A stretch of DNA of 49,709 nucleotides, taken from contig JACMQX010000067.1 of assembly GCA_014376765.1 (NCBI GenBank), forward strand, positions 1 to 49,709, written 5' to 3'. The DNA is from Ramlibacter sp. (GTDB lineage: Bacteria; Pseudomonadota; Gammaproteobacteria; Burkholderiales; Burkholderiaceae_C). Below the pieces are notes generated by a model. It was given only the letters and a program-made list of their open reading frames with translations, was not told where the DNA came from and made no database searches. Numbering within the stretch: the stretch's first letter is position 1; every line of letters starts with the position of its first letter. The position numbers were made by a program, and so were the translations under genes. Below are positions 1-49,709 of the stretch, in pieces.

Positions 1-603
1 ATGGACACACTGCCCGAGCCGCTGCCCCGCGCGATTGCACAGGTCGCTGCGCCCGAAGTGCTCAAGTCGCCGCCGCTGTCGCTGCTGCACCGTCCCGGCG
101 ACGCATCACTGGCCGGTCGGAAGGTTGCGATCCTCGTTGCCCCTGGCGTTGAAGGTGAATTTGTCACCAAGGCCCAGGCTGCACTGCTGGCTCAAGGTGT
201 GGCGGCACGCCTGGTGGGCCCGCGCATCGGCCGCATGCCCACTGCATCGGGTGGCGCGCTGAATGCGGGCGCGTCGATTGAGAACGAACCCGGTTTTCTG
301 TTTGACGCGCTGATCATTGCCGATGGCGAAGAGGCCGTGGCCACGCTGTCGCAGGACGGGCACACGATGGAGTTCATCAAGGACCAGTTCCGCCATTGCA
401 AAACCATCATGGCGATTGGCGCTGCCGGCGAGCTGCTGTCGATGGCGGGCCTGCCGGTCAGCCTGGACAAGAGCCTGCTCCAGGGCGGCACCGGCCTGAT
501 CGTGGCGGAGGCAGATGAAGCCGACGAGGCGATTAAAGCCTTTATCGCAGCCATGGGTAAGCACCGCCACTTTGGCCGCGAGATGGACCCGCCGGCGCTG
601 TGA
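1..603 (+). CDS. katE: Catalase HPII-type (large-subunit), C-terminal part only
   Basis: Large-subunit catalases break hydrogen peroxide into water and oxygen; behind the heme core they carry a flavodoxin/DJ-1-like domain. What is visible here is the linker plus that domain: a proline-rich stretch ending in LSLLHRPGD (about residues 20-35), then GRKVAILVAPGVEG opening the Rossmann-like fold, and the family's usual ending HRHFGREMDPPAL. The heme-binding core is absent, so the gene starts outside the window; the ATG at base 1 falls in the linker and is probably an internal methionine. The stop at 601-603 is at the expected end of the family. The hemerythrin remnant begins directly at this stop. 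Identification of the domain is firm; whether the upstream core is intact cannot be seen. Confidence 0.85.
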   Translation: MDTLPEPLPRAIAQVAAPEVLKSPPLSLLHRPGDASLAGRKVAILVAPGVEGEFVTKAQAALLAQGVAARLVGPRIGRMPTASGGALNAGASIENEPGFLFDALIIADGEEAVATLSQDGHTMEFIKDQFRHCKTIMAIGAAGELLSMAGLPVSLDKSLLQGGTGLIVAEADEADEAIKAFIAAMGKHRHFGREMDPPAL

Positions 604-754
604 CAATGTCGCAATTGAACTTCATGTGAAGGAGGAGCGCGACGAGCTGTTCCCCAAAGCCAAGGCCGCGCCGGACCTGGACCTGATGGCACTGGCCGAG
701 CAATTGTTTGAGCGTCAGCAGGAGCTTGAGGCCGAGATGACGGCGCCAGCATAA
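602..754 (+). pseudogene. Hemerythrin (HHE) domain protein, C-terminal remnant
   Basis: In the frame shifted by one from the catalase gene, 602-754 encodes about 50 residues beginning DNVAIELHVKEERDELFPKA and ending in LFERQQELEAEM before a TAA. H-V-K-E-E..E-L-F-P-K-A followed by a charged helix is the last helix of HHE hemerythrin-like proteins, which bind a di-iron centre through His and Glu. Family members are about 150-190 residues, so two thirds are missing. No start codon or ribosome binding site precedes the homologous part. The remnant abuts the catalase stop codon, which suggests a deletion fused the end of one gene to the tail of another. Function is presumably lost. Confidence 0.6.
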
Positions 755-814
755 CTCCGGGTTGGGCTGCGGCAGTGCGCGTTGAAGCCCTCGCAACCCG
801 CGCCGCTGGTGCTC

Positions 815-1792
815 TTAATCAGCCGTGATTTTGTTGGCCTGTGCGACGCCGCTCCACAGGTCAATTTCCTTGGCAATGAGCTGGGACATCTGCTCGGGCG
901 TGGTGCCCTGCGGCTCGATGTTCAGCGCGAGGATCCGTTCCCGCACATCGGGGAGCCTCAGGATCCGCTGCACTTCCGCATTCAGCTTGCGCACGATGGC
1001 GTCTGGCGTTCCCGCCGGTGCAAGAAGGCCCGTTCACAGCTGGATGGTGAGGTCAATGCCCTGCTCGCTCATGGTGGGAACATCCGGGTAAGCCGGCAGG
1101 CGCCGGGGCGAGGTGACCGCGAGCGGGCGCAGCAGGCCGCCCTTGATCGCGCCGGCCACAGGGCCCGTGTCCACCAGGGTCATGGTGACCTGGCCTGCGG
1201 CCACGGCCTGTATGGACTCCGCACTGCCCTTGTAGGGAATATGGTCGGCCTGGATACCCGTCTTGCTTTTCAGGAGCTCGGTGGCCAGGCGAAAGGAGGC
1301 CGCACTCGCTCCATAGTTCGACTGCGCCGGGTTGGCCTTGGTGAAGGCCACCAGATCAGCCACGCTTTTGTGGGGCGAGCTGGCCTGCACTGCCAGCATG
1401 AGCGGGAAGGTGCCGATTAGCGATACGGGGGCGAACTCCTTGCGCGGGTCATACGGCAGCTTTGAATACAACGCTGCGTTGAAGACGAAGGGGCCGCTTG
1501 CGCCTACGGCCAGCGTATAGCCGTCGGGCGCGGCCTTGGCCACTGCCAGCGTTCCCACGATGGCAGCGTTGCTGGGGCGGTTTTCAACAATCACCGTTTG
1601 CCCAAAGCCTTCCTGCATCTTCTGGGCAACGATGCGCGCCAGGATGTCGTTGCCGCCACCCGGCGCATAGCCGACGATGAACTTGATGGGCTTGTTGGGA
1701 TAGGTGTCTGCAGACTGGCTCAGCGCCGCTGTCGCGCCGGTGGCCAGGAGAACGATGGCAGTCAAACTGCAGAGGCCTTGCTTGCGATTCAT
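815..1792 (-). pseudogene. Bug-family (TctC-like) periplasmic solute receptor, interrupted by one stop codon
   Basis: Bug proteins are periplasmic receptors, very numerous in Burkholderiales, that bind carboxylates or other small solutes, sometimes for tripartite tricarboxylate transporters. The ATG at 1790-1792 has an AGGAGA ribosome binding site. A signal peptide covers residues 1-25, followed by the family start YPNKPIKFIVGYAPGGGND. The reading frame stops with TGA at 1034-1036 after 252 residues (...GIDLTIQL*), then continues in the same frame with TGLLAPAGTPDAIVRKLNAE to a normal TAA at 815-817. Family members have Trp at exactly this place, so a single TGG-to-TGA change explains the break; restored length would be about 325 residues, the usual size. 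It follows the thiamine-diphosphate enzyme gene on the same strand, probably one operon. A sequencing error, or readthrough, cannot be excluded. Confidence 0.85.
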
Positions 1793-1839
1793 GATGTCTC
1801 CTTCTTTGTAATAAATGAATGATGCGCGATCCCGAAGAC

Positions 1840-3570
1840 TCACAAGCCTGCGACCCTGACGTTGAGTACCGCTGCACGGCCCCCATCGACCGCCGCGATG
1901 CATCGGGCCAATGCCGCCTCGAGCTCGCCCGGGTCGGTGACGTACTCGCCGTGCGCGCCGAAGGCCTCACCCACGCGTTCGAAGCGGCGCTCTTCACCAT
2001 CAAGCCGCGCGTGGAATTCGTTGCTTCTGGCGGCGTCCCCATCGGGGTAGACGCGCAGCACGGCTTCCTTCACGGCCTGCCAGCCGCCGTTGTCCAGCAC
2101 CACCGTAAGGATGGGCAGGCCGCTGCGCTGAGCCACTGCGTACACCGAACTCGGCGTGGAGAAGTGAAAGCCACCGTCTCCCACGATCTGGACCACACGC
2201 GAGTCGGGCCGTGCCAGGCGCGCGCCCAGCGCCATGCCGCCGCTGTAACCCAGCCCGCCACCAGCGCAACCAATCAGCGAGCCGGGACACGTGCGCATGA
2301 TTTGCGTGAGGACGGCGGGGGAGTTGCGGATGGCCTCGTTTACAACAATGTCGTCAGGCCCAATTACGCGGTTGATCGCGGCGCAGACTGCTGCCGGTGT
2401 GATGGCTCCTCTTGCATCGGGTTTTGTGGCCGTTTGGGCCGCTGCGCTTTTTCGCGCCTCGCCATCAGCCAGGCATTCAGTCTTTCGCGCTGCAACCCGC
2501 TGCCGCAACGCATCGTCCGCGCTTTGCACAACGACCTCCAGAATCTGCGGCAGCGCGGTGGCGCAGTCGGTCTGCACCCGCAGGTCGGTGGCAAAGCCCC
2601 ACATGGGGAAGTCCTGCTTGAGCGCATCCACATCCATATGGATGAAGCGGGTGTCAGCATTGGGCTTGGTGAACTTGGGCAGCCAGGGGACGTCCACGTC
2701 GAGCAGCAAAACCAGGTCTGCATCGGCCAGGCCCCGCGCGGGGTCGAATCCGCTGAACCAGGGCGAGTCGCGCCTGAGGTTCATGGCGGTGGGCATGAAC
2801 TCGTACACGCGAATGCCGCAGGCTTCCGCCAGGGCCTCCAGCGCGTGCACCGCCGCCGCTTTGCGCCCGAGGTAGGAGGTGATTACGATCGGGTTGCGCG
2901 CCTGCATCAGTGCCTGGGCGATCTCAGCGGCCTGGGCGGGCGCGATGCCGCCGGCAGCGACTGCACCGTAGCGCGCTGCGGGAAAGCTCTGCACCTGCGC
3001 CTCAGGCCACTCTTCATGCAGTGTTTCGCGGGGCAGGGTCAGGAAGACCGGGCCGGGCGGGTCGCTGTGCATCACCGTGTGGCCACGGCGCAGCGCCTCT
3101 TTGGCCAGCACGCCGCTAGGCAGGCTGTACTCCCACTTGGTGTACGGGCGCACGATGCTGGCAATGTCAAAAGGGTCCTGCACGAAATGCACGTAGTTGT
3201 CGCGCGAGCCGGGCAACTCTCCACGCAAGGTGAACGGCGCGCGGCCGGCAATGAGCATGGCTGGCAGACGGGACCTGAACAGGTTGTGCATGCCCATGGC
3301 CGCATTGGCGGTACCCGCGTCCACATGGACCAGCACGCCTTGGCCCCGGCCGGTCGCGGCAGCGAACCCTGCGGCCATGTGGATGGCGACGTTCTCGTGG
3401 GGGCAGAGGATGACCTGGGGTTGCGGGCGGCCTTCAAGAGAGAGCTGCGCCATCGCCTCGATCAGCGCGACGTGGTCTGTGCCCATGTTGGAGAACAGGT
3501 ACTCGATCCCGGCCTCTTGCAGGCCCGTTATGAAGTGCCATGCCGTGGAGCGGCGGGTTTCTTGTTGCAT
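1840..3570 (-). CDS. Thiamine-diphosphate-dependent enzyme (acetolactate synthase/decarboxylase-like)
   Basis: A 576-residue member of the large ThDP enzyme family (acetolactate synthase, benzoylformate and oxalyl-CoA decarboxylase relatives). The N-terminal pyrimidine-binding domain carries the activating glutamate in CPHENVAIHMAAGFA (Glu about 59). The C-terminal domain has the diphosphate/metal motif GDGGFHFSTPSSVYA at about 464, with the closing Asn about 30 residues on (VVLDNGGW). The middle domain is intact. The ATG at 3568-3570 has an AAGGA-type ribosome binding site. It is followed on the same strand by the Bug receptor, so a joint role in taking up and decarboxylating or carboligating a carboxylate is plausible, but the substrate cannot be read from the sequence. 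The intergenic stretch 3571-3737 upstream of it shows no convincing gene. Confidence 0.8.
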   Translation of the reverse strand: MQQETRRSTAWHFITGLQEAGIEYLFSNMGTDHVALIEAMAQLSLEGRPQPQVILCPHENVAIHMAAGFAAATGRGQGVLVHVDAGTANAAMGMHNLFRSRLPAMLIAGRAPFTLRGELPGSRDNYVHFVQDPFDIASIVRPYTKWEYSLPSGVLAKEALRRGHTVMHSDPPGPVFLTLPRETLHEEWPEAQVQSFPAARYGAVAAGGIAPAQAAEIAQALMQARNPIVITSYLGRKAAAVHALEALAEACGIRVYEFMPTAMNLRRDSPWFSGFDPARGLADADLVLLLDVDVPWLPKFTKPNADTRFIHMDVDALKQDFPMWGFATDLRVQTDCATALPQILEVVVQSADDALRQRVAARKTECLADGEARKSAAAQTATKPDARGAITPAAVCAAINRVIGPDDIVVNEAIRNSPAVLTQIMRTCPGSLIGCAGGGLGYSGGMALGARLARPDSRVVQIVGDGGFHFSTPSSVYAVAQRSGLPILTVVLDNGGWQAVKEAVLRVYPDGDAARSNEFHARLDGEERRFERVGEAFGAHGEYVTDPGELEAALARCIAAVDGGRAAVLNVRVAGL

Positions 3571-3737
3571 TCGTTGTCATCCTTTGCTGTTGCGCCCAGG
3601 CTGGGTTAAAGCCGGTGCTGAACATGGTACTGACAATCGGATCGATGACCCCTGCGCCGTAAGCGGAAAACCCAGCCAGTACGATCTCGCTGCGGCCTGG
3701 CTCTCGCGCTTCAGGCTCATGCCGGCGAACGAGGCGC

Positions 3738-3775
3738 CAAAAAGAAAGCCCCGCAAGTGCCTGACATGCGGGGCT
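3738..3775 (-). terminator. Rho-independent terminator, original chromosomal terminator of tRNA-Met
   Basis: A 9-bp perfect stem (AGCCCCGCA at 3747-3755 with TGCGGGGCT at 3767-3775) is followed on the minus strand by TTTCTTTTT. It lies just beyond the orphaned tRNA-Met tail, in the position and orientation expected for the terminator of the tRNA before the mobile element inserted. Confidence 0.75.
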
Positions 3776-3780
3776 GTTCC

Positions 3781-3833
3781 AGATTTTGGTGGCGCTTCAC
3801 GGATTCGAACCGCGGACCTGTGGATTATGATTC
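3781..3833 (-). repeat. Attachment-site repeat, distal copy (orphan 3' part of tRNA-Met)
   Basis: 53 bases identical to 9432-9484. Bases 3787-3833 equal the tRNA-Met 3' part from the anticodon loop to CCA, but the 5' half of the tRNA is absent, so this is not a functional tRNA gene. It marks the far end of the integrated element; recombination with the other copy would release a circle of 5651 bp. Confidence 0.9.
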
Positions 3834-3943
3834 GGGAAGACACTGATAAGCAGAACAAAACAGTACACACGAATGCAGTATCCACGCGGGTTGCAAGCTG
3901 ATCGATTGCTTCCTTTATTGTTCGTTTGTTCTGATTCTTTGCG

Positions 3944-3966
3944 CCGCAGTGCCCCGCCAGTGTCCC
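3944..3966 (+). repeat. Candidate integrase arm-type repeat, left end
   Basis: Two tandem units, AGTGCCCCGCC at 3948-3958 and AGTGTCCC at 3959-3966, preceded by CCGC. A near-identical tandem pair in the same orientation lies at 9345-9367, inside the other end of the element. Tyrosine integrases often bind short tandem arm sites near both element ends; binding here is inferred, not shown. Confidence 0.4.
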
Positions 3967-4000
3967 ATTGAAAGGGGCTGTGTTTAGTTGCGCTGCACTG

Positions 4001-4207
4001 TCACCCCTTGATCGCGTACAGCAGGTGCCACCACCAGCCGGTGCGAGTTTCTACCTTTTGTAAGCACGCCGAATCCGGGAGCTTCAGCTGTACGTTCCAG
4101 CACATGCCGACCTGCATTGCATAGCGCTCGTTTTCGACACGCACCAATGCCGCCGACAGCCAGACGACCAGAAGCACAGCGACAACCAAGGCAACACGTG
4201 TCTTCAC
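4001..4207 (-). CDS. Small single-pass membrane protein of the mobile element
   Basis: A 68-residue product read from a GTG at 4205-4207 that overlaps the stop of the preceding gene (GTGA), suggesting translational coupling. The N-terminus VKTRVALVVAVLLVVWLS forms one strong membrane segment (about residues 4-22); the rest is a short soluble tail with two cysteines (CWNVQLKLPDSAC) and a tryptophan cluster near the end. Size and topology resemble small accessory or entry-exclusion-like proteins of mobile elements, but no family is recognised. It is the last gene of the element before the distal attachment repeat. Confidence 0.55.
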   Translation of the reverse strand: MKTRVALVVAVLLVVWLSAALVRVENERYAMQVGMCWNVQLKLPDSACLQKVETRTGWWWHLLYAIKG

Positions 4208-4428
4208 AGCTTCAACGTGCCCAACAAACTTCGCGCACCTTGCACTTCGGCATTGACCGCCCGTGACAAGTCGCGCAGCGTGGCCCAATGCCCGCCCTTC
4301 CAAGCGTTGCGGGATGCATTCGCCTTCCCTTCAACCGTGCGTGGCCCCGTGGCCTGCTTCCACGGCTGCCAAGTGCGAATCAGCGTTGCCTGTTGCGTCC
4401 TGCGCTCCTGTGTCCAAATAGTCCCCAT
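4204..4428 (-). CDS. Small conserved mobile-element protein with TGPRT-EGKA motif
   Basis: 74 residues with IRTWQPWKQATGPRTVEGKA then SRNAWKGG, a motif familiar from short uncharacterised proteins on proteobacterial plasmids and prophages (typical form TGPRTPEGKARSSRNA..KHG). The basic, glycine-rich core suggests nucleic-acid contact, but no function is established. The first 98 bases overlap the 3' end of the upstream gene in another frame, and its stop overlaps the GTG of the next gene. Because the conserved motif is encoded within the overlap, the gene is likely real despite its weak ribosome binding site. Confidence 0.6.
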   Translation of the reverse strand: MGTIWTQERRTQQATLIRTWQPWKQATGPRTVEGKANASRNAWKGGHWATLRDLSRAVNAEVQGARSLLGTLKL

Positions 4429-4993
4429 GCTGGTGCCCCAATACTTCGTTTTTTTCGATTTGAGAATTGCCCGCGCGCGGGTGCGCCCGGGTGTACTTCG
4501 ACGCGTCGTTTATCACCTGTTGCGGCCCATTTGTAATGTTGGTTTGCTTTACGAAAGCGACAGGACGCGGGTTCTTGATTTCGGCCAGGCTTTCCAGAGT
4601 TAACCGGCATTGAGCTTGCGCCTTGAGCGCCAGCCGCAAGTATGTATCGGCCACGTGTATGCACTCGTCAGCATTCATTGCCGACCGTCTCGCCAAATTA
4701 GTGAATATTGTTTGCAACGCCATTGCCTGCCCGTACAGCATGGACTCGACCGAGCGCAAGTCCCCCGCATGAACACTTTCAAATCCTTCGCGACAGCCCC
4801 TTATCAACTGCGCCAAGTCACTTTCGCCAGCGAACTTGCCCCACGCGTCCATGGCGACGGCGTTCTGGACTGTTGCTGACAAAAGGATTTCCGGTCTTGT
4901 GGCTTTCTCAGTCTCTGACTTGCGCTTCGTCGGAGCGACCGCGGTGCCTGCTGTTTTGAGCTTCAGTCCTGCTTTAGCCTTGAGTGTTGTCAT
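4331..4993 (-). CDS. Conserved hypothetical protein of plasmids/mobile elements
   Basis: 220 residues from the ATG at 4991-4993 (MTTLKAKAGLKLKTAG); an in-frame ATG at 5065 would add 24 residues. The N-terminus is lysine-rich. A central helical part includes MLYGQAMALQTIFTNLARR and ADTYLRLALKAQAQCRLTLE, followed by LAEIKNPRPVAFVKQTNITN and GPQQV, and a low-complexity tail rich in Gly, Ala, His and Asp. The KNP-PVAFVKQ-N--GPQQV stretch is typical of uncharacterised plasmid- and island-borne proteins. It sits between the relaxase and two small genes on the same strand. No enzymatic motif is seen. Confidence 0.65.
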   Translation of the reverse strand: MTTLKAKAGLKLKTAGTAVAPTKRKSETEKATRPEILLSATVQNAVAMDAWGKFAGESDLAQLIRGCREGFESVHAGDLRSVESMLYGQAMALQTIFTNLARRSAMNADECIHVADTYLRLALKAQAQCRLTLESLAEIKNPRPVAFVKQTNITNGPQQVINDASKYTRAHPRAGNSQIEKNEVLGHQHGDYLDTGAQDATGNADSHLAAVEAGHGATHG

Positions 4994-5012
4994 TGCGTAT
5001 TTTCTCAATGCG

Positions 5013-5177
5013 TCATTTGGGCATTTCCCGCCCGGTGCAAAAGGCCCATGGGGAACATAGCTCATAGCGGATCAAGCTGGCAAGCCCCGAGTTACCCACC
5101 GCGTCAGTCGGTACGTCGCAAGCGCCGCCCGCCGCCGTGGATAACTCTGCTTGGTTTGCAATCGGCGTCATGTCCAT
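5013..5177 (-). CDS. Possible small protein overlapping the end of the relaxase gene
   Basis: A 54-residue frame (MDMTPIANQAELSTAAGG...) starts 10 bases before the relaxase stop with GGAAC just upstream, and fills most of the 175-base gap to the next gene. No family is recognised and composition is unremarkable. It may be a translated coupling peptide or a chance frame. Confidence 0.2.
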   Translation of the reverse strand: MDMTPIANQAELSTAAGGACDVPTDAVGNSGLASLIRYELCSPWAFCTGREMPK

Positions 5178-6169
5178 TGTTCCGGTTCCGCGCGGCAATC
5201 GTCTGACCAATCTGCAAAGTCAACGTCAGCACGATCAACAACCCGGTCGTCGTCCTGTACCGGTGGCGCGGCAGGCGCAGGCTTTCTGCGCGCGGCAATG
5301 ACAGGATTGTGGGCGATCCCTACACAGGATAGGGTTTCGACCTTTGGCGTGTGCTGCGCCCCTATAGGGCTTCGCATGTTGGCAAACCCTATAGGCTTTT
5401 CCGGCCTGTTCGATCCCTTGCCCTTGCTGGTCATGATCTGCGCCATGGTTCGGAGTTTTGGCGGATTCGGCTTTGAAACTTCGATGCCAAGCAGGTGCGC
5501 GAATGGCGCAGGATCACGGTCTACGAAGTCGCGCAAAATCGGCCACAGCGCTGACTCTTGCGCCTGATCGTTGCTGGCGCGCAGCGCAGCGATCACAGCC
5601 TGAGCCGTTTCTTCCTTTGCCCGCCCCTGTAGCCTTGCCGGTGCCTTTGCAAGCCCGTAGCGAGCCGCTACAGCAGCGTGGAAGTCGTTTTGAAGGAATT
5701 GCAGCCGTTGCCGGTTGCCGACAAGGTCGCTGCCCTTCATGCGTCCTTCGATCAACGGCAACAGCAGGACATGCATGTGTGGCGCGCTTTCGTCCATGTG
5801 TATGTCAGCCGACAGCATGTTGTCGAACCCGCCGAAATTCCGCGCAACCCATGGCAAGCAATCTTTGAAATAGGACGGCGGATCAACCGGGGTGCCCGGC
5901 GGCAGGCTGAAGACCAATTCCAGCGCCATGACAGCCTTCTTACGGTCCGACCTGATCCCCGCGCCCACCTTCAGGTCTTTGGCCCGTTGTGCGACCGCCT
6001 GTGGCGTTGCAGGACCATGCAGCACGGTGTTCAAGCAAATACGCGCCGCGTCAATGTGACCCGCAGCCCCGTATTCGGCCTGTATCACCCGTTTGTTGTG
6101 CCGACTTGCCGCCAGCACGATCCCCGAGCCGGTCAGCTTTTTAATCCTGAAGAAACCGGGCGCGCTCAT
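5168..6169 (-). CDS. MobV/Pre-type relaxase (mobilization protein)
   Basis: Relaxases nick one strand at oriT and lead it into a recipient during conjugation. This 333-residue protein has SRHNKRVIQAEYG near residues 22-34, matching motif I of MobV/Pre proteins (HNxR, with the catalytic histidine), and HMDESAPHMHVLLLP at 124-138, the metal-binding HxDExxPHxH motif III. The rest is alanine/proline-rich. It is shorter than many family members (often 400-500 residues), lacking a long C-terminal coiled region. The start ATG at 6167-6169 overlaps the stop of the preceding gene (ATGA), so the two are probably translated together. No coupling protein or secretion genes accompany it, which fits mobilization in trans. 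Confidence 0.85.
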   Translation of the reverse strand: MSAPGFFRIKKLTGSGIVLAASRHNKRVIQAEYGAAGHIDAARICLNTVLHGPATPQAVAQRAKDLKVGAGIRSDRKKAVMALELVFSLPPGTPVDPPSYFKDCLPWVARNFGGFDNMLSADIHMDESAPHMHVLLLPLIEGRMKGSDLVGNRQRLQFLQNDFHAAVAARYGLAKAPARLQGRAKEETAQAVIAALRASNDQAQESALWPILRDFVDRDPAPFAHLLGIEVSKPNPPKLRTMAQIMTSKGKGSNRPEKPIGFANMRSPIGAQHTPKVETLSCVGIAHNPVIAARRKPAPAAPPVQDDDRVVDRADVDFADWSDDCRAEPEQWT

Positions 6170-6714
6170 GGTTGCACTCCGTCATTGCTTGCCGCGTCGC
6201 CTTCTTCGATTCTGTCAATCGCACTGGCGAGCAGGTCCGCCGCCACGATGACGGCGCGACTGGTCCATTGACTTCCCCCACGGGTCGAGTGCGTTGTGAG
6301 TTCCTTTGCCAGACCATTCGCCAGCCACCGCGACAGGTTCAACATGACGGCAGTACGAAGTTTCTTGGCTTCGAACATTGCGACTCGGTGCGTATCAATA
6401 TTGGCAAACAGGATCAACTGCGCACCGCCAGCCTTCAACAGCCAGCCGCTGGTTCCATGGCTGTCAAGTTCCAGCACGCAATCTATGGGACCGCCGCGCT
6501 GCGCGCTGTAGTCCTTGCGCCTGGGCTTCAGGTCCAACCCGAAGCGACCGCGCGAAGTAGCGACCCAGTAGTCAACCCCCCGCCGGTCGTCATTGGCATT
6601 TGCCCTCGTCACGCCGATGCAATCGACCACAAGCCGATGACAGGCACGGCGGACCAGGGCATGAGCGTCGTCTGATTCTGAAAATCGAAAGTCTCGGTCA
6701 AAGTCATGAACCAT
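6166..6714 (-). CDS. Relaxase-coupled protein with a possible PD-(D/E)XK nuclease-like core
   Basis: 182 residues from the ATG at 6712-6714, chosen for its AAGGGGA ribosome binding site. The central part DYWVATSRGRFGLDLKPR gives Asp48, then Asp61-Leu-Lys63, the spacing of a D...D-x-K nuclease-like core; it is followed by an Arg/Lys-rich stretch and a beta-rich region (GGAQLILFANIDTHRVAMFE). The C-terminal third is helical. The gene ends in an ATGA overlap with the relaxase, implying a joint role, for instance as an accessory DNA-binding or processing factor at oriT. No named family is recognised; the nuclease fold is inferred from motif spacing only and may instead be a non-catalytic relative. 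Confidence 0.6.
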   Translation of the reverse strand: MVHDFDRDFRFSESDDAHALVRRACHRLVVDCIGVTRANANDDRRGVDYWVATSRGRFGLDLKPRRKDYSAQRGGPIDCVLELDSHGTSGWLLKAGGAQLILFANIDTHRVAMFEAKKLRTAVMLNLSRWLANGLAKELTTHSTRGGSQWTSRAVIVAADLLASAIDRIEEGDAASNDGVQP

Positions 6715-6857
6715 GTGCGTCCCCTTCACAGTCAGGAGCATCAGCACATAAAATTGCTGGTGTCGTCTTGCCAAAGACTAGGAAGGTCAACCGTGTGTGG
6801 AAGCCGGTTGGCCTTTCGCCTATGTAATGCGTCGTGTTTGCCATAGACCGTTCCCCT

Positions 6858-7145
6858 TCAGGCTTGAACCGGCGGGCGACCCGCAAGCCAATTGCCATAC
6901 CGGTGAACGTCAACAAGCACTTTGCGTCCGCGCCGCACGATTGCGCGGTGCGCTGCCAGCCCGTTACCTTCGATCTTCTCGCCGCGTGAGTTGATCCGGT
7001 CGTCCGCCTTAAAAATGTCCATGCGAATCGCGCCGGGTGTCTTGCCTGCGTCGGCATAAACGGACGCAAGTACGGGGACGGTTGCGAGCCACGGCGTTGC
7101 GTGTGCAACAGGTGCCGAATGCACCGTCTGATCGGGGATATTCAT
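6858..7145 (-). CDS. Putative small DNA-binding (excisionase-like) protein
   Basis: 95 residues from the ATG at 7143-7145, with AGGAACC upstream. The C-terminal half contains GLAAHRAIVRRGRKVLVDVHRYGNWLAGR split over residues 62-90; the pattern 'IVRxGRKVLVDVxRYxxWL' is like the second half of short winged-helix, excisionase-like proteins of integrated elements. Gene position fits: it follows the integrase pair and faces a 97-base gap with nested inverted repeats that could be its operator. The first 45 residues are not recognised. An alternative is an accessory relaxosome protein binding oriT. Confidence 0.5.
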   Translation of the reverse strand: MNIPDQTVHSAPVAHATPWLATVPVLASVYADAGKTPGAIRMDIFKADDRINSRGEKIEGNGLAAHRAIVRRGRKVLVDVHRYGNWLAGRPPVQA

Positions 7146-7156
7146 GATGATGGTTC

Positions 7157-7228
7157 CTACTTGGTGGTTCCGGCAATTTGCCGTGAATCCAAGTAGAAGC
7201 AGCTACTTATCAGCTAGCGTGTTAGCTG
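7157..7228. promoter_or_regulatory. Nested inverted repeats: candidate oriT or operator
   Basis: In the 97-base gap between two element genes: an outer pair CTACTTGG (7157-7164) and CCAAGTAG (7189-7196) encloses a perfect palindrome CGGCAA-T-TTGCCG (7171-7183). Next to it CAGCTA (7211-7216) pairs with TAGCTG (7223-7228). Such layered dyads are usual at origins of transfer and at operators of element regulators. There is no U-tract placed for a terminator. Which role applies cannot be decided from sequence. Confidence 0.45.
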
Positions 7229-7242
7229 TAATTCTTTTTCAC

Positions 7243-8037
7243 CTAGTTGCGTGCCGACCACCGGACTCTGGCCCTGGCGACCATTACGGCGAAGCTATGC
7301 CATTGCTGTTCAAACCTGGCGTTCCCGACTAGATACTCGATGTGGCTTCCTGCGCTGCCACCGACGACTTGGACCGTGACAGGTCCGCCGTTTTGATTGA
7401 CTTCAACGCAATTGCTAGCGTACTGATTCCTAAGCCTATTGAAGATATGGATCGCCGCGTTGCTTTCGTTGGCGCTAAGCACGGATCCGATGGCAACTGA
7501 CAATGGTTTGCGCCGATCAGCGTTGGGGCGCTTCAGTGTGCTGACCCATTTGGCGTTATCACTGGTGAAGTCGCCACCGATAGACGCCACTAACAACGGC
7601 AGCCGCCACAATCCGGTGCGAGCCAGATAGCAGTCTCGGTGAACTTCACCAAGCCAACGGTGTGCGTGAAAGTGAAAGACCGTGGCAGATTCGGCAGCAG
7701 GCCCCGCCAATCGTACGCACTCTGCTGCTTTGGTCCCCATGTGCTGGTTCAGCAGGGAAGCGACTTGTTCGACTGACCCCTTTTCAATCTTGCATTTGTT
7801 TCGCAACTTTCTGAGAATGTCGTCGCTGATTTTTTCCTGTAGGTCCAAAATTTCGGCGCGTACTTCTTGAGCCGTGGGCGTGTTTTTGAAATTGAGATGT
7901 TCCCCAGACTTGTTTGGCTCAGGATAAATCAACGAAGCAAGAGCGTTGTACGGCTTGGCTGGCAATTTTTCCAAGGCGATAGCAATGCGCCACGCTTGAT
8001 TCAGCCAGTCGATATCTGGCGCCTTTGACCGTGCCAT
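7243..8037 (-). CDS. Unknown protein translationally coupled to the integrase
   Basis: 264 residues; its ATG at 8035-8037 overlaps the integrase stop codon (TAATG), so it is very likely expressed with the integrase. No family is recognised. The first 110 residues look helical and charged (ILDLQEKISDDILRKLRNKCK), followed by a His-rich patch FHFHAHRWLGEVHRD (about 120-135), and a C-terminal part with VTVQVVGGSAGSHIEYLVG. No signal peptide or membrane segment is seen. Its base composition is clearly more A+T-rich than the relaxase and the chromosome around it, suggesting a separate origin. It could be cargo (for example defence) or an integration/regulation partner; neither is demonstrated. Confidence 0.65.
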   Translation of the reverse strand: MARSKAPDIDWLNQAWRIAIALEKLPAKPYNALASLIYPEPNKSGEHLNFKNTPTAQEVRAEILDLQEKISDDILRKLRNKCKIEKGSVEQVASLLNQHMGTKAAECVRLAGPAAESATVFHFHAHRWLGEVHRDCYLARTGLWRLPLLVASIGGDFTSDNAKWVSTLKRPNADRRKPLSVAIGSVLSANESNAAIHIFNRLRNQYASNCVEVNQNGGPVTVQVVGGSAGSHIEYLVGNARFEQQWHSFAVMVARARVRWSARN

Positions 8038-9101
8038 TAGATGCCAAGCCTTTTGGCAAGACCGCCAGCAAGTTCAATCGTCCGCTGTGGTGACAGGTGC
8101 GAATAGCGCATGGTCATTGCCAGCGTTTTGTGGCCGAGCAGCTTTGCCATTTCCAACTGCGACACGCCGGACATAGCCATGTAGGACGCGCAGGTGTGGC
8201 GCAGATCGTGCCAGTGGAAGTCGGTGATCTTCGCCGCAGCCAGCGCCGCAGTCCATGGCGCGCGCAGGTCTGCTACCGCGTCTTTTTCCTTTGCTCGTGG
8301 TCCCGCCGGGAACAGCCGGTCGTCGTCGATCTTGCGGACCTTCGCCCGAGCCTTGAGCAGATCGAAGGCTTCCCCCACGATTGGCAGGACGCGCATGTTG
8401 CCGTTCTTCGTGTCCAACAATGTCGCGGTCTGACCCTTCAGGTCAATCAACTTCCATGTCAGGTTCATGATTTCTGACTGCCGCCCACCGGTCGAGAGCG
8501 ACAGCAAGACCGCAAGCAACAAATGCTCATGCTTCGAAGCACGGCAAGCCTTCAGCAGTTCTGGCACTTCGTTTTCTGTCAGGTAGCGGACGCGACCGTC
8601 CGACTCTTTGAACTTGCGAACCCGAACCATGGGGTTTTCTTCAAGCCACTCAAGTTCCTTGACCCCGTAAGTCAGCGCAGACGACAGCGCCGCCATGGCG
8701 CGATTTACGTCAGCCCCAGACCTTTCCCCTTCACCGCGCTCTTTTGGCGTCGCCTTGAGCGTATCCCGGTGTTTCTTGATCGTCTGCGCGTTGAGTTCCG
8801 ACAACAGCATGTGGCCGACCGCGCCGGTCCAGTACTTGAGTCGCAACTTGACCGCGCGCGCGCTCTTGAGTGATGGCACAGCGTCTTTTTCGTAGGCTTC
8901 GATCAATTCCTTGACCGTGTGCCGCTTTGCCGCACCGAAATAGCGGTTGTTCTTAATTTCGGTTTCTGTCTGCGCTGCCCAAGTCTTCGCGTCGGTCAGC
9001 CGTTCGAAGGTGGCCGACACAGGTTCATGGCCGCGCAGCCGAATCTTGACGCGATAGCTGGTCGATCCGTCTTCGCCTTGCCGCTTTTCGATTGCTGCCA
9101 T
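8037..9101 (-). CDS. int: Tyrosine-family site-specific integrase
   Basis: 354 residues. The N-terminal part (about 1-60) is a beta-rich arm-binding domain; residues 62-155 form the SAM-like core-binding domain; the catalytic domain follows with Arg207 (STGGRQSEI), Lys232 region, His298-Arg301 (HDLRHTCASY), His324 (LLGHKT) and the nucleophile Tyr333 (MRYSHL). All catalytic residues are present, so the enzyme should be active. The gene lies 330 bases from the complete tRNA-Met, into whose anticodon-loop-to-3'-end segment the element is inserted. The ATG at 9099-9101 has a modest GGGA upstream. The stop overlaps the next gene's start. Confidence 0.93.
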   Translation of the reverse strand: MAAIEKRQGEDGSTSYRVKIRLRGHEPVSATFERLTDAKTWAAQTETEIKNNRYFGAAKRHTVKELIEAYEKDAVPSLKSARAVKLRLKYWTGAVGHMLLSELNAQTIKKHRDTLKATPKERGEGERSGADVNRAMAALSSALTYGVKELEWLEENPMVRVRKFKESDGRVRYLTENEVPELLKACRASKHEHLLLAVLLSLSTGGRQSEIMNLTWKLIDLKGQTATLLDTKNGNMRVLPIVGEAFDLLKARAKVRKIDDDRLFPAGPRAKEKDAVADLRAPWTAALAAAKITDFHWHDLRHTCASYMAMSGVSQLEMAKLLGHKTLAMTMRYSHLSPQRTIELAGGLAKRLGI

Positions 9102-9375
9102 TTTGTTCCCCGTTGAAGCACTGGGAACAGTCTAGAACGACACAGTAAAAAATGCAACAGTGGAACACTAATCCACAGCAATAAATCAGTAAGCCATTGA
9201 ATTCATTGATTTATATTCAAGTGAATTCAGGCAATGGGACAAATTTGGGCCAGCTGGGTCATTTTTTGGGGCTTTTTCGGAGTCGCGCGCGCGTGCGCGT
9301 ATCGCTCCCGTAATTTACGGTGATCTTGACGTGCGACTTTTCTGCCGCACTGTCCCGCCAGTGCCCCGCGAGTCG
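9102..9375. other. Non-coding stretch upstream of the integrase gene
   Basis: No gene is seen. It is A+T-rich next to the integrase and holds two copies of the 8-base palindrome TGAATTCA (9198-9205 and 9222-9229, 24 bases apart) plus the inverted pair TAAATCA (9182-9188) and TGATTTA (9207-9213). These could be operator or excisionase sites in the integrase promoter region. Nearer the tRNA are the tandem arm-type repeats (9345-9367). Confidence 0.4.
9345..9367 (+). repeat. Candidate integrase arm-type repeat, right end
   Basis: ACTGTCCCGCC (9349-9359) followed by AGTGCCCC (9360-9367), preceded by CCGC. It matches 3944-3966 with three to four differences in 23 bases and has the same orientation. 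Presence inside both ends of the element, and nowhere else noticed in the window, suggests integrase arm sites. Confidence 0.4.
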
Positions 9376-9415
9376 GAAAACAAAAAAGCCTGCTACCGAG
9401 TTGATAGCAGGCTTT
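9376..9415 (-). terminator. Rho-independent terminator supplied by the mobile element behind tRNA-Met
   Basis: An 11-bp stem (AAAGCCTGCTA at 9385-9395 with TAGCAGGCTTT at 9405-9415) is followed on the minus strand by TTTTTTGTTTT. It ends tRNA-Met transcription before the integrase operon. It lies inside the element, whereas the older terminator is stranded at 3738-3775. Confidence 0.8.
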
Positions 9416-9431
9416 CAAGGCTGTACGGGGG

Positions 9432-9484
9432 AGATTTTGGTGGCGCTTCACGGATTCGAACCGCGGACCTGTGGATTATGATTC
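9432..9484 (-). repeat. Attachment-site repeat, tRNA-proximal copy
   Basis: 53 bases identical to 3781-3833. It runs from the anticodon loop of tRNA-Met through the T-arm and CCA to 6 bases past the gene. Crossing over in the anticodon-loop end of a tRNA is usual for tyrosine integrases. After integration this copy restores a full tRNA. Confidence 0.9.
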
Positions 9485-9514
9485 CATCGCTCTAACCGAC
9501 TGAGCTAAAGCGCC
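9438..9514 (-). tRNA. tRNA-Met (CAU), elongator type
   Basis: 77 bases with encoded CCA. The acceptor stem GGCGCTT pairs with AAGCGCC; the D-arm (AGCTCAGTCGGTTAGAGC) and T-arm (CCGCGGTTCGAATCCGTGA region) are normal; the anticodon loop ATCATAA shows CAU. The acceptor starts with a paired G, unlike initiator tRNA, so it is elongator Met; a CAU tRNA-Ile whose C is modified to lysidine cannot be fully excluded. Its 3' part belongs to the inserted mobile element. Confidence 0.92.
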
Positions 9515-9528
9515 TTGCGAAGCCCGCG

Positions 9529-9534
9529 ATTATA
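9529..9534 (-). promoter_or_regulatory. -10 box of the tRNA-Met promoter
   Basis: A perfect TATAAT on the minus strand ends 14 bases before the tRNA 5' end, followed by a GC-rich CGCGGGC discriminator typical of stable-RNA promoters. The -35 region falls at the very end of the upstream VWA gene and is not a clear consensus. Confidence 0.6.
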
Positions 9535-9553
9535 GCGGAGCAAAATCCGCGCT

Positions 9554-11044
9554 TCACTGCCCCCGCGCCAATTTCCCCAACTCGTCGCCCACCAGCCTCA
9601 CGATCAGCCTGTCCAGGGTGTCCACTGAATAGTTCTTCACGTCATGCACCGTCTCGCGCCCCGGGCCGCTGGCGGGGTTGCGGGCCTGGTCATAGGTCAG
9701 GAACACGAACTTGCCGCCGGTGTACTGCGCCATCTGCCGCTGGATGTACTCGCCCTGCTTGTCCAGGCCGCTGGCGCCCACGCTGAAGATCTTGATGCCC
9801 TTGCCCAGCGCGGCCATCATGTCGTCGTCGTACTGCGGGCCGCCGTAGTCCAGGTGGGGCGGTGCGTCGGCAATCAGCACGATCAGGCGGGTCGCGCCGT
9901 CACCGCGCCAGCTGAGGCGGTGGACGGTCTCATGCAGGGCCTCATTCATCGCCTCGGGGTAGTCGCCACCGCCGGCGGCTTGCAAGGCGTTGAGCACGCC
10001 CTGGAAGGCGCTCAGGTCATTGGTCAGGTCGTGGCTGCGCACCAGGAACTGGTCGTGCCTGTCCCGGTAGGCCACCAGGCCAAAGCACAGGTCGGGCCGG
10101 CTGGGCAGCTGCGCCACGTCCGCGGCGATGGTGTTGACCGTGGCCTTGAGCTTGGCGATTTCATCGTCCATCGAGCCTGTGGCGTCGATCAGGAAGACCA
10201 GGTCGAGCTTGGCCCTGACGTCGGCACTGCGCGCGTCCAGCACCACCTCCACGGCGCTCTTTTGCCCGCGCTTGAGGTAACCCTGCGCCTGCCTGCCGTC
10301 CTTGCGCACGGCCACGTCGTAGACGCTGGCGTGGGACGGGTCAAACGCGTCGGGGTGCAGCCAGACCTGACCCGCAGCGTCGGTGCGCGCCCACATCGCG
10401 TAGCCGCGTGGCGACTGCACGGCGACTTCGGCATCGGCCACACTGCGGCCGCGTGCGTCTTTCACCTCGAGCAGGTAGCGCTCGCGGATGTCGCGCGCGC
10501 GGTGCTCGACGCGGGTGCGGTTGCGAAAGGCCAGGTAGCTGGTGAAGTCGGCGTTGTCGTCCACCATGCCGGCTGTGACCGCTTCCATGCGGGGGCGCTG
10601 GTTCTGCGTGGGCTCGGGCCAGGGGGCGGCCGAGCCGGTAGCGGGCGCGGCCTTGGCCAACGCGGAAGGCGATGCAGGCGCGGCGGATTCCCGCTCGGCG
10701 GCCGGCCTGTCGGCCCTCATGCGATCTTCGTCACGCGCGCCATGTGACGGGCGGGAAGGCGAGTGACGGGGCAAGTAAGAAGGCGCGGGGGACGGCCTGT
10801 TCTGCGCTACCGGCAGCCCGGGGATCTCGCGCGTCTCGATGGGCCGGGCGCAGCTGGTGGCCGACGGTGCCTGGAAGTTGGGCCGCACCGTTACTTGCGC
10901 CGGTGCGGGCCAGCTCACGGGCTTGGCCTCAGGCCATCTCGGCTGCGCCTGGCCAGCAAACGGTTGCGCCGTTGCCGAGCCTGCGCTCAGCAACAGCTGC
11001 ACGCTGAGCAGCAGGGCGATCTTGCGGGGAGTGGGTGTGTTCAT
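9554..11044 (-). CDS. Secreted VWA-domain protein
   Basis: 496 residues from the ATG at 11042-11044, which has AGGAGG six bases upstream. A signal peptide (about 1-27, ending SATAQP) is followed by a long Pro/Ala-rich segment to about 150. Residues 190-275 are a beta-rich, carboxypeptidase-regulatory-like module (VKDARGRSVADAEVAVQSP), and 280-450 are a von Willebrand A domain with the metal-site motif DATGSM at about 287 and a later conserved Asp in IVLIADAPPHLD. VWA domains mediate metal-dependent protein binding; the partner is unknown. The gene is divergent from an ECF sigma/anti-sigma pair, so it may be its target or sensor. Export to the periplasm or surface is likely. Confidence 0.8.
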   Translation of the reverse strand: MNTPTPRKIALLLSVQLLLSAGSATAQPFAGQAQPRWPEAKPVSWPAPAQVTVRPNFQAPSATSCARPIETREIPGLPVAQNRPSPAPSYLPRHSPSRPSHGARDEDRMRADRPAAERESAAPASPSALAKAAPATGSAAPWPEPTQNQRPRMEAVTAGMVDDNADFTSYLAFRNRTRVEHRARDIRERYLLEVKDARGRSVADAEVAVQSPRGYAMWARTDAAGQVWLHPDAFDPSHASVYDVAVRKDGRQAQGYLKRGQKSAVEVVLDARSADVRAKLDLVFLIDATGSMDDEIAKLKATVNTIAADVAQLPSRPDLCFGLVAYRDRHDQFLVRSHDLTNDLSAFQGVLNALQAAGGGDYPEAMNEALHETVHRLSWRGDGATRLIVLIADAPPHLDYGGPQYDDDMMAALGKGIKIFSVGASGLDKQGEYIQRQMAQYTGGKFVFLTYDQARNPASGPGRETVHDVKNYSVDTLDRLIVRLVGDELGKLARGQ

Positions 11045-11169
11045 CAAAAGCCTCCTGGTGGTTGGGATGCGATTGATACGGCGGAGGCCTTGAAGCGGGG
11101 TGATTTATTTGCGCGCTGTTAACCCCATGTCGCTTCTTGCCCCGTAGAAGGTAGTGTGAAAATCTGCCC

Positions 11170-11805
11170 ATGCCCGGTCACCCCACCCACAACGCCATGC
11201 CTGACGATCAACTGATGCTGGCCTACGCGCGTGGCGACGCCGCTGCCTTTGACGCGCTCTACGCGCGCCATGAGGGTGCTCTGTTCCGCTTTGTTCGGCG
11301 GTTGCTGGGCGCGGCCATGGCAGCGCAGGCCGACGAGGTGTTCCAGGACACGTGGATGCGCATCGTCTCGGCCCGCGAAAGCTTCTCGCCGCAGGGCGCG
11401 GCCTGGCGGACCTGGGCTTTCACGATTGCGCACAACGCGGCGATGGACCGTTTGCGCACCAGTGGCCGCGAGGTGAGTTTGGGCCTGGGGCATGACGATT
11501 CCGGCGAGGATGCGTCCGACCCGATGGAGTGGCTGCAAGGCGCGCTGGACATGGCTCATCCGTCAACAGAAGACGTCGCCTTCTGGCGCGCTGCCGGCCA
11601 GCAGTTGCTGCAGTGCCTGGACGAGTTGCCTGAGGCGCAGCGCGCCGCGTTCCTCTTGCACCATGAAGACGGCGCCAGCGTGGAAGACCTGGCCCAGCGC
11701 CTGGGCCTGGCCTTTGAAACCGCCAAGAGCCGCCTGCGCTACGCCCTGCAAAAACTGCGCGGCTGCATGCGCCGCTACCTGGACGTGATGGAGCAACCCG
11801 CATGA
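11170..11805 (+). CDS. ECF-type RNA polymerase sigma factor
   Basis: 211 residues from the ATG at 11170; a second ATG at 11197 (MPDDQLML) is equally plausible, and neither has a clear ribosome binding site. Region 2 covers about residues 25-95 (ALYARHEGALFRFVRRL, DEVFQDTWMRI, WAFTIAHNAAMDRLR), and region 4 about 150-200 (LPEAQRAAFLLHHEDGASV, LAQRLGLAFETAKSRLRYAL). Regions 1.1 and 3 are absent, as in ECF sigma factors. Its stop overlaps the next gene's start (ATGA); that gene encodes a one-pass membrane protein, the normal arrangement of a sigma with its anti-sigma. The 120-base gap to the divergent VWA gene probably holds promoters for both. Confidence 0.88.
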   Translation: MPGHPTHNAMPDDQLMLAYARGDAAAFDALYARHEGALFRFVRRLLGAAMAAQADEVFQDTWMRIVSARESFSPQGAAWRTWAFTIAHNAAMDRLRTSGREVSLGLGHDDSGEDASDPMEWLQGALDMAHPSTEDVAFWRAAGQQLLQCLDELPEAQRAAFLLHHEDGASVEDLAQRLGLAFETAKSRLRYALQKLRGCMRRYLDVMEQPA

Positions 11806-12875
11806 CCGGGCTACGCGACGCCCGGCTCAAGCAGGCGCTGGACCACGCGCCTGACGCGCACATGGCGCCCGATGCGCGGACGCGAGCGGCGATTCGCGCG
11901 ATGGCTGGGCGGGCGGTGGCGCCGGGGGTTCCGGTGGCTGTGCCCTCTCCTTGGTGGCAACGGCTGTGGAATGCGTCAGGCAACTCACGCGCGCCTTCAG
12001 GCGCAGCGCTAGCGACAGTCGTGCTCGCCACATTGGTGACTGTGATGTGGCGTGATGAAGAGGTCCCGGACGCGCGGACTTCAGATGCGCCGATGTCGAA
12101 GGCTCCGGTTGGGGGCGCCAATCAGGAAGCCGGAAATGCTGCGCGTGGGCCTGGCGCGCCTGAGGCTGCTGCGCCGGCGGCCGTTGCACCCGCCATTGTC
12201 CCAACGCCAACGCCACCAGTGCCCAAGCCGGCACCAGCTCAAAAGGCCGCTCAACCCCAGGCCGCACGCGAAACACGCCCTGAGCCATCCACCCCCCCGA
12301 TCGTTGCCAACAAGGCAGAGGGCGTGGCGAGAGACATGCCTGCCCGTGCGCCGGTAACGGCCCCCGCGCCGGTCCAGCAGGCGCAGGTACAGGACGCACA
12401 AGGAGCCGTCATGGCAGATGCGCAACCGGCGCGGCCCGAAGACGAGCGCCGCCGCAGGGCAGAGCGCAGCCGAAGCGACAGCGCGCCCGCTTCGGTTTCT
12501 CCGGCTATGGCCGGTAACGTGCAGGCTCCTTCCGCACCGCCATCATTGGCTGATCTGTCTGTACTCGACGGGTGGACACAGGCACGCATCACGCTTGACG
12601 GTCGCGTGTTCGTCATCGCTCGTAACGGTAATGAGGTGTTTTCATCACGGGTGCGCACACTCGCCCGTCAGGCCCATGCGGCAGGATCGATGGCGGGGGC
12701 AACCATGGTGGCGGTTGAGCTACTTGGCGGAGATGAGGTGTTGGGTCAGCTGAAGGTGGGCGAGGTATCCGTGCAATGGACTGTCAGGCGCGGCGGCGCT
12801 GACGTGTTGTTCAATGGGGCGGTGCCTGCGGCGCAAGTGTTGCAGCTGATGGAAGAGGTCCGGCGGGTGCGGTGA
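11802..12875 (+). CDS. Putative membrane-anchored anti-sigma factor
   Basis: 357 residues, coupled to the sigma gene by ATGA. Residues 1-65 are a short cytoplasmic part (RDARLKQALDHAPDAHMAPD) like those that hold sigma factors; one membrane segment follows (AALATVVLATLVTVMW, about 67-83). Then comes a long periplasmic Pro/Ala-rich linker (about 95-240) and a compact C-terminal domain (about 248-357, from LADLSVLDGWTQARITLDG). No zinc-binding HxxxCxxC motif is visible, so it is not a classical ZAS anti-sigma. The anti-sigma role is inferred from gene order and topology. Confidence 0.6.
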   Translation: MTGLRDARLKQALDHAPDAHMAPDARTRAAIRAMAGRAVAPGVPVAVPSPWWQRLWNASGNSRAPSGAALATVVLATLVTVMWRDEEVPDARTSDAPMSKAPVGGANQEAGNAARGPGAPEAAAPAAVAPAIVPTPTPPVPKPAPAQKAAQPQAARETRPEPSTPPIVANKAEGVARDMPARAPVTAPAPVQQAQVQDAQGAVMADAQPARPEDERRRRAERSRSDSAPASVSPAMAGNVQAPSAPPSLADLSVLDGWTQARITLDGRVFVIARNGNEVFSSRVRTLARQAHAAGSMAGATMVAVELLGGDEVLGQLKVGEVSVQWTVRRGGADVLFNGAVPAAQVLQLMEEVRRVR

Positions 12876-13030
12876 GTGGTTTTGCTTCTTTGGCGTTGAA
12901 GCGTTTTTTCACCCGTGCACCGCACAGCGGGGGAGTGCACCCTCTCTCCGGGAAGCGAATCTCGTTCGGCGATCCGGGAAGCCGCGTAGCGGCCGCTGCC
13001 GATAAGGCCGCCGCCCTGAACCTCAAGGTC

Positions 13031-13807
13031 CTATAGATTCTTGAACGCCGCCTTGCGCTTGTTTACAAACGCATCCATGCCCTCTTTCTGGTCGCTCGTC
13101 GCGAACATTGCATGGAACATGCGGCGTTCGAACATCACGCCATCCGACAGGCCGCTTTCAAACGAACGGTTGATCGACTCCTTGGCCGCCATCACCGCGA
13201 TCTGTGAAAAGTCAGAGATGATCAGCGCCGCGCCCAAGGCCTCGTCCATCAGCTTGTCCAGCGGGACCACGCGGCTCACAAGGCCGGAGCGTTCGGCTTC
13301 GGTCGCGTCCATCATGCGGCCGGTCAGGGCCAGGTCCATGGCCTTGGACTTGCCCACCGCGCGCGGCAGGCGCTGCGTGCCGCCGGCGCCGGGGATGATG
13401 CCAAGCTTGATCTCGGGCTGGCCGAACTTTGCGTTGTCGGCAGCAATGATGAAGTCGCACATCATCGCCAGCTCGCAGCCGCCGCCCAATGCGAAGCCGC
13501 TTACAGCGGCAATGACGGGCTTGCGCACCTGGCGGATCTGCTCCCAGTTGCGGGTGATGTAGTCGCCCTTGTACACATCGGCAAAACCATAGGTGGCCAT
13601 GGCGCCGATGTCGGCCCCGGCCGCAAAGGCCTTCTCGCTGCCGGTGATGATCATGCAGCCGATGGCCTCGTCGGCATCAAAGGCCTTGAGCGCGGCGCCC
13701 AAGTCGTCCATGAGCTGGTTGTTCAGGGCATTGAGCTGCTTGGGGCGGTTGAGCGTGACGATGCCGACCTTGCCTTCGGTGCGGGTCATGATGGTTTCGT
13801 ATGTCAT
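13031..13807 (-). CDS. Enoyl-CoA hydratase
   Basis: 258 residues of the crotonase superfamily, adding water to trans-2-enoyl-CoA. Oxyanion-hole segments [10 protein letters not shown] and [13 protein letters not shown] are present, and both catalytic glutamates are retained (CELAMMCD and [15 protein letters not shown]), as in true hydratases of the PaaF/short-chain type. It is divergent, across 68 bases, from paaG-paaI-paaK, so a role as the PaaF hydratase in phenylacetate breakdown is reasonable; general fatty-acid oxidation is the alternative. Confidence 0.85.
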
Positions 13808-13875
13808 GGCGGGTCTCCTGGTTGGGCATCACTATAACGAGGGTGGTAAATTCGATTCCACCGAGGAGACATTCC

Positions 13876-14679
13876 ATGACAGACGCAGTAGTTCTCTATG
13901 CAGAAGTGGGCGGTGTGGCCACCGTCACCCTGAACCGCCCGCAGGCCCTCAACAGTTTCACCCGCCAGATGCACAAGGAGCTGTGGGCGGCGTTTGACAA
14001 GGCCGAGGCCAACCCCGCAGTGCGCGCCATGATCATCACCGGCGCGGGCCGCGGATTCTGCGCGGGGGCCGACCTGTCGGAGTTCGACTTTGAAGCCGGC
14101 CCTGACCTCATTGAGCGTGCCAACCCCGCCCCGGTGATCGATCAGGCCTTCAACCCCACAGCGCGGCGCCTGCAGGCCTTGCGCATGCCGACAATTGCGG
14201 CCGTGAATGGCGTGGCCGCAGGCGCGGGTGCATCGCTGGCGATGTCGTGCGACCTGGCGGTGGCGGCGCACAACGCGAGCTTCATTCAGGCCTTCAGCAA
14301 GATTGGTCTCGTGCCTGATGCGGGCGGCACCTGGTTCCTCATCAAGAAACTCGGCTTGGCACGCGCCATGGGCGCTGCGATGCTGGGCGACAAATTAAGC
14401 GCCAGCGACGCCAAGGCGTGGGGAATGATCTGGGACGTCGCGCCCGAGGGTGAAGACTGCGTGGCTGCCGCCATGAAGCTGGCGCAGCGCCTGGCCGTGA
14501 TGCCAACCAGGGCATTGGTGGCCACGCGCAAGCTGCTGCGCGAAGCCGCCTCGCGCGACCTGGACGCGCAACTGGACGCCGAGCGCGACACGCAGTCGGC
14601 CCTGGGCCGCACGCACGACTACATCGAGGGCGTGACGGCCTTCCTGCAAAAGCGGCCCGCCAACTTCAAGGGCGAGTAA
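13876..14679 (+). CDS. paaG: PaaG-type ring-1,2-epoxyphenylacetyl-CoA isomerase / enoyl-CoA hydratase family
   Basis: 267 residues from the ATG at 13876 with GAGGAGA upstream. It is a crotonase-fold protein: FCAGADLSEF and GVAAGAGASLAMSCDLA form the oxyanion hole. Unlike hydratases it lacks the two glutamates and has IGLVPDAGGTW with the single aspartate typical of PaaG isomerases, which convert the ring epoxide of phenylacetyl-CoA to an oxepin. The stop overlaps the start of paaI (TAATG), and paaK follows, which supports the pathway assignment. Confidence 0.8.
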   Translation: MTDAVVLYAEVGGVATVTLNRPQALNSFTRQMHKELWAAFDKAEANPAVRAMIITGAGRGFCAGADLSEFDFEAGPDLIERANPAPVIDQAFNPTARRLQALRMPTIAAVNGVAAGAGASLAMSCDLAVAAHNASFIQAFSKIGLVPDAGGTWFLIKKLGLARAMGAAMLGDKLSASDAKAWGMIWDVAPEGEDCVAAAMKLAQRLAVMPTRALVATRKLLREAASRDLDAQLDAERDTQSALGRTHDYIEGVTAFLQKRPANFKGE

Positions 14680-15134
14680 TGAGCGCTGCAACCGCAGTCA
14701 CCGACAGCGCCGCGCACGAGCTTGCCCGGCGCGTTGGCCAGTCCATGTTCGCGGTGGACAACGCCACCAAGGACTTTATGCAGATGGAGCTCGTGACTTG
14801 CGAGCCGGGCCGCGCCGTGATGCGCATGCGGGTGCGCGAGCCCATGCTCAACGGCCACAAGATCTGCCACGGCGGCATGATCTTCACCCTGGCGGATTCG
14901 ACTTTCGCTTTTGCCTGCAACAGCCACAACAAGGTAACGGTGGCCGCCGGCTGCAGCATTGAATTCCTAAAGGCCGGCCAACTGGATGATGTGCTGACCA
15001 GCGAGGCGCAGGAGCAGGTGCTGCAGGGCCGCCACGGCATCTACGACATCCGCGTGAGCAACCAGCGCGGCGAGGTGGTGGCCATGTTCCGCGGCAAGAG
15101 CGCGCAGATCCAGGGCAGCGTCATTCCTGAATAA
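14679..15134 (+). CDS. paaI: Hydroxyphenylacetyl-CoA thioesterase PaaI
   Basis: 151 residues of the hotdog fold. NGHKICHGGMIFTLADSTFAFA split around residues 62-83 contains the HGG and the conserved Asp of PaaI enzymes, which rescue CoA from dead-end hydroxyphenylacetyl-CoA. Its start overlaps the paaG stop and paaK begins 18 bases downstream, so the three form one operon. Length matches the family (about 140-155). Confidence 0.85.
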   Translation: MSAATAVTDSAAHELARRVGQSMFAVDNATKDFMQMELVTCEPGRAVMRMRVREPMLNGHKICHGGMIFTLADSTFAFACNSHNKVTVAAGCSIEFLKAGQLDDVLTSEAQEQVLQGRHGIYDIRVSNQRGEVVAMFRGKSAQIQGSVIPE

Positions 15135-15152
15135 AAAATATCTGGAGCCAGC

Positions 15153-16448
15153 ATGAAGCGCTTTCCCCTGGACCCTATTGAAAAAGCCGGCATTGACGAG
15201 CTGCGGGCCCTGCAGCTCAAGCGGCTCAAGGCCACGCTGCAGCATGCGTATGACAACTCCCTCGTCTACCGGGTGAAGTTTGACGCGGCAGGCGTGCACC
15301 CGGACGACTGCCAGTCGCTGGCGGATCTTGCCAAATTCCCTTTCACCACCAAGAGCGACCTGCGCGACAGCTACCCCTTTGGCATGTTTGCCGTGCCGCG
15401 TGAGCACTGCGTGCGTCTGCACGCCTCCAGCGGCACCACAGGCAAGCCCACGGTGGTGGGCTACACCAGAAACGATGTGGCGATGTGGTCCGACTGCGTG
15501 GCGCGCAGCATCCGCGCGGCGGGCGCGCGGCCCGGCGACATGGTGCATGTGAGCTACGGCTACGGGCTCTTCACCGGCGGGCTGGGCGCGCACTATGGCG
15601 CGGAGAAGCTGGGCCTCACGGTGGTGCCGTTTGGCGGCGGCCAGACCGAGCGGCAGGTGCAGCTGATCAACGACTTCCGACCCGACATCATCATGGTCAC
15701 GCCCAGCTACATGCTGGCTATCGCCGACGAGTTTGAACGGCAGGGGCTGGACCCGGCGCAATCCTCATTGCGCACCGGCATCTTCGGCGCCGAGCCCTGG
15801 ACCAACGACATGCGCCAGGCCATTGAACAGCGCATGGGCATGGACGCGGTGGACATCTACGGCCTGTCTGAAGTCATAGGCCCCGGCGTGGCCAGCGAAT
15901 GCGTGGAGACCAAAGACGGCCCCACCATCTGGGAAGATCATTTCTACCCCGAGATCATTGACCCCGACACCGGCGAGCTGGTGGCCGATGGCGAGATGGG
16001 CGAGCTCGTCTTCACCAGCCTCACCAAGGAAGCCTTGCCCATCATCCGCTACCGCACGCGCGACCTGACGCGCCTGTTGCCCGGCACCGCCCGCACCATG
16101 CGTCGCATGGAAAAAATCACCGGCCGCAGCGACGACATGATGATCGTGCGCGGCGTCAATGTGTTCCCCACGCAGATCGAGGAGCTAATCTTGAAGCGCA
16201 GCGAACTGGCGCCGCACTACCAGTGCATCCTCATGCTGGAAGGGCCGATGGATTCGCTGACGGTGGCGGTTGAGATGCGGCCCGGTGTGGCGCATGACTC
16301 GGCGCAGGCGCAGGCGGCTGCGGCCTTGCTGCAGCAGGAGATCAAGACCTTTGTGGGGACGACGGCGCGGATCGAGCTGCGGGCTGAAGGGGGGATCGAG
16401 CGGAGTATGGGCAAGGCGAAAAGAGTGATTGATCAACGCAAGAAGTAA
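15153..16448 (+). CDS. paaK: Phenylacetate-CoA ligase
   Basis: 431 residues, the normal length for PaaK, which activates phenylacetate with ATP and CoA as the first pathway step. Visible motifs are the adenylation P-loop HASSGTTGKPTVVGYT (about 90-105), YGLSEVIGPGVASEC (about 237-251) and the C-terminal GRSDDMMIVRGVNVFPTQIE (about 326-345). A TGGAG site precedes the ATG. Genes for the multicomponent epoxidase (paaABCDE) are not in this window. Confidence 0.93.
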   Translation: MKRFPLDPIEKAGIDELRALQLKRLKATLQHAYDNSLVYRVKFDAAGVHPDDCQSLADLAKFPFTTKSDLRDSYPFGMFAVPREHCVRLHASSGTTGKPTVVGYTRNDVAMWSDCVARSIRAAGARPGDMVHVSYGYGLFTGGLGAHYGAEKLGLTVVPFGGGQTERQVQLINDFRPDIIMVTPSYMLAIADEFERQGLDPAQSSLRTGIFGAEPWTNDMRQAIEQRMGMDAVDIYGLSEVIGPGVASECVETKDGPTIWEDHFYPEIIDPDTGELVADGEMGELVFTSLTKEALPIIRYRTRDLTRLLPGTARTMRRMEKITGRSDDMMIVRGVNVFPTQIEELILKRSELAPHYQCILMLEGPMDSLTVAVEMRPGVAHDSAQAQAAAALLQQEIKTFVGTTARIELRAEGGIERSMGKAKRVIDQRKK

Positions 16449-16478
16449 GGCCGGTGGCGTAGCAGGGAAGCTGCCAGA

Positions 16479-16515
16479 GCAACCGCAGAACCGGCTTTGC
16501 CGGGCTGCTGGTTGC
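16479..16515. repeat. Dispersed hairpin repeat, copy 1
   Basis: A 37-base imperfect hairpin whose arms are GCAACC..GGTTGC, GCAG..CTGC and CCGGC..GCCGG around a TTT loop. A copy differing only in the three loop bases lies at 28458-28494. Both are followed by a second small GC-rich dyad and a similar tail (here GCGGCC-GCA-GGCCGC at 16531-16545). It sits between the convergent ends of paaK and the DUF3108 gene and may act as a terminator or REP-like element. Confidence 0.7.
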
Positions 16516-16558
16516 GCTCCCTGGGGGGAGGCGGCCGCAGGCCGCTTCGGGGGGTAAC

Positions 16559-17596
16559 TTACTTCTGTTCAATCTTCTCCACCAGCAAATCAATATAAGT
16601 CGTCGCATCCATATTGATCCGTATCCGCACCGGCAAATACTGCAGGCTGGGCGCAAACCACATCTCTGCCGTAATGGTGCCGCGTGGATTGGCAAGAGGC
16701 CGGGGCTTGAGGTGGTAGCTCTCCACCGCGCCCAGCGGCGGCATGTCCAGCATGACCTTTTCGGTGATGTCGTAGGTCCACTCGTCCAGCCCGCCTGGCC
16801 GGGCCATCCAGAAACTGACCTTGTTGCCCACTTCCAGCGCGGCGCGGCCGCTTGAGAACTGCTGCGTCAACTCGACAAACTGGCTTGCCGTGTCCTGCAG
16901 CCCCAGCGGCCTTGGCCCCCGTGTGCCGTTGGCATACAGGATTTCGCTGTCGGTGAAGGACAGGCTGCGCACCCGGCCTGCCGCTTCTTCTTCATACACA
17001 TGCGGGCTCAGCCCGCCAGGCAACACTTCACCCTGGCTGATCATGATCATGCTGAGCAGAACGCCCAGCCGGATGTCGATACGCGTTTCATAGCGTTGCT
17101 CGCTGCGCAGCCATTGCACCTGCGCGTCGCCAAACAGGGCGCCGCGGTAGTTGCCGCTGAGCTTGTAGGTCAGCCGCGTATCGGCCGGCCAGGTGTCCAG
17201 GTAGCTCGTCGTGGTGGTGAGGCTGGCGCTGCCAGTGCCCGAGGGGCCGGAGGCCACAACCGTCAATGTGGAAGTGGTGGCAGTCACCGCCGGTGTGGGC
17301 TGCAGTGGTACAGGTGGCGGCACCGGGTCTGGCAGGGTCGGCGTGGCTTCAACCGGTATGGAACGCGGCACGGTAGCGGGCTTGGGTGCAGGCGGAACAG
17401 TCGGGGCAGGCGCAGCAGTCACGGGCACCGGGGCGACTGGCGCCGCCTGCGCAATCTGCCGCGTCAGCATCGGCGTTGCCAAGGGTTTGAGCTGGCTGGG
17501 CACACGCCACTGCGAGCCCAGCCATTGCAGCGCGGCCATATGGGCCAGCAGCACCACGAGCAGCAGCCCCGCGATCAGGCGTGCGGGGCGAGCCAT
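16559..17596 (-). CDS. DUF3108 domain protein
   Basis: 345 residues. The N-terminus has one hydrophobic segment (RLIAGLLLVVLLAHMAALQWL) that is a signal anchor, followed by a Pro/Ala/Val-rich periplasmic stretch (about 45-130). The C-terminal 210 residues (from TRLTYKLSGNYRGALFGDAQ) match the beta-rich DUF3108 family found in the envelope of many proteobacteria, function unknown. Its start overlaps the end of the M61 peptidase gene by 22 bases, so the two are co-transcribed. Confidence 0.75.
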   Translation of the reverse strand: MARPARLIAGLLLVVLLAHMAALQWLGSQWRVPSQLKPLATPMLTRQIAQAAPVAPVPVTAAPAPTVPPAPKPATVPRSIPVEATPTLPDPVPPPVPLQPTPAVTATTSTLTVVASGPSGTGSASLTTTTSYLDTWPADTRLTYKLSGNYRGALFGDAQVQWLRSEQRYETRIDIRLGVLLSMIMISQGEVLPGGLSPHVYEEEAAGRVRSLSFTDSEILYANGTRGPRPLGLQDTASQFVELTQQFSSGRAALEVGNKVSFWMARPGGLDEWTYDITEKVMLDMPPLGAVESYHLKPRPLANPRGTITAEMWFAPSLQYLPVRIRINMDATTYIDLLVEKIEQK

Positions 17597-19371
17597 TGGC
17601 TGATGAGCGCTGCGTCACGCACCCCGAGCCGCCAGGTTGTGACGTTGGCGGGCAGCGTCAGCGGCAGGCGCAGGAGGCGCTTGTCGCGCGAGACCAGGGC
17701 GGTGAATTCCTTGCCCGTCAGCACATAGAGGGACAGGTCGTCCAGCTTGTAGATGCGCCAGCCCTGGCCGGCCACTTCCACGCCCAGCCATTCGTCGCCG
17801 GCGCAGAAGCCCGCGCGTTCGGCCGCGCCGCCGCGCAGCACCGTCTTGACCTGGATGCCTGTGGCCTCCGAGACGCGCAGGCCCAGCCGCTGCGCCACCT
17901 GCGAGGGGTCTTCATGCACAGCCACGCCGTGGCGCTCCAGCATGTCTTTGAGTGGCAGGTCTTTGGTGCCGTGCACCCAGGCCAGGATTTCCTTGTTGAA
18001 GGGGCGGCCGCCCGTTTGCAGCAGTACGGCGGCGAAGTCTGCCTCGGTCATGGGCCCGCCATTGCAACGCGCATACAGTTCGCGCATCACTTCGTCCAGC
18101 GTGGTGTGGCCGGCATCGCGCAGCGCAAGGTCAAAGCACAGCGCCACCAGCGAGCCTTTGGCGTAGTAGCTCACCGTGGCGTTGGGCGTGTTCTCGTCCT
18201 GGCGGTAGTACTTGACCCAGGCGTCAAAGCTGGCCTGCGCGACGGACTGCACCTCGCGCCCCGGCGTCTGCATGACCTGGTTGATGGTCTTGTTGAGAAG
18301 GCGCAGGTAGCCCGCATCGTCCAGCAGACCAGCGCGGCGCAGCAGCACGTCGTCGTAGTAGCTGGTGAAGCCTTCAAAAAACCAGAGAAGCGCGGTGTAG
18401 TTCTCGCGGTCGTACTGGTAGGGGCTGAACTCCGCAGGCCGCAGCTGCTTGACGTTCCAGGTGTGAAAGTATTCGTGGCTGATCAGGCCCAGCAGCGTGG
18501 TGTAGCCCTCGCCCTGTTTGGCCACGCCCACACGCGGCAGGTCCTTGCGGTTGCAGATGAGCGCGGTGGAGCTGCGGTGCTCCAGCCCGCCGTAGCCGTC
18601 GTCCACCGCGTTGAGCATGAAGAGATAGCTTTTGTGCGGCGTGCGGGGCTTGCCGCGCAAGGTCAACGCATCGGGGCCATGCCAGAAAGCGATCTCGGCT
18701 TCGCAGATTTTGCGCGTGTCTTCCAGCAGGCGTGCGCCGTCGAATGTGGGTGGCGCGCCGGCCACGACAAAGCGGTGCGGCACGCCGCCGGCCTTGAATT
18801 CACCGCTCCAGAAGCGGCCCATTTCCACGGGGCAGTCGGCCAGCTCGTCGTAGTGGGCGGCGGTGTAGGTGCCAAAGCCTGCCTTGTTGATTTTTTTCGC
18901 CGTGAGTGCGGTGGCGACGTCCCAGCGCTTCATCTCTTCTGATGCAACGAGTTGCACTTCAGCCGGGCTGTCGGTCTGGCCTTCAACGCGCAGGAACAGG
19001 CTGGTGCCGTTGAAGAAGCCGCGCTCGCTGTCCAGCCAGGCGGCTCGCACGGACGGGTCGTTGGCATAGGCCTCGCAAGTGATCACCAGCGGCGTGCCCG
19101 GCACGCAGCGCGCCTCCCAGGTGCACTTGTCGATTTGCTGTAGCGGCGCGGCATGCCCGCCTTGGCTGGCCTGGAGTTTTTGCAGGTTGCGCGCAAACTC
19201 GCGGACCAGGTAGCTGCCGGGGATCCACACCGGCAGCGACACCCGCTGCAGTGCGGCGGGCGCCGGCACCGTGAGCGTGATGCGAAAGAGATGGGCGTGC
19301 AGGCTGGCAGGCTCGACGCGGTAGTGAATCGGCCGGGGAGCGGCCTTTGGTTTTGGGGTGGGTTTGACCAT
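17575..19371 (-). CDS. M61-family (glycyl aminopeptidase-like) metallopeptidase with PDZ domain
   Basis: 598 residues. The family's N-terminal domain (IHYRVEPASLHAHLFRITLT) is followed by the zinc site HEYFH in LISHEYFHTWNVKQLRP (about residue 297) with the downstream Glu in LLWFFEGFTSYYDD. Residues about 485-560 form a PDZ domain (GIQVKTVLRGGAAERAGF). M61 enzymes cleave N-terminal glycine or alanine residues; no signal peptide is seen, so the enzyme is probably cytoplasmic. The DUF3108 gene overlaps its end. Confidence 0.88.
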   Translation of the reverse strand: MVKPTPKPKAAPRPIHYRVEPASLHAHLFRITLTVPAPAALQRVSLPVWIPGSYLVREFARNLQKLQASQGGHAAPLQQIDKCTWEARCVPGTPLVITCEAYANDPSVRAAWLDSERGFFNGTSLFLRVEGQTDSPAEVQLVASEEMKRWDVATALTAKKINKAGFGTYTAAHYDELADCPVEMGRFWSGEFKAGGVPHRFVVAGAPPTFDGARLLEDTRKICEAEIAFWHGPDALTLRGKPRTPHKSYLFMLNAVDDGYGGLEHRSSTALICNRKDLPRVGVAKQGEGYTTLLGLISHEYFHTWNVKQLRPAEFSPYQYDRENYTALLWFFEGFTSYYDDVLLRRAGLLDDAGYLRLLNKTINQVMQTPGREVQSVAQASFDAWVKYYRQDENTPNATVSYYAKGSLVALCFDLALRDAGHTTLDEVMRELYARCNGGPMTEADFAAVLLQTGGRPFNKEILAWVHGTKDLPLKDMLERHGVAVHEDPSQVAQRLGLRVSEATGIQVKTVLRGGAAERAGFCAGDEWLGVEVAGQGWRIYKLDDLSLYVLTGKEFTALVSRDKRLLRLPLTLPANVTTWRLGVRDAALISQWLAPHA

Positions 19372-19393
19372 GTCTTGGAAAGAATAACCCAGT

Positions 19394-19484
19394 TGTCATC
19401 CCGGACTCGATCCGGGATCCATGCCTAGTGCGCACTGGCATCACTTCGCGCCTACATGAGTTGCGGGTCAAGCCCGCAATGACA
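19394..19484. repeat. Intergenic palindromic repeat with TGTCAT/ATGACA ends
   Basis: A 91-base intergenic unit begins TGTCAT and ends ATGACA. Near each end is a dyad: CCCGGA-CTCGA-TCCGGG next to the left end and TGCGGG-TCAAG-CCCGCA next to the right end. Such units with 'cccggactcgatccggg' and 'gcgggtcaagcccgc' cores occur widely in proteobacterial genomes as non-coding repeats. It lies between the M61 and dsbC genes, both on the minus strand. Confidence 0.6.
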
Positions 19485-19525
19485 GGTCTGCTGTCGTTTG
19501 AGGTCTTGCCTCAGCTCGCTGCGGG

Positions 19526-20242
19526 CTACTTCACGTCCGCGAGAAACTTTTCAACTTGCGGTGCGCCAATCGCGCCGGGCACGCGTGAGCCGTCGGCAAA
19601 AATCAGCGTCGGCGTACCGGTGATCTTGTACTTGCTGGCAAATTCCATGTTGCGCGTCAGCATGGGCTGGGCCGACTCGCAGGTGGCAACAGGTGCATTC
19701 ACGTCGCGCACCATCATGTCGGTCCAGGCCTTGGCCTTGTCCTTGGCGCACCAGACGAACTTCGACTTTTCCGGTGAGTCGCGCCCGAGGATAGGGAGCA
19801 GGAACATGTGGATGGTGATGTTGTCGACCTTTTGCAGGTCGCGCTCAAAGCGCTTGCAGTAGCCGCAGTTGGGGTCTTCAAACACAGCCAGTTTGCGTTT
19901 GCCGTTGCCGCGCACGATGGTGAACGAGTCCTTGAAGGGCAGCTCGTCAAAGTTCACGGCGGTGAGTTTTTCAACGCGCTCCTCCGTGAGGTTGCGGCGC
20001 TGTTTGGTGTCGATCAGGTTGCCTTGCAACAAAAAGGCGCCGTCAGCATCCGTGTAGACGATCTCGCTGCCGTTGAAGCGCACTTCATAGAGGCCCGGCA
20101 TGGCGGTCTTGCTGATCTCGTCGATCTTGCCGAGGGCCGGGAGACGCTCGGCCAGGTTCTTGCGGATGGCCGCCTCCTGCGCCTGGGCGCAGAACGTGGT
20201 GGCCAGCAGGGCCAGTACCAACAGGGGCTTGAGCAGCTTCAT
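19526..20242 (-). CDS. dsbC: Thiol:disulfide interchange protein DsbC
   Basis: 238 residues from ATG 20240-20242 (an ATG 15 bases upstream is an alternative). A signal peptide (MKLLKPLLVLALLATTFCAQ) is followed by the DsbC dimerization domain (PALGKIDEISKTAMPGLYEV) and a thioredoxin-fold domain with the active site DPNCGYCKRF and the cis-Pro loop TGTPTLIFADG. DsbC rearranges wrong disulfides in periplasmic proteins. The sequence is complete. Confidence 0.93.
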   Translation of the reverse strand: MKLLKPLLVLALLATTFCAQAQEAAIRKNLAERLPALGKIDEISKTAMPGLYEVRFNGSEIVYTDADGAFLLQGNLIDTKQRRNLTEERVEKLTAVNFDELPFKDSFTIVRGNGKRKLAVFEDPNCGYCKRFERDLQKVDNITIHMFLLPILGRDSPEKSKFVWCAKDKAKAWTDMMVRDVNAPVATCESAQPMLTRNMEFASKYKITGTPTLIFADGSRVPGAIGAPQVEKFLADVK

Positions 20243-20309
20243 CAGGGATCCAGTCATTCGTTACTTCAAAAATTACGTCGGTGGTGACTTCAGTGGTCGG
20301 TCGTTCAGA

Positions 20310-21440
20310 TCAATGTGGCCGCAGACCCATCGCCTGCCTGGCAACCCAGGCCTTGAGCGGACCACTCCGCTCAAACCCCTTCATTCCCCAGTTGCGCAGT
20401 GCCTGCCACGGCGCGCCGGGCTGGGCAAAGAGCTGCTGCAGTCCGTCCGTGGCAGCAGCCATTTGCAGCACGTCGGCCTTGCGGGCCCGTTCATAGCGCC
20501 GCAGCAGCTTCTCGTCGCCCACGCCGCGCCAGTATTCGCGCCCGTGCAGCACGGCTGCCAGTTCCGCCGCGTCTGCCAGGCCCAGGTTCAGGCCCTGGCC
20601 CGCCAGCGGATGCACTGTGTGCGCTGCATCGCCAGCAAGAGCCCAGCCCTGGCCGGCGCGGTTACCAACCCACCGGCTGGCACGCGCCAGTTGCAGGGGC
20701 CAGGCGGCCCGTTCGCTTTGCAGGGTTAATTTGCCCAGCGCGCCATGGCTGACTTGTTCGAGCCGGGCCGTAAAGCTGGCGGCATCGAGCGCCATCAGCC
20801 TCGCAGCGCGCTCATCAGGGACAGACCAGACAACGGCCACCAAGTTCCCCGCTGGGCCGCCCAAGGGCAAAAAAGCCAGGATTTCGCCGTCGGCAAACCA
20901 CTGCCGGGCAGCCTGGCGGTGCGGCTCTTCGCAAATGAGGCGGCAGGCAATCGCCTGTTGGGCATAGGGCGTGACGTCGTAGTCCACGCCAAATTCACTG
21001 CGCGTGGCGCTGGCCTTGCCTTCGCAGATCACGGTGAGGGCCGCAGGCTGTGGTACATCGACCAGTTCAATCAGCGGCTGGTAGCGCACGGCTTCGACCA
21101 GTCGGGCTTGCAATGCGGGCACGTCGACGATCCAGGCCAGCGCGTCATCACCGGGGGACAGCTCTGGCGCATGAAAGTTGACCTCGCCGCCTTCGTCGCC
21201 ATGCACGTTCATGGCCAGCACGGGGGTGGCATGTTCGGCATCGGGCCAGCTGCGCAGTGACAGCAGCAGCTCGCGCGAGGCTTTGTTCATGGCATAGGCC
21301 CGGACGTCACTCGCGCCACCGGAGGGCAACGCAGGCTCTGCCACCAGGGCCACACGCAGCCGGTCACGCGCCAAAAGCAGCGCGGCTGCACGGCCCACAA
21401 TGCCGCCGCCGCGAACACACACATCAAAAGCTTGGGACAT
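20310..21440 (-). CDS. UbiH/UbiF/COQ6-family FAD-dependent hydroxylase
   Basis: 376 residues from ATG 21438-21440 (MSQAFDVCVRGGGIVGRAAA). It has the N-terminal FAD-binding glycine motif RGGGIVG and the GD motif GWALAGDAAHTVHPLAGQGLNLG (about 265-287), both diagnostic of the ubiquinone hydroxylase family. These enzymes hydroxylate the benzoquinone ring in ubiquinone synthesis; which ring position this one serves (UbiH, UbiF or UbiI type) cannot be told. It is divergent from the MOSC gene and precedes dsbC on the same strand. Confidence 0.85.
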   Translation of the reverse strand: MSQAFDVCVRGGGIVGRAAALLLARDRLRVALVAEPALPSGGASDVRAYAMNKASRELLLSLRSWPDAEHATPVLAMNVHGDEGGEVNFHAPELSPGDDALAWIVDVPALQARLVEAVRYQPLIELVDVPQPAALTVICEGKASATRSEFGVDYDVTPYAQQAIACRLICEEPHRQAARQWFADGEILAFLPLGGPAGNLVAVVWSVPDERAARLMALDAASFTARLEQVSHGALGKLTLQSERAAWPLQLARASRWVGNRAGQGWALAGDAAHTVHPLAGQGLNLGLADAAELAAVLHGREYWRGVGDEKLLRRYERARKADVLQMAAATDGLQQLFAQPGAPWQALRNWGMKGFERSGPLKAWVARQAMGLRPH

Positions 21441-21510
21441 GGGGCAGATTGTAGAAGGCAGGGCAAAATCGGGTCGCTGTGATGGACATCTCCCGCTACA
21501 AGCCAATTAA

Positions 21511-22419
21511 ATGACCCTTCCTGCTGCTTCCCCTTTTGACCATGTACCCACCGAGGCACTGGACGTTACTGCCCGCATCACGCGGCTCTTTGTCTACCCC
21601 GTCAAGTCCTGCGCCGGCGTGGAGGTGCAGGAAGCCATCATGACCGAGGCCGGCCTGGAGTTCGACCGCGCCTGGATGGTGGTGGACGACACCGGCGAGT
21701 TCGTCACCCAGCGAGAGCTGCCGCGCATGGCGCTGATCAAGCCCCAGCTCAAGCATTACGACATGGTGTTGCGGGCGCCCGGAATGCTGGCCCTGCACAT
21801 TGCGCTGGACGGGGTTGAAGGCCCGGCCACGGTGCGCCTGTGGGGCGAGGACGTGCACGCTTTCGACATGGGCGCAATCGCCGCCCAGTGGTTCAGCGAC
21901 TTTCTGGGCCTCAAGTTGCGTCTGGTGCGCTTTGACCCCGACCACAAGCGCATGTCGAGCAAAGAATGGACAAACGGTGTGGAAGCCCTCAACCAGTTCA
22001 ACGATGGCTTTGCCGTGCTGGTGACGAGCGAGGCATCGCTGCAGGGTCTCAACACGCGGCTTGAAGCGGCAGGGCAGGCAGCCGTCACCATGGAGCGGTT
22101 CCGGCCCAACATCGTGCTGTCTGGCCTCGACGCACACGATGAAGACAGGCTGGATGTGATGCAGATTACCGGTGACCCGCCCGGCGCGCCGGTCATCCGC
22201 CTGCGGCCTGTCAAACCCTGCCCGCGTTGCCCCATCCCGAACGTGGACCCGGCCACCGGCGTCAGCAGTCCGCAGGTGGGTGATGCGCTTCAGGCCTACC
22301 GTAAAAATGAGGTGGTGGGCGGGGCTGTCACCTTTGGCATGAATGCCATTGTGCAAGGTGGTGTTGACGAGGTGGTGCGCGTGGGGCAAGTGGTGAGTGC
22401 CAACTGGCGGTTTGACTGA
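21511..22419 (+). CDS. MOSC domain protein (YcbX-like)
   Basis: 302 residues with an N-terminal MOSC beta-barrel (ITRLFVYPVKSCAGVEVQEA, about 23-42) and a C-terminal MOSC domain carrying the conserved cysteines in RPVKPCPRCPIPNVD (about 232-246). YcbX-type proteins bind molybdenum cofactor and reduce N-hydroxylated compounds. It lacks the ferredoxin-like C-terminal extension of E. coli YcbX, so its electron donor must be separate. Divergent from the UbiH-like gene. Confidence 0.85.
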   Translation: MTLPAASPFDHVPTEALDVTARITRLFVYPVKSCAGVEVQEAIMTEAGLEFDRAWMVVDDTGEFVTQRELPRMALIKPQLKHYDMVLRAPGMLALHIALDGVEGPATVRLWGEDVHAFDMGAIAAQWFSDFLGLKLRLVRFDPDHKRMSSKEWTNGVEALNQFNDGFAVLVTSEASLQGLNTRLEAAGQAAVTMERFRPNIVLSGLDAHDEDRLDVMQITGDPPGAPVIRLRPVKPCPRCPIPNVDPATGVSSPQVGDALQAYRKNEVVGGAVTFGMNAIVQGGVDEVVRVGQVVSANWRFD

Positions 22420-22476
22420 AGGGCGTGGTGCACCGGGCATCGCATACACTTGCGGCCTGCTTTTTCGAGGTTACAC

Positions 22477-23568
22477 ATGAGTCTCAAGTGCGGCATTGTC
22501 GGCCTGCCCAACGTTGGTAAATCCACCCTGTTCAATGCCCTGACCAAGGCGGGCATCGCTGCGGAAAACTATCCCTTCTGCACCATCGAGCCCAATGTGG
22601 GCATCGTGGAGTTGCCCGACCTGCGGCTGGACCAGCTGGCACTTATCGTGGAGCCCGAGCGGGTGGTGCCGGCCATTGTGGAGTTTGTGGACATTGCCGG
22701 GCTGGTGGCCGGCGCTAGCAAGGGTGAGGGCCTGGGCAACCAGTTCCTGGCGCATATCCGCGAGCCCGCCGCCATCGTCAACGTGGTGCGCTGCTTTGAT
22801 GATGCGAACGTGATCCACGTGGCCGGCAAGGTGGACCCGATCTCCGATATCGAGATCATCCAGACCGAGTTGTGCCTGGCCGACCTGGGAACGGTGGAGA
22901 AGGCCGTGCACCGTTACGGCAAGACCGCGCGCTCCGGCGACAAGGACGCGGCCAAGATGCTCACCATCCTGGAGAAGATCCAGGCCGCGCTGAACCAGGG
23001 CACGCCGGTGCGCGCGCTGTCTTTCACCAAGGAAGAGCTGCCGCTGATCAAGCCGCTGTGCCTGATCACGGCCAAGCCGGCGATGTTCGTCGGCAATGTG
23101 GATGAGACAGGCTTTGAGAACAACCCCTACCTGGACAAGTTGCGTGAATATGCGGCGGCGCAAAAGGCGCCAGTCACGGTGATCTGCGCCAAGATGGAAG
23201 CCGAGATGGCCGACATGGAAGACGAGGACAAGAAGATGTTTCTGGCCGAGATCGGCCAGGAAGAGCCGGGCCTGAACCGCCTGATCCGCTCGGCCTTCAA
23301 GCTCCTGGGCCTGCAGACCTACTTCACCGCAGGGGTGAAGGAAGTTCGCGCCTGGACCGTGCCTGTGGGCGCCACCGGGCCGCAGGCGGCCGGCGTGATC
23401 CACACCGACTTTGAAAAAGGCTACATCCGCGCCCAGACCATTGCGTTTGACGACTACATTGCCCACAAAGGCGAGCAGGGCGCCAAGGAGGCGGGCAAGA
23501 TGCGCTCTGAGGGCAAGGAGTACATCGTCAAGGATGGCGATGTGATGAACTTTTTGTTCAGCAGCTGA
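22477..23568 (+). CDS. ychF: Redox-responsive Obg-family ATPase YchF
   Basis: 363 residues, the family's usual length; start at ATG 22477 giving [17 protein letters not shown]. The P-loop GLPNVGKST, the G3-like [17 protein letters not shown], a central coiled coil (residues about 130-200) and the C-terminal TGS domain ([20 protein letters not shown]) are all visible. YchF prefers ATP to GTP and is linked to translation and oxidative-stress control. Confidence 0.96.
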
Positions 23569-23606
23569 AGCATTCGCCGGTCCATTTCCATGCGGCCAGG
23601 CCAGGC

Positions 23607-24083
23607 TCAGATCGATGACGGCCAGAAATACAGCAGCACCGTCGTCATCACCAGGTAACGCATGAACTTGCCAATCAGCATGTAGCCCAGGCACGGCCAG
23701 AACGGCAATTTGAGCCAGCCGGCCACAGCGCACAGCGGATCGCCCACCAGCGGCAGCCATGAAAGCAGACAGGCCTTGGGCCCGAGCTTCTCGAGCCACG
23801 CGATGACGCGGGTGTGGTGCGACGAGCGGCGGTAGTGGTCCACCACCTCATGTGCGCCGTAGCCCATCCACCAGTCCAGCGCACCGCCCAGCGTATTGCC
23901 AGCTGTGGCAACCAGCACGGCAGGCCAGAAAATGTCGGGGTTTAACCGCAGCACGCCATACAGGATCGGCTCCGAACCCATCGGCAGCAAGGTGGCAGAA
24001 ATGAATGAAGCCACGAACAGTGTGCTGAGGCCGTATTCGGGCAGGGCCATCAGTCGGAGGAGGGTGTCTAACAGGTCTTGCAT
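23607..24083 (-). CDS. YqaA-family DedA-like membrane protein
   Basis: 158 residues from ATG 24081-24083 (MQDLLDTLLRLMALPEYGL). Several membrane segments are seen: STLFVASFISATLLPMGSEP, FWPAVLVATAGNTLGGALDW, and two near the end. Pattern and length match the YqaA branch of the DedA/VTT family (putative lipid scramblases or transporters). It is divergent from dusB-fis and shares a short regulatory gap with it. Confidence 0.85.
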   Translation of the reverse strand: MQDLLDTLLRLMALPEYGLSTLFVASFISATLLPMGSEPILYGVLRLNPDIFWPAVLVATAGNTLGGALDWWMGYGAHEVVDHYRRSSHHTRVIAWLEKLGPKACLLSWLPLVGDPLCAVAGWLKLPFWPCLGYMLIGKFMRYLVMTTVLLYFWPSSI

Positions 24084-24137
24084 CTGCCATGCAGTATAGG
24101 GACACGCCTTGAGAAAGCAGGCGCGAAAAAGGCACAA

Positions 24138-24174
24138 AAAATTTCAGGCTGCTGAAATTTTGGGCAGCTACAAT
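24138..24174 (+). promoter_or_regulatory. dusB-fis promoter region with inverted repeat and possible Fis site
   Basis: A perfect 10-base inverted repeat (AAAATTTCAG, loop GCTG, CTGAAATTTT; 24138-24161) lies just upstream of a -10-like TACAAT (24169-24174). The bases 24151-24165 (GCTGAAATTTTGGGC) fit most positions of the degenerate Fis consensus with G and C at the ends and an A/T centre. Autoregulation of dusB-fis by Fis is known in enteric bacteria; here it is inferred. Confidence 0.4.
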
Positions 24175-24213
24175 CGTGCCTCATTTTTCAGCAATCGCAT
24201 TCGCGATCCACTC

Positions 24214-25266
24214 ATGAACATCGGTCAATTCACTCTCGCGAACAATGTGTTCGCGGCGCCTATGGCAGGCGTGACCGACCGGCCCTTCCGCCAGCTTTGC
24301 AAAGCCCTGGGCGCGGGCTATGCGGTGAGTGAAATGGTCACCTCGCGGCGCGATTTGTGGAACAGCCTGAAGACTTCGCGCCGCGCCAATCATGATGGCG
24401 AGGCTGCGCCCATCGCCGTGCAGATCGCCGGCACCGACGCACACATGATGGCCGATGCGGCCGCCTTCAACATTGACCGTGGCGCGCAGATTATCGACAT
24501 CAACATGGGTTGCCCGGCCAAGAAGGTTTGCAACAAGTGGGCCGGCTCAGCCCTGATGCAGGACGAGGCGCTGGCGCTGTCGATTGTTGAAGCGGTGGTG
24601 GCCGCGTGCGCGCCGCGCCATGTCCCGGTCACGCTCAAGATGCGCACCGGCTGGAGCCAGGACAACCGCAACGCGTTGGCGCTTGCGCGTGCCTTTGAAT
24701 CAGCCGGCATCCAGATGCTCACCATTCATGGCCGCACGCGCGAGCAAGGCTATGGCGGGCAGGCTGAATACGACACCATCGCCGAAGTGAAGGCAGCAGT
24801 TCGCGTGCCTGTGGTGGCCAATGGCGACATCACCTCACCGCTCAAAGCGCGCGAGGTGCTGGCGCGCACCGGCGCAGACGCGGTGATGATCGGCCGCGCA
24901 GCCCAGGGTCGGCCCTGGATTTTTCGCGAGATCACACACTTTCTGGCCACCGGCGAGACGCTTGCCGCGCCGCTGGTGGCCGAGGTCAAGCGCCTGTTGC
25001 TCGATCACCTGAATGAGCACTACGGCCTTTATGGCGAGCTCACTGGTGTGCGTACGGCACGCAAGCACATCGGCTGGTATGTCAGGCAGTTGCCAGGCGG
25101 CGAGGCTTTTCGCGCCCGCATGAACCTGCTTCAAAGCTGTGACCTGCAGCTGGCAGCCGTGGCTGATTTTTTTGATGCACTGGGGGCGGCGGGCGACCGC
25201 ATGCCCGCAGTGCGGGACGATGTACAGGGCCTGGCTGACGCCGCCCGGATGGAAATGACCGCATGA
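24214..25266 (+). CDS. dusB: tRNA-dihydrouridine synthase B
   Basis: 350 residues from ATG 24214, giving MNIGQFTLANNVFAAPMAGV, the usual DusB start. It is an FMN TIM barrel that reduces uridine in the tRNA D-loop. The catalytic cysteine is Cys106 in NMGCPAKKVCNKWAG; the phosphate-binding GADAVMIGRAAQGRPW is also present. The fis gene starts inside its stop codon (ATGA), the classical dusB-fis operon. Confidence 0.95.
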   Translation: MNIGQFTLANNVFAAPMAGVTDRPFRQLCKALGAGYAVSEMVTSRRDLWNSLKTSRRANHDGEAAPIAVQIAGTDAHMMADAAAFNIDRGAQIIDINMGCPAKKVCNKWAGSALMQDEALALSIVEAVVAACAPRHVPVTLKMRTGWSQDNRNALALARAFESAGIQMLTIHGRTREQGYGGQAEYDTIAEVKAAVRVPVVANGDITSPLKAREVLARTGADAVMIGRAAQGRPWIFREITHFLATGETLAAPLVAEVKRLLLDHLNEHYGLYGELTGVRTARKHIGWYVRQLPGGEAFRARMNLLQSCDLQLAAVADFFDALGAAGDRMPAVRDDVQGLADAARMEMTA

Positions 25267-25502
25267 GTAAAAAACAGATCGAGGAGTGTGTGCGCGCCAG
25301 TCTTGAAGGCTACTTCAAGGACTTGCGCGGCACGGAGCCAGACCGCATGTATGACATGCTGGTGAAGGTGGTGGAGAAGCCTCTTTTAGAGGTGGTGATG
25401 AAGCAGGCCGGCGACAACCAGTCCAAGGCGGCCGAGTGGCTGGGCCTGAACCGCAACACGCTGCGCAAGAAGCTGCTTGAGCACAAACTCATCAAGAAAT
25501 AA
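25263..25502 (+). CDS. fis: Fis-family DNA-binding protein
   Basis: 79 residues. The C-terminal helix-turn-helix [20 protein letters not shown] is nearly identical to that of E. coli Fis, preceded by the dimerization helices. It is about 20 residues shorter than the enteric protein and lacks the N-terminal beta-hairpin used to activate site-specific invertases, the usual form in beta-proteobacteria. Fis bends DNA and controls stable-RNA and growth-phase genes. It overlaps dusB by 4 bases. Confidence 0.93.
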
Positions 25503-25521
25503 CAAACGCCCGACATACAAC

Positions 25522-27090
<1,569 letters not shown>

Positions 27091-27091
27091 T

Positions 27092-28387
27092 TTACGCCAG
27101 TTGCGAAAAGACCTCGCGCGCGATGGCGATCGTTTGTGCGATGTCTTCGTCACTGTGCGCTGCGCTGACGAAACCCGCCTCATAGAGCGCGGGCGCAATG
27201 TAGACGCCGCGGTCCAGCAGGCCGTGAAACAGCTTGTTGAATTTGGCGCCGTCGCTCTTCATGACCGTGGGGTAGTTCTGCGGCAGCGTATCGAGCAGGA
27301 AGAAGCCGAACATGCCGCCTTCGCAGTCGGCGCTGAATGCCACACCTTGTTCGGTTGCGGCGGCTGACAGGCCATCCACCAGCTTTCGTGTTTTGAGCGA
27401 GAGCGCGTCAAAGAAGCCCGGCTTGCGCAGCTCGCGCAGTGTCGCCAGGCCGCAGGCTGTTGCAACCGGGTTGCCCGACAACGTGCCCGCCTGGTACACG
27501 GGGCCAAGCGGCGCAAGGTTTTCCATAATGGCGCGCGGCCCGCCAAAGGCTGCGAGCGGCATGCCGCCGCCGATCACCTTGCCCAGCACGGTGATGTCTG
27601 GCGCAAAGCCAGGGATGTTTTTTGCATAGACGCTTTGTGCGCAACCCAGCGCCACGCGGCATCCGGTCATGACTTCGTCAAACACCAGCAGGGCGCCATG
27701 TTGCGTGCACAGCTCGCGGCAACGCGTCATGAAAGGCACACTGGCGCGCACGAAGTTCATGTTGCCCGCGATCGGCTCAATCATCAGGCAGGCGAGGTCT
27801 TTTCCGTGCAGCTCAAAAGCTTCTTCAAGCTGGGGGATGTTGTTGTATTCGAGCACTATGGTGTGCTTGATCACTTCTGGCGGGACGCCGGCACTGGTCG
27901 GGTTGCCGAAGGTTGCCAGGCCCGAGCCAGCCTTCACGAGCAGCGCATCGGCGTGGCCGTGGTAGCAGCCTTCGAATTTGATCAGCTTGCTGCGCCCCGT
28001 GGCGCCGCGCGCCAGGCGGATCGCGCTCATCGCCGCCTCGGTGCCCGAACTCACCAGCCGCACCATGTCCATGGATGGCACCAACTGCAGGATCTCTTCA
28101 GCCAGTTCGATTTCACGCTCCGTTGGTGCGCCGAACGAGAAGCCCTCCATCACCGCTTTCTGAACGGCCTCAACCACGGCGGGATGGCCATGGCCCAGGA
28201 TCATTGGCCCCCACGAGCCGATGTAGTCAATGAAACGCGTGTCGTTGGCGTCCCAGAAATACGCGCCCTGCGCACGCTTGACGAAGCGCGGCGTACCCCC
28301 CACCGCTTTGAATGCACGCACCGGCGAATTGACGCCGCCGGGAATGACCGCGCGTGCGCGGGAGAAGAGTTGTTCGTTCAGGTCCAT
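27092..28387 (-). CDS. hemL: Glutamate-1-semialdehyde 2,1-aminomutase
   Basis: 431 residues, a PLP enzyme that makes 5-aminolevulinate for heme. Visible are [20 protein letters not shown] (cofactor phosphate site), FDEVMTGCR and the PLP-lysine region [19 protein letters not shown] (about 260-278). The start ATG is at 28385-28387. It converges on purH with one base between the stop codons, leaving no room for a separate terminator. Confidence 0.96.
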
Positions 28388-28457
28388 GGCAGTAAGGTAG
28401 GGAAAGGTAGGGTAGGTAAGAGGCAGGGTAAGTAGAAGTGCCAGGGCGCCTTCGCGA

Positions 28458-28494
28458 GCAACCGCAGAACCGGCCCCGCCGGGCTGCTGGTTGC
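28458..28494. repeat. Dispersed hairpin repeat, copy 2
   Basis: Identical to 16479-16515 except for the three loop bases (CCC here, TTT there). It lies between thiD and hemL, which are on the same strand. It is followed by the dyad GGCGCC-GCA-GGCGC (28510-28523). It may attenuate transcription between the two genes or protect a transcript end. Confidence 0.7.
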
Positions 28495-28533
28495 GCGCCC
28501 CTTGGGGTAGGCGCCGCAGGCGCTTCGGGTGGG

Positions 28534-29454
28534 TTAGTGCTTCGTCATCGCCTGCAGTTCAGCTTCAGTCAACTCGCCCTCAGCGTCGGCATCTGCATCG
28601 GGTTGGGCCCAGAACAAACGGTCGGGCACCACGTTGCCCATGCCGGGGCGAAAGCCCGCGTCGAGGCAGCGGTCTAGGTATCCCAGTGCTTCAGTCGTGG
28701 CTGCGGCCAGGTCGCTGCCGCTGGCAATCAACGCGGCGAGTGCTGCACTGAGCGTGTCGCCCGCGCCAGAGAACACCGCCTCGAAGCGCTCGAATTTACT
28801 GCTGCTCAACACCGCCTGTGGAGATGCGAGGACGTTGTCGACGAACTGCTCGGGCAAGGGGATGCCAGTGACCAGCGTGTAGGGCACGCCCAGTTGCCCG
28901 GCGGCCTTTGCAATATCGCGAGCAGTGGGGCTGCGTTCGCTGCTCCAGTCGGGAAGAAGCCATCGCCACAACGTACTGTGGTTTCCCACCAACACGGTGG
29001 TCTGGGGCAGCATCAGCTCGCGAAAGGCATCGAGGTAGAGGTCAATCTGGCCTTCGTCCCACCATGACAGGTTGGGCATATAGGCCACCAGTGGCACGTC
29101 GGCATAGTCCGCGGCGATACCGGCAACGGTGCTGATGTTCTCGGGGCTGCCGACAAAGCCGACCTTGATCACCTGCACCGGCACATCTTCAAGAATCGCG
29201 CGCGCCTGCTCGGCCACGACCTCTTCGTCGAATGCAAAATGCTCGAAGATTTCGGCGGTGTCGCGCGCGTACGCGCCGGTCACGACCGACAAGGCATGCG
29301 CGCCAACCGACGCAATGGCGGTCACGTCCCCCGCAAGGCCGCCGGCACCGCTGGGGTCGCTGGCGTTGAAGCACATGACGCAGGCCGGGCGTTCATCGTC
29401 AGTTTCAGATGCCGCCCCGGCAGCGTCTGAATTTTCTTGATTGGGATTTACCAT
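28534..29454 (-). CDS. thiD: ThiD-like hydroxymethylpyrimidine(-phosphate) kinase
   Basis: 306 residues of the ribokinase superfamily. [21 protein letters not shown] (about 31-51, in two parts ASDPSGAGG and LAGDVTAIA) matches the substrate-binding start of ThiD, which phosphorylates the thiamin pyrimidine. The anion-hole motif is [14 protein letters not shown] rather than the HGTGCTLSAA of canonical ThiD, and the protein is 35-40 residues longer than E. coli ThiD, with an acidic tail ([14 protein letters not shown]). No other thi gene or TPP riboswitch is nearby. A different ribokinase-type substrate is possible. Confidence 0.65.
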
Positions 29455-29536
29455 GGGGAAGCAGGCCAGTGAGGATGCAAGGACGCGACGCAGCGCCGAT
29501 ACAATCGTTGCATTCTATTAGAAGGCCCCTTAAGCT

Positions 29537-29710
29537 GTGACTGAATCAAAAACTTGGATGTGTCTGATTTGCGGTTGGATCTACGACGAAGCCGAAGGCG
29601 CACCGGAACATGGCATTGGACCCGGAACGCCATGGGATCAGGTACCAATGAACTGGACATGTCCTGAGTGCGGCGCACGCAAGGAAGACTTTGAGATGGT
29701 TCAGATCTGA
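29537..29710 (+). CDS. Rubredoxin
   Basis: 57 residues read from a GTG at 29537; an in-frame ATG (TGG-ATG-TGT) eight codons on is too close to the first cysteine. The two iron-binding pairs are MCLICGWIYDEAEG and WTCPECGARKEDFEMV (C-x2-C twice), typical of a one-iron rubredoxin electron carrier. GAAGG lies upstream. It is divergent from thiD and 90 bases before pilG, an order often seen in Burkholderiales. Confidence 0.93.
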   Translation: MTESKTWMCLICGWIYDEAEGAPEHGIGPGTPWDQVPMNWTCPECGARKEDFEMVQI

Positions 29711-29800
29711 TGCTTGGTGAGCACACTGACCGTATCGCCGCCGACCAGGCCCGGCCGTCAAGGCAGGCGACACCCTGAAAATTACCAGGAGCACCCCCCA

Positions 29801-30199
29801 GTGAGCACAACCGGATCAGGTTTTAAGGTTTTGGTGATTGACGACAGCAACACCATCCGGCGCAGTGCCGAGATTTTCCTCAAGCAGGGCGGCCATGATG
29901 TGCTTTTGGCCGAAGATGGCTTTGATGCACTGGCCAAAGTCAACGACTACAAGCCTCATCTGATTTTCTGCGACATCCTCATGCCTCGCCTTGACGGTTA
30001 CCAGACCTGTGCCATCATCAAACGCAACGCAAAGTTCGCCGCTGTGCCTGTGGTCATGCTGTCTTCCAAAGATGGTGTGTTCGACAAGGCTCGGGGCCGC
30101 ATGGTGGGCTCGCAGGAGTATTTGACCAAGCCTTTTACAAAAGACCAGTTGCTGCAAGCGGTCCAGCAATTCGGCTCCATCCAACAAGGAGAAATCTGA
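29801..30199 (+). CDS. pilG: Type IV pilus chemosensory response regulator PilG
   Basis: 132 residues from GTG 29801, preceded by CCAGGAGC. A single CheY-like receiver: acidic pair Asp14-Asp15 (VIDDSNTIRR), phospho-acceptor Asp58 (LIFCDILMP) and Lys in YLTKPFTK. PilG relays the ChpA kinase signal to pilus extension. The stop overlaps the pilH start by one base (TGATG). Confidence 0.93.
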   Translation: MSTTGSGFKVLVIDDSNTIRRSAEIFLKQGGHDVLLAEDGFDALAKVNDYKPHLIFCDILMPRLDGYQTCAIIKRNAKFAAVPVVMLSSKDGVFDKARGRMVGSQEYLTKPFTKDQLLQAVQQFGSIQQGEI

Positions 30200-30564
30200 T
30201 GCCCATTCAAAAGGTATTGGTCGTGGACGATTCCAAGACCGAATTGATGTATCTCACAGACCTGCTTCAAAAAAACGGCATGTCGGTGAAAACAGCGGAA
30301 AACGCTGACGACGCCTTCCGGCGGCTGGCCGAGGAGAAGCCCGACCTGATCCTGATGGACGTGGTGATGCCCGGGCAAAACGGTTTTCAGCTGACACGGG
30401 CCATTACCCGCGATCCTAAATTTGCAGACGTACCCATCATCATGTGTACCAGCAAGAATCAGGAAACCGACCGTGTCTGGGGTATGCGTCAGGGGGCGCG
30501 TGACTACATCACCAAGCCAGTGGACGCGCAAGAGCTGATGGCCAAGATCAAGGCACTGAGTTAA
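30199..30564 (+). CDS. pilH: Type IV pilus chemosensory response regulator PilH
   Basis: 121 residues, a single receiver with Asp10-Asp11 (VVDDSKTELMYL), phospho-acceptor Asp54 (LILMDVVMPGQNGF) and Lys in YITKPVDAQ. PilH opposes PilG, acting as a phosphate sink or retraction regulator in twitching systems. Overlap with pilG and the 9-base gap to pilI show one operon. Confidence 0.93.
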   Translation: MPIQKVLVVDDSKTELMYLTDLLQKNGMSVKTAENADDAFRRLAEEKPDLILMDVVMPGQNGFQLTRAITRDPKFADVPIIMCTSKNQETDRVWGMRQGARDYITKPVDAQELMAKIKALS

Positions 30565-30573
30565 TTACCACGC

Positions 30574-31104
30574 ATGGCAAATCGCGAAGCCCTCCGAGAG
30601 CTACAAAGCCGGCTTGCCACCCGTTTGCAGGCTGCGCGCACCGAAGGCGTTGCCGCGTCCTGGCTTGCGGTGGAGGCAGCAGGAAGCAAATACCTCTTTC
30701 CGTTGAGCCAGTCGGGTGAGATTTTCCCGTGGTCTACGACCCAGCCCGTTCCCTACACGCAGCGTTGGTTCCTTGGCGTGGCCAACTTGCGCGGCGGGCT
30801 GTATGGCGTTGTCGATCTGGCCAGCTTCGTCGCTGGCGGCGCACCCTCAGCGCGCGCGGAACTGGCCCGGCTCGACTCCCGCCTTGTGGCACTGAATGCG
30901 GTACTTGGCGTGAATTGCGCCCTGCTGATTGACCGGCTTGCCGGTCTGCGTGGCATGGATGCGTTCTCGGCGTCGGCACCAGCGGCCGCCGAAGCGCCAC
31001 CCTATTTCGGCACCAGTTACACCGATGCCAACGGCGCTGTCTGGCAGGAAATCAACCTGCAGACACTTTCCCAACAACCCCAATTCCTGAGCATCAGCGC
31101 TTAA
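30574..31104 (+). CDS. pilI: CheW-like adaptor PilI
   Basis: 176 residues of CheW fold: [21 protein letters not shown] and [20 protein letters not shown] are the hallmark strands that link chemoreceptor PilJ to kinase ChpA. No clear ribosome binding site precedes the ATG at 30574, so translation may rely on coupling with pilH. Confidence 0.88.
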
Positions 31105-31127
31105 AAGATTTCCTGGAAGGCTGCACC

Positions 31128-33416
31128 ATGTCCGTCGTTGACTACCTAAAAAAATATCTCTTCACCCGCAAGGGCCAGGACGAATCCGGATTGAGCGTGG
31201 CAATGCCGGACGCTTCGATGGATCCCATGGCGACGGGCGCCATGAATGGCGGTAGCAATACCGTGGCGATGACCTCGAGCGACTACAACCGGCAGGGCCC
31301 GTCTGCCGCCGTGCTCATGCCTGATGACGAGCCGCAAGCAGAGGGTGCCGACCTGCTCACCATGCCGCTGCTTGGGCGGCGCACGGTAACCCAGCACCAG
31401 CGACTGCTGGGCGTAACGCTGGGCGTCGCACTTGTTGTGCTGGGCGGTACAGCGGTCTATACGGTGCGGCAGACGGACAAGGTTGCCCAACAGGTGGCTG
31501 CCACCGGCCAGTCGCTCATGCAGTCGCAGCGCCTTGCCAAGTCGGTATCGCAGGCCTTGGTGGGGAGCGCGCAGGCCTTTCCCGACGTGAAGGAAAGCTC
31601 TGACGTGCTGGCCAGGACGGTGCGGGGGCTGAAGGCCGGTGACCCGGCCATCGAACTGGCCGCGGTTTCCAATGAATACGTTGATGATGTGGACAAGGTC
31701 ACACCGCTCATGGAGCGCGCCGAAAAGAATGCCGGCACCGTGATGGGCCAGCAAAAAATCCTGACCCAGGTGGGCGCGGCACTTCGCACCATCAATCGCC
31801 AGTCCTCAGACCTGCTGGAAATCGCCGAGACCGTGTCTTCGCTCAAGCTGCAGCAAAACGCGGCGGCGGCAGAAATTTCCGCCTCTGGCCAGCTCGTGAT
31901 GTTGACGCAGCGTATCGGCAAGTCCGCCAACGAATTCCTGACCATGGAAGGCGTCAGCCCCGAAGCTGTGTTCCTGCTCGGCAAGGACTTGAACTCCTTC
32001 AAGGAAATCGCCCAGGGCTTGCTTGACGGCAGCCCCGAACTGCGCCTGACCAGTTCCAAGGACCCGCAAACGCGCGAGCGCATTGAAGCACTGCTCAAGC
32101 TCTATGAAGAAACGCGCACACAGGCCGGCGCCATTCTCGGCAACCTGCAGGGGTTGGTGTCTGCCCGTGAAGCGCAGTCTTCGATCATTTCTGACAGCGA
32201 GCCGTTGCGCCGCGACCTGACCGTGCTGCAGAGCAAGCTGTCGTCACAGACGGGTTTATCGGCCGTTGCCTTTTTTATCCTCGCGCTATCGGCCCTCACC
32301 GCCCTGTTGTGTGCGGGCGGCCTGGCATTTGCCCAGCTTCAGGACAGCCGCCAACGCCAGGGCGTTGCGGAAAGCCAGCGTCTTGAAGCCGAGCGCCAGG
32401 AGCAGGAAGCCAAACGCGTCAATGACGCCAACCAGGCGGCCATTTTGCGATTGATGAATGAGCTTCAGACAGTAGCCGAAGGCGACCTGACCCAGGAAGC
32501 AACGGTGACCGAAGACATCACGGGCGCTATCGCCGACTCGGTGAACTACACGGTGGAAGAGTTGCGCCAGCTGGTGGGCAACGTGCAGAGCACGGTCACC
32601 CGCGTGGCGCAGACGACGGCTCAGGTGGAAAGCACCTCCACCGAACTGCTGGCGGCCTCCACCGAACAGCTGCGCGAGATCCGCGAAACCGGCCAGTCGG
32701 TGCTGGACATGGCAGGCCGAATCAACCAGGTGTCTGGCCAGGCGCAGGAATCAGCCCAGGTGGCCCGGCAGTCACTGCTGGCGGCAGAGTCGGGCCTGGC
32801 AGCCGTGCAAAACGCCATCGGTGGCATGAACTCCATCCGCGACCAGATCCAGGAAACCTCCAAGCGGATCAAGCGGCTGGGTGAATCGTCCCAGGAGATT
32901 GGTGAAATCACCGAGCTGATTTCGGACATTACCGAGCAAACGAACGTGCTGGCCCTGAACGCCGCCATCCAGGCGGCCTCAGCGGGTGAAGCGGGACGAG
33001 GTTTCTCGGTGGTGGCCGAAGAAGTGCAGCGGCTGGCTGAACGCTCCGCAGACGCAACGCGGCAGATCTCTGCGTTGGTGAAAGCCATTCAGACCGACAC
33101 CCAGGACGCAGTGGCCGCCATGGAGCGCTCCACGCAGGGTGTGGTGGAAGGGGCCAAGCTGTCAGACAACGCAGGTACCGCCTTGACCGAGATTGACCAG
33201 GTGTCCCGCAAGCTTGCCGACCTGATTGAACAGATTTCCACCTCTGCTTCCCGCGAGGCCGAATCAGCCAATGTGGTGGCTGGCAACATCCAGCATATTT
33301 TTGCGGTGACAGAACAAACCGGAGAAGGTACGCGCACGACTGCTCAGCAGGTGCGCGAGCTGTCCCGGATGGCTGAAGAGTTACGCCAATCGGTGTCACG
33401 GTTCAAGATCGCCTGA
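31128..33416 (+). CDS. pilJ: Type IV pilus chemoreceptor PilJ (methyl-accepting chemotaxis protein)
   Basis: 762 residues with GGAAGG before the ATG. An unusual acidic cytoplasmic lead of about 85 residues precedes the first membrane segment ([20 protein letters not shown]). The periplasmic part (about 110-375) holds two PilJ sensor domains ([35 protein letters not shown]); a second membrane segment ([20 protein letters not shown]) and a HAMP follow. The signalling hairpin tip [20 protein letters not shown] is conserved. PilJ senses surface contact or pilin and controls ChpA. Confidence 0.93.
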
Positions 33417-33459
33417 GCCATAGACAGTTCAAGGATCCCCCGCCAACCAGCATTACGTA

Positions 33460-36400
33460 GTGGACGCATCCATGCAAGTTAACGACGCCAGTTCTGCCAG
33501 CGACATCAATCTCGCGGTCAACGACCTTGGCCCTTTGGCCTGGGTGCTTGAAGAGTTGCGCAAGTCGCTCGACGGTGCGACAAAGGCGCTGCGCCGCTTT
33601 GTGCGCGACGCTGACCTTGCCAGAGGCTCAGATCTTGCCGCCATCGACGGCAGCCAGTTGCGGATTGCCCGGCAGCAGCTGCACCAAGCGGTCGGCGCGC
33701 TCGAGATGGTCGGGCTTGGCGCGCCGGCCTATGTGCTCAAGGCCATGGAAGCTGTGGTCCAGAAGTTTGTGCTGCGGCCCGAGTTATGCAGCGAAGATGC
33801 AGCGGCCAAGGTCGAGCGCGCGAGCTTCGCGCTGACTGAATACCTCGAAGGTGTCCTGGTGGGTAAGGCGATCTCGCCGATTGCCTTGTTCCCCCAATAC
33901 CGTGATGTGCAGGAGCTGGCAAGTGGCGACCGCGTTCACCCGGCTGACCTGTGGCAGATGGAGTGGCGCTGGATTGACCCGCAGGTCACGCTGGGCAACG
34001 CCACGATGGTCTACGACCCGGCAGTGCGTTCTCGCCTTGACCAGACAGTGCTCAAGATCGTCAAAGGCGGGGACGTCACTTCTGCGCGTGAAATGCGCAA
34101 TATCAGCCTGGCGTTGGCAGGCTCCCAGGCGGCGCTTCAGCCGCGGATCTTCTGGAAAATCTGTGCGGCTTTCTTTGAGGCCATCAGCCTGGGCTTGCTG
34201 CCTGGCGATGTTTATGTCAAACGCGCTGCTTCACGCATCCTGATGCAGTACACCACCCTGGCCAAAGGCGACATGGGCGTGTCCGACCGCCTGGCGCTGG
34301 ACTTGCTGTTTTTCTGCATGCAGGCTGCACCGCAGGCCAACGTCGATGCGCCCGCCCTGACGGCAGTGCGCAAGGCCTGGGGCCTCGCCCGCTTCAAGCC
34401 GGTGGACTACCAGACCAGCCTGTTCGGCCGCTTTGACCCGGCGCTACTGGCACAGGCCCGCAAGCGCATCGCCGCGGCCAAGGACACCTGGTCGACGCTG
34501 TCGAGCGGGGACACCAACAAGCTCAAGGGCGTTGCCGACCAGTTCAGTCTGGTCAGCGATTCACTCACGAAGCTGCACCCGGCCAGCGCTCCGCTGGCAC
34601 AGGCGCTCACGCGTGCCATTGAAGCCACCGCGCGTTCCGGGCAACCGCCCAGCACCGAGTTGTCCATGGAAGTGGCCACATCGGTCCTGTACCTGGAAGC
34701 TGCTTTCGAGGACCTTGACCCCGCAGACGAAACGCTGGCCGTACGCACCGCGCGCCTGGCCGAGCGGCTTGAAAACGTCCGTGATGGCGGTCAGCCGCAA
34801 CCGCTTGAAATCTGGATGGAAGAGCTGTACCGCCGCGTCAGCGACCGCCAGACGATGGGTAGCGTGGTGGGTGAGTTGCGTACCAACCTGAATGCGCTGG
34901 AAAAGTCGCTTGACCAGTTCTTCCGCAATCCGCAGGACAAGGTACCGCTGCGCGACGTCCCGACGCAGCTGGCGCAAATGCGCGGGGTGATGTCTGTGCT
35001 GGGCCTGGATCAGGCCTCACTCGCTGTGGTGCGAATGCGCGACGCAGTCGAGCAGATCATGGTCACCGACATCGACGAGGAAAAGGCCCGGGCGGCCGGC
35101 ACCTTCGACAGGCTGGGGAATAACTTGGGCGCCCTCGGGTTCCTGATCGACATGCTGAACTACCAGCCTGCGCTGGCCAAGAAGCTGTTTGTCTACGACG
35201 AGGAAAAGGGCGAGTTGCGCCCATTGATGGGCCGTGCCCACCAGGCGATCCCGGAGTCTGAAACCCAGGCTTCCGCGAACGAAAGCCTGTCGCAGGAAGC
35301 GCTGGCTGTTGTGAACGACGCTGCGCTGGCGGAGCAGCCGGCCCTGGCGCGTTCGGCACGCGACGCAGCGGTGGCCGTGTCGTTGCGTGACCCGCAGGCT
35401 GAAGCTGCCGCCATGGGCCAGCTTGCGCAGACGGCCAAGCCACCTGCGGCCGCGCCGCCCATGCCCGAGGCGAGCGACGATTTTGAGGAAGACGACCTGC
35501 GCGACATCTTCCTTGAAGAAGCCCGCGAGGTCGTGCAAAACGGCCTGGCTGCGATTGCTGCGCTTCGCGACAACCCGGCCGATGTGTCGGAGCAGACCAC
35601 GCTGCGGCGCGCGTTCCATACCCTCAAGGGCAGCTCGCGCATGGTCGGACTCAACGAGTTCGGTGAGGCCGGCTGGTCGATGGAGCAGGTGCTCAACGCC
35701 TGGCTGGCCGACCAGAAGCCCGCCAGCAACGACCTGTTGACCTTGTCGCACGACGCGATGCAGGGCTTCAGCCGCTGGACAGATGACATTGCCGCGGGCA
35801 CTGACGGTCACTGGAAGGCGGCCGCATTCCGTGCGTCGTCTGAAGCGCTGCGCAATGAAAACCGGCTGCTATCGCTGGAGCTGCCAGCGCCCGTTGCAGC
35901 AGTGCAGGACGTGGCGCCTGAACTTGCTCTTGCCGCAACCGAAGAGCACATGCCGGTTGTGGAGATCGATGACCTCGGCGATATGTTCGAGCCTGACATG
36001 CCGGCGGCTTCAGACGCAGCACCGCAACCGGTTGAGATAGCAGGCATTGACTTTGGCAGCCTGTCAGCTGTTTCTGGTCTAGGCCCCGACGTACCTGCGC
36101 AAGCGCCTGTCAAGGCGGCGGTGGCTGACCTTCCCGACTTTTCTGTTGAGCTTGAAACGCCGCAAGCGGCCGCTGCAGAATCACCAGAATCACCAGAGGC
36201 TGCAGACTTCGATCTGTCCAACCTGGGCGACTTTGACTTTGAAGTTGCAACGCCCGCTGTCGCCCCGGCTGATCCAGCAGCGACAGAGCGTGATCAGCAG
36301 ATCGAGGAAGAGCCAGAGACCGCGATGGACTTCAACGATGCTTCGTCAGATGACCAGATCAAGGTCATCGGGGCGTTGCGCATCGGCATCCCGCTGTACA

Positions 36401-39400
36401 ACGTCTACCTCAATGAGGCTGACGAGTGGTCGCGCCGCCTGGTGACAGAAGTGACCGAATGGGCGCTTGAACTCACGATGCCGGTGGCTGATTCCACGGT
36501 GGGCCTGGCGCATTCCCTCGCCGGCAGTTCAGCCACGGTGGGTTTTGCGGCGCTGTCGGAAATGGCGCGAGCACTTGAGCACGCGCTTTTGCACGCCCAG
36601 TTGCAGACCGGGGGCACTGCCGCGCAGGCCAGGGCTTTCACCGGCGCCGCTGAAGACATCCGCCGATTGCTTCACCAGTTTGCAGCGGGCTTCCTCAAAG
36701 AGCCTGACGCCCACATCCTGCAGTTACTTAAGGACCTGGAAACACCCGATGCGCTGCCTGAGCCAGGCAGTGCCGATGCTGATACCGATGCCGATGCCGC
36801 GCAGGATGATGAATTCACGGAAGCCGGGTCGCTGGCGCCCCAGTCACTCACCACTGCCAGCGGCTTTGGCGATCTGGACTTCTCCGCGCCCGCCAGTGTC
36901 ACCATCCTTCATGTCCCCGAGCCTGTTGTGGAGGAGGCCGCCCCCCAGCCTGTATTCGAGCAGTCGCTGATTCCCGCTGCCACGACTCTCACCCCCGAGC
37001 CGGTGCGGGAAGCTGCGCGTGACGAAGACGATGAAATCGATGCGGTTGACACCATCGACCCCGACCTGTTCCCGATCTTTGAGGAAGAAGCGCTTGAATT
37101 GCTGCCGCAACTTGGCGGCGCCCTGCGCCAGTGGTCAGCACGGACTGACAACAGGAGCGCGCGCGACGAGGTGCTGCGCGCCCTTCACACCTTGAAGGGC
37201 AGTGCCCGCCTGGCCGGTGCCATGCGGCTGGGTGAAATGGCCCACCGCTTGGAATCGGAAATCGAGTATTTCGGCTCCGAGTCGCTGACCACGACCCAGT
37301 TCGATCCGCTGCTCGTCCGTTTTGACGCGCTGCAAGCCAACTTCGACGCACTGCGTCTGGTCGACCTGCAGGCTCAGCCCGAGCCCGTAGCGCAGGAGCC
37401 TGTGGCTGAAGTCAGGCTGCACCCTGCCGTCCCCGTGGCGGCTACCAGCGCGCCCGGCGCGTCGGCGGCAGCGCCAGCCGATGCGGCTGCGCGCCGCGCC
37501 TTGATTGCCATGCCGGCCACCAACGTCCTGGCACCGGTGCGCCAGGCTGCCAACCAGGTGGTGCGCGTGCGCTCGCAACTGCTGGACCGCCTGGTCAACC
37601 AGGCCGGAGAAGTCATGATCACGCGTTCGCGCCTTGAGGCTGAACTGAGCCAGCTGCGCGGTTCGCTGGGCGACCTGTCGGGCAACCTGGACCGTTTGCG
37701 CGCCCAGCTGCGAGACATCGAACTGCAGGCCGAGTCGCAGATGCAAACGCGCCTGGCCCAGGCCAAGGACTCGGCCCAAGGCTTTGACCCGCTTGAGTTT
37801 GACCGCTTCACCCGCGTGCAGGAACTCACCCGCATGATGGCCGAATCGGTGAATGACGTAGCCACGGTGCAGCGCGCCCTGACGCGGACGGTGGAAGCGA
37901 CCGAGGACGATCTGATCGCCCAGGCGCGCCAGACGCGCGAGCTGCAGCGCGACCTGCTGCGTACCCGTATGGTGGAGTTTGAAGGCATCTCCGAGCGGCT
38001 GTACCGCGTGGTGCGTCAGGCGTCCAAGGACGCAGGCAAGCAGGTCAAGCTGGACATCACCGGCGGCTCCATCGAAATGGACCGCGGCGTGCTGGACCGC
38101 ATGACCCCGGCCTTTGAACATTTGCTGCGCAACTGCGTGGCCCACGGCATTGAAGAGCCGCAGGTGCGTGAGCGGGCCGGCAAGGAAGCGGGCGGTACCA
38201 TCGTTATTAACCTGCAGCAGTCGGGCAACGACGTGTCGGTGGAATTCAGCGATGATGGCGCGGGCCTGGACCTGCAGCGCATCCGGGAAAAAGCAATTGC
38301 GCAGGGTTTGCTCACCGAAGGCCAGGCGATGTCTGACTCGGACGCGGCCACCCTGATTTTTACGCCGGGTTTCACGACGGCAGCGCAGGTCACGGAGCTG
38401 TCCGGGCGCGGCATCGGCATGGACGTGGTGCGCTCCGAAGTCAACGCCCTGGGCGGTCGGATCGAAACCACCACCCGAACCGGCCAGGGCACCAACTTCA
38501 AGCTGGTGCTGCCTCTGACCACCGCGGTGACGCAGGTGGTGATGCTGCGCAGCGACAAACTGTCGTTCGGCGTTCCGGCCAACGTGGTTGAGCTTGTGCG
38601 CCGCGCCACACCCAAGGAATTGCAGCAGGCCTACAACACCGGCTTCCATGAGTTTGGTGGCGAGCAGGTGCCGTTCTTCTGGTCGGGCGCGTTGCTGCAG
38701 GTGTCGCAGCGCAGCAGCGAACCGCAGGCGCGTACGATTCCGGTGGTGATCTTCCGTAGCGCCGCGCAGCGCGTGGCCATGCACATCGATGAAGTGCTGG
38801 GCAACCAGGAAGTCGTGGTGAAGAACCTCGGACCACAGCTGTCCCGGCTGCCGGGCCTGGCTGGCATGACGGTGCTGGCCTCCGGCGCCGTGGCGCTGAT
38901 CTACAACCCGGTGGCACTGTCTTCGGTCTACGGCGAGCAGGCCCGCGCGCTGAGCGCTGACCAGGCGCAAGCCGACTTACTGGGCAAGGCGGGAGGCGGC
39001 GCGATGTTGGCGGCTGTCAATACCGTACCGCAGATTCCGCTGATCCTGGTGGTGGACGACTCCATCACCGTGCGCCGCGTGACGCAGCGGCTGCTGCAGC
39101 GCGAAGGCTACCGTGTGTCGCTGGCAGCCGACGGCTTGCAGGCACTGGAGCGGCTGCAGGAAGAGCGGCCGGCGGTGGTGCTGTCGGACATCGAGATGCC
39201 GCGCATGGACGGCTTTGACCTGGCGCGCAACATCCGGGGCGACGCCCGGTTAAGAGACCTGCCCATCATCATGATCACCTCGCGCATCGCTGAAAAGCAC
39301 CGTGAACATGCGATGGAGCTGGGCGTTGACCACTACCTGGGCAAACCCTATTCGGAAGAAGAACTGCTCAGCCTGGTGCGCCACTACACCGCGACGACCA

Positions 39401-39426
39401 CCGAGACAGAAGGCGCCGCCTCCTGA
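33460..39426 (+). CDS. chpA: ChpA/PilL hybrid chemosensory histidine kinase
   Basis: 1988 residues if read from GTG 33460 (an ATG four codons on at 33472 is an alternative). Order: a long N-terminal helical region (1-600) of PilL type; Hpt domains with phospho-His at about 720 (RRAFHTLKGSSRMVG), about 1015 (LAHSLAGSSATVG) and about 1240 (LRALHTLKGSARLAG), joined by acidic linkers; CheA-like dimerization (LLDRLVNQAGEVMI, about 1370); ATPase with NCVAHGIE and ELSGRGIGMDVVRSEV; a CheW-like domain; and a terminal receiver (LVVDDSITVRR, phospho-Asp in VVLSDIEMPRMDG). It drives PilG and PilH. No pilK (CheR) or chpB (CheB) follows in the window. Confidence 0.93.
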   Translation: MDASMQVNDASSASDINLAVNDLGPLAWVLEELRKSLDGATKALRRFVRDADLARGSDLAAIDGSQLRIARQQLHQAVGALEMVGLGAPAYVLKAMEAVVQKFVLRPELCSEDAAAKVERASFALTEYLEGVLVGKAISPIALFPQYRDVQELASGDRVHPADLWQMEWRWIDPQVTLGNATMVYDPAVRSRLDQTVLKIVKGGDVTSAREMRNISLALAGSQAALQPRIFWKICAAFFEAISLGLLPGDVYVKRAASRILMQYTTLAKGDMGVSDRLALDLLFFCMQAAPQANVDAPALTAVRKAWGLARFKPVDYQTSLFGRFDPALLAQARKRIAAAKDTWSTLSSGDTNKLKGVADQFSLVSDSLTKLHPASAPLAQALTRAIEATARSGQPPSTELSMEVATSVLYLEAAFEDLDPADETLAVRTARLAERLENVRDGGQPQPLEIWMEELYRRVSDRQTMGSVVGELRTNLNALEKSLDQFFRNPQDKVPLRDVPTQLAQMRGVMSVLGLDQASLAVVRMRDAVEQIMVTDIDEEKARAAGTFDRLGNNLGALGFLIDMLNYQPALAKKLFVYDEEKGELRPLMGRAHQAIPESETQASANESLSQEALAVVNDAALAEQPALARSARDAAVAVSLRDPQAEAAAMGQLAQTAKPPAAAPPMPEASDDFEEDDLRDIFLEEAREVVQNGLAAIAALRDNPADVSEQTTLRRAFHTLKGSSRMVGLNEFGEAGWSMEQVLNAWLADQKPASNDLLTLSHDAMQGFSRWTDDIAAGTDGHWKAAAFRASSEALRNENRLLSLELPAPVAAVQDVAPELALAATEEHMPVVEIDDLGDMFEPDMPAASDAAPQPVEIAGIDFGSLSAVSGLGPDVPAQAPVKAAVADLPDFSVELETPQAAAAESPESPEAADFDLSNLGDFDFEVATPAVAPADPAATERDQQIEEEPETAMDFNDASSDDQIKVIGALRIGIPLYNVYLNEADEWSRRLVTEVTEWALELTMPVADSTVGLAHSLAGSSATVGFAALSEMARALEHALLHAQLQTGGTAAQARAFTGAAEDIRRLLHQFAAGFLKEPDAHILQLLKDLETPDALPEPGSADADTDADAAQDDEFTEAGSLAPQSLTTASGFGDLDFSAPASVTILHVPEPVVEEAAPQPVFEQSLIPAATTLTPEPVREAARDEDDEIDAVDTIDPDLFPIFEEEALELLPQLGGALRQWSARTDNRSARDEVLRALHTLKGSARLAGAMRLGEMAHRLESEIEYFGSESLTTTQFDPLLVRFDALQANFDALRLVDLQAQPEPVAQEPVAEVRLHPAVPVAATSAPGASAAAPADAAARRALIAMPATNVLAPVRQAANQVVRVRSQLLDRLVNQAGEVMITRSRLEAELSQLRGSLGDLSGNLDRLRAQLRDIELQAESQMQTRLAQAKDSAQGFDPLEFDRFTRVQELTRMMAESVNDVATVQRALTRTVEATEDDLIAQARQTRELQRDLLRTRMVEFEGISERLYRVVRQASKDAGKQVKLDITGGSIEMDRGVLDRMTPAFEHLLRNCVAHGIEEPQVRERAGKEAGGTIVINLQQSGNDVSVEFSDDGAGLDLQRIREKAIAQGLLTEGQAMSDSDAATLIFTPGFTTAAQVTELSGRGIGMDVVRSEVNALGGRIETTTRTGQGTNFKLVLPLTTAVTQVVMLRSDKLSFGVPANVVELVRRATPKELQQAYNTGFHEFGGEQVPFFWSGALLQVSQRSSEPQARTIPVVIFRSAAQRVAMHIDEVLGNQEVVVKNLGPQLSRLPGLAGMTVLASGAVALIYNPVALSSVYGEQARALSADQAQADLLGKAGGGAMLAAVNTVPQIPLILVVDDSITVRRVTQRLLQREGYRVSLAADGLQALERLQEERPAVVLSDIEMPRMDGFDLARNIRGDARLRDLPIIMITSRIAEKHREHAMELGVDHYLGKPYSEEELLSLVRHYTATTTETEGAAS

Positions 39427-39442
39427 GACCCGTAAGGCCGGG

Positions 39443-40939
39443 TCACTCCTTCCCGGACTTCTTGACGACGGCGTAGCGCTCCAGCGTCTTCTCACGCGCC
39501 TCATCATGTTTGACGATCCGTTCCGGATACGTCTTGCCCAACTGCACACCTGCTGACAAGCGCTCGATCGGGTCCGCCAGCCACGGCGCATGCAGGGCCG
39601 CATCGGGTAGGCCGGCCAGTTGCGGCAGGTAGCGGCGGATGAACTTGCCGTCCGCATCAAACTTCTGGCTCTGGCTCGTGGGATTGAAGATCCGGAAGTA
39701 CGGCTGTGCATCGCAACCGCTGGAGCTGGCCCACTGCCAGCCCCCATTGTTTGCCGACAGGTCGTAGTCATTGAGGTGCAACGCAAAGTAAGCCTCACCA
39801 CGCCGCCAGTCGATGCCAAGGTCCTTGGTCAAAAAGCTCGCCACCACCATGCGCAGGCGGTTGTGCATGTAGCCGGTCTGGTTGATCTGAGCCATGGCAG
39901 CGTCTACCAGCGGGTAGCCGGTGCGGCCTTCACACCAGGCCGCAAACAGCTCGTCGCCCCGCTTGCCCTGTTCCCACTTGATCAGGTCGTACTCGGGCTT
40001 GAAAGCATGGCCCACCACCTTCGGAAAGTTGAAGAGAATCTGGAAGTAAAAGTCGCGCCAGATCAGCTCGCCCAGCCAGACAGCGGCACCGGCACTGCCG
40101 GAAGCACCGGTGGCCTGCTCTGGGTACGCAGCGCGGTAAGCCGCAGCCGCCAGCGCGCGCACAGACACCGTACCAAACCGCAAGTGCACGCTAAGGTAGC
40201 TGGGCCCCTTGATGGCCGGAAAGTCACGCGTCTGGCCATACTGGTCCATGCGCTCCGCAAAGTCGTCAAACAATGCCTGCCCCCCGCTGGCGCCGGTGGG
40301 AATCTTCAGCTCGGACAGGTTGGTGCGTTCAAAGCCGATGACCTCCAGCGCCGGCACGCCGCCCCGAAACGCCTCAGGCAGCGCCTTCAGGGCCGCTGCA
40401 TAAGCCTCCACCGGATAAGGCTTGAGGTAGAACGTATCGAGCTTTTTGAGCCACGCATTTTTGTAGGGCGTGAACACGCCGTATGGCTTGCCCATCTGCG
40501 TGAGCACTTCCTCGCGCTCGAAAATCACCTGGTCCTTGTAGCTGCGAAAAGCCACGCCCTCATTGGCCAGCGCGCCAAACTCCTTGGCGTCGCGCGCGAT
40601 CGCCTGCGGTTCGTAGTCGTGGTTAACAAACACTGCCTGCACGCCCAGTTCATGGGCGAGCTTCGGGATGTCATCTACTGCCGCCGCATGCCGCACGATC
40701 AGGCCCGCATGCGCATCGCCGGCCAGTGCCCGCAGCGCTTCATCCAGCTCCACCAGCGATTCACGGATGAACTCGACCCGCCGGTCTGCACGCGGCAAGA
40801 CATCCAGAATCTCGCGGTCAAACACAAACACGCACCAGACCTGCTTGCAGGACTTGAGCGCGTGGTACAGCGCTGCGTTGTCTGTGCAGCGCAGGTCGCG
40901 GCGGAACCACATCAGGCCGCGGTCGTAAGTCTTGTCCAT
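39443..40939 (-). CDS. phrB: Deoxyribodipyrimidine photolyase (cryptochrome/photolyase family)
   Basis: 498 residues from ATG 40937-40939 (MDKTYDRGLMWFRRDLRCTDN). Photolyases split UV-induced pyrimidine dimers with light. The N-terminal antenna domain (GLMWFRRDLR) and the C-terminal FAD domain (WRDFYFQILFNFP, GYPLVDAAMAQINQTGYMHNRLRM, WQWASSSGCDAQPYFRIFNP split) are complete and typical of class I CPD photolyases. It is divergent from yqgE (78 bases apart) and converges on chpA. Confidence 0.94.
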   Translation of the reverse strand: MDKTYDRGLMWFRRDLRCTDNAALYHALKSCKQVWCVFVFDREILDVLPRADRRVEFIRESLVELDEALRALAGDAHAGLIVRHAAAVDDIPKLAHELGVQAVFVNHDYEPQAIARDAKEFGALANEGVAFRSYKDQVIFEREEVLTQMGKPYGVFTPYKNAWLKKLDTFYLKPYPVEAYAAALKALPEAFRGGVPALEVIGFERTNLSELKIPTGASGGQALFDDFAERMDQYGQTRDFPAIKGPSYLSVHLRFGTVSVRALAAAAYRAAYPEQATGASGSAGAAVWLGELIWRDFYFQILFNFPKVVGHAFKPEYDLIKWEQGKRGDELFAAWCEGRTGYPLVDAAMAQINQTGYMHNRLRMVVASFLTKDLGIDWRRGEAYFALHLNDYDLSANNGGWQWASSSGCDAQPYFRIFNPTSQSQKFDADGKFIRRYLPQLAGLPDAALHAPWLADPIERLSAGVQLGKTYPERIVKHDEAREKTLERYAVVKKSGKE

Positions 40940-41017
40940 GTCTATGCCAGGGTGCTGCGCGAGGAGTCGCGAAAGAGGGAACCCGCCGCTTTGGCGCCGG
41001 GGAGTAAAATTTCGGGC

Positions 41018-41617
41018 ATGCCCGCCGATTTTGCACCCATCAACCTCACGCATCATTTCCTGATTGCGATGCCAGGTCTGGAAGACGAGGCCTTTGCCCG
41101 CAGCGTGGTTTACCTGTGCGAGCACAGCGAACGCGGCGCGCTGGGCCTGGTCATCAACAAGCCCAGCGACATCAACCTCAAGCACCTGTTTGACAAGGTC
41201 GATCTCCCCCTGCGCCGGGACGACCTCGTCAACATCCCCGTGTTCCAGGGCGGCCCGGTGCAAACCGAGCGCGGCTTTGTACTGCACGAGCCCACCTTTG
41301 CCGGCGACGTCAAGTCAAACGAGGCGGTCTACGCCTCAACCATGACCATCCCCGGCGGGCTGGAGATGACCACCTCCAAAGATGTCCTTGAAGCCCTGTC
41401 CACCGGCTCTGGCCCGCGCCGGGTGCTGGTGTCGCTGGGCTACTCGGCCTGGGGCGAGGGCCAACTGGAGTCCGAGCTGGCCGAGAACAGCTGGCTCACC
41501 GTGGGCGCCGACATCTCGGTGATCTTCGACACCCCGGTCGAAGAACGCTACGCCCGGGCCCTCAAGCTGCTGGGGCTTGAAACCTGGATGATCTCGCCGG
41601 AAGCCGGGCACGCCTGA
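41018..41617 (+). CDS. yqgE: YqgE/AlgH family protein (UPF0301)
   Basis: 199 residues from ATG 41018 (MPADFAPINLTHHFLIAMPG). The family start HFLIAMPGL, GALGLVINKP, VFQGGPVQTERGFVLH and SLGYSAWGEGQLESEL are all present. Function is not established (AlgH is linked to transcriptional control in Pseudomonas). It opens the cluster with ruvX, the usual yqgE-yqgF pairing. Confidence 0.92.
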   Translation: MPADFAPINLTHHFLIAMPGLEDEAFARSVVYLCEHSERGALGLVINKPSDINLKHLFDKVDLPLRRDDLVNIPVFQGGPVQTERGFVLHEPTFAGDVKSNEAVYASTMTIPGGLEMTTSKDVLEALSTGSGPRRVLVSLGYSAWGEGQLESELAENSWLTVGADISVIFDTPVEERYARALKLLGLETWMISPEAGHA

Positions 41618-41622
41618 CAAGC

Positions 41623-42039
41623 ATGAGCACGCTGGCTGCCCCCGACGTACCCCCCCATCTTCAGACTTTTCTTTCTTTCGACTTTGGAATGAAGCGCACC
41701 GGCGTTGCCGTGGGCAACCGCCTCATGCGTAGCGCCCAGCCGCAGCCCACCATCAAGGCCGAGGGCGACGCGCGCTTTGCCCAGGTGGAGGCGCGCATCC
41801 GCGAATGGCAGCCTGATGCGCTGGTGATCGGGGTACCATTTCACCCCGATGGCGCCAGCCACGAGAACACCACCCGGGCCCGCAAATTCGCACGCCAGCT
41901 GCGCGGCCGCTTCAGCTTGCCGGTGTTTGAAGTGGACGAGCGCTACAGCACAACAGAGGCCCTGTCATCAGGCGCCGGCGATGCTGACGCCGCTTCGGCC
42001 TGCATCATCCTTGAACAATTCCTGAGGAGCTTTCCATGA
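41623..42039 (+). CDS. yqgF: Putative pre-16S rRNA nuclease / Holliday junction resolvase-like YqgF
   Basis: 138 residues of RNase H fold. The conserved acidic sites are in LSFDFGMKRTGVAVGN, FEVDERYSTTEA and GDADAASACIILEQF. YqgF (RuvX) trims the 5' end of 16S rRNA in E. coli. It starts six bases after yqgE and overlaps pyrR by 4 bases (ATGA). Confidence 0.92.
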   Translation: MSTLAAPDVPPHLQTFLSFDFGMKRTGVAVGNRLMRSAQPQPTIKAEGDARFAQVEARIREWQPDALVIGVPFHPDGASHENTTRARKFARQLRGRFSLPVFEVDERYSTTEALSSGAGDADAASACIILEQFLRSFP

Positions 42040-42542
42040 CCCCCAACAGCACACTCAAGCTGGACGCCGAGGCGCTCTACCTCGAACTGCTGCGCGGCGT
42101 GCGCGCCTTGCTCGGCCCGCAGTCGCGCCTGGTGGGCATCACCTCCGGCGGCGCCTGGCTGGCCGAGCGCCTGCAAAAAGACCTTCAGCTGCAAGGCGAC
42201 CCAGGCACCATCTCATCGGCCATGCACCGCGACGACTTTGCCCAGCGCGGCCTGTCGGCTGGCGGCCAGACCCTGCTGCCGTTTGACGTCAACGGCGCCG
42301 ACCTCATCGTGCTGGACGACGTGCTCTACACCGGCCGCACCATCCGCGCCGTGCTCAATGAACTGTTCGACTACGGCCGCCCCGCCAGCGTCAAGCTTGC
42401 CGTGCTGGTGGACCGTGGCGGGCGCGAACTGCCGATCCAGCCCGACTTTGCGGCTGCACACGTGGCCTGGTCCGAAGACGGCCAGCTGGCGCTCGCGCGC
42501 GACGCTGCCGGCGCCTTCAGCTTCAACGTCGAAAGCAATTAG
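42036..42542 (+). CDS. pyrR: PyrR bifunctional regulator / uracil phosphoribosyltransferase
   Basis: 168 residues with the PRPP-binding loop [19 protein letters not shown] (about 90-108) and [14 protein letters not shown]. In Gram-positive bacteria PyrR attenuates pyr mRNA; in many Gram-negative bacteria it is thought to act mainly as an enzyme. It sits directly before pyrB. No evident attenuator hairpin lies in the 16-base gap to pyrB. Confidence 0.92.
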
Positions 42543-42558
42543 AGAAAAAGAAGGCGCC

Positions 42559-43521
42559 ATGCTTTACAAACGAAATCCCCAGCTCAACAAGAACGGTGAA
42601 CTGATCCACCTTCTGTCCATTGAAGGGCTGCCGCGCGACATCGTGACGCACATCCTGGACACCGCCGCCAACTTCGTGAGCGTGAACGACCGCGAAGTCA
42701 AGAAGGTGCCGCTGCTGCGCGGCAAGAGCGTGTTCAACCTCTTTTTTGAAAACTCCACCCGCACCCGCACCACCTTTGAGATTGCGGCGACGCGCCTGTC
42801 GGCTGACGTGATCAACCTGGACATCGCGCGTTCCTCGGCCAGCAAGGGCGAGTCGCTGCTGGACACGATCGCCAACCTCTCGGCCATGGCGGCCGACCTG
42901 TTCGTGGTGCGGCACAGCGAGTCGGGCGCGCCCTACCTCATTGCCCAGCATGTGGCGCCGCATGTGCACGTGATCAACGCTGGCGACGGCCGCCATGCGC
43001 ACCCGACGCAGGGCCTGCTGGACATGTACACCATCCGGCACTACAAAAAAGACTTCAGCAACCTCACCGTCGCCATCGTGGGCGACGTGCTGCATTCACG
43101 CGTGGCCCGCTCTGACATCCACGCCCTCACCACGCTGGGCTGCGCCGAAGTGCGCGTGGTCGGCCCCAAGACGCTGGTCCCCGGCGACATGGCGCAAATG
43201 GGCGTACGCGTGTGCCACACGCTGGAAGAAGGCATTAAAGGCTGCGACGTGGTGATCATGCTGCGCCTGCAGAACGAGCGCATGAGCGGCGCGCTGCTGC
43301 CGTCCAGCCAGGAATTCTTCAAGAGCTATGGCCTGACGCAAGAGAAGCTGCAACTGGCCAAGCCGGACGCCATCGTGATGCACCCGGGGCCGATCAACCG
43401 CGGGGTGGAGATTGCCTCGGCGGTGGTGGACGGCAGGCAGAGCGTGATCCTGCCGCAGGTGACATTCGGCATTGCCTGCCGCATGGCAGTCATGAGCATC
43501 ATTGCAGGGAACGAAGCATGA
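42559..43521 (+). CDS. pyrB: Aspartate carbamoyltransferase catalytic chain
   Basis: 320 residues from ATG 42559. Carbamoyl-phosphate site [13 protein letters not shown] (about 60-72), the [12 protein letters not shown] segment and the [12 protein letters not shown] ending are intact. It makes carbamoyl-aspartate in pyrimidine synthesis. It lacks a PyrI partner and overlaps the next gene, a metal-site-less dihydroorotase, so it should form the PyrB-PyrC' type of complex known from pseudomonads. Confidence 0.96.
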
Positions 43522-44876
43522 AGATACTCATCAAGAACGGCCGCGTCATCGACCCGGCGTCCAACTTCGACAGCGTCTGTGACGTCGCGCTCGCGGCCGG
43601 CCGCATCATCGCGATTGGCCGCATTGCAGCGGACTTCTCCCCCAACAAAATCATTGACGCCTCCGGCTGCATCGTCGCCCCCGGCCTGGTGGACCTCGCG
43701 GCGCGGCTGCGTGAGCCGGGCCATGAACATGAAGGCATGCTGGAAAGCGAGATGGCGGCAGCCGTGGCAGGCGGCGTCACCAGCCTGGTTTGCCCGCCTG
43801 ACACCGAGCCGGTGCTGGACGAGCCGGGCCTGGTGGAAATGCTCAAGTTCCGTGCCGAAAAACTGCATCAGTCACGCGTCTTCCCGCTGGGCGCGCTGAC
43901 CCGCAAACTTGAAGGCGAAGTCCTTACTGAAATGGTGGAGCTCACCGAGGCCGGTTGCGTCGGCTTCAGCCAGGCGGACGTGCCACTGGCCAACACACTG
44001 ATCGTGCAGCGCGCCTTGCTGTACGCCACCACATTCGGCTACACCGTGTGGCTGCGCCCGCAGGAAAGCTGGCTCGGTACCGGCGTTGCAGCCAGCGGGC
44101 CACTGGCCACGCGGCTGGGCCTGGCGGGCGTGCCGGTGGCGGCCGAGACCATTGCACTGCACACGATCTTCGAGCTGATGCGCATGACGGGCGCGCGCGT
44201 GCACCTGTGCCGCATCAGCAGCGCTGCAGGCGTGGCTCTGGTGCGCGAGGCCAAGGACCAGGGCCTGGCCGTGACCTGCGACGTCAGTATCAACTCACTG
44301 CACCTGACCGACGCCGACATCGGCTACTTCGACAGCCGCGCACGCCTCTCGCCGCCCTTACGCCAGCAGCGAGACCGCGACGCCCTGCGCGAGGGCCTGG
44401 CCGACGGCACCATCGATGCGCTGGTGTCCGACCACACCCCCGTCGATGAAGACGCCAAGACCCTGCCCTTTGCCGAGGCCGAGCCCGGTGCCACCGGCCT
44501 CGAACTGCTGCTGAGCCTGGCGCTCAAGTGGGGCCAGGAAAGCGGCACCGGCCTCACCCGCGCACTGGCCGTGGTAACCAGTGAGCCGGCCCGTGTGCTG
44601 GGCAGTTCGCTGGGTACCCTGCAAGCCAGCGCCGGGCAACTCGTGCCGGGCGGCATTGCCGACCTGTGCGTGTTCGACCCGCAGACTGAATGGCTGGTCG
44701 AGCCCGCGGCGCTGAAAAGCCAAGGCAAGCACACGCCTTTCTCTGGCTATGAAGTGCCTGGCCGCGTGCGCTGGACCATCGTCGGCGGGCAGGTGGCCTG
44801 GGAGATGCCGCAGCAAGACGCCCACGCGCTGCACGGAGAAGGCGAGGGCGCACATGCAAGGGCCTCGGCAGGATGA
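43518..44876 (+). CDS. pyrC': Dihydroorotase-like protein lacking metal ligands (PyrC'/PyrX type)
   Basis: 452 residues of the amidohydrolase superfamily. The hallmark D-x-H-x-H-x-R is replaced by D-L-A-A-R-L-R at residues 59-65 ([15 protein letters not shown]), so both zinc-binding histidines are gone (Ala61, Arg63). The later HxxH-type strand reads [13 protein letters not shown], with Arg for the second His; the C-terminal Asp in [11 protein letters not shown] remains. In Pseudomonas such an inactive PyrC' is needed to hold PyrB in an active dodecamer. A separate active dihydroorotase should be encoded elsewhere. It overlaps pyrB and plsC by 4 bases each. Confidence 0.88.
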
Positions 44877-45649
44877 AAACACTGCGGGCCCTGGGCAAGC
44901 TCTGGGGCACATTAGTCCACGTCCTGGCGGGTCTGTGCACGATCTGGTGGCGCTTTCCGCGCATGAGCGCCGCGCAGCGCGAGGCGCAAGTGCAGCGCTG
45001 GGCCGCGCGCATGCTCGATGTGCTGGGTGTCGACCTCATCATCAAGGGCACGCCCTGCCCAGCCGGGCCCATGCTGCTGGTCTGCAACCATATTTCCTGG
45101 CTCGACATTCTGGTGATCCACGCGGCGCGTTACTGCCGGTTTGTTTCAAAGTCCGACGTCAAGCACTGGCCACTGGTTGGCACGCTGGCCACGGGCGCAG
45201 GCACGCTGTACATCGAACGCGCGTCGCGGCGCGACACCATGCGGGTGGTTCACGACATGGCCGCCAGCCTCAAAGCGGGCGAAGTGATTGCCGTCTTCCC
45301 GGAGGGCACCAGCACCGATGGTCTGGGCTTGCTGCCCTTTCACGCCAACCTGATCCAGGCTGCCGTCTCGGCCCATGCGCCGGTGCAGCCTATGGCGCTG
45401 GCATTCAACGACGCGGCCACCGGCGCCTACAGCCCCGCGCCGAACTACATCGGTGAAGACACCTTGATTGAGTCGCTCTGGCGCACCTTCAGCTCGCCAC
45501 GGCTTGCGGCGGTGGTGAGTTTTGGTGAGCCGCAATCAGCGGACGGACGCGACCGGCGGGCATGGGCTGCGGACCTGCGCGAAGCGGTTGCAGCGTTGCA
45601 GCAGGCTGGCCGCCTGCCTACAACTTCGTCTCAAGATACGTCCAGATAG
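44873..45649 (+). CDS. plsC: 1-acyl-sn-glycerol-3-phosphate acyltransferase
   Basis: 258 residues. The acyltransferase motif NHISWLDILV (H-x4-D) and the phosphate-binding FPEGTSTDG are both clear. The N-terminus holds one hydrophobic stretch (LWGTLVHVLAGLCTIWW) that anchors it to the membrane. It makes phosphatidate for phospholipids. Last gene of the yqgE-pyr cluster (ATGA overlap with pyrC'). Confidence 0.93.
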   Translation: MKTLRALGKLWGTLVHVLAGLCTIWWRFPRMSAAQREAQVQRWAARMLDVLGVDLIIKGTPCPAGPMLLVCNHISWLDILVIHAARYCRFVSKSDVKHWPLVGTLATGAGTLYIERASRRDTMRVVHDMAASLKAGEVIAVFPEGTSTDGLGLLPFHANLIQAAVSAHAPVQPMALAFNDAATGAYSPAPNYIGEDTLIESLWRTFSSPRLAAVVSFGEPQSADGRDRRAWAADLREAVAALQQAGRLPTTSSQDTSR

Positions 45650-45772
45650 AGTTCCAGACGCATCTTCGGGCTTTATGGTCAGGGCTCTGGTAGCAGTCAG
45701 CACCTCCGCGCATGCGGTGCAGCTGGCGCGAGGCAACAAAGTGGCGAAGGCAGCCGGCACCTCAGGATGCAT

Positions 45773-46525
45773 TTACTGCGGGTAGGCAGCTTCCGGCCGG
45801 CGGGCCGTTGCGGGCAGCAGCCGGTCAAATTCCTTCTTCACCACCGCATAGCACTCGCCGGCCAGGGCTTCAAGCCCCGCCCGGTTGCTCACCGTGATGT
45901 GGCCGCGCCGGTACTGGATCAGGCCCGAGCTTTGCAGCTTGTTGGCGGCCTGGGTGACGCTTTCGCGCCGCACGCCCAGCAGGTTGGCGATCTGCTCGTG
46001 CGTCATCTTCAATTCATTGGACGACTCGCGGTCGTGGCTCAGCAGCAGGCGCCGCGAGAGTTGCTGGTCGATGGACAAATGGCGGTTGCACACGGCCGTC
46101 TGCGTCATCTGCGTCATCAGGGCCTGGGTATAGCGCAGCAGCAGCTGCATCGTGGCGCCGCTGCGCTCAAATTCGGCCAGCAGCAGGGGTGCGGGCAGCC
46201 TGTAGCAGGTGCCCGCGCTCTGGACAGAAGCGGCGCTGATGGTGGTCTTGCCCCCCATGAACAGCGAGACGCCAACAATGCCTTCATTGCCAACAACGGC
46301 CACTTCCGTGGAATGGCCGTCCTCCGTGACATACAGCAGGGAGACGATGGCGTTGACCGGAAAGAAAGCGTGCTGCATGCGCACGCCGGGCGCATAAAGC
46401 TGGTCGCCGTTGGCGAGGGAAACGAGTTCAAGATGAGGCGCGAGGCGGGCAAAATCTTCAGCGGGCAGGGCGGCCAGGAGGTGGTTTTGAGGCATTGCCT
46501 GGGGTACGAGCGCGGCAGTCAGCAT
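45773..46525 (-). CDS. Crp/Fnr-family transcription regulator
   Basis: 250 residues from ATG 46523-46525 with GGAGA upstream. An N-terminal cyclic-nucleotide-binding-like barrel (ELVSLANGDQLYAPGVRMQH) is followed by the dimer helix and a C-terminal winged helix (MTHEQIANLLGVRRESVTQAANKL). It lacks the N-terminal cysteine cluster of Fnr, so it does not sense oxygen through an iron-sulfur centre; the ligand is unknown. It is divergent from an antiporter gene. Confidence 0.88.
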   Translation of the reverse strand: MLTAALVPQAMPQNHLLAALPAEDFARLAPHLELVSLANGDQLYAPGVRMQHAFFPVNAIVSLLYVTEDGHSTEVAVVGNEGIVGVSLFMGGKTTISAASVQSAGTCYRLPAPLLLAEFERSGATMQLLLRYTQALMTQMTQTAVCNRHLSIDQQLSRRLLLSHDRESSNELKMTHEQIANLLGVRRESVTQAANKLQSSGLIQYRRGHITVSNRAGLEALAGECYAVVKKEFDRLLPATARRPEAAYPQ

Positions 46526-46703
46526 GGGGATCTCCGGTTACAGGGGGCAGCGGGAGGCTTCATAAAACCCCGGTACCAATAGAGTCATCCTAGGGTTCGC
46601 CTTAGGGCGATCCTGTAGGAAAACACCGCGCCACCGCGACAGTGAACATCAGTTAGTGGGCAGGTGTGTGCAATCTGCTCTTTTCAAGACGTACATTTAC
46701 CCG

Positions 46704-48092
46704 ATGGATATTGCACTATGGTGTGTCATTGGCGGCTTTCTCCTGATTCTGTTGGCCCTGAGCGGCACCGTCCTCAGCCGCTTGCCGCTCAGCACCGCCA
46801 TGCTGTACCTGCTGGTCGGCATGCTGGCCAGCCCCCTGTGGATGGGCCTGGTCTGGACCGACACCCACAAACACACGGTCCTGCTGGAGCACCTGACCGA
46901 ACTGGTGGTGCTGGTTTCACTCTTTACGGCGGGATTAAAGCTCAGCCCGGGCCTCAAGGACAAGCGCTGGCTGCTGCCGCTGCGGCTGGCGGTGACCTCC
47001 ATGGTGATCACAGTGCTGCTGATTGCAGCGGCCGGCGTCCTGATGGGCCTGCCACTGGGCGCGGCCGTGCTGCTGGGCGCCATCCTCGCCCCTACCGACC
47101 CGGTGCTGGCCTCTGACGTGCAGGTGCAAAGCCATGGCGACCGCGACCGGCTGCGCTTTGCCCTGACCGGCGAGGCCGGGCTCAACGACGGCACTGCCTT
47201 TCCCTTTGTGATGCTGGGCCTGGGCCTGCTGGGCCTGCACGAGATTGGCCCCATGGGCTGGCGCTGGTTTGCGATGGACGTGGTCTGGGCCACCAGCAGC
47301 GGCCTGCTGATTGGCGGCGCACTGGGCGCGGCCATCGGCTGGCTGGTGCTATACCTGCGCCGCGAACACAAAGAGGCCGTGGGCCTGGATGACTTCCTGG
47401 CGATGGGCCTGATCGGCCTGTCTTACGGCTGCGCCATGCTGGTGGGCGGCTACGGCTTTCTGGCGGTGTTTGCTGCCGGGGTGGCGCTGCGCCAGCTGGA
47501 GCAACGCGAAACGGCGGCATCGGTGGCCCAGATATCACCCGGTGGCCAGGGCATGGCCAATGAAGCTGAAGTGGCCGCCGTCAGCGCCCAGCAAAACCGG
47601 ATGGCCGAGCTGGCTGATGCCGACCCAAGCCCTGGCAATGCCCGGGCTGAAGCGCTGGCGGTTCACGCAACCCATGCACCGGCCTTCATGGCCCATGCGC
47701 TGCTGGGCTTCAACGAAAAGCTCGAGCGGATTGGCGAGATGGTGGTGGTCGTCACCATCGGCACCATGCTTTGGGCGGTTCAGTGGCCCTACCTCGTGTG
47801 GTGGTTCGTGCCGGTGTTGCTGCTGGTGATCCGGCCTGTGGCGGTGGCGGTGGGGCTGATCGGCTCGCGCACCACCGGCAGCCAGCGCTGGATGACCAGC
47901 TGGTTTGGCATCCGCGGCATCGGCTCGCTGTACTACCTGATGTATGCCATCAACCAGGGCCTGCCGACGGCGCTGGCCGACCAGCTGACGGCGCTCACCC
48001 TGGCGGTGGTGGTGACCTCGATCTTTGTGCACGGCATATCGGTCACGCCGCTGATGGCGCTGTATGAGCGATCGCGCAAGAAAAAAGCGTAG
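46704..48092 (+). CDS. Cation:proton antiporter (CPA1/NhaP type)
   Basis: 462 residues from ATG 46704, with about 12 hydrophobic segments. The transport core is visible in AILAPTDPVLASDVQVQS and GEAGLNDGTAFPFVMLG, the acidic ND/ TDP-type motifs of NhaP-like Na+(K+)/H+ exchangers. A polar, Ala/Glu-rich loop (about 270-345) splits the membrane part. The 178-base gap to the Crp/Fnr gene holds imperfect dyads (46588-46620) that could be a regulatory site. Confidence 0.9.
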   Translation: MDIALWCVIGGFLLILLALSGTVLSRLPLSTAMLYLLVGMLASPLWMGLVWTDTHKHTVLLEHLTELVVLVSLFTAGLKLSPGLKDKRWLLPLRLAVTSMVITVLLIAAAGVLMGLPLGAAVLLGAILAPTDPVLASDVQVQSHGDRDRLRFALTGEAGLNDGTAFPFVMLGLGLLGLHEIGPMGWRWFAMDVVWATSSGLLIGGALGAAIGWLVLYLRREHKEAVGLDDFLAMGLIGLSYGCAMLVGGYGFLAVFAAGVALRQLEQRETAASVAQISPGGQGMANEAEVAAVSAQQNRMAELADADPSPGNARAEALAVHATHAPAFMAHALLGFNEKLERIGEMVVVVTIGTMLWAVQWPYLVWWFVPVLLLVIRPVAVAVGLIGSRTTGSQRWMTSWFGIRGIGSLYYLMYAINQGLPTALADQLTALTLAVVVTSIFVHGISVTPLMALYERSRKKKA

Positions 48093-48096
48093 TGGG

Positions 48097-49608
48097 TCAA
48101 CTGGACAACTTCACATCTGAATCCGCGACCGATGCAGGCAGCAAACTGGCAATCTCGTCTGCAAGGTTGAGGGCAGCCATGTTGCAGACCTTCAACTGGG
48201 CCGATAGCTGAGCCGCTTTTTTCACCGGGACTGTCAGCGCCTCAAAGCCGGGTATGCGCTCAATGCTTTCCCAGACGTCCGGGTCCGTGCGGCTTGCAGC
48301 CACCACGGCTACCGCGAAGCTGTCCAGTGAGGCCTGTTGTTCATCAGTTAACGAGCGCGTTGCCTGATCCAGGCGATCCATGGCGCCAGAAAAAATCCGG
48401 CACGCCCTTTCATGCGCAGCCAGGAGATCCTGCAGCCGTTGCGTCGACGCCGAGCCACTGTCCTCGCCACGTGTCGCCGCGCTACTGTCCTGAGAGGCGC
48501 CAGCAAACTGCCCCAGTGCCTTGCGGTCTGCCCGGATCTGCCGGATCAGCACCGTCGCGAAATGCCGCCTGACGGTCCAGGCTTCCTGCAAGCTGCGAAT
48601 GAGGTCCAGCTCCTGCGGATGGGCCCTGGTCGCGCGCATGTACAGGTCCGAGCAGGCCAGCTGGACCGGCTTGACCTTTTTCAGCAGGGCCTCGCGCTGC
48701 TTCAGGCGCAACGCGGGCTGCGTGATGAGCCCGGCCACATGGGCTTCGATCTGCACCGACAACTTCCAGCAGGAGCCGTCTTCCACTTTGAAGGCCGCCA
48801 TGACTTTCACTGCGTGCTGCTGGTTGGGCGTCAAGTCGGTGAAGCCGGGCAGCTTGTCCATCCATTGCCAGATGCCGCTGGCTGAAACCTCGATCCCGCC
48901 CATCAGGCTTCTTTTAGTAAACGCCGAGGCGACCTGCACGTCCAGCGTTCTCCGGCTCGACAGCACAGTAATTGCCTTTTGCCAGACGGCGCGAGCCGAT
49001 TCAAGCTCGCGCTGCCTGGCCTTGAGTGCGGCCAGTTGCCCGTGCGCTACCTCCGGTCTCTGCTGTCCCTGCCCGGCCAGGCTATCTTCATGCGCAGGGT
49101 CACTCGAGGTTGAGGTTGAGGTTGCGGTCAAGGTTGCCGGTGCAGCCTGCCCAGCTGGCAGCACGGCTTGCGGCTCGGTTAGCTCCATTTGCTCTTCCAC
49201 AAAAAAGAGGTCGATCTCGTTGCGTCTGAACAGCGCCAGCTGCAGCTCCCGCTCATCATGCAGCCGCACCAGCTCCTGCACCGGCAAGGGCAGGCTGGCA
49301 ATGTCGAGCGCACTGACAGCCTGCCCGGCCTGGTTGCCCGCCAAGGCCAGCTGCGCGCCGGCGCGTGCGCGCAGGAACGCATGCATCGCCTGATGGGCCG
49401 CCACGTTGTCCGGGCTGTTGGACTTCGCGGTGCCCTTGAGCCTGCGGGTCAGGTTCTCAATCGCCTGCGTCCCGCCCACAAGCTGCTGCCTCAACCTGGC
49501 GGCCTCCTGTTGAAGGGCTGCAGTGCCCTCCTGCACCGGGGACGCACCGGAAGCCGGCCGCAGCGTCGGCGCCTGCGCGCGGGGGGAAAGTTGGGCAGAG
49601 CTCATCAT
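48097..49608 (-). CDS. Unrecognised helical protein with internal duplication
   Basis: 503 residues (two adjacent ATG codons at 49603-49608; ribosome binding site weak). Rich in Ala, Gln, Leu and Ser; long helices and a Thr/Ser-rich low-complexity insert (ATLTATSTSTSSD, about 160-175) encoded by GAGGTT-type hexamer repeats. Two segments resemble each other: IWQWMDKLPGFTDLTPNQQ (about 250-268) and VWESIERIPGFEALTVPVK (about 445-463), each followed by an amphipathic helix (VKVMAAFKV, LSAQLKV). No signal peptide, membrane segment or catalytic motif is seen. The N-terminal Ser/Pro/Gln-rich region is compatible with a secreted effector, but that is a guess. It converges on the antiporter gene with 4 bases between. 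Confidence 0.6.
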   Translation of the reverse strand: MMSSAQLSPRAQAPTLRPASGASPVQEGTAALQQEAARLRQQLVGGTQAIENLTRRLKGTAKSNSPDNVAAHQAMHAFLRARAGAQLALAGNQAGQAVSALDIASLPLPVQELVRLHDERELQLALFRRNEIDLFFVEEQMELTEPQAVLPAGQAAPATLTATSTSTSSDPAHEDSLAGQGQQRPEVAHGQLAALKARQRELESARAVWQKAITVLSSRRTLDVQVASAFTKRSLMGGIEVSASGIWQWMDKLPGFTDLTPNQQHAVKVMAAFKVEDGSCWKLSVQIEAHVAGLITQPALRLKQREALLKKVKPVQLACSDLYMRATRAHPQELDLIRSLQEAWTVRRHFATVLIRQIRADRKALGQFAGASQDSSAATRGEDSGSASTQRLQDLLAAHERACRIFSGAMDRLDQATRSLTDEQQASLDSFAVAVVAASRTDPDVWESIERIPGFEALTVPVKKAAQLSAQLKVCNMAALNLADEIASLLPASVADSDVKLSS

Positions 49609-49709
49609 GGTGGGTGGGAGTAGGAAGTGATGGTGGGCAGGCCGGAATGACCCGCCGAAAGGCTTTTGATTCTGCTGTCGCGTTGGCTGCCAGCAATCAT
49701 CTGGAAGTC

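Follow-up and report, generated by a model that had tools for sequence, protein, structure and literature searches.

The element and its genes

The window analysed here is the whole 49,709-nucleotide stretch of Ramlibacter DNA. Within it lies a small integrated element of 5.7 kb, a mobilizable island with a MobV relaxase that is inserted in a tRNA-Met gene. Its components are as follows.

3781..3833, plus strand: att repeat marking the element's distal boundary, a 53-bp perfect direct repeat found by blastn self-comparison
4331..5065, minus strand: 244-aa protein, function not assigned
5168..6169, minus strand: MobV (Mob_Pre) relaxase, 333 aa, with the motifs HNKR and HMDESAPHMH
6166..6720, minus strand: 184-aa protein, function not assigned; ATG start, with the ORF readable from 6774
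6858..7145, minus strand: 95-aa predicted winged-helix protein, a proposed excisionase (RDF) or regulator
7243..8037, minus strand: 264-aa protein, function not assigned
8037..9101, minus strand: tyrosine integrase, 354 aa (Pfam Phage_integrase, E 1.3e-29)
9432..9484, plus strand: att repeat over the 3′ part of tRNA-Met, a 53-bp perfect direct repeat found by blastn self-comparison
9438-9514, minus strand: tRNA-Met

Read along the minus strand between the att repeats, the order is integrase, 264-aa protein, a gap of 97 bases, 95-aa protein, 184-aa protein, MobV relaxase and 244-aa protein. The relaxase matches the Pfam Mob_Pre profile with E 5.1e-19 (69.3 bits, cut-off 25.5) and the NCBIfam MobV profile with E 1.3e-21, where its 77.6 bits fall under the model cut-off of 100; its relative in locus L021 reaches 103.8 bits against the same NCBIfam model. 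The translation contains HxxR (as HNKR) and HxDExxPHUH (as HMDESAPHMH), the MobV motifs as stated in PMC5090054, and this places the protein among the MobV relaxases. Profile scans of seven element proteins gave no T4SS or transfer-pore match, returning only Mob_Pre, integrase domains and two sub-threshold matches.

The element has the anatomy of an integrative mobilizable element (IME) with its own relaxase. With the canonical IMEs it shares the integrase, the att repeats in a tRNA gene, the relaxase and the absence of a transfer-pore match among the scanned proteins. It is unlike them in its host, as the relevant part of a 2017 review places none of the IMEs described in Proteobacteria in the canonical, relaxase-encoding category (PMC5704250). 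Homologues of the 244-aa protein sit just past mob in L026 and in L029/L038 (42–45% identity). The related MobV genes of loci L021–L028 are found with different kinds of integrase and with small HTH ORFs resembling AlpA, as judged by eye, and the integration and mobilization modules therefore appear to have been swapped.

The 95-aa protein has no sequence-family match in profile scans that included Pfam and NCBIfam, no tblastn match in phages or plasmids, and no homologous locus in viral_contigs. Its apparent matches in L031 and L032 probably reflect fortuitous reading frames that overlie other genes. An AF2 model made with a four-row alignment is a small winged helix with a mean pLDDT of 83.9, compared with a poor prediction (pLDDT 50) when no alignment was supplied. 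Using VIA-align the model gives Z values of 5.9 to Pukovnik Xis (4j2n) and 5.8 to the RdfS excisionase (8dgl); terminase and BldC/MerR domains score level with these excisionases, and at a Z of about 6 the likeness can reflect a common arrangement, as can any value below 8. The best Foldseek match has E 0.24. On this model the protein may resemble the winged-helix excisionase/RDF proteins (Pukovnik Xis, RdfS) in fold, and it is likewise encoded by a small gene near the integrase gene; it is unlike them in having no sequence-family match. We regard it as a predicted Xis/MerR-like winged helix, and likely an excisionase (RDF) or regulator.

Nested inverted repeats upstream of the 95-aa gene

The gap between the 95-aa and 264-aa ORFs covers 7146-7242, and its 97 bases are densely occupied by inverted repeats.

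7157-7164/7189-7196: outer 8-bp dyad CTACTTGG/CCAAGTAG, enclosing the 13-base palindrome
7171-7183: perfect 13-base palindrome CGGCAAtTTGCCG
7191-7208: extra dyad AAGTAG/CTACTT, sharing bases with other dyads
7200-7205/7223-7228: extra dyad CAGCTA/TAGCTG, sharing bases with other dyads
7211-7216/7223-7228, plus strand: 6-bp dyad CAGCTA/TAGCTG with the 6-nt loop GCGTGT

The first-pass annotation had described an 8-bp dyad round a perfect 13-base palindrome, with a 6-bp dyad alongside, in a gap of 97 bases, and we find every one of these where it had placed them; the two extra dyads were absent from it. Its view that such a density exceeds chance is borne out by computation. An 8-bp dyad enclosing a 6-bp dyad arose in none of 5000 dinucleotide shuffles of the gap, and a total of five dyads was reached in just one of 5000. 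Across the 49.7 kb the nested-plus-neighbour pattern is found in 26 of 49,612 sliding 97-base windows, where overlapping windows at one place are counted separately. Compared with 200 shuffles, the RNA fold has z scores of −3.58 (7130-7242, minus strand) and −3.19 (7146-7242, plus strand), and the DNA fold has z scores of −5.46 (plus strand) and −3.65 (minus strand). The RNA fold of the shorter segment 7130-7200 gives z −3.81.

On the minus strand, the GGAA that resembles a Shine-Dalgarno sequence for the 95-aa gene overlaps the right arm of the outer dyad. The dyad at 7211-7228 scores as terminator-like on the plus strand, and no plus-strand gene that it might serve was identified there. An Rfam scan of 3000-10000 returned only the tRNA and two sub-threshold matches overlapping it, so the gap is not a known RNA. 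No sigma-70-like promoter was found in 7000-7450.

A total of 897 genome searches, made on samples that overlap, yielded a single close relative of the 95-aa gene, in locus L004 (genome G027). There the integrase is 62% identical to that of the window, the positional counterpart of the 264-aa protein 28%, the 95-aa protein 79%, the 184-aa protein 74% and the relaxase 66%. The sequence ACGGCAAANNGCCGGAA (7168-7184, minus strand) recurs unaltered in L004, where the 95-aa gene starts at the same distance from it, and both sequences have a GGAA-N10-GGAA pair at −26 and −12 from the start codon. The outer arms are of other letters in L004 and still pair (CTTTTTA/TAAAAAG), while the position of the small dyad is taken by GGCTAGCTGGCTAGCC, where a dyad is present and the GTG|T nick core (the bar marking the nick) is absent. 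The earlier reading had tied function at this site to conservation of the dyads in related elements; in L004 this holds for the sequence of the palindrome, whereas the outer and small dyads have changed their letters though they remain pairable.

Beyond L004 the motif is not seen. ACGGCAAANNGCCGGAA has no match within two mismatches in 16 other MobV loci, 12 of which hold at least 1 kb upstream of mob and four less, and the palindrome is lacking near the distant 95-aa homologues in L003 and L043. The shorter motif CGGCAAANNGCCG matches exactly in L028 (4372, minus) and has ten other exact or single-mismatch places outside the gap of L004; with two mismatches it occurs in the window at chance level (42 found, 42 expected). 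When the gap was compared with 19 loci by blastn, two matches of 13 bases emerged (E 0.17), one in L040 and one in L004 outside its gap; the comparison is too insensitive to count because it missed L004's own gap.

The role of the gap

What does the gap do? We put at about 0.7 the probability that the 7157-7228 dyads act in cis to regulate the 95-aa gene and those that follow it, with the oriT of the element lying separately, where mob ends. The first-pass annotation had left the choice between oriT and operator, and it is the second of these that is better supported, on the comparison of two sequences. An operator and leader of the 95-aa gene fits better because the palindrome and the GGAA pair are both kept in L004, with their spacing from the start codon unchanged; moreover, the arms pair in both sequences, and the product of the gene is predicted to be an Xis/MerR-like winged helix. 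We infer that the 95-aa protein would regulate its own production by binding a short way upstream of its start codon, at the palindrome, at the GGAA repeats with their 14-bp spacing, or at both. A second layer is possible in read-through transcripts, where folding of the outer dyad may conceal the site at which ribosomes bind for the 95-aa gene.

It could be argued that this second layer is all there is, the gap being an RNA leader whose folding in read-through transcripts hides the ribosome-binding site, with no protein operator. The geometry is suggestive, as the right arm of the outer dyad overlaps the GGAA at −12. Moreover the full leader leaves the Shine-Dalgarno sequence unpaired with a probability of 0.197 (a value as low arises in 12 of 300 shuffles of the upstream sequence), compared with 0.605 once the left arm is removed, and the z score of −3.81 for 7130-7200 is in keeping with this. 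Yet the effect is weak in L004, where hiding of the Shine-Dalgarno sequence is not significant (54 of 300 shuffles are as low) and the leader folds no better than its shuffles (RNA z −1.29 and +0.21; DNA z −0.86 and −1.20). Furthermore the palindrome and the GGAA pair are kept as sequence and not merely as pairing, which suggests protein binding. We consider an RNA leader acting by itself rather unlikely. A functionless accident of a short spacer seems to us less probable still: there is one close relative only, and two of its dyads differ in sequence, but nesting was seen in 0 of 5000 shuffles and both palindrome and GGAA spacing are kept in L004.

There remains the oriT half of the first-pass proposal. 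The small dyad holds TAGCGTGTTA at 7215-7224 (plus strand), one mismatch from the nick site of pMV158, TAGTGTG|TTA, which lies in the loop of an inverted repeat (PMC5090054, PMC5863519, in the parts concerned with the origin). In an oriT of the pMV158/MOBV1 type the relaxase would nick TAGCGTG|TTA in the loop of CAGCTA[GCGTGT]TAGCTG on the plus strand, and the neighbouring dyads would correspond to IR1/IR3. TAGCGTGTTA is the sole site in the 49.7 kb within one mismatch of TAGTGTGTTA, where chance would give 0.40 over the full length of the window, and its core sits in a 6-nt dyad loop beside overlapping alternative dyads, as the same parts of those two papers have it for pMV158 (PMC5863519, PMC5090054). 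Against this, the corresponding position in L004, whose relaxase is 66% identical, reads GGCTAGCTGGCTAGCC and lacks the GTG|T core. The core is on the plus strand and mob on the minus strand, whereas in pMV158 the nicked strand is the coding strand of mob; the gap thus presents a nick-like core in an inverted-repeat loop, and neither the strand of mob nor conservation. The 95-aa gene is unmatched in all eight MobV loci L021–L028, each of which has at least 2.6 kb upstream, and a better site, described below, follows the relaxase in betaproteobacterial genomes. That the gap is the oriT is in our estimation most improbable, and we judge the core in TAGCGTGTTA, striking as it is, to be a pMV158 look-alike.

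The gap also contains TAGCGT, which resembles the CS-6 motif of ssoA. A single-strand origin at this place was rejected, as it would be on the strand that would not transfer, and TAGCGT is absent from the gap of L004.

A recurrent hairpin at the 3′ end of the relaxase gene

The gap dyads look like ordinary regulatory anatomy, and following them led to a testable candidate for the oriT. The first-pass annotation had seen no other evident oriT in the element; this is contradicted by a hairpin about 1.8 kb from the gap dyads that recurs beside MobV genes.

5307-5342, minus strand: proposed oriT hairpin AAACCCTATCCTGTGTAGGG, CCCTA[TCCTGTG]TAGGG, in frame inside the 3′ end of the relaxase gene
5360..5395, minus strand: pair of CCTATAGGG palindromes, located upstream of the hairpin, with which its left arm could pair instead

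Listing of inverted repeats around mob in the relatives gives CCTATAGG-type repeats at the 3′ end of the gene, and the block that is shared there consists of the palindrome or palindromes CCTATAGGG followed by AAACCCTATCCTGTGTAGGG. Within the window CCTATCCTGTGTAGG occurs once, even with two mismatches allowed. The stem of the window's hairpin is short, with five pairs and then a mismatch. Its left arm can pair either upstream, with the second half of the palindrome, or downstream across the loop, and these two pairings are mutually exclusive.

How widespread is this hairpin? The exact 22-base pattern AAASCCTATCCTGTGTAGGSWT is found in 10 stretches of genome_contigs (a set of 84,980 genomes), all betaproteobacterial by title, where our own estimate of the chance expectation is below one; among the ten, L042 repeats L004 and L038 repeats L029. 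Nine of them are beside a MobV gene. The tenth, L039 1-8000 (Duganella sp. Leaf126), has no MobV match in the locus; its hairpin is next to a transposase ORF of IS66-like appearance, and further on come ORFs resembling a reverse transcriptase (608 aa) and a helicase (805 aa), all assigned by eye. The pattern is absent from viral_contigs, and the homologous-locus search made with the relaxase returned nothing from genome_contigs or viral_contigs. No plasmid carrying the site was found by blastn (one search gave only E ≥ 2 and another no matches), and five Gram-negative MobV plasmids (L074–L078, the last of which ends just before mob) contain neither the 3′ core nor the TAGNGNGTTA core.

A covariance model of 36 positions, built from 16 rows (with L022 in imperfect register) and run on 399 genomes of the order, gave eight matches at E ≤ 6e-8. 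Seven of these each lie where a MobV gene ends, on its 3′ side, and the eighth is beside a MobV remnant. The latter, L049 (G410:C1:334508-334543), has an intact 3′ hairpin beside a 43-residue remnant of a MobV C-terminus and an integrase-like ORF (by eye); it is possibly a derivative without a relaxase, which could be open to mobilization in trans. The remaining 23 of the 31 matches listed lie above E 6e-8, and at the 22 of these 23 for which loci were available tblastn found no MobV. Five of the weak matches were read (L051, L052, L056, L058 and L062), and four of these resemble stem-plus-T-run terminators.

In the other direction, a protein search of a sample from this order located 16 MobV places, seven with a strong covariance match and nine without. 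All six places where the relaxase has E ≤ 1.8e-44 have a strong match. L026 (relaxase E 6e-33) has none, and exhibits the same two-way pairing in other letters; L027 and L028 have at most a look-alike, picked by eye. The window's own genome contains a second MobV locus, L024 (G000:C89:2733-3602), whose relaxase is 39% identical and which carries a 3′ hairpin too (E 5.3e-8).

Among the 15 MobV loci that gave a strong hit, nine have the core in frame inside mob and six have it after the stop codon, by 27 to 122 bases; one of these six (L038/L029) is a broken mob gene. Sharing among these 15 is biased because eight were found through the motif itself. The hairpin is nonetheless present in all seven loci that were found by relaxase homology or synteny alone (the window, L004 and L021–L025). 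Two in-frame loci, L033 and L040, read the upstream palindrome in another frame, giving KPYRV rather than KPIGF, and the constraint is therefore on the DNA.

The pairing is also retained. A complement of the left arm is present upstream in 16 of 20 loci, where only 0–16 of 500 mononucleotide shuffles are as good; it was missed in L025, L049, L027 and L028 within the 67 bases upstream that were tested, the palindrome of L049 lying further upstream. In the 16-row alignment 85.2% of 128 cells are paired, falling to 52% or less when the partner is slid. Covariation is modest, with three pairs changed on both sides and 13 of 500 shuffles as high. We also compared all 11-mers between 3.0 kb before and 2.5 kb after the start of the mob match. 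Of 54 that are common to at least five of the 15 loci, 52 fall for the most part in the 3′ zone, which leaves a single tRNA-like word together with its complement. For an upstream site this comparison is a test in 11 of the 15 loci alone, those with at least 1 kb of upstream DNA, because the other four hold little. The recurrence of the hairpin, its position and its partner repeats are thus established by computation.

The hairpin as a candidate oriT

The hairpin at 5307-5342 (minus strand), together with the partner palindromes up to 5395, is the likely oriT candidate of the element. It is kept beside the relaxase gene, although not at every MobV locus (7 of 16), and inverted repeats surround a nick-type core. 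The loop region contains TATCCTG|T, fitting the MOBP nick consensus (C/T)ATCCTG(C/T) as given in the section of PMC3772185 on nick regions, and also TGTG|T as in pMV158. Nicking at this site, its strand, its exact position and the ensuing transfer are what we infer from these sequences. The proposed nick lies at G5325|T5324 (CCTG|T), with G5323|T5322 (TGTG|T) as the alternative. We favour CCTG|T because the sequence of L022 (CCTGTGAA) breaks TGTG|T and not CCTG, in this one locus. After excision the relaxase would nick the coding strand of mob in the loop CCCTA[TCCTG|TG]TAGGG; the 244-aa gene would enter the recipient first and the relaxase gene last, and transfer would run through the conjugation machine of a helper. 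In L029 a homologue of the 244-aa gene starts just past the 3′ site.

A conserved hairpin next to mob might instead be a single-strand origin (sso) or an operator of mob. There is a precedent in position, as the pMV158-type module of IMESag-rpsI has an ssoA on the downstream side of mob (PMC5090054, in its description of that module). However, the loop holds the nick-type core ATCCTG (PMC3772185, as for the consensus above), and the two mutually exclusive pairings are like those of the pMV158 oriT. Furthermore, apart from the tRNA-like word no other exact 11-mer common to at least five of the 15 loci was found around mob, four of the 15 being short upstream. We therefore think an sso or operator quite unlikely, and continue with the hairpin as the putative oriT.

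Relation to known systems

The proposed site has a good deal in common with those of pMV158/MOBV1 (MobM) and IMESag-rpsI (MobSag). The relaxases are all of the MobV type, and, as far as the descriptions of the two origins in PMC5863519 and PMC5090054 go, the proposed nick is likewise in an inverted-repeat loop on the coding strand of mob, the left arm likewise pairs upstream to give exclusive hairpins, and the outer arm is likewise a direct repeat. The differences are in position and sequence. Here the proposed site is at the 3′ end of mob and theirs is upstream; the arms here are AAACCCTA/TAGGG(T/A)T with the loop TCCTGTG, where theirs has GTGTG|T; and here the relaxase gene would enter the recipient last. 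With the nick region of the MOBP family (IncP/VirD2) the site shares a core, TATCCTG|T, that fits the consensus, and an inverted repeat upstream, as the account of these regions in PMC3772185 has it. It is unlike MOBP in that the relaxase here matches Mob_Pre/MobV profiles only, and in that the core is also enclosed by a hairpin.

A site of the upstream kind is seen in another genome of the same order. In L016 (G338:C74) a pMV158-like hairpin at 1064-1102 lies 63 bases upstream of a 330-aa MobV-like ORF, with ccttttt[CGTAG]aaaaagg overlapping aaaaggtgta[GTGAGT]tacacctttt; the protein match that brought in this locus is weak (E 3.6e-4). Both layouts of oriT therefore seem to occur within the same order.

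A literature search for CCTATCCTGTGTAGG gave no mention among the matches listed, subscription papers and figures lying outside its coverage, and in the literature on a MobV oriT at or near the relaxase gene the 3′ site was not brought up among the matches listed. The site may already be known, as subscription papers and figures lay outside the search.

On balance we lean towards the existence of a betaproteobacterial clade of MobV IMEs in which the oriT is located at the 3′ end of the relaxase gene, often within the coding sequence, and comprises a hairpin able to switch between two pairings, with TATCCTG|T as its MOBP-type nick core. If this is correct, it would be a MobV oriT with a different position, a different transfer polarity in which the relaxase gene comes last, and a nick core resembling the one used by a separate family of relaxases. 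Relaxase-less derivatives that keep the site, such as L049 and L039, would then be mobilizable in trans. The 36-position model finds the 3′ site in whole genomes, and would let such relaxase-less hitchhikers be spotted. If the nick core is indeed TATCCTG|T, the site would bear upon the evolution of nick specificity between relaxase families.
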